From contig JAHBMJ010001291.1 of NCBI GenBank assembly GCA_018398765.1, positions 1 to 30,000 on the forward strand: a stretch of DNA of 30,000 bases, in the 5' to 3' direction. Below the pieces are notes generated by a model. That model saw nothing but the letters and a program-made list of their open reading frames with translations, was not told where the DNA came from and did no database searches. Below are positions 1-30,000 of this stretch, piece by piece. A program made the position numbers and the translations under genes. Positions within the stretch are counted from its first letter, which is position 1, and each line of letters begins with the position of its first letter. The DNA is from Chromera velia. Lineage: Eukaryota > Sar > Chromeraceae.

Positions 1-404
1 TGAAGGGGAGGGATAGGTAAAAGGGAGTTCTCTTTGCTGTCTGGCTGTTGAGGGGGAATGAAAGGGGCAGCAACAAGGGACAGAGAAAGTGATACAGCTA
101 CATGGTCGAACCTAGACAGTTCTGCTGGCTGTTTCACATCGAGGTGAGTACAAGCACGGAGGAGGGGGGGATCAATGAGAAAAAAGTCAATCAGAGTGTG
201 ACCTCTACCTTTCCAGAGGAAGGTGCAGTCACGTGAGAAAGAGCGTGCTTCCCCATTCCAAACGGGGGCAGAACCATCAATGCAAAGACCATTTAAAGGG
301 AGAAGATTCATTAGTTCACAGAGTTTTAAAAGAGAACGGCCCTGCTGATCAACTTTTCGGTTGTAAGACGAAGCACGGACTACTCCCGATACATTCTCTT
401 CTTG
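1..404 (-). pseudogene. Non-LTR retrotransposon endonuclease domain fragment
   Basis: The minus strand is open for 134 codons from 404 to the left edge, so the fragment continues outside the window. The translation carries the C-terminal half of an endonuclease/exonuclease/phosphatase (APE-type) domain as found in LINE-like elements. In order it shows a VDQQGRSLLKLCELMNLLP block followed by NG, a TFLWKGRGHTLIDFFLI block (the usual 'TF...G.S.ID' strand) and RFDHVAVSLSL, which matches the terminal S/D-H catalytic motif. In the family this domain nicks target DNA before reverse transcription. The N-terminal half, with the catalytic Glu and the DFN motif, is missing. Upstream of 404 the sequence changes abruptly to a TTA-rich tandem duplication, so this is a truncated copy. 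The family call rests on motif reading only. Confidence 0.7.
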
Positions 405-427
405 AATGACTCCGTTATTATTATTAT

Positions 428-509
428 TATTATTAATCGGTCTATAGGCCATCATGCAATGCATATTGTCATTATTATTGATCGGTCTATAGGCCATCAT
501 GCAATGCAT
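428..509. repeat. Two-copy tandem duplication, 45-bp period
   Basis: The 28-bp core beginning TCGGTCTATAGGCC and ending GCAATGCAT occurs identically at 437-464 and 482-509. Each copy is preceded by a TTATTATT run, giving a period of 45 bp. It lies directly against the truncated end of the endonuclease fragment. Confidence 0.85.
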
Positions 510-882
510 GAGTCTAGGACAATGCTGTATTGCCCCTTTGCGAGACCTGCATCACTCATCGGGGTGAGGCTGCCGTTTGCTAGCTGAAACCCAGCGCCTG
601 AATCATGATGCTTAATCGATTTAAGTGCCGTCCCTCACTATAGAAGGCTGCGACAATCAAACCAATCCAAGGTACTGAGAGCAGACAGAGCAAAACAGTG
701 GAGAGGGAGAACAAGGATTGGAATAGATGTATGAAGAAGGCGTTTAAAAGGGTCAAAGGGATGAATAATTTAGAAAAAGACCGTTCGGTCATTGTGCTTG
801 TGTCTTTTATCTGTAAGAGAAGAGGAAAGGGAGATAAAAAGGAAAGAAAACAGAGAAATAAGAATTATACGCTATTGCCACT
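510..882. other. No gene recognised
   Basis: Short open frames occur on both strands (for example minus 580-792), but none has a recognisable motif, a clear start context or splice support. The sequence is of mixed composition with a purine-rich stretch at 690-870. Confidence 0.5.
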
Positions 883-1693
883 TTTTACGGACTTCTTATC
901 TGACTCCGGAACCTTGGTAGCGTTTTGCTGATAGTAGGGTAACTAGTATGCTGAAGTCACTTGAGGTTCACTTCTCAGGAGTTTTCTCAAAGGCTGGAGG
1001 GTTGACGTCGGAAGTCTACTGTCCGAGATGGGTCCGACGAAATGATAAGATGAAATTTGATTTTCAACATCTCCTTCCGTTTGCTCTTCCAAAAATCTAA
1101 GTCTTTTACTTTTTGCTCTTCCATAAGGACTTCCATAATTACTTTCCTCTGTATTGATTTTACCCCTATTCTTTCCAACACCTCTTCCTTTCCCTCTTCC
1201 GTTTTCTGTATTCCATTCTGGTCGCTCTCTATTTATTTCATTTTATTTTTCTTCTTTTTCCTTCCATTTTTTCTTCCTTTCTTTCTTCCTCTTCCTCTTC
1301 CTTGTTTTTGACGAAGCCCTTGGAAGAGGCTCTTCCACTCGGACATGCCGTGGCTCGTCGAGGCTCCTGAAAGAGGCTCTTCCAACTTTTCTTTCATTCT
1401 TTCTTCTATTTGCTCTGCCGTTCTTTCTTCCATTCCTTCTTTCATTCCTTCTTCCATTCTTTTTTCCATGATAAAATTCAACAGTCTTTTCTATTTAATA
1501 GGTATGGACATCCCCATTAAGACTTCAAGGTCATTTTCTTTTTCTTCAGATCTACTTATATCCTCAATTGTTTTCTCCTTTCCTTTCACTTTTATTTCTC
1601 TTCCCCCTACATCATACCAAGTAGGCTTTTAGCAGGCAAGACATACTTGAAAGTTATATCCTGCTACCACAGCCTATTTGGGAGTCCGTAACA
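883..1693. mobile_element. ~810-bp terminal-inverted-repeat element, copy 1
   Basis: This block is repeated almost throughout at 5981-6789. Its right end reads AGTCCGTAACA, the reverse complement of TGTTACGGACT, and its left end reads TTTTACGGACT, so the two ends are imperfect inverted repeats. The interior is strongly pyrimidine-rich on the plus strand (TTCC/TTCTTCC runs at 1190-1470). On the minus strand it reads as lysine- and glutamate-rich peptide, for example KPTWYDVGGREIKVKGKEK near 1620 and a MEEGMKEGMEE run near 1450, with stops between. No transposase was recognised. A non-autonomous DNA element is the likeliest reading. No clean target duplication is visible. Confidence 0.6.
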
Positions 1694-1710
1694 CATTCTC
1701 CCTTCTTATA

Positions 1711-1731
1711 AGAGCGCTGTCCACGCGCTCT
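1711..1731. repeat. Perfect 7-bp inverted repeat (hairpin)
   Basis: AGAGCGC at 1711-1717 pairs with GCGCTCT at 1725-1731 across a 7-base loop. It sits between two copies of a 22-bp direct repeat (1686-1707 and 1744-1765) that begins CCGTAACACATTCTCCC. The first of these overlaps the right end of the ~810-bp element. Confidence 0.7.
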
Positions 1732-1765
1732 TCTCTTCACTTCCCGTAACACATTCTCCCTTCTT

Positions 1766-3664
1766 TTTCTTTATTTCTTTGACAACGGATCGTTAGGGAA
1801 GAAAAAAAACAAAAACGTATGGGAAAAGACAACTCAGCGAAACACGTAACTTCGATCTCCCTCCTAGTCTCCCTCCTGCAGTGCCTCATGCAGACCATGC
1901 GGAGAGAAACACTTCTGTAGAAATAAGCACGACCGACATCATGCATGATAGAACGAAAGTGAAGATTCCTGTCGGCCGGAAGAATGAAGGTTAGAACGAG
2001 GGAGAAGATTGGAAAGACAGACATGAGGGAGAAGACATGAAAGAACGAAATTCAGTGATGCCGCCGTCATCTGACCGCATGCTATACAGACCGTATGTCT
2101 TCCTCTAGGTCTTCCTCTCCATTACTTCCGATCTTCAGGCGGCCTGCAGACTTGTTGCAGACATTTTGCACTGCACGCATGCCTGAGAATATGGAAACTC
2201 TTCCCTTTTCCCTTTTTGACCCTGAGGCGGCTTTGTGATACAGCTTAGTGCAGCTGTCTTGAAAGCGGTCTCAGTCTGAAGACAAAACAGCCAGAGACGC
2301 CAACGCATGCGGCCTTCTACACACCTCTTCTCTTAGTATGGCATCTGTTCGATTCTCACTGCTTCGCAAATAGGTTGTTATGCAGTGTTCTCGCTTTCGA
2401 CTGAGCGATTGCTCTTTTATCGCGCAGCCAGGTTGAGTTTCTGAGACTCTTAAATATGACTCAGTGCTCGCAGGCGATTCAAGCGTCTTTTCTTTTTTTC
2501 ATATACAAAATAATATAAATTTCGTCTCTCGACCCTTCCTTTCGCGCGACGCCGTTGTGTGTGCATGCGCCTGACAAAACGCGGCCACGCAACGAAGCTT
2601 CTCCCTTATAGTGACGATATGTGATGACGGTCCTGGTTCTCTTCAAACACGAATAGAACACTTCGTATACCCAAGGATGCTACTGATTCTCTTCCCAGGG
2701 ACATGCAGAATGTTGTACTTTCTCTCGGGATGCAGTCTGCATGCCACTGTCAGAATCTTTAGGTGAATGGACCGCTTATACAAGACTGCATGAGTCAGCC
2801 GTCTCTTTTGTGCAAGACTGTCATTCGGTTAGATGGGCGCTCTAGCTCTTGTTTCCTGTTCTGCTGCATTCTTTTTCACTGTGCATATGATCATTCTTGC
2901 TGCAAGAGTGAATGGCAGACAGCAGCGTACACGGCAGATTATGAGGGGGCGAGTAATCTATGGGAGAGAAGCAGACTGAGCACGAAATGAGGCGCGCTCT
3001 CCACGTAGCTTGTCCACGTAGTGATCGGCCTGTTCCCCTTTCTTATATGGCTTCTTCAGCGATTGTCCGCGATTTGACATCAGCAGGTTGGTAGCTCTGG
3101 AATGCTTTGCGTCATATGCTTGTGGGCGCTTATTCCTGCATCTGAAATCAACACATCTTCCCAGAACACACGCAAGAGGAACACAGGGATTTATACACCA
3201 GCAGCACCCCCCTGCCGGGGTGCTGGCATCACATACTTTCACTTCTTTTTTCATGAGGCAGCTTTTCTTTCGGTTTACTGGTCGTGGATGGGCCCCCCCA
3301 CAAGTCAGTAAGCCTCGGTACTCACGTACCTGTCATTGAAAGAACGTTTCCATACAGACATATATTTTATGCCCATAGTGATTGCTTATGTATCCGGCCA
3401 TATGTCTGGAACTACTGTTTCCTACCATGAACATTCACTCCTGGTTCTTTCATACACATGTTTTTGTCTGGCTAGACTTCACCTTTCGAGTGCACTAGAT
3501 AATATTTCGTCTTCCTGTGTGTCATGTAATTGTGTGCAGACTTTTCTATCTGGACCTGAAGAGTTATCAGCCTTCTTTCAGGTCAATATGATCTCTCGTC
3601 TCTAGATATTTCGTGCTCTGCGTTCCTGAGACAAGATGAAGTCTTCACTTCTCTTCAAAGAAAC
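1766..3664. other. Long stretch without a recognised gene
   Basis: Open frames of 60-98 codons occur on both strands (for example minus 1737-2024 and minus 2958-3254). They overlap each other and show no family motif, no convincing exon signals and no relation to the repeats around them. Nothing else was supported here. Confidence 0.5.
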
Positions 3665-3801
3665 GAGCCCTCACACTCGCTTCTGAGCCCTCACGCTCGT
3701 TTGCTTTTGTTTCTTTGTTTTCAATAGAGGTCAGGTCATCCCACCTGTCTCTCTATGAAACAAGCCCTCTCACTCGTTTCCGAGCCCTCACACTCGATCG
3801 T
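3665..3801. repeat. Short dyad repeat, GAGCCCTCACNCTCG type
   Basis: The word GAGCCCTCACACTCG or a close variant appears four times, near 3665, 3685, 3763 and 3782, arranged as two pairs about 97 bp apart. Each word starts with CGAG or GAG and ends with CTCG, so each could form a small hairpin. Function unknown. Confidence 0.7.
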
Positions 3802-4109
3802 TTGATTCTATTAGGTTGTGTTGTTTCTGTGCATATATATACCTGTGTGCATGTTGGAGTTCTACTTTGTTGTGTTTTGTTCCATCCCTTCTCATACATC
3901 TTTCTATCTCCCATACCTCTCACTACTTCTCTCACCACTCCCATCGTTCTCTCACCTTTCCTCTTTTATTGTTCTGCTGCTCAGGTCCTTCACTTACTGG
4001 TTTTACGACTGTTTGTTCGTTTAGATTACTGGGGCAATCTAGCTGATGGTGTGAAGTTGCCCCTACGACCTCGTTCTCGACTGTGTGAGCACGGATTCGC
4101 TCGTGTTTA

Positions 4110-4620
4110 GTCATGGAAAACGACCCGATGTAGATGGGTGGATATAGCGAGTGCATGACTCTCGCTCCAGTATTCTAGAAGACCTATTTGGTCAGCCTTA
4201 CGCCCTGAGAATGGGTTTGTCATGGCTTCTTTTCCATCTGTAAGAGAGAAGTATGTGCCAACTGACAACTTAGACAGTCACTGACAACCTGGAGACGGCA
4301 TATGCGGTTGGTTCGGAGACGTGTAAAAATGATTCAATGTAGATGGACGGATAGTTCAAGTAAGAGCCTCTCGGTCAGGTATTCTGTGGGGTACATCCAG
4401 TCAGTCCTGAGCCTTCAGGATGGGTATGCCACGGCTTGTGTTTCGTCTGTGACAGAAAGGTATGTGTTGATTGACCCATGGAGACGGTGCATGCATTGTC
4501 TGTGCAGAGACGGGGGAAACGATCTGATGTGGATGGATGAACAGTGCCGGTGGGAGGCCATTGCTCAAGTATTTTCAGAGGACGGTCGGTTCACTCCTTG
4601 CAAGATGGTTGTGTGGGGAG
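4110..4620. repeat. Degenerate tandem repeat, ~190-208 bp period
   Basis: A block starting with a GATGTAGATGG-like word recurs at 4128, 4336 and 4526. In the first two units it is followed by a CAGTATTCT or AGGTATTCT-like word, a GAGAATGGGT or CAGGATGGGT-like word and a ...GAGAAGTATGTG or AGAAAGGTATGTG-like word. The units also share a GGAGACGG...GGAGACG/AGAGACG segment (near 4292 and 4480). The open frame at 4302-4697 runs through the repeat and is probably incidental. Identity between units is low, so the array is old. Confidence 0.6.
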
Positions 4621-5644
4621 TTATATTTTGGTGGTGGCAGGTAGCTTTGTGCAGCGCTACATCGTGGACACAATACTTGTTGATGCAGAGACGGTGAGGC
4701 CTTACTTGAGGCAAAGCAGATGATAAAAAAGGGATGCTTCCTCTGTTCCCTCTCATCTTTTTGATGTCACGCACTTTATTCTGCATTCGTTCTTCATGCA
4801 TTCGTCTCCCTTTCCTGGCTAGGTCAAAAGAAAGATAAGAAGAAAGGGAAATTAAGCAGACTTGAAACTCGATGTTCATGCTGTGCTGTCCTCCCAACCG
4901 GCTTTGCTTTCTCTGTTAAACTTTCCCAGTCTGTGTGTTGGCTTTTTGCCTTTGTTCCCGTTTAGGCAGTCTTCTCTTTTCTTCCCCAATGAATTCTTTT
5001 CCCTATTTTTCTTCTTCCTTGCAGGACGGTACCAGTTTATTCTTTTCATTTTGGTCCCTCGGCGGCGTTTTTGTATTCCCTGTGCAAGTGACATCAGGTT
5101 GTCTACTTACTTACGTGCGTCGTCTTCTTCGGTATTGTCTGTGCGCGGGCTCCCTGAATCTTCAGGCGAGGCCGTGTTTTGCAGGTTTCCTCAAGGTGGA
5201 AGGGGCAAGAGCGGTCCTTGGTTGTCTCTGGTAGGACGGTGCTAGACAGAATTTCCTATCTGGGGGTTCACGTGTCTTCTGTTTGGGTTTCCAGAGGCAG
5301 GGTCGTTGTTTTCGGTGCCTTCAGATTGGGAATGCAGACCGTGCTGAGTGTGGTTGCCACTCTGGGCCTCTTCGGTAGCTGGAGCTAACTATGAGGAATC
5401 ACTTACGGAGAGTGACGTAGGAGAGCGTTGTCCCCACTGGAATGCTGCTTCAAGGTCCTCTTCAGTCGGGTACGCTACCCTCTGGTACAGGAAATACGGC
5501 GGTTGGAAGTGCAACAACGTTTTGACAACGGGGTCATTGACCCAATGACTGACGGTGGGATCGATGTGCTTTTAGTCGCGACTAAAAATCCTTCTATTCG
5601 TGCCTCAGGAAACGCGTGCCTTGTCTCTCTATCAGAGAACTGAG
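4621..5644. other. No gene recognised
   Basis: Frames up to 127 codons exist (plus 4862-5245, minus 4565-4897) but lack motifs and have pyrimidine-biased composition. Words resembling the preceding degenerate repeat recur (a CTTCAGATTGGGAATGC segment near 5320), suggesting the repeat once extended further right. Confidence 0.45.
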
Positions 5645-5970
5645 CAGCGCTTCACGGTATGGTTTTTTTCTGGAAAGGATTCTAGCAGAGGCAACAAAAC
5701 ACGCGTCTGTCTAAAAATTGGGTAGCGCTTCACGGTGCAGTCTGGTTTGGATAGAATTCTCGGCAAAGACAAAAAAAGACGTATCTGTCCAAAAACTGGA
5801 CAGCGCTTCACGGTGCACTCTGGTTTGGATAGGATTCTGAGTAGAGACAAGGAAAGACGTGTCTGTGCGGAAATTGGACAGTGTTTCACGGTCTCTTTCT
5901 GTCTGGAAACGGTTTTTTCCGAAGACAGAAGGCTGCTTGCTGTTGGAACAGCAGAAGCTCAAAGCTGGCA
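5645..5970. repeat. 78-bp tandem repeat, about four units
   Basis: The anchor CAGCGCTTCACGGT or a one- to two-base variant occurs at 5645, 5723, 5801 and 5879, spaced exactly 78 bp each time. The intervening sequence is clearly homologous, with a TCTGGTTTGGATAG word and a ...AAGACG.RTCTGTC word. Because 78 is a multiple of three, the array reads as a 26-residue repeat in several open frames: plus 5735-6001, minus 5632-5889 and minus 5711-5971. No known repeat protein family was recognised, so coding status is undecided. The array ends against the second copy of the ~810-bp element. Confidence 0.85.
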
Positions 5971-5980
5971 AGTCACCACA

Positions 5981-6789
5981 TGTTGCGGACTTCTTATCTG
6001 ACTCCGGAACCTTGGTAGCGTTTTGCTGATAGTAGGGTAACTAGTATGCTGAAGTCACTTGAGGTTCACTTCTTAGGAGTTTTCTTAAAGGCTGGAGGGT
6101 TGATGTCGGAAGTCCTCTGTCCGAGATGGGTCCGATGAAATGACAAGATGAAATTTGATTTTCAACATCTCCTTCTGTTTGCTCTTCCAAAAATCCAAGT
6201 CTTTCGCTTTTCACTCTTCCATAAGGACTTCCATAATTACTTTCCTCTGTATTGATTTTACCTCTATTCCTTCCAACACCTCTTCCTTTCTCTCTTCCGT
6301 TTTCTGTATTCCATTCTGGTCGCTCTCTATTTATTTCATTTTATTTTTCTTCTTTTTCCTTCCATCTTCTCTTCCTTTCTTTCTTCCTTCCTCTTCCTTG
6401 TTTTTGACAAGGCCCCTGGAAGAGGCTCTTCCGCTCGGACATGCCATGGCTCGTCGAGGCCCCTGAAAGAGGCTCTTCCAACTCTTTTTTCATTTTTTCT
6501 TCCATTTGCTCTGCCGTTCCTTCTTCCATTCCTTCTTTCATTCCTTCTTCCATTCTTTCTTCCATGATAGAATTCAACAGTCTTTTCTATTTAATAGGTA
6601 TGGACATCTCCATTAAGACTTCAAGGTCATTTTCTTTTTCTCGAGATCTACTTACATCCTCAATTGTTTTCTCCTTTCCTTTCACTTTTATTTTTCTTCC
6701 CTCTATATCATACCAAGTAGGCTTTTAGCAGGCAAGACATACTTGGAAGTTATATCCTGCTACCACAGCCTACTTGGGAGTCCGTAACA
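5981..6789. mobile_element. ~810-bp terminal-inverted-repeat element, copy 2
   Basis: This is a near-identical direct copy of 883-1693. The left end TGTTGCGGACT and the right end AGTCCGTAACA are inverted repeats of 11 bp with one mismatch, better preserved than in copy 1. Small indels in the pyrimidine-rich middle distinguish the copies. The same minus-strand lysine/glutamate-rich peptides appear, again with internal stops. The two copies lie 4.3 kb apart with no reverse transcriptase, integrase or gag motif between them, so they are not read as LTRs. Confidence 0.65.
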
Positions 6790-7093
6790 CACTAGCATCG
6801 CCATCCGCTACCATCCGCTTATTACCGCCTATAAATAGGCGTCTAGCGCTCTCGTGCATTCAAATAAACTTTTTGCATGTGTGATAAACAATTTAGGCGA
6901 CAACTTTTTGTTTTTATGGTTTAATACACCGACACATGATAAAGTGTCCGCCATTAACTGCTAGCTGTGATAGAGCAGTGTTCCTTGGATCACCGCAAGT
7001 CAAACTCGTAGAGTCGCAGCTTAACTGCCCAGTATCCTTTACTACTTCCTAACAGTTAATTTAATTTGTTACTTTGACATTATTTAATGTACC
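6790..7093. other. AT-rich spacer with a TATA-containing palindrome
   Basis: No gene was recognised. The palindrome CGCCTATAAATAGGCG at 6826-6841 encloses a TATAAA-like core between CGCCTA and TAGGCG arms. Its role is unknown. Confidence 0.5.
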
Positions 7094-7095
7094 TA

Positions 7096-7473
7096 CCACC
7101 TGTGGAAAAATTATTTTACCCTTCTTGCTAGCCCTAACTCTTCAACTACCCATGATATAAAGCTGATATTTAAAGAAAATCTTATGACAACTGGAGACTA
7201 TTTTTTCATGATATACAGATAGTTTTGGGATGATTCAATAATGATATATCAAAGATTATATTTTTCAAAAAAGTTGGAAAAAAATTAAATTTCAAAACTT
7301 ACATATTTTTTATAGTTTTTTACCTTTACAATCTACTGACTCTATGAATTTTGAAAATTAAGGATTTTAGACCCTGCACTCTATAACTAAGTAGATAATA
7401 TTTTTAGGGACTAAATTTAGAACATGCAAGAATTTTTGGCGATTTTTTTCATCAATAATTTTTCCACAGGCGG
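7096..7473. repeat. Left terminal block, MITE-like, 378 bp
   Basis: This AT-rich block starts CCACCTGTGGAAAAATTATT and ends AATAATTTTTCCACAGGCGG, so it carries 20-bp inverted repeats with a single mismatch at its own two ends. It is directly repeated at 14990-15338. It has no coding capacity. By itself it would be called a MITE, but its inner end runs straight into the core unit without a TA. Confidence 0.8.
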
Positions 7474-7648
7474 AACGTCATTTTTCAAAAAATCATCTAG
7501 CTTTAAAATAAAGTACATATTCAAAGTGTTTTCTAGACTAAATAAAAAACCAATTTAACAAATAAGTCAAAGAGATATTATATAGCTTCTGATGTTGTTT
7601 AGTTTATACAATGTACACAAACATTTTTTTTGAAAAGTTGTCAATTCT

Positions 7649-8880
7649 TCATTCTTTTGGATGTTTTCCCTGAACCAAACGAATGTTCTTCATGCGTGTA
7701 TATACAGCTTGCGTGATTTTATCAATGTATTCTTCAGGAGTGTTTCTGATTGTTTTTATCAGGCGAGCCTCCCAGTTTATGGGACTTTCTCGCTGCAATG
7801 CTTTACTAAGGGGCCATGACTCTTCTTCATTTTCCATTTCTCTCTTGACTCTCGACCAATTTGAAAACGAAAAGTCATGAGGCATAGTATCCTGCATTGA
7901 TGCAGCCACAAATTCAAATGAACAAGGAAGATTAAACAGTGTTGCTTGACATTCAAAGGTTCTGAGGCAGCTGTCCCGGTCGCATCGGAGTGTAACGTCT
8001 TTTTCAATTTCTTCCTTTTCAAGTGCCGGGTGCACAACATTTTCCAAAAAATTGACCACATCCCATCGATCATAATCATTGTTTTCCAGCTTCCCCACTG
8101 TCAGTACTCTTCCCATTCCTAAGAGAACACCAACACAATTCGTTTTAGTTGATCCGCCTGGACGGTTGCAGGTCATGTGACCAGAACGAGCCCAGGATTT
8201 ACACTCTTCTACTTTTGTACGAAAAACTTGTTCTCCTTTCTGCATGCGAGAATATGCTTTCTGTTCGGGAGAGTACCTTGGAGTAAAATGTGCAAAGTCC
8301 AGAAAAAGAAAATGATTTTTCCATTCTTTTTTCCCCCTTCTTTGTAGCTTCCTTGTCTCTCTATAACGGTTCTGTTCTGCTTCTTCATCGGGAGCCACTG
8401 CGCCTTTAATCTTTTTGTACCACTTACCCCCCCGGATTTGTCTCTTCAGGATGTTGGTGTACGTTCGCTGTATAACAAGAGCAATGAAGACAAAAACAGG
8501 AAGGAAGGGGAAGTATTGAGTCAAATAGAGAGTAAACGGCAAAAAAAAAATGAAGATAGATGGATGTAGACGGTGAAAGACGGTCGAAGACGGCTGGAGA
8601 CGGCTAAAGACAACAAAAACTACAGAAAGCGACAAACTGCCAACAATTCACAACACAAAGCAAAGAAATCTGCACACAAAGCAAACAAAGTGATACACTA
8701 GCTCTCATAAACGCTCACCTTTGCTTTTGGGAGCGGGTGCAACGACCATCTCCTTTTGAGAGCTGCTTTCCAGCTCCCGATTGTCGGAGCTTTTCTATTT
8801 TCTGTGCGCAGGGTCAGATACACCTCAACCATTGCCTTCTCCTGCCTGCTTAAATACCTTCTTGGCCTCCCTGCTATCAT
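7649..8880 (-). CDS. Tc1/mariner/IS630-like transposase, unit 1 (two exons)
   Basis: Exon 1 runs 8880-8719 (54 codons) and exon 2 runs 8467-7649, joined across a 251-bp intron with donor GTGAGC and acceptor TTATACAG. Both sides are phase 0, giving 326 residues, the usual size for this family. Residues 1-54 look like a helix-turn-helix DNA-binding region (GRPRRYLSRQEKAMVEVYL...). Residues 55 onward start RTYTNILKRQ, then an FLFLDFAHF segment fits the first catalytic Asp and a VTLRCDRDS segment the second. The region expected to hold the third acidic residue reads DFSFSNWSRVKREM and has no obvious Glu or Asp at the usual place. In the family the enzyme cuts at the inverted repeats and inserts at TA, which fits the flanks of the composite. 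An in-frame stop (TGA) sits two codons before the chosen ATG. An upstream spliced exon is possible. Confidence 0.55.
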
Positions 8881-9070
8881 TCTTCAGTCCTTTGTAGTCT
8901 TTCTACTTGTATGGTCTCTTTTCTTGAAGAGAAAATGATTGGATATACCAAGAAGCGAATGTAAAGACTTCCCAAGCTGCAACTGTTTCATCACAGGTGC
9001 TGAAGTCAAATGGCTCCTCAATCTTGGCCCGTTTGCAAGTCACCCATACTGCAAATCGATTCAAACCTAC
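8881..9070. other. Spacer between transposase and ORF A, unit 1
   Basis: No convincing exon joins ORF A to the transposase. On the minus strand there are candidate acceptors (TTTTCTCTTCAAG near 8895) but no donor with a good consensus at the end of ORF A. Equivalent spacers exist in units 2 and 3. Confidence 0.4.
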
Positions 9071-9763
9071 TCATATAAACCAGAAGCAAAGCGAGCTTGC
9101 TCCCTCCCCTCTGTCAAACCGCCAATGTAGTTCAGATCGCTCGGTCCTCTTATGGAAGTAGAGACCCTTTCTGGTAGGGTCAGTCAGGTCTGCAGTCTGA
9201 CGCTGCAGCTGGGCCTCCTGAAGCAAGCCTGCCACACAGTCGACTATGATAGATTCAGCAGCGCTGCACGCAGCAACTGTATATACCGCGCTCCCACAAT
9301 TGAAGCACAGGTTATTCAGGTGGCGGAAAGTGAAGACAAAGTCTGAATCTGTATCCAAACACGAAGCCCATTCCCAAGTAAGTCCTCCTTCTTCCTGCAA
9401 CTTAAAAAGAGCGAACAGTTCCTTCAAACGCCACACAGCTGGCTCAATCTCTATCAAAAAAGCACCCCGAACAGACATCCATCCATGTGTAAGTGCAGTT
9501 TCCAAAAGGAGAGAGAGTTCTTCAAAAAGGCCTCTTTTCCCTTTGGGTACTGATCGGGTCTTGACACAGACAAACGTGTCTGGCCTTCTTCCCCAACACC
9601 AGGCTGCAGAATGTAAAGCAGCTGTCTTTTGAATCTGAAAACGCTGCTGTGTGCGAGGTAGTTTCGTAATCCAGTCAAAGTAATATATGAATCTACAGTA
9701 CCGTCTACGATCCTTGAGAAATAAAAGAAATTCATACAAATAAACGTCTGTATCGTCATTCAT
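9071..9763 (-). CDS. Unrecognised ORF A of the core unit, unit 1
   Basis: A 230-codon frame lies upstream of the transposase on the same strand, starting MNDDTDVYLYEFLLFLKD and ending GEGASSLCFWFI. The centre has a helical, leucine-rich look (KGKRGLFEELSLLLETAL), and a small cysteine group (LCFNCGSAVYTVAAC) follows near residue 150. I recognise no family. In units 2 and 3 the same frame is interrupted by one shared nonsense change (CAA here, TAA there, in the QIQK segment). The frame therefore either decayed in those units or is not the true coding frame. A second minus-strand frame of 101-102 codons over the 5' part and a plus-strand frame of 128 codons (9246-9632) are open in all three units and remain alternatives. 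It could be a companion protein or an upstream exon. Confidence 0.4.
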   Translation of the reverse strand: MNDDTDVYLYEFLLFLKDRRRYCRFIYYFDWITKLPRTQQRFQIQKTAALHSAAWCWGRRPDTFVCVKTRSVPKGKRGLFEELSLLLETALTHGWMSVRGAFLIEIEPAVWRLKELFALFKLQEEGGLTWEWASCLDTDSDFVFTFRHLNNLCFNCGSAVYTVAACSAAESIIVDCVAGLLQEAQLQRQTADLTDPTRKGLYFHKRTERSELHWRFDRGEGASSLCFWFI

Positions 9764-9977
9764 CTTTTCTTGCCTTCTTTGTCTTCTCTTTTGTCCAACT
9801 CCCTCTTGATGCAGACCACATCAGATGCCGCTAGCTCAGAGTAGACGTTTGATGTTTTATTACAGTATAAGCTTTGAGCTGTTTGCTGCTTCGCTGCATA
9901 CGTCAGAACACCACACTTATTATGTTAAAAAAAAGGGCCCCGGAAAGCATTTTTGTATCAAAAATTAGGCTTTACTC
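9764..9977 (-). promoter_or_regulatory. Non-coding end of core unit 1, possible promoter side
   Basis: This is the region upstream of ORF A on the minus strand, conserved at the same place in all three units. It contains no frame of note and ends with an A run, a GGGCCCC word and ...TTAGGCTTTACTC at the unit boundary. A promoter role is inferred only from position. Confidence 0.3.
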
Positions 9978-10154
9978 GGAACGTCATTTTTCAAAAAATG
10001 ATCTAGCTTTAAAATGAAGTACATAATCAAAGTGTTTTCTAGACTAAATAAAAAACCGATTTAATAAATAAGTCAAAGAGATATTATATAGCTTCTGATG
10101 TTGTTTAGTTTACACAATGTACATAAACATTTTTTTTGAAAAGTTGTCAATTCT

Positions 10155-11386
10155 TCATTCTTTTGGATATTTTCCCTAAACTAAACGAATGTTCTTCATG
10201 CATGTATATACAGTTTGCGTGATTTTATCAATGTATTCTTCAGGAGTGTTTCTGATTGTTTTTATCGGGCGAGCCTCCCAGTTTATGGGACTTTCTCGCT
10301 GCAATGCTTTACTAAGGGGCCATGACGCTTCTTTATTTTCCATTTCTCTCTTGACTCTCGACCAATTTGAAAACGAAAAGTCATGAGGCATAGTATCCTA
10401 CATTGATGCAGCCGCAAATTCAAATGAACAAGGAAGATTAAACAGTGTTGCTTAACATTCAAAGGTTCTGAGGCAGCTGTCCTGGTCGCATCGGAGTGTA
10501 ACGTCTTTTTCAATTTCTTCCTTTTCAAGTGCCGGGTGCACAACATTTTCCAAAAAATTGACCACATCCCATCGATCATAATCATTGTTTTCCAGCTTCC
10601 CCACTGTCAGTACTCTTCCCATTCCTAAGAGAACACCAACAAAAAACGTTCCAGTTGATCCGCCTGGACGGTTGCGGGTCATGTGACCAGAACGAGCCCA
10701 GGATTCACACTCTTCTACTTTTGTATGAAAAACTTGTTCTCCTTTCTGCATGCGAGAATATGCTTTCTGTTCGGGAGAGTACCTTAGAGTAAAATGTGCA
10801 AAGTCCAGAAAAAGAAAATGATTTTTCCATTCTTTTTTCCCCTTTCTTTGTAGCTTCCTTGTCTTTCTATAACGGTTCTGTTCTGCTTCTTCATCGGGAG
10901 CCACTGCGCCTTTAATCTTTTTGTACCACTTACCCCCCCGGATTTGTCTCTTCAGGATGTTGGTGTACGTTCGCTGTATAACAAGAGCAATGAAGACAAA
11001 AACAGGAAGAAAGGGGAAGTATTGAGTCAAATAGAGAGTAAACGGCAAAAAAAAAATGAAGATAGACGGATGTAGACGGTGAAAGACGGTCGGAGACGGC
11101 TGGAGACGGCTAAAGACAACAAAAACTACAGAAAGCGACAAACCGCCAACAATTCACAACACAAAGCAAAGAAATCTGCACACAAAGCAAACAAAGTGAT
11201 ACACTAGCTCTTATAAACGCTCACCTTTGCTTTTGGGAGCGGGTGCAACGACCGTCTCCTTTTGAGAGCTGCTTTCTAGCTCCTGATTGTTGGAGCTTTT
11301 CTATTTTCTGTGCGCAAGGTCAGATACACCTCAACCATTGCCTTCTCCTGCCTGCTTAAATACCTTCTTGGCCTCCCTGCTATCAT
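10155..11386 (-). pseudogene. Tc1/mariner/IS630-like transposase, unit 2 (broken)
   Basis: This is the unit 2 counterpart of the two-exon transposase, with the same GTGAGC donor (at 11224) and TTATACAG acceptor. Three nonsense changes break it relative to units 1 and 3. A Trp codon in exon 1 is TAG (11276-11278), a Gln codon after the FEC segment in exon 2 is TAA (10452-10454), and a Gln codon near the C-terminus (after RLV) is TAG (about 10173-10175). The catalytic region is otherwise well preserved, so inactivation is fairly recent. Confidence 0.65.
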
Positions 11387-11549
11387 TTTTCAGTCCTTCG
11401 CAGTCTTTCTACTTGTATGATCTCTTTTCTTGAAGAGAAAATGATTGGATGTACCAAAAAGCGAATGTAAAGACTTCCCAAGCTGCAACTGTTTCATCAC
11501 AGGCGCTGAAGTCAAATGGCTCCTCAATCTTGGCCCGTTTGCAAGTCAC

Positions 11550-12265
11550 CTATACTGCAAATCGATTCAAAGCTACTCGTATAAACCAGAAGCAAAGCGA
11601 GCTTGCTCCCTCCCCTCTGTCAAACTGCCAATGTGGTTCAGATCGCTCGGTCCTCTTATGGAAGTAGAGACCCTTTCTGGTAGGGTCAGTCAGGTCTGCA
11701 GTCTGACGCTGCAGCTGGGCCTCCTGAAGCAAGCCTGCCACACAGTCGACTGTGATGCATTCAGCAGCGCTGCACGCAGCAACTGTATGTACCGCGCTCC
11801 CACAATTGAAGCACAGGTTATTCAGGTGGCGGAAAGTGAAGACAAAGTCTGAATCTGCATCCAAACATGAAGCCCATTCCCAAGTAAGTCCTCCTTCTTC
11901 CTGCAACTTAAAAAGAGCGAACAGTTCCTTCAAACACCACACAGCTGGCTCAATCTCTACCAAAAAAGCACCCCGAACAGACATCCATCCATGTGCAAGT
12001 GCAGTTTCCAAAAAGAGAGAGAGTTCTTCAAAAAGGCCTCTTTTCCCTTTGGGTACTGATCGGGTCTTGACACAAACAAACGTGTCTGGCCTTCCTCCCC
12101 GACACCAGGCTGCAGAATGTAAAGCAGTTGTCTTTTAAATCTGAAAACACTGCTGTATGCGAGGTAGTTTCGTAATCCAGTCAAAGTAATATATGAATCC
12201 ACAGTACCGTCTACGATCCTTGAGAAATGAAAGAAATTCATACAAATAAACGTCTGTATTGTCAT
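11550..12265 (-). pseudogene. Unrecognised ORF A, unit 2 (interrupted)
   Basis: This is the counterpart of unit 1 ORF A. The frame is interrupted by TAA where unit 1 has CAA (QIQK to QI-stop). After it the frame stays open, with a first Met at 12011 giving 153 codons. The right-hand end also reads a few codons further than in unit 1 because the stop after CFWFI is changed. The alternative minus-strand frame 11957-12265 and the plus-strand 128-codon frame 11752-12138 remain open, as in the other units. Confidence 0.4.
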
Positions 12266-12660
12266 TCATCTTTTTCTGCCTTCTTTGTCTTCTCTTTTGT
12301 CCAACTCCCTCTTGATGCAGACCACATCAGATGCCGCTAGCTCAGAGTAGACGTTTGATGTTTTATTACAGTATAAGCTTTGAGCTGTTTGCTGCTTCGC
12401 TGCATACGTCAGAACACCACACTTATTATGTTAAAAAAAAGGGCCCCGGAAAGCATTTTTGTATCAAAAATTAGGCTTTACTCGGAACGTCATTTTTCAA
12501 AAAATGATCTAGCTTTAAAATGAAGTACATAATCAAAGTGTTTTCTAGACTAAATAAAAAACCAATTTAACAAATAAGTCAAAGAGATATTATATAGCTT
12601 CTGATGTTGTTTAGTTTACACAATGTACACAAACATTTTTTTTGAAAAGTTGTCAATTCT

Positions 12661-13893
12661 TCATTCTTTTGGATGTTTTCCCTGAACCAAACGAATGTTC
12701 TTCATGCGTGTATATACAGCTTGCGTGATTTTATCAATGTATTCTTCAGGAGTGTTTCTTATTGTTTTTATCAGGCGAGCCTCCCAGTTTATGGGACTTT
12801 TTCGCTGCAATGCTTTACTAAGGGGCCATGACTCTTCTTCATTTTCCATTTCTCTCTTGACTCTCGACCAATTTGAAAACGAAAAGTCATGAGGCATAGT
12901 ATCCTGCATTGATGCAGCCACAAATTCAAATGAACAAGGAAGATTAAACAGTGTTGCTTGACATTCAAAGGGTCTGAGGCAGCTGTCCCGGTCGCATCGG
13001 AGTGTAACGTCTTTTTCAATTTCTTCCTTTTCAAGTGCCGGGTGCACAACATTTTCTAAAAAATTGACCACATCCCATCGATCATAATCATTGTTTTCCA
13101 GCTTCCCCACTGTCAGTACTCTTCCCATTCCTAAGAGAACACCAACACAAAACGTTTTAGTTGATCTGCTTGGACGGTTGCAGGTCATGTGACCAGAATA
13201 AGCCCAGGATTCACACTCTTCTACTTTTGTACGAAAAACTTGTTCTCCTTTCTGCATGCGAGAATATGCTTTCTGTTCGGGAGAGTACCTTAGAGTAAAA
13301 TGTGCAAAGTCCAGAAAAAGAAAATGATTTTTCCATTCTTTTTTCCCCCTTCTTTGTAGCTTCCTTGTCTCTCTATAACGGTTCTGTTCTGCTTCTTCAT
13401 CGGGAGCCACTGCGCCTTTAATCTTTTTGTACCACTTACCCCCCCGGATTTGTCTCTTCAGGATGTTGGTGTACGTTCGCTGTATAACAAGAGCAATGAA
13501 GACAAAAACAGGAAGAAAGGGGAAGTATTGAGTCAAATATAGAGTAAACGGCAAAAAAAAAAATGAAGATAGACGGATGTAGATGGTGAAAGACGGTCGA
13601 AGACGGCTGGAGACGGCTAAAGACAACAAAAACTACAGAAAGCGACAAACTGCCAACAATTCACAACACAAAGCAAAGAAATCTGCACACAAAGCAAACA
13701 AAGTGATACACTAGCTCTCATAAACGCTCACCTTTGCTTTTGGGAGCGGGTGCAACGACCGTCTCCTTTTGAGAGCTGCTTTCCAGCTCCCGATTGTCGG
13801 AGCTTTTCTATTTTCTGTGCGCAGGGTCAGATACACCTCAACCATTGCCTTCTCCTGCCTGCTTAAATACCTTCTTGGCCTCCCTGCTGTCAT
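12661..13893 (-). CDS. Tc1/mariner/IS630-like transposase, unit 3 (two exons)
   Basis: Exon 1 runs 13893-13732 and exon 2 runs 13479-12661, again phase 0 on both sides and again 326 residues. The intron contains one more A than unit 1 in a homopolymer (11 versus 10 bases). This would shift the frame if the region were translated, but leaves both exons untouched, which supports the intron model. Motifs match unit 1: the RTYTN start of exon 2, FLFLDFAHF and VTLRCDRDS, and the same unusual SFSNWSRVKREM segment. A few residue changes separate it from unit 1 (for example AYSGHMTCNRPSRS for ARSGHMTCNRPGGS). It is the second uninterrupted transposase in the array. Confidence 0.55.
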
Positions 13894-14083
13894 TTTTCAG
13901 TCCTTCGCAGTCTTTCTACTTGTATGGTCTCTTTTCTTGAAGAGAAAATGATTGGATGGACCAAGAACTGAATGTAAAGACTTCTCAAGCTGCAACTGTT
14001 TCATCACAGGCGCTGAAGTCAAATGGCTCCTCAATCTTGGCCCGTTTGTAAGTCACCCATACTGCAAATCGATTCAAACCTAC

Positions 14084-14772
14084 TCATATAAACCAGAAGC
14101 AAAGCGAGCTTGCTCCTTCCCCTCTGTCAAACCGCCAATGTAGTTCAGATCGCTCGGTCCTCTTATAGAAGTAGAGACCCTTTCTGGTAGAGTCAGTCAG
14201 GTCTGCAGTCTGACGCTGCAGCTGGGCCTCCTGAAGTAAGCCTGCCACACAGTCGACTGTGATGGATTCAGCAGCGCTGCACGCAGCAACTGTATGTACC
14301 GCGCTCCCACAATTGAAGCACAGGTTATTCAGGTGGCGGAAAGTGAAGACAAAGTCTAAATCTGCATCCAAACACGAAGCCCATTCCCAAGTAAGTCCTC
14401 CTTCTTCCTGCAACTTAAAAAGAGCGAACAGTTTCTTCAAACGCCACACAGCTGGCTCAATCTCTACCAAAAAAGCACCCCGAACAGACATCCATCTATG
14501 TGCAAGTACAGTTTCCAAAAGGAGAGAGAGTTCTTCAAAAAGGCCTCTTTTCCCTTTGGGTACTGATCGGGTCTTGACACAGACAAACGTGTCTGGCCTT
14601 CCTCCCCGACACCAGGCTGCAGAATGTAAAGCAGCTGTCTTTTAAATCTGAAAACGCTGCTGTGTATGAGGTAGTTTCGTAATCCAGTCAAAGTAATATA
14701 TGAATCTACAGTACCGTCTACGATCCTTGAAAAATAAAAGAAATTCATACAAATAAACGTCTGTATCGTCAT
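14084..14772 (-). pseudogene. Unrecognised ORF A, unit 3 (interrupted)
   Basis: This is the counterpart of unit 1 ORF A, with the same CAA-to-TAA interruption as unit 2. Downstream of it the frame is open for 144 codons from a Met at 14518 to the same CFWFI terminus as unit 1. The alternative frames (minus 14464-14772 and plus 14259-14645) are open. The stop shared by units 2 and 3 suggests these two are the closer pair at this site. Confidence 0.4.
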
Positions 14773-14989
14773 TCATCTTTTCTTGCCTTCTTTGTCTTCT
14801 CTTTTGTCCAACTCCTTCTTGACGCAGACCGCATCAGATACCGCTAGCTCAGAGTAGACGTTTGATGTTTTACTACAGTATAAGCTTTGAGCTGTTTGCT
14901 GCTTCGCTGCATACGTCAGAACACCACACTTATTATGTTAAAAAAAAGAGCCCCGGAAAGCATTTTTGTATCAAAAATTAGGCTTTACT

Positions 14990-15338
14990 CCACCTTTGAA
15001 AAAATTATTTTACCCTTCTTGCTAGCCCTAACTCTTCAACTACCCATGATATAAAGCTGATAATATTTTTTCATGATATATAGATAGTTTTAGGATGATT
15101 GAATAATGATATATCAAAGATTCTATTTTTCAAAAAAGTTGGAAAAAAATAAAATTTCAAAACTCACATATTTTTTATAGTTTTTTACCTTTACAGTCTA
15201 CTGACTCTATGAATTTTAAAAATTAAGGATTTTAGACCCCACACTCTGCAACTAAGTAGATAACATTTTTAGGGACTAAATTTAGAACATGCAAGAATTT
15301 TTGGCGATTTTTTTCATCAATAATTTTTCCACAGGCGG
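14990..15338. repeat. Right terminal block, MITE-like, 349 bp
   Basis: This is a direct copy of 7096-7473, shorter because of an internal deletion of about 30 bp after ...AAAGCTGATA. Its inner (left) end is decayed (CCACCTTTGAAAAAATTATT). Its outer end AATAATTTTTCCACAGGCGG is intact and is followed by TA. Confidence 0.8.
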
Positions 15339-15340
15339 TA

Positions 15341-16201
15341 CGCGTAACAAGATATGTCCTGGTGCTTATAGCACCTGGTACTACCTGGTACAATCTGAAT
15401 AATTTTGGACTAATTAGGATCCTGTTGTGAATTTATACGAGGAATTTATATTGATTTAGTATTCTACTTAGTATTCAGACTTTTTTAATTATGAATTATT
15501 CGAAATAATTCAGAACTAACAGAAACTTATAATAATGCAGAAACTAACCAGTCTTATAGAGCTAGTACTCTTATCACGTGTTACTTAATGCGCGGATATG
15601 AGTAGTAATGAGTAGGTAAAGAAACAGATAACTAGGTAAGTGATAAGTGATTTATTAGTGTCCTCGAGAACCATCGCCGTTCTGGCTAAGTGTAACTAGT
15701 AGAATTGTAACTCGGACCGGGTTACTAGGTTGTCGAGAAGTATCGAGAAGCCTGTTTTTCATTCTGAAAGGGCCCGAAAGAACTAGCTTGAAAGGGGCCT
15801 GGCCGGCATGTCGGCCCATGCATGTTCTGTCGGGCTTTCTTGGCCTTGGGGTTGCATATGGTTGCATGCGTGCGGGGGCCCCCTGCATTGAAAAGTCCCA
15901 AAGATACACGCACGCCACCGCTGCATGACTGGCAACTTGTTCTGTTCAGAGTTTCATGCAACTTGGGCGTCTCATTCTCAATCGTCTGGGACAGTGTGGT
16001 CACTGTTGGGGTCTCGGACAAGCCTGATGATTTGCTGAGGTCTTCCTTTTGATTTTTGAGACGGTTAACTGGGCCGAGCATGAGACACCGCAGCCCGACA
16101 GAGATCCTGCTGGATTGTTGTGGGTGAAGAAAGAGAGCGGCTCCTTCCTGTTCATCGAATCGAAGAAGCTGTAATGCGGTGACTGTGCGTGTCGAGCAGT
16201 A
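15341..16201. other. AT-rich spacer, then upstream region of the channel-like gene
   Basis: Bases 15341-15650 are AT-rich with no gene recognised. Bases 15650-16201 have higher GC and lie immediately upstream of the first predicted exon of the plus-strand gene, so they should hold its promoter and 5' leader. No TATA box or initiator could be assigned with confidence. The long minus-strand frame across 15725-16438 is treated as antisense noise. Confidence 0.4.
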
Positions 16202-19200
16202 ATGTTGGAGGTGCTGGAAAGGCAGTTGGGATATTCTTCCGACTGCCCAACGGCTTTTGCGGGAGGGAGACGGAAGGACACGGAGGAAGAACAGGATCGT
16301 CTGACAGAAATCAGAGACGAAGATTTCAGAGATTATGGGAGCGTACAGGTCAAAAGATCGATCTACACTCACTCGGACAGAGAGAACCCTGATCCCTTTT
16401 TCGTGACTTCCTCCTTCTTTTCCCCTTCTCACGACCAATCTGGATCACCTTCTTGGACTTTGAAGGACCATCAGAGAGCAAGAGGACAAGTCTGGACGGA
16501 CAGTAGCCAGCTGAGGTTCCTTCTCCAGAGAGACCTCTTGAGTCGCGAGTGGGTCGTGCAGAACCAGGCTGTGCTTTCGGTAGGAGGACTTTTGTGCTTT
16601 GTCCTTTTGGTGGGGTAAGTTCTGTTCGTAGGGAAGGAGGGTGTCGGAATCTCTCTGCGGGGAAACATGAAGGGGTGTGTGCGGAAGTGCCCTTCCGTCG
16701 CCACCTCTTCGGATGCCTGCTTGCTTTCTTTCCAAATTTCCTCGCCTCACCCTGCAATCACTAGGCCGGAGGAGTACCCTGCAGCCTATGTGCCATACTC
16801 CCTGTGTGCGTGTACGTGCTGGTCGTTGTTGGGATGAATTTTCCTCTCTTTTCGTGTTTCCTCCTCCTCCTCCTTCCCCCCAGAGTCCTGTCTATGCGTG
16901 GGTGTGGTCTTCCCCTTCCTGCCCTTCCTGCCCTGCCTGATGCCTCTCCTTTTCTCTCGGTCTGCTTGTCTCTACTGCTTGTGTTTTGTCTTCAGTGCAC
17001 CCGATTCATTTTTTTCTTTTTTCCTGTTTATTTGTGCTGCAGGACGATTGGTTTCTCCTGCCTCGAGAAATGGCCTCTCTGGGACGCGTTCTGCTTCTCT
17101 CTGGTTAGTGTGGCTGGCAAGGAAAGCGAAGGCCTTATTGCCAGAGCAACATGAATTCACTTGAAGGAAAGAACCTCATTGGCTGGAGAGGACAAAGAAG
17201 TGGCGAGGGACGTCTGGTTAGCTGATTGAGAAGTGACAATTCAGTATTGGTCCCTCTTTTCTCTGTTGACTATCGGCATGTGTATGGCATACACAACAAA
17301 CGCGCAGCTTTTTCGATGTGAGCGGAATTGCGTTTTTTCCTTCTGCCATCCGAACGATCGGTCGATCGCAGAGGCTTTCTCCTTTTTCTTCTTCTCATGT
17401 TCCAACCCCCCTTCACTGCATTCTGTGCACCCTCACTTGGCCGCTTTGTTCCCTTTTCTTCGCACTTTAATTCCGTTCGGACTTCGCGCTGACCCTTTCT
17501 TGTTTGTCCGGTGTGGAATATAATGTTAGTTTTGGAAGCAAACGCTATCGTGGTGGTAATTGGGTTTTTTCTTCCATTTCTGTCTCTTGCAAGCAACGGG
17601 GAGGAGATCGATGGTCTTCTCAACAAAAGAACAAGTCAACTTTTCCCCTCTGCCATCTGCCTCTTGTTTCCTCTCCCCCCAATCAGGCCGACTTGCGTCT
17701 TGATTTCCCCCTCCTTCCCTCTCTCCCTCCCTCCCTCCCTCCCTCCCTCTCGTGCATGGATGCAGGAGATCTTCACGAGGCTGGGGGGCGTGAGGGACCC
17801 TCATCTCTTCCTCAGGGGAAGGGGGGGCGTGCCTCTGTGGATGGGGTACACAGTTGGGAACAGCGTGGAGGCCTCGCGTCTTTTCTGCTCTGCGTTCATG
17901 GTTCTGTCGTCAGTCGATCTATCTGTTCGTTCTGTGAATGGCCAGAAGTCCCTCTTCTCTCTTCGCTTTGGAACCGTTTTCGAGAGGTTAAAATTTTGAG
18001 TGAGTTTCTCAACGTCGGTCCCCATCTAAAAACCTCTTGATCTCGTCCCTTCTCGAGTGTACGGGCGGCAGTTCAGATTGAGCCACTAGTGTGGTAACCC
18101 TGCTCTGTTTCGTAAAGTGTGTTGTTCGGGGTTTTTTGAAACACATTCTGCTGTTCTCTCCTTTCCCTTTCCTCTGCCCCCCCGCTCCTTGTACGTAGAC
18201 AAGGCGCTTTCGCTCTGCTCTTCGGTCTGGTTGCAATTGGGGCGACTCGGGTGCGACGAATGAGGAGCGTCCTCTTGACTCAGGGGGGGAGAAGCGAGGT
18301 GGGTTGGCTCGGGTCATCACATTGATCGAGGCACTCACCTACCTGTCTTCTGCTGGTGTGGCCAAAGCACCTTTTATTCCCCTCTTTTATTTCTCAAAAC
18401 GCTCATTTACGGTGTGTTCCCGCCTCTTTCCTCAAAGCGCTACCATGCCGTACGCCTTTTTCTCCTCAAGGCACTCACCTATCCTTCCCTCTCTCTCTTC
18501 TCCCTTCACGCATGCATGCATGCATGCAGTCCCTGACCTGCTGGGGGAAATTTCACGACGACCTGCGGGTGTTGGTGGAGGGCCTGGCGTTCGTCTCCTT
18601 CCTCATGGCGGTCTCAACGGTCGGTCTGACTGTCTGCCTGTGTGTCTCTAGGTCTGTCTGACTACATGTATGTTTCTCAAGCTCTCTGAAGTGAATTCAG
18701 GCAGAGCAAGGGAAAAGGGAAAAGAAAAGCCCTGCATTGCAAGATGGGGTTTGTAGTGTCCACACATCAATGGGAGGATCTGGTGATGCATGGTGATGTG
18801 AGGTTTCTTTCTATTCTATTCGTCCAAATCCAATAAATCGAACTTCGACCTGTCCATCTCTAAGAGGCGTTCGTGTGGTCGACAAGCTAGGTTGGGTGTG
18901 TCTGCAGAGAGAGGCGTCAGGGGAGAGGGAGGGGGGGAGGGACAGGTCGTAGAGAAAGAAGAAAGTGACCATGGCATGTAGCCGTGGGATTCCGTTTCCG
19001 TCGATGCATGCACAGCTACGGAGGCTGCATGGGTCCAACCAAAGCTTTCTGTGGTCCTCTCCCTGAGCTTCTTTCTGTCTCTGTGCAGTGCTGGTTCGTG
19101 TGGACGGAGCAGTGGACGGTCAGCGAGGGTTCCTTCTTTTGCGCCTCTCTGTACTCAGCAACCGCTCTGGGAGGTCAGTCAGTCCATCTCTCTTGCTCTC

Positions 19201-21186
19201 TCTGTGCTCATGAATGCATGCATGCGTGCGTGCGTACCTGCGCGTTTGTGAAAATGTGTGAGGGAGAGGGAGACAGTCAAATTTTGTGTTTGCGGAGAAG
19301 ACAGAACACCATTCTCAGTACGAAATAGACTTTGAGAGAGCCGCAATTTTATGTTGCTGGATTTCAGGAAAAATGAGTCCGTCGTATGTGATGCATGCGT
19401 GCATCCGTGTAGGACTGTCCCGGCAGCTGCGTGCCTGTCCGTCTACCCTTTGTTTCTCTCTGTCTCTGCGTCTCTGTCGGTTTGGTTACCACGGTGGCGC
19501 ATTTGGTTTTTGTGTAAGACGGGGCCTGAGGTCTCTCTCTCCCTTTTCAGATCTGCGATCCTTTGGACGGATCGTTCGGTGCATGTGCCCTTCTTTCCTT
19601 TTCTTCCGTCTTTTTCTTTCTTTCTGTGTGCAGATCTTTTGCCTACCTCCCCTATCGGCCGTCGTTCTCTGCCGGTGGTGATCATCTTCGGGGTTCTCCC
19701 TGTCCAGATGCTTGTGGCAAGGGTGAGTGAGTGAGTGCATGAGTGAGTGAGAGGGTGGGTCCATGGGTGGGGCCGGCTGATTGTCAGAATGTCCGTCCGT
19801 CCACTCAAATCGCATGAGGGACTCAGCAAAACACTCACGATGTAGGGAGGGGCTTTTGGGCCATTCTTTCATTGGGTCCGGTCGATTGTGCGCACAGAGG
19901 CTTCAGGTGTTTTCTCTAGGTTGGAGCCTGAAGGAAGAGCTTTGCATCTAGGGAGAGCAGTCAGTGGGTTTTCTCTTCTTTTTTGTCGTTTTGGGCTGAC
20001 AGGTCGGCGTGGAGATATCCATGCAGGCACACCTCGATCCTCTCACAGATCCAGTTCCCCTCCGTTTCCCTTTGTCCTCTTTCTTTCCACCCGTCTCGAT
20101 CTGCAGATAGCTGGTGTTGCCGCTTGGTGGAGCCTCGAGAGGGCAGATCGGGCATCCGGTCTACTTCTCACCAGAGGCACGACAAAGAAAGGCTCCATTC
20201 TACATGAACATTCCGAACACGAGCAGGGGCACCACCATCTGAAAACGAACGTCCGGGAGACGGGGAGAAAGAAACCCATCGTCAGCTTCGCAGCAGCAGC
20301 CCCGCCTTTAGGCTCCGCTCTCTTCAGCACCCCATGCACCCCCACACCAGTCAGACTACACACAAAAGACACCCCCGACGTCTTTCCTGTCCCCCACCGA
20401 AGTGCTGAGGTCCATTTTCAGCCAAGTGGGTTGATTATCGGGGGTGACGGTGCAGAGGAGGGAGGTGATAGGGGTGATGCCGTCTCAGTTGCGCCTTCCA
20501 TGTCTGTCAGCATGACGGCGACCGATCTCGGCGATCCCCCCCTTATCTGCTGCACTTGCTGTAGTCAGATTCCTTCAACCAACCTGCATCAACCCCCCAC
20601 TAACAAAGCCCTTTCGCCTCCTCCCTGCGACTCTTCTGAAGTGTCAGAGGAAACAAACAATCCCCAAATTAGCCACAGACTTTCAGACGATTCCATTCCG
20701 TCTTCCTCTCTTCCCTCTGAGACTTCCCCCGAGGAATTCAACTCATTCCTCGTCTCTTTCCTGCTGAAGTCAAAGAGACTCAGACACTCTGAAGTCCAGG
20801 CAGCTCTTGCAGAGTTTTCCAGTCGGAAGCTTTGCGCAAATGGAGAGGAGAAGGGAGGGCAGGAGGTGTGCAAGAGACAGACGGGGAGCACTGTGGTGAC
20901 ATGCCGCACGGATTCCCACTGTGAAGACTCAGAGAGAGGCTCTTCGGGAGGCCTTCTTAGTTGCCAGTGGAGCAACCAGGCTGACGAGAGGGTTAGGGGT
21001 GAGAGCAGCATGATGGCGGGTGAGAGAGCGAGAGAGAATTTGTGGCATTCTGACCCTTCTGCTTCACAGCAGCAGCAGCAGCAGCTGCACCATGGGGTGT
21101 CCTCAGGTACTCTCTTTGCTGCCCTGAGTCGCCTCTCTTCAAGTTCCTCTTCGGGGCCTCCGACGGAGATGGTGGAGTCCGACTAG
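16202..21186 (+). CDS. Two-pore-domain K+ channel-like membrane protein lacking GYG filters
   Basis: Seven exons are predicted: 16202-16614, 17043-17103, 17766-17924 (end least certain), 18530-18619, 19089-19173, 19634-19722 and 20107-21186. All phases match and the sum is 658 codons plus stop. A TAA lies in frame just upstream of the ATG. M1 is about residues 122-146, followed by the pore helix after EKWPLWDAFCFSL. M2 is about 180-208 and M3 about 223-246. EQWTVSEGSFFCASL leads the second pore, and M4 is about 282-305. The halves align with each other: FC-x-SL, three residues, T-x-LG, then GR and a Pro. In two-pore channels T-V-G-Y-G lines the selectivity filter, but here the loops read TRLGGVRDP (162-170) and TALGDLLP (266-273). 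Long cytosolic N- and C-terminal tails are predicted, the latter Ser/Pro-rich with a Q6 run. The role is inferred from topology. It could be a diverged non-selective or non-conducting relative, or the splice model could miss a microexon. Confidence 0.55.
17104..17765 (+). other. Intron 2 of the channel-like gene
   Basis: The donor is GTTAGT and the acceptor is ...TGGATGCAG. The 3' part holds a (CCCT)n microsatellite at about 17715-17750. Frames at 17233-17523 and 17511-17999 run through it. A segment near 17255-17325 (SLLTIGMCMAYTTNAQLF) has a faint filter-like look but has no acceptor that would place it correctly. Confidence 0.45.
17925..18529 (+). other. Intron 3 of the channel-like gene
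   Basis: The donor is taken as GTTCGT at 17925. GTGAAT at 17934 or GTTCTG at 17901 would also keep phase 0. The acceptor lies at the end of a TGCATGCATGCATGCAG run (18511-18529). A GGCACTCACCT word occurs twice (about 18329 and 18470). No exon could be placed inside. Confidence 0.4.
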
Positions 21187-22193
21187 GCTGCATGGCTGGG
21201 TGCTTGGTTAGATTTCCATAGGGCGAATCATGGGAGGGGGGGCAAAAAGGAAACGGGCACGGTTGCTGCATGGCTGGTCTCCTTGTCATCTTCCTCAAAA
21301 GTGGCGACGTTGGATCGACGGGAAGAGAGAAGTCGGACGGACGGGATGCAGTCTTCTTTGACAAGACCCTCAAGTGAAACTGCATTTTTTTTGTGACGGG
21401 TTTCATGGAAAGAAATTCTAACTCGAGCGGCCTCCTCTCGAATCTGTACTGCACGAGGTTCTCCAGCTGTCGTTCGTGTGAAACAAACAGACAGCCTGGT
21501 GCCAGTACTATTCCATACAGTGCACTGAGAAACGAAGAGGTAGGGAGAAAGGAGTGCATGCCTCATATGCACACACAGAGACAGGCTACAGCAAATGCTG
21601 AAATACACTCTCATACACTGTCACACTGAAGGGGACAAGTTCAATTGCAGATGTTTCTGGAAATGTGTGTAGAAACCTGATTAGGGAAAAACGTACATTG
21701 AGGCTCTATGCCGCGTTTTTGCCATATTGTCCTAATTGTTCATACTTCACAGGGCGTGAGCGTCTAAATACTAGGAGTCGCACATAGGAAAAAAAATTAG
21801 GCCATCTCGGAGCATCTCTAAGCTAGTCAGCTATTTTTTCTAAAAGTTTTTGCGATTAAGACTCAAATTTAAGAGCCTAGCGAAATATGGTGAAATGCTG
21901 CCCAGAATGCTGCTAAAATTATTAGTTCACATTTTGGTTGTCCGTGGAGAAAGTTAAATATCGAGTAGAGGACATGGGCGTACAAAAACTTACAAAGATA
22001 TACTAGCTAGCATATACTAGCTTTTTAATTAATCAAAAATCTTAGAGTTACTTCCCTAAACCTAAGTGCCACTTAAAAAAATATAATCATGATGATCTCT
22101 ATCTGTAGCATCGTTTTTCAAGAGACCGTCTACGCCTGCGGCATAGATGGTTAAAACACCGTCCAGATATCTGGCTTTGGCTTTCAAGACACC
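21187..22193. other. 3' flank of the channel-like gene, no gene recognised
   Basis: The first ~450 bases have coding-like GC and antisense frames (minus 20993-21559, minus 21228-21614), but these overlap the last exon and carry no motif. From about 21640 the sequence is AT-rich. A direct repeat of ATATACTAGCT lies near 22000. Confidence 0.45.
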
Positions 22194-22201
22194 ATATCTG
22201 A

Positions 22202-23342
22202 CAGGGTTACGATCGCTACCGGCAGTGACCCTTCGCTGCCGGCAATTGCCGGCCTGCCGGCAATGGACATTTCTGACTTAGTCACTGCCGAAAAAAAAAA
22301 AGTAAAAAAATTGGTCTCAAAAAAAAAAATTTTCGCCTGCGGCACAGTTGCTACAAAATGTTTTTAAACTCTTTTATAAGCAATCATAGCATTCTTACAG
22401 CCTCTTGATAATTAATTTTTTTAAAAAAAAATATAAAATATAAAAAATATTGAAAAAAATATATTTATTATCGATGTACTCAAACGTGATAACGTGTTAT
22501 GGTATCACTGTGTCAGTCTGTTACTTAGCGTATAAAAAAAATACGAATATCTTATTTTTATGTTTCAACCTGTGCTCACCCTACAGAAGCTGCTTGGTTC
22601 ACTCTAGGAGGGTTCAAGAATGAACGACTCGAAGGACGCAGTGGAGGTACCATAGAGGTGCTCCCGACCGTCTGGGAGCAGACGGCTGGTTTTGTCTGTC
22701 GCTGATCCCAGCGGAAACTGGGGATAGAAGCATAGCGAGGGCTTCTCTAACGGCCTAAAAAGAACTAGCTGCGACGCTTGCACCATAAAATGATACGGGA
22801 GTGATGGGTGACGCTGGAGGCAAGACCTGGATCCTAAGTGCCCCCAATAGCCCTCCAAGTGCCCCCCCCTCTGAGCTCTTCCTTTCTGAACGACGTACGG
22901 AAGACTAACTGCGGCGATGCACCTTTGTACTGCCAAAGCGAGAGTTTTGAGAACTGCTTTTCCTTTTCTCTCTCTCACTCTGCCTCTCTTGTGAAACGTT
23001 TTTGTCCTCTGACCATGCAGATGGGTTGTAGGAGGTATGAACTTCAAGTACCTCCTTAGACTGTGCCACCTATGATAGAGTGTCACGCACTTCCATGTAC
23101 ACCTATAATCGGACTGTGTAAAACTATATACAGACTGTCACAGTGTTTAAATCTATAAACAGTTTGTGTACAGTGTACATAGACTAACTTCAACAGATAA
23201 TGACCCATAGATTTTATTATTGAACTCTAACTTTCTCTGCCATCAACTGCTAGTCGCTCTGCCGGTAGCGACGAGCTCTGCCAGCAATTGCCGTCCTGCC
23301 GGCAATCGCTCTTCTCTGCTACCAAAAAAAAAAGCAACCCTG
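22202..23342. mobile_element. hAT-like non-autonomous DNA element, 1141 bp
   Basis: The element begins CAGGGTTAC and ends GCAACCCTG, short inverted ends of the CAGGG type common in hAT elements. It is flanked by a perfect 8-bp target duplication, ATATCTGA, at 22194-22201 and 23343-23350. Just inside each end lie palindromic words of the GCCGGCAATTGCCGGC type (22225-22265 and 23265-23310), which look like subterminal binding sites. The interior has long AT-rich and poly-A stretches. It also holds one 160-codon minus-strand frame (22604-23086) with no transposase motif, so the copy would depend on an enzyme encoded elsewhere. Confidence 0.85.
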
Positions 23343-23350
23343 ATATCTGA

Positions 23351-23747
23351 TCCACGCCTGCGGTGCAGACTTTCAAGCTTATCCAAAAATGCGGCTTGAA
23401 CTTTCAAGTGGTAGTTAGGTTCAGAGAGGTCCTTAGCCTGAGAGTTTTTCTTCAGATTTACTTTAATACGTGCAGCTACTTACTAGAGCAGCTCGCAAAT
23501 GAGCCAATTCATTTTTTTGTTGTATAAATCATCCTATAATTAGGATGGAAGCTAAGGAGGGGGGTTTGAAGTTAGGAGCTTAGGCTAGGCCAAGGGGATG
23601 ACGTGCTAAGTACTAGGCTAAGTACCAGGCTAGATGGAGGGGTAGCAAAGATTAGAAAGGGTTCAAAGTAGCAGACTAGTCATCTATAAGGATTAAAGAT
23701 TAATGATTAATGTTCGGAGGATTGGCCTCCCGCCCTAATGCCCTAAT
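23351..23747. other. Spacer, no gene recognised
   Basis: This is AT-leaning sequence between the hAT-like element and the 252-bp repeat. It holds small duplicated words (ACTAGGCTAAGTACCAGGCTA near 23610, GATTAATGATTAATG near 23697) and nothing larger. Confidence 0.5.
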
Positions 23748-23999
23748 GTTGTGTGGTGCCTCAGCTAAGACGTAGCTTGGAAACACACACTTACAAGGTC
23801 TGTCATACAAGGGTTCTGCTTCTAGAGACTGTTATTAACATACGAAAGCTTGACTCACGATTGACTGCATGCATGCGCATGACCTAATTGCAATTCCTTT
23901 AATTACATGTACGAGGTCGCTCGGGATGCGCGCACTTCATACAATCCTGACATACGATTTGTGTGCCGTAGCGCGGATTAAAGGCCTCGCCACGTTACG
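23748..23999. repeat. 252-bp direct repeat, copy 1
   Basis: It begins GTTGTGTGGTGCCTCAGC and ends CCACGTTACG, and is closely matched over the same length at 26412-26663. It contains TGCATGCATGCGCATG near 23865. No target duplication and no TG...CA ends were found, so it is not called an LTR. Class unknown. Confidence 0.8.
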
Positions 24000-24478
24000 T
24001 GCCACCTCTCCCTTGAAGCCACGTCCACGCTGGCTATGTAAGTTCCTCAAATCACTGCTTTTAAACCGAAAGAGCGTGCAACCGGGTCCAGAGAAAACGC
24101 AAAATAAACGATTTTCTCATGCACTCACTTGATCCATCATTGTCACTTCTTTTACTCTCTCTTCTCTTCTTTGTTCTTCTCTTGAAGTTCCCCTTTCTTT
24201 CTTTTTCTTTTTTTTTCTTTTTTTTTTGCACTTCATCAAATCTACATAAATCCCTCCAACTCCTTTGACCTTCACGCACATTCCTTTTATCGTAGGCTTC
24301 ACGCAGGCACTTCACCGTATACCCAGTGTACATGCCCCCTCCCTCTTCAAGACCGCGTCCACGCTCAGTCAGAGAGAGTGTGACGCGCACGAGAACAACA
24401 ACAGAGAAAAAAAATCAGACACAGAAGGGGGGAAAAACATACATCGGTTTAGTAAAATTGTCCTTCCATTCACGGAGT
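24000..24478. other. 3' flank of the 547-residue gene
   Basis: This is downstream of the stop codon of the minus-strand gene. It contains a long plus-strand pyrimidine/T run (24150-24230), which reads as an A-rich stretch in the sense direction of the gene. No clear AATAAA signal was found in that direction. Confidence 0.4.
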
Positions 24479-26167
24479 CTACTGGATGCCACAATACTGC
24501 ATCTCCGACTCGGTTGGCCCTACAACCACCCCCGGCTCTTTCCCATCTGTTTGATCCGAGTCTCCGTTAGCTTGGTGCTGCTGCTCTAATGGAGGTTGTG
24601 GACTGATAGAAGATTGTGCTGAAGTGCGGGCGGTCCGTACGGTCCTCATCTGCCGCACTGCAGGTCTCACTTTTGGCACACACGGCATCATACCCCCTCC
24701 ATTTCCATACGTCTCCCTGTAAAATGTTTCCCCTATCTGCCCACACCCACGACATGCCAAAAGTGCATACCAGTCTGCAGTGCCAATTTCCTGAACATTC
24801 GGAATCAAGTCTTCCCTTCCCAACCGAAAACGAAAAGACACATCCTCCCAATACTCATGCTGGAGTGGATCGCGCAGTGGGACAGTCACTGGCGTCTTTG
24901 GCTTTTCATGAGCTGCCCGCTTCTTCTCTTTTTTCCTGTCCTTCGCCTCCCTTCTCTCTTGCTGACGCCTGGCCTGACGAGACAGTGTCAAACCATCAGA
25001 CGAGACTGCAGGTTCCTCCACTCCTTCATTAATTAGAGGCAGAGGAGACCAAAGGCTGTCCATCTCCTTCTTTCGCCTCACAGCCAACATCTCCTTTTTG
25101 TGCTTTTCCTGCCTCTTTCTCTCCTTTTTCTCTTGGCACTTTTGTTTCTGTCTCTCTATTTTCTGCAGATTTCCACCGTCAAAGTCATTTCTCTACCTAC
25201 CTGTCTCTAAACAGTTGTGTTGCAAAGACGTACTGTGCGGTCTCTGGCTGTGGATTTCCTTTCTCCGCTCCCAACTTCTAACTCCATACAACGACTCAAA
25301 CAGGTCCTTTCCCACACCTCCTTCTTCCTTCCTACTCTTTCCGATCCGGCATAGCTCTATTGGAGTGGGCTCACTCATTTGACCATCCCCTCCGGCAAGA
25401 GCCATCACAGGGGGTCCATCGCAACGATTGAAATCGAAAGTCGTATGAGATATTGGCAATAGCACGCCTCCATCTCCACTCACGGGTACAGGTCCTCCCT
25501 GCACAGGCATTTCCGATCTTATCATTTCTTCCTGCTGGAACGACTGACCAACACGGTTGTTGTCTCCATGCACAGGCTCCTCGGCACGCAAGCCATCGAA
25601 TCCTTCCCCATGAGGCATGTCACTCACTCTCCCATTCCGTGCAGACAAATCGATCTGAGGGTGAGGCAAATTGGTGCCGAACCCCCTCACAGTTCCCTCC
25701 TCCACACAGAATTCCGAGGTAGGGGTACCCGGGAGTATGATGCTACTGCGTGTGGGCTTGCATGCAGGCCTTGAGAAGACGTCTCTTGAATGCCCATTTG
25801 TTTTACTTCCCACCTCTTTCTTTTTCCTCCTTCTTCCCACTGCTGGGTTCTTATTCTTTTGTTTTGGAGACGTTTTGGCAGCAGTTTGACTGCCTGTCGT
25901 CCGCATCCACTCAGCTGCTGTCATCCAACGACTACGCCGAGTCTTTGATTTCTCCTTCAAGGGCGTATCGGTAGACGGCGTCAAGAAGTTCTCCCCCCTC
26001 TCACTGTCAAGGGGACCGGCAATGTCTAAAAGTCTTCGGGCAATCTTTTGGCCTTCTGAAAGCAAAGATTCTCCATCCTCCTGAACTTCCATGAACGAAA
26101 CGGACTTGAACTTGTCAAATTCGCGCAGGCAAGAGAGGAAACGAGCGTATCGGTCAGGTACTGACAT
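24479..26167 (-). CDS. Two-exon gene, 547-residue protein of unknown function
   Basis: Exon 1 runs 26167-25201 (322 codons plus one base) and exon 2 runs 25155-24479. They are joined across a 45-bp intron with donor GTAGGT and acceptor AAAATAG, and the phase fits (1 to 1). A nearer acceptor, ATCTGCAG, would put exon 2 in a different frame. The N-terminal half is polar with basic stretches (KTRRSRW, VGRRRKKKEVG) that could be nuclear-localisation-like. The junction leads into a charged coiled-coil-like run (ERQKQKCQEKKERKRQEK). After it a more ordered segment contains DWYALLACRGCGQIGETFY with two close cysteines. I recognise no family. Start ATG 26167 begins MSVPDRYARFLSCLREFDK. The gene lies between two 252-bp direct repeats, which may have been inserted independently. 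Confidence 0.55.
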
Positions 26168-26411
26168 CTTCTAAAACGAAAACAACGAAATGAACAAACG
26201 GATTGATGACAATCAAAACAAACAAATACAATGACCGATAATGAGACAGCTCTATTCTAGGTACGTTTGTGTAGGGGGTGCGTGCAAAGCTCGGCGCTTG
26301 ACTGCAGTCGAGACAACGCTACAGTGATACACCTGAATGCTGTTCACGACCAGATGGTCAGCGAACTCCCCCTCTTCCTGAGCGGATCGTACCGCTCTGC
26401 CACCATCTAAC

Positions 26412-26663
26412 GTTGTGTGGTGCCTCAGCTAAGACGTAGCTTGGAGACACATACTTATAAGGTCTGTCATACAAGGGTTCTGCTTCTAGAGACTATTATT
26501 GATATACGAAAGCTTGACTCACAATTGACTGCATGCATGCGCATGACCTAATTGCAATTCCCTTAATTGCATGTACGAGGTTGCTCGGGATGCGCGCACT
26601 TCATACAATCTTGACATACGATTTGCGTGCCGTAACGTGGATTGAAGGCCTGGCCACGTTACG
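26412..26663. repeat. 252-bp direct repeat, copy 2
   Basis: This is the same length and orientation as 23748-23999, with scattered substitutions and no net indel. It lies about 245 bp upstream of the start of the 547-residue gene, so it may overlap that gene's promoter region. Confidence 0.8.
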
Positions 26664-27062
26664 AATGCTGAATGTCCGATGTGCGGCTTCCAGGAAAAAC
26701 GCCTAGACGTGTCAGACCTCCCTGGCCAGCCCACACAGGTCTAGCCTGTGCCACGAACGGATTACATTGAACAGTCAATCACCTGCATACGTATACAAGA
26801 GGGCTCATTCCATTCCAAAGCAGGGTTTACAAGGGAACGATCCCAGAATTGCAGATGAACGGCTTGAAGCGAGTTCCAAAACCTCCTAACATCCCATCCT
26901 CCACCTTTTTCCCTCCTCTTTTGCTTCTTTTATATCACTCCACACCCTTTCATACTCTTTAATTCTTCCCTCTCTTTCTTTTTCACTTTTTTAAGTCTCC
27001 TGATGCAGCCTATCTAATTTGCTTCCTAAAGCTTAACTCAAATTGTCTCCCTTTTTTCTTTT
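26664..27062. other. Spacer, no gene recognised
   Basis: Pyrimidine-rich from about 26880 (TTTCCCTCCTCTTTTGC). No coding or structural feature was supported. Confidence 0.5.
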
Positions 27063-27870
27063 CTATTCTTTCACTACCTGTCTTTTCATCATAACATCTT
27101 TCAGAAAGGTATCGATATCCTTGTCGGCCTCATTCAAAAGAAAAGAGAGTAGAGCGATCTTGTTTACCTTCCCTTCACCACCTACTTTCTATCTGCTGCT
27201 ATTTGCAGCTCTCTGTTCTCTTCTTTTCACCGAACTCCAATATGTTATCAAAGCTTGCAAGCAGTCTGCCCTCTCTCCACCATATAGAGGGCATTCAGTG
27301 AGCACATGGATTTCATCTTCGACTGCTTGAATATCAAGCAGGTCAGAGCAAACCATGCATTTCTTTTCTATCAATGGGGTCCCTCTACCTCCTTCTGTTG
27401 AGAACTTCTCCCTGTTTATCTCCAAATTTAATTCTCTTTCCTACCCGAAATGCAGCCCTTCTTCTGTGGACAGGCCAGGGAGCTATCTTTATGTAGCAGA
27501 CGGGAGTTCTCCCTATGTTATCTCTATCTAATAAAATGCTTCTGTCTGTATCTTCTCTATTTTTGCTGTTGTGAAGCCATAGATTTAGGCGATTTCCGTT
27601 AGATAGAGACGCATGAATAGGATGCATGATGCCTTCTCTCAGCTCTTCCCTCTCGGCCCTTTCTCTTTTCTGCACTGACCTCTCAACTCTCTCTACAAAT
27701 GCTTCCTTTTTCCTCTTTGTAATTTCTTCTTTTTTCAGTGTTTCTATCCACCTTACTATTCTGTCTCTTCTCTCAAAGGAAGGTTGTCTACCTGCAGCTT
27801 CTGGTTCTTTTCCTATCTGGAAGGGATGGCTTCTTGTCTCTATGAAAAGTGTTTCGACACATTTCTTCAA
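27063..27870 (-). pseudogene. Non-LTR retrotransposon C-terminal region, frameshifted
   Basis: The minus strand reads through two or three frames in order. First comes 27870-27385, with a basic helical part and RRRAAFRVGKRIK. A frameshift near 27425 leads into EINREKFSTEGGRGTPLIEK, then CMVC...VEDEIHVLTECPLYGGER. After a further stop, KIALLSFLLNEADKDIDTFL runs to a stop at 27063. The C-x2-C...E-x-H-x4-C pattern followed by PLY...R is the zinc-knuckle-like C-terminal signature of many LINE-like reverse transcriptases. No reverse transcriptase core (YxDD) is present, so this is a 3' fragment with frame breaks. It may belong to the same kind of element as the endonuclease piece at 1-404. Confidence 0.6.
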
Positions 27871-28324
27871 GTGGGGAAAAAAATGAAAATAGGCTATGAT
27901 CTAGCTAGTCATATAGTAACGTACTTAACTGTAAACTTGATGCCAGTGTCTAGGCCAGTGTATTATGAACTTAGAATCTACGAATCTTCTAAACGCTTCC
28001 CATAAATGTTTTGCTCTAATGCCATAGCTAGTTTGGGCTAGGAATGCCGCTTCTTTGCTGCTGGACTCGGAGTAGCCAGTTTCCATTAATTCTATTCCAT
28101 TCAAAGTAGTAGAAAGTAGAAATCGGACGCGCACGTTCATCACCCTACTGGCTGCATGACCTAGCTGACGGCTTCATCGTTTTTTGTTTCTGCTGAAAGA
28201 CTACAAACAGCAACAACAACTTGATTGAAAAACATTCGAGACGTAAGAGCATATGATTTGCTTACAAGGCCGCGAGGCGCTTCCCAGTCCAAGAGGCTGC
28301 CAGCAATTTGATCTTTAACTGGAC
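27871..28324. other. Spacer, no gene recognised
   Basis: Small frames on both strands (plus 27784-28005, minus 27925-28143, minus 28161-28373) have no motif or exon support. Confidence 0.5.
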
Positions 28325-28797
28325 TCAGGCCGCACCCGTAGATTTTGACCCGCAGATTTTGCACGTGGGCCATAGATTTTACCGATTAACCCGTGGATTT
28401 AGCCGATTTTGGGCGTGGATTTTACAAAAAAAATGGTAAAATCTACGGATCATTTTTTTTTTGGACCGTGAGTTGACCCGTAGATTTTGCATAACCCGTA
28501 GATTTTTCAATGCAAAATCTACGACCCAAAATCCACATATGGAATCCGATTTTCATTTTAGCAAAATCTACGTTCAGATTTTTTTGGTCCCAAAACATTC
28601 ATGTCGACCCGTAGATTTTGCATTTTTTCAAAGTGACCCATGGATTTTGCATTACGACCAGTAGATTTTTTTGTCAAAATCCGCGTATACAAAAAAACAA
28701 AAAATAATAAAATCTATGGTGCAAAATCTACAGGTTGTGCAAAATCTACGGCCCAAGTGCAAAATCTGCGGGTCAAAATCTGCAGGTGCGGCCTGGG
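28325..28797. mobile_element. Fold-back/MITE-like element built from CGTAGATTTTGCA words
   Basis: The left arm starts CTCAGGCCGCACCCGTAG and the right arm, reverse-complemented, starts CCCAGGCCGCACCTGCAG. The arms match over about 55 bases with few differences. Internally the word CCGTAGATTTTGCA and variants recur about 16 times, mostly direct in the left two-thirds and mostly inverted (TGCAAAATCTACGG) in the right third. The transcript of either strand could fold into a long imperfect hairpin. It lies about 50 bases beyond the proposed stop of the CCCH gene. No clear target duplication was seen. Confidence 0.75.
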
Positions 28798-28847
28798 GAT
28801 GTTTCGGATGCAGCTGCCCAGTGCTTGAAGTTGCGAGATCAAGTAAA

Positions 28848-29762
28848 TTAGTGAGCGAATCCTGGGGGCGGTCCTGAGGAGAAAGAGTAGACAGAAAAAA
28901 AATGCGTTCATTGAATGCATGCTGAAAGGTGGCCACACAGCCGGGAAAAAGAAGAACTGACCGATCATCAGAGGGGGGCGTTCCTCCGGTTCCTCGATTT
29001 TTTTGCGTTGAGCGTCGGAGGAAAGTGATTCCAGAGCCATCTTCACAGACCAGTGGACCCCATCCCCCGCACGGGCCAGGTTACCCTTCATCACATGGCA
29101 CATTATGAATCCTCCCTCACGGCGAACAAACATTTCCCGTTCTTTTTGGTCCAAAGGTTTATGACCGAACTTACACACGGACGGGTCCGGACATCCGCGC
29201 ACTGCAAAAGAGAAGAGAAGGAGAGAAGGATCAATCAGAATGCTGAGGTATTGAATAAGCGTAAACCGAAATCTGAAGGAACGTTAGAGATGCTTACAAG
29301 AGGCAGAGAGCTTCGTTTGAAAGACTCTTTGCCATGTAAAGATACAATCAAACTGAGTGTGAAGGCACTCATGCTCTCAGAGCCACCCTGGAAAGTTCTG
29401 TGCAAGTAGGCTTGCCGGATAGCGGAGACTGTCGAAAAATTTTTGATCCAGTTGTCCGTCTCTATTGCAGTTGATTTGTGATTCTCTCACTCTTTCCTGT
29501 AGTCCGTCAATAAGGAATTTCTTTGTCAGTCAGCACTCCTTGTACAGTGTTGAAGTCTCGAATCGATCCTTGTTTATCCATACAGCTGACGTACCTTCGT
29601 CACATCCCCAAATGATGTACTTCCGGCAGGGGATCAGCTTATGGTCGTGTGCCAGGGGGCACTCGTCACCTCTGTAACAGATAGACTGCGTAAAGAATGC
29701 ACACACCGGCCCGAAGGCCTGCATCCGAGAACAGAGCATGCAGTTTGAGTCAGCTGAGCATA
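28848..29762 (-). CDS. CCCH-type zinc-finger protein, 3' exons
   Basis: Three exons are proposed on the minus strand: 29762-29595, 29201-28962 and 28873-28848, with donors GTACGT and GTCAGT and acceptors TTTCCAG, TTTTGCAG and TTTCTCCTCAG. All junctions are phase 1 and the last exon gives a TAA after GPPPGFAH. The first exon holds a complete finger, C-AFFTQSI-C-YRGDE-C-PLA-H (C-x7-C-x5-C-x3-H). A second is assembled only by splicing: C-DEVRG-C-PDPSV-C-KFG-H (C-x5-C-x5-C-x3-H). Such fingers usually bind single-stranded RNA. The exon before 29762 was not found. The gene should extend past the right edge. The last exon is the weakest call. Confidence 0.6.
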
Positions 29763-30000
29763 CTGGAAAGAAATGAGTCAGGGAGTGAGATGGCCTTAGA
29801 AATCTATGCTCTATGTTTTGCAAAGCCCATGGTTTTGGCTTTAGCTGAAGTGCTTGGTGAGACTCACCACTTGATAGAGCTCTGTCTTATTTGAAGTTCT
29901 GCAAATACAGCAGAACATAGGGTCAAAGGGAGGTATGCTTCAGAAACTCTAAATCCAGACTTATTGTTTCGGCTTCAGGCAGTTTTTTCCGTCTCAATCA
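29763..30000 (-). other. Upstream part of the CCCH gene, probably intron with an unplaced exon
   Basis: A 31-base stretch between an acceptor-like TATTTGCAG and a donor GTGAGT lies at about 29863-29893 on the minus strand. Its phase does not join openly to the exon at 29762, so it was not included. Confidence 0.3.

Follow-up and report, generated by a model that had tools for sequence, protein, structure and literature searches.

A Chromera velia gene for a predicted two-pore potassium-channel-type protein with altered filter sequences in both pores

Gene model and domain architecture

The window analyzed here is a stretch of 30,000 nucleotides from the genome of Chromera velia (GCA_018398765.1, contig JAHBMJ010001291.1, positions 1 to 30,000). 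On its forward strand, positions 16202-21186 hold what looks like a genuine gene, with eight exons, all joined at GT-AG introns, and 665 open codons ending in a TAG stop. The predicted 665-aa product has two pore loops among four membrane helices and ends in a tail rich in Ser and Pro. The first-pass annotation of this locus had assumed seven exons and 658 residues, which the present model supersedes. The features are as follows:

16202..16614, forward strand: exon 1, cytosolic N-terminus and the greater part of TM1, from an ATG-opened frame to a GT donor, ending in phase 2
17043..17103, forward strand: exon 2 (61 nt), end of TM1 and the pore-1 helix W-PLWDAFCFSL, entered in phase 2 and left in phase 0
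17766..17845, forward strand: exon 3, filter region of pore 1 and the first part of TM2, AG acceptor to GT donor, phases 0 to 2
17775..17795, forward strand: pore-1 filter position, T-R-L-G-G-V-R for T-T-V-G-Y-G-D
18199..18298, forward strand: exon 4, TM2 and then the start of the loop between the halves, phase 2 to 0
18530..18619, forward strand: exon 5, loop and TM3 (by hydropathy), phase 0 to 0
19089..19173, forward strand: exon 6 (85 nt), last part of TM3, the pore-2 helix and the filter as far as base 1 of the Asp codon
19155..19173, forward strand: pore-2 filter position, S-A-T-A-L-G-(D) for T-T-V-G-Y-G-D, the D being completed by 19634-19635
19634..19722, forward strand: exon 7, remainder of D, LLPTSPIGRR and TM4, phase 1 to 0
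20107..21186, forward strand: exon 8, last part of TM4, the long tail rich in Ser and Pro, and TAG, within a 446-codon stop-to-stop frame

Codon usage favors the frame of the model in five of the eight exons. The 221-aa core has 10 matches in the genome; eight of them are the gene's own eight exons (E 6.1e-4 or better) and the remaining two are weak (E 0.77 and E 1.3), so that, by sequence, the gene is apparently single-copy. The DNA around it is repeat-rich.

A profile search of the kind proposed in the first-pass annotation did return a potassium-channel pore match, so that the outcome named there as a refutation did not arise: the whole model reaches 29.7 bits against the Pfam profile Ion_trans_2 (E 5.9e-7, cut-off 22.5), the match comprising two stretches when hits up to E 10 are admitted. 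Up to that limit, Ion_trans_2 was the only Pfam domain found in the whole model, with no EF hands or other domains. Searched separately, the pore-2 half passes the cut-off with 26.6 bits (E 5.6e-6), whereas the pore-1 half, with 15.7 bits (E 0.014), stays under it; pore 1 is assigned as a pore unit because of its Ion_trans_2 stretch in the whole model and an exon shared with relatives. Transmembrane stretches, predicted by hydropathy only, lie at about residues 116-151, 178-206, 226-256 and 278-316 and flank each pore loop on both sides, with a peak in exon 1 at about residues 122-145; a weaker hydrophobic stretch at 362-383 barely exceeds the threshold. TM1 ends near residue 145, just before the pore Trp at residue 148, which, given the size of the extracellular cap between TM1 and P1 in K2P channels, leaves no space for such a cap.

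A single-sequence search yielded weak matches to KCNK9 and KCNK1 (E 0.05-0.23), and in the KCNK9 alignment (E 0.05) the inner helix of exon 4 is ungapped. A six-row pore profile (A3), which includes pore 2 itself, matched TOK and K2P structures at E 7.8e-17 and weaker. Thus, judged by its sequence, the predicted product is a two-pore potassium-channel-type membrane protein with the K+ filters altered in both pores. The two pore-loop/TM modules in a multi-exon open frame, neither with G[YF]G, were correctly recognized in the first-pass annotation; the altered or lost K+ selectivity that it coupled to them is something we infer from the sequence.

The two filters and their relatives in the same genome

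The genome contains 25 Ion_trans_2 matches, four of which are cut by an exon edge. The other 21 span the filter and all keep G-x-G, as G[YF]G in 19 and as GLG and GIG in one each. Three of the relatives share exon structure with the gene described here. The 85-nt pore-2 exon recurs with the same length and phases in C1061 (88069-87985) and C2555 (7084-7000), followed by candidate next exons that begin DFVPSSE and DLLPSDD, respectively. The 61-nt pore-helix exon recurs, again with the same length and phases, in C2555 (9356-9296) and C280 (2515-2455), and C1061 shares only its acceptor. These common exon lengths and phases point to descent from the same family as C1061, C2555 and C280. In contrast to the studied gene, C1061 (TVGFGD/STGIGD) and C2555 (TVGYGD/STGFGD) keep G-x-G in both filters, and C280 has TVGYGD in the one pore seen. 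Compared with C1061, three of seven filter positions differ in pore 2 (S-A, G-A and I-L) and six of seven in pore 1. A pattern search of viral contigs gave no relatives, and no pore motif was read in C1933. Separately, the same genome yielded 58 light-harvesting matches, the mark of a photosynthetic eukaryote, and the nearest PDB names for one of these mix LHCI, FCPI, Lhcr and ACPI, which suggests an antenna of the red-lineage type.

Pore 2 reads SATALGD and thus lacks TxG[YFL]G. As noted in the first-pass annotation, an intron lies inside this filter; it splits the D codon in phase 1, and the junction, given there as exon 5/6, is exon 6/7 in the present model. The accompanying claim that two residues are missing between G and D does not hold, as the spacing, the exon length and the sliding scores all speak against it. 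A count that starts at the pore Trp places the second filter Gly at residue 20, a spacing that eight further pores in this genome share (two each in C1061, C2555 and C2070, and one each in C3454 and C751, the C751 and C2555 pore-1 rows being joined across an intron), where the count covers pores that have this Trp and thus not, for example, those of C643 and C298. Against C1061, the ungapped BLOSUM62 score of the pore-2 exon falls from 35 to 5 when the exon is slid by two residues, and against C2555 it falls from 38 to -20, the slide leaving two residue pairs fewer to compare; the unslid score was matched by only 2 of 20000 shuffles for C1061 and 1 of 20000 for C2555. When pore 2 was compared by BLAST with 13 pores of its own genome, 10 subjects gave rows; the nine that aligned as far as the filter placed SATALGD opposite a G[YF]G filter with no internal gap, the best match being C2070 (E 6.8e-6, ungapped). 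Contrary to this ungapped register, an HMM of 13 own pores, built from 16 matches with C3454 at 50380, C3451 and C751 left out, places a six-column gap before L-G-D. On this sequence evidence, we regard pore 2 as a substituted form of T-T-V-G-F-G-D and not as a deletion. A two-residue shortening as in CNG channels, whose filter motif TIGE is without the Tyr-Gly pair, was rejected, given that the spacing is still 20 and that the slide lowers the scores.

Pore 1 reads TRLGGVR, likewise without TxG[YFL]G. Its register is set by the Trp, by the exon 2/3 intron common to C2555 and C280, and by the KCNK9 alignment, in which the filter is gap-free and a two-residue gap falls just after it. The score of the pore-1 exon was matched by 5 of 20000 shuffles against C1061 and 2 of 20000 against C2555. 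MAFFT prefers a one-residue gap here, and the best stretch found by the HMM of 13 own pores has 1.3 bits only; to go by the sequence, pore 1 may reflect loss of the Tyr together with other changes instead of pure substitution. The pore-1 stretch has a net charge of +3, compared to 0, 0, 0 and -2 in four other pores.

The internal duplication described in the first-pass annotation is only partly upheld: both halves do contain FC-x-SL, followed after three residues by T-x-L-G, as well as a GR pair and a Pro close to where the next TM helix begins, but not in homologous register, the FCxSL-TxLG run beginning at Trp+6 in pore 1 and at Trp+8 in pore 2. It is this offset of two residues between the halves that makes two residues seem to be missing from pore 2.

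Splice models and the reading frame

Could the gene model be wrong, with the true transcript carrying a canonical filter by way of a microexon or other junctions? Introns are located at both pores, the model was derived from DNA alone, and an intron within a filter does occur elsewhere in this genome, in C751. However, the exons and phases are common to relatives, and none of the three forward frames of 16202-21186 contains an uninterrupted G[YF]G. We enumerated splice models with GT or GC donors, AG acceptors, introns of at least 35 nt and at most one exon beyond the model (shorter than 60 nt for pore 2). For pore 2, the filter pattern appeared neither in any of the 192 in-frame single joins nor in any of the 9102 in-frame models that carry one extra exon. 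For pore 1, it appeared in four of 6048 in-frame models (2066 of them open), all four being chance GWG with the loop cut or overrun, and in none of two other model sets (0 of 3322 and 0 of 1932). With the junctions common to genome relatives and no usable G[YF]G from any splice model tried, the missed microexon that the first-pass annotation offered as its alternative is very unlikely, and we see only a slim chance that the model misleads in some such way. C751 was also considered as a model of intron-linked loss of YG and rejected: its intron, read by eye, lies in the first Gly codon in phase 2, and C751 is apparently single-pore, so the introns are not homologous.

A second possibility, which we regard as unlikely, is that function has been lost and the gene is turning into a pseudogene. 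Both filters are altered, the pore-2 region is only 21-26% identical to five other genome pores, and the neighboring repeats would fit such a fate. Against this stand the eight GT-AG exons, the matching phases and the 665 open codons. In a simulation of neutral decay by substitution only, the frame was still free of stops in six of 400 runs at three filter changes, in one of 400 at five and in none of 400 at six or at seven (mean 15.3 stops at seven); the simulation ignores indels, and a recent loss of function is compatible with it. Constraint on the gene is read from its intact frame only.

Proposed function and comparison with known systems

Our preferred reading, held with moderate confidence, is that the gene encodes an intact family member in which both filters have been replaced while fold, exons and frame were kept, and that its likeliest role is that of a non-conducting partner subunit. 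In a dimer, whose pore is pseudo-tetrameric, Arg would stand in for the S4 threonine in pore 1 and Ala in pore 2, from which we infer that normal K+ conduction is absent. In addition, the first filter Gly would be replaced by Ala in pore 2 and the second by Val in pore 1, the filter Tyr by Gly or Leu, and the mouth of pore 1 would carry a net charge of +3. A filter so replaced should neither bind nor select K+ in the usual manner. By analogy, the subunit could pair with C1061, C2555 or C2070, two-pore relatives whose G-x-G is kept, and thereby silence, sort or retune its partner, probably as a silent or dominant-negative subunit.

Alternatively, the protein might by itself form a channel for cations that selects K+ weakly or not at all, similar to other channels that lack TxGYG, a possibility we consider real but rather unlikely. 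The protein retains its pore helices and inner helices and, in pore 2, the second Gly and the Asp, and there are precedents in TcCat of Trypanosoma cruzi, which is reported to lack T-X-G-Y(F)-G yet to pass cations with weak selectivity (PMC3369953), and in NaK, which with TVGDGN is described as non-selective (PMC9822992). However, pore 1 has an Arg at the S4 position, which faces the cavity, and a stretch with a net charge of +3, and each filter has lost a Gly to another residue (the first in pore 2, the second in pore 1); all of this would be expected to be hostile to cation flow. The subunit might instead have swapped K+ selectivity for another permeation, for example, of anions or large cations, through a filter with arginines paired at S4 and an outer mouth rich in arginine, acting alone or as a filter-replacing heterodimer partner; we deem this quite improbable. 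Hardly more than a marginal prospect, in our estimate, is a role without ion flow, such as a membrane scaffold acting via the tail of about 350 residues, which is long, Ser/Pro-rich and free of Pfam domains; nothing specific argues against it, but low-complexity tails are common.

The partner-subunit reading can be set against several known two-pore and filter-altered systems. Animal K2P channels (KCNK1, KCNK6 and KCNK9) and fungal TOK share the two-pore core and match in pore and inner-helix sequence, but carry TxG[YFL]G filters, which the studied protein lacks, and animal K2Ps have an extracellular cap between TM1 and P1, for which there is no room here. Plant and algal TPKs, like the studied protein, have two Ion_trans_2 units and no cap; unlike it, the plant TPK subfamily has C-terminal EF hands, none of which Pfam found here. 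GYX proteins of Leishmania, Trypanosoma and Trichomonas are changed at the second Gly, and in Leishmania they fall among KCa2/3-like rather than two-pore channels. Filter loss is reported for the second pore of algal TPKs and for single-pore relatives (PMC8619664, PMC3283738). In one survey, the second-pore filters of green and red algal TPKs range to complete absence and their first pore varies at the Tyr only, with more variation in photosynthetic bacteria (PMC8619664); the studied protein differs in having lost the first-pore filter as well. Arabidopsis KCO3, a TPK relative, is reported to play a physiological role although it is unlikely to be an active channel (PMC7757853); it has one pore domain, whereas in the studied protein both loops are kept and the filters changed. 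Among the titles and abstract openings surveyed in the openly licensed literature, we found neither this gene nor any two-pore channel described as lacking both filters. A two-pore protein that has lost both filters but is otherwise intact, encoded alongside ordinary relatives that share its exons, would constitute a natural experiment that, set beside the second-pore and single-pore cases, poses the question of what selection retains in a channel fold after K+ selectivity is gone.

Gene model and genomic surroundings

We assembled the model of the two-pore channel-type gene at 16202-21186 (plus strand) from splice sites and phases; the window is a single contig of 30,000 bases in a eukaryotic genome of 177.8 Mb in 4040 contigs.

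Exons of the two-pore channel-type gene
16202-16614, plus strand, exon 1
17043-17103, plus strand, exon 2
17766-17845, plus strand, exon 3
18199-18298, plus strand, exon 4
18530-18619, plus strand, exon 5
19089-19173, plus strand, exon 6
19634-19722, plus strand, exon 7
20107-21186, plus strand, exon 8

All seven introns are GT-AG with compatible phases. The 665-aa product has four membrane helices by hydropathy, with one pore loop between helices 1 and 2 and the other between 3 and 4; a weaker stretch at 362-383 lies just over the threshold. At an E limit of 10, the sole Pfam family found was the ion-channel pore family Ion_trans_2 (29.7 bits, E 5.9e-7, two stretches), with the pore-2 half by itself over the Pfam cut-off (26.6 bits) and the pore-1 half under it (15.7 bits, E 0.014). 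A direct PDB search placed K2P channels at the top with a weak match (E 0.05), and a profile of six pores from the same genome, including pore 2 of this gene, strongly matched TOK and K2P channels (E 7.8e-17 and weaker). A codon-usage measure, with the longest frames at four other channel loci as its training set, favours the model's frame in five of eight exons, which is weak backing. On sequence grounds, we regard 16202-21186 as a real gene. When the genome was searched with the core of the product, eight of ten matches were its own eight exons and the remaining two were weak; thus, the assembly apparently contains the gene only once.

Around 7444-14641, the window contains three copies of a 2506-bp tandem unit (92-99% alike in the reported segments), each with two long minus-strand frames, of 233-332 aa and 185-249 aa. 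The second kind carries CX2CX4HX4C in two of three copies, as read by eye, and the three of six frames scanned gave no Pfam match over the cut-off. Direct repeats of 93-94% identity pair 878-1177 and 1291-1590 with 5976-6275 and 6387-6686 (5.1 kb apart), 7194-7477 with 15059-15342 (7.9 kb) and 23743-23999 with 26407-26663 (2.7 kb), as if they were terminal repeats of mobile elements around the gene. Two adjoining long minus-strand frames at 24479-26170 (237 and 325 aa), neither with a Pfam match over the cut-off, are possibly one gene.

Register of the two filters

The first-pass annotation saw no canonical filter in either pore, which holds across the plus-strand frames and splice models tried, and a two-residue deletion in pore 2, which does not hold. 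Counting from the pore Trp, residue 20 is the second filter Gly in eight other pores compared and also in pore 2 of this gene, whose filter thus reads S-A-T-A-L-G-D against S-S-T-G-I-G-D in C1061 and S-S-T-G-F-G-D in C2555 (C-numbers denote other contigs of this genome). BLAST aligned pore 2 with C2070 over 43 ungapped residues (E 6.8e-6), and among 10 own-genome subjects with rows the filter was paired without an internal gap in all nine that reach it. Contrary to this ungapped register, an HMM of 13 own-genome pores places a six-column gap before L-G-D. The repeated FCxSL-3-TxLG is indeed present in both halves, but at different loop positions, Trp+6 in pore 1 and Trp+8 in pore 2, and this shift explains the apparent loss.

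Counted from the Trp, pore 1 reads T-R-L-G-G-V-R against M-T-V-G-Y-G-D in C2555. MAFFT favours a one-residue gap at the Tyr, whereas the KCNK9 alignment from the PDB search is ungapped within the filter and opens a gap immediately after it, so that pure substitution in pore 1 is not certain.

Across the genome, Ion_trans_2 matched 25 times within an E limit of 10, a lower bound, with the gene's own exons absent among them. All were translated: G[YF]G is present in 19, GLG in one (C985) and GIG in one (pore 2 of C1061); in the other four (both halves of C751, C985 at 9834, C3454 at 49761), an exon edge interrupts the match ahead of the filter or within it. One of the 19, C5:14057-14257, reads VGYGD with an in-frame TGA and could be a missed intron or a decayed copy. 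At C751:17971-18570, as read by eye, an intron lies within the filter at the first Gly codon (TVG / YGD), and an apparent regulatory domain follows the filter region.

Shared exons and the search for a hidden filter

A missed microexon had been proposed as the alternative to a real change of the filters; we reject it on shared exon structure and on the splice models tried. The strongest evidence on filter absence, in our judgement, is the comparison of shared exons and phases. This gene, C1061 (88069-87985) and C2555 (7084-7000) all have a pore-2 exon of 85 nt that is entered in phase 0 and left in phase 1; the next exon starts DLLPTSP here, and in-phase candidates start DFVPSSE in C1061 and DLLPSDD in C2555, the latter picked by eye among 11 listed. 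The intron in the Asp codon would thus be an old family feature, making a microexon between G and D unnecessary. The 61-nt pore-helix exon of pore 1 (phase 2 in, 0 out) recurs in C2555 (9356-9296) and C280 (2515-2455), and C1061 shares its acceptor without an intron at the exon's end. C1061 and C2555 each have two pores, in order on a single strand; one pore was seen in C280. The C1061 pore 2, S-S-S-T-G-I-G-D (88069-87985), is also an uncommon filter: Thr takes the place of Val, and Ile that of Tyr.

No splice model tried restores a usable filter. Contiguous G[YF]G is absent from all three plus-strand frames of 16202-21186, and the one GLG there is out of exon 8's frame. For pore 2 (GT/GC donors, AG acceptors, extra exon <60 nt), neither [TS]x(x)G[YFLW]G nor G[YF]G[DNE] arose in 192 in-frame single joins or 9102 in-frame models with one extra exon. 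For pore 1, the filter pattern appeared in 4 of 6048 in-frame models of a first set (2066 open) and in none of two further sets (0/3322, 3206 open; 0/1932, 498 open); the four were rejected as GWG peptides from cutting short or overrunning the pore helix.

Possible role and precedents

The K+ channel filter T-V-G-Y-G presents a row of backbone oxygens together with the hydroxyl of its Thr (S4). Here, pore 1 would have Arg instead of the Thr that we take to be S4, Val instead of the second filter Gly and, in the ungapped register, Arg instead of the post-filter Asp; in pore 2, Ala would replace both that Thr and the first filter Gly. The 19 pore-1 residues from the filter onward have a net charge of +3; for four other pores the values are 0, 0, 0 and -2. 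In a dimer, each loop would line the pore twice, and such a dimer seems unlikely to conduct K+ normally.

We consider a silent or dominant-negative partner the most likely role, with about an even chance once the structural claims are included; it is favoured because the gene retains its fold, exon set and frame and because the genome also encodes relatives whose filters are ordinary. A weakly selective channel ranks next and is rather unlikely; TcCat is described as lacking the signature filter yet passing cations with weak selectivity (PMC3369953). Decay toward a pseudogene, ranked third, is less likely still. Eight to ten of 14 filter positions differ from relatives or TTVGYGD; random substitution simulated from the present coding sequence, counting stops only and ignoring indels, gave a mean of 15.3 stops by seven filter changes, with 0/400 runs stop-free (6/400 at three changes, 1/400 at five), which speaks against decay. 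We read this as probable constraint on the frame during the change of the filters, which makes no statement on present-day protein production. By descent, the gene is a two-pore channel family member, but it fails on the filter in both pores; we therefore name it a homologue of two-pore channels rather than a potassium channel.

In a plant and algal TPK survey, second-pore filters are described as varying to the point of being wholly absent; the first pore is reported to vary at the Tyr alone among green and red algae and more broadly among photosynthetic bacteria, and work cited there found first-pore GYGD essential and the second pore less so (PMC8619664). For KCO3, activity as a channel is described as unlikely, and a physiological role is reported (PMC7757853). 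Titles and abstract starts of openly licensed papers yielded no report of both-filter loss in one two-pore chain. Compared with these precedents, this gene goes a step further, with both filters lost within one two-pore chain.
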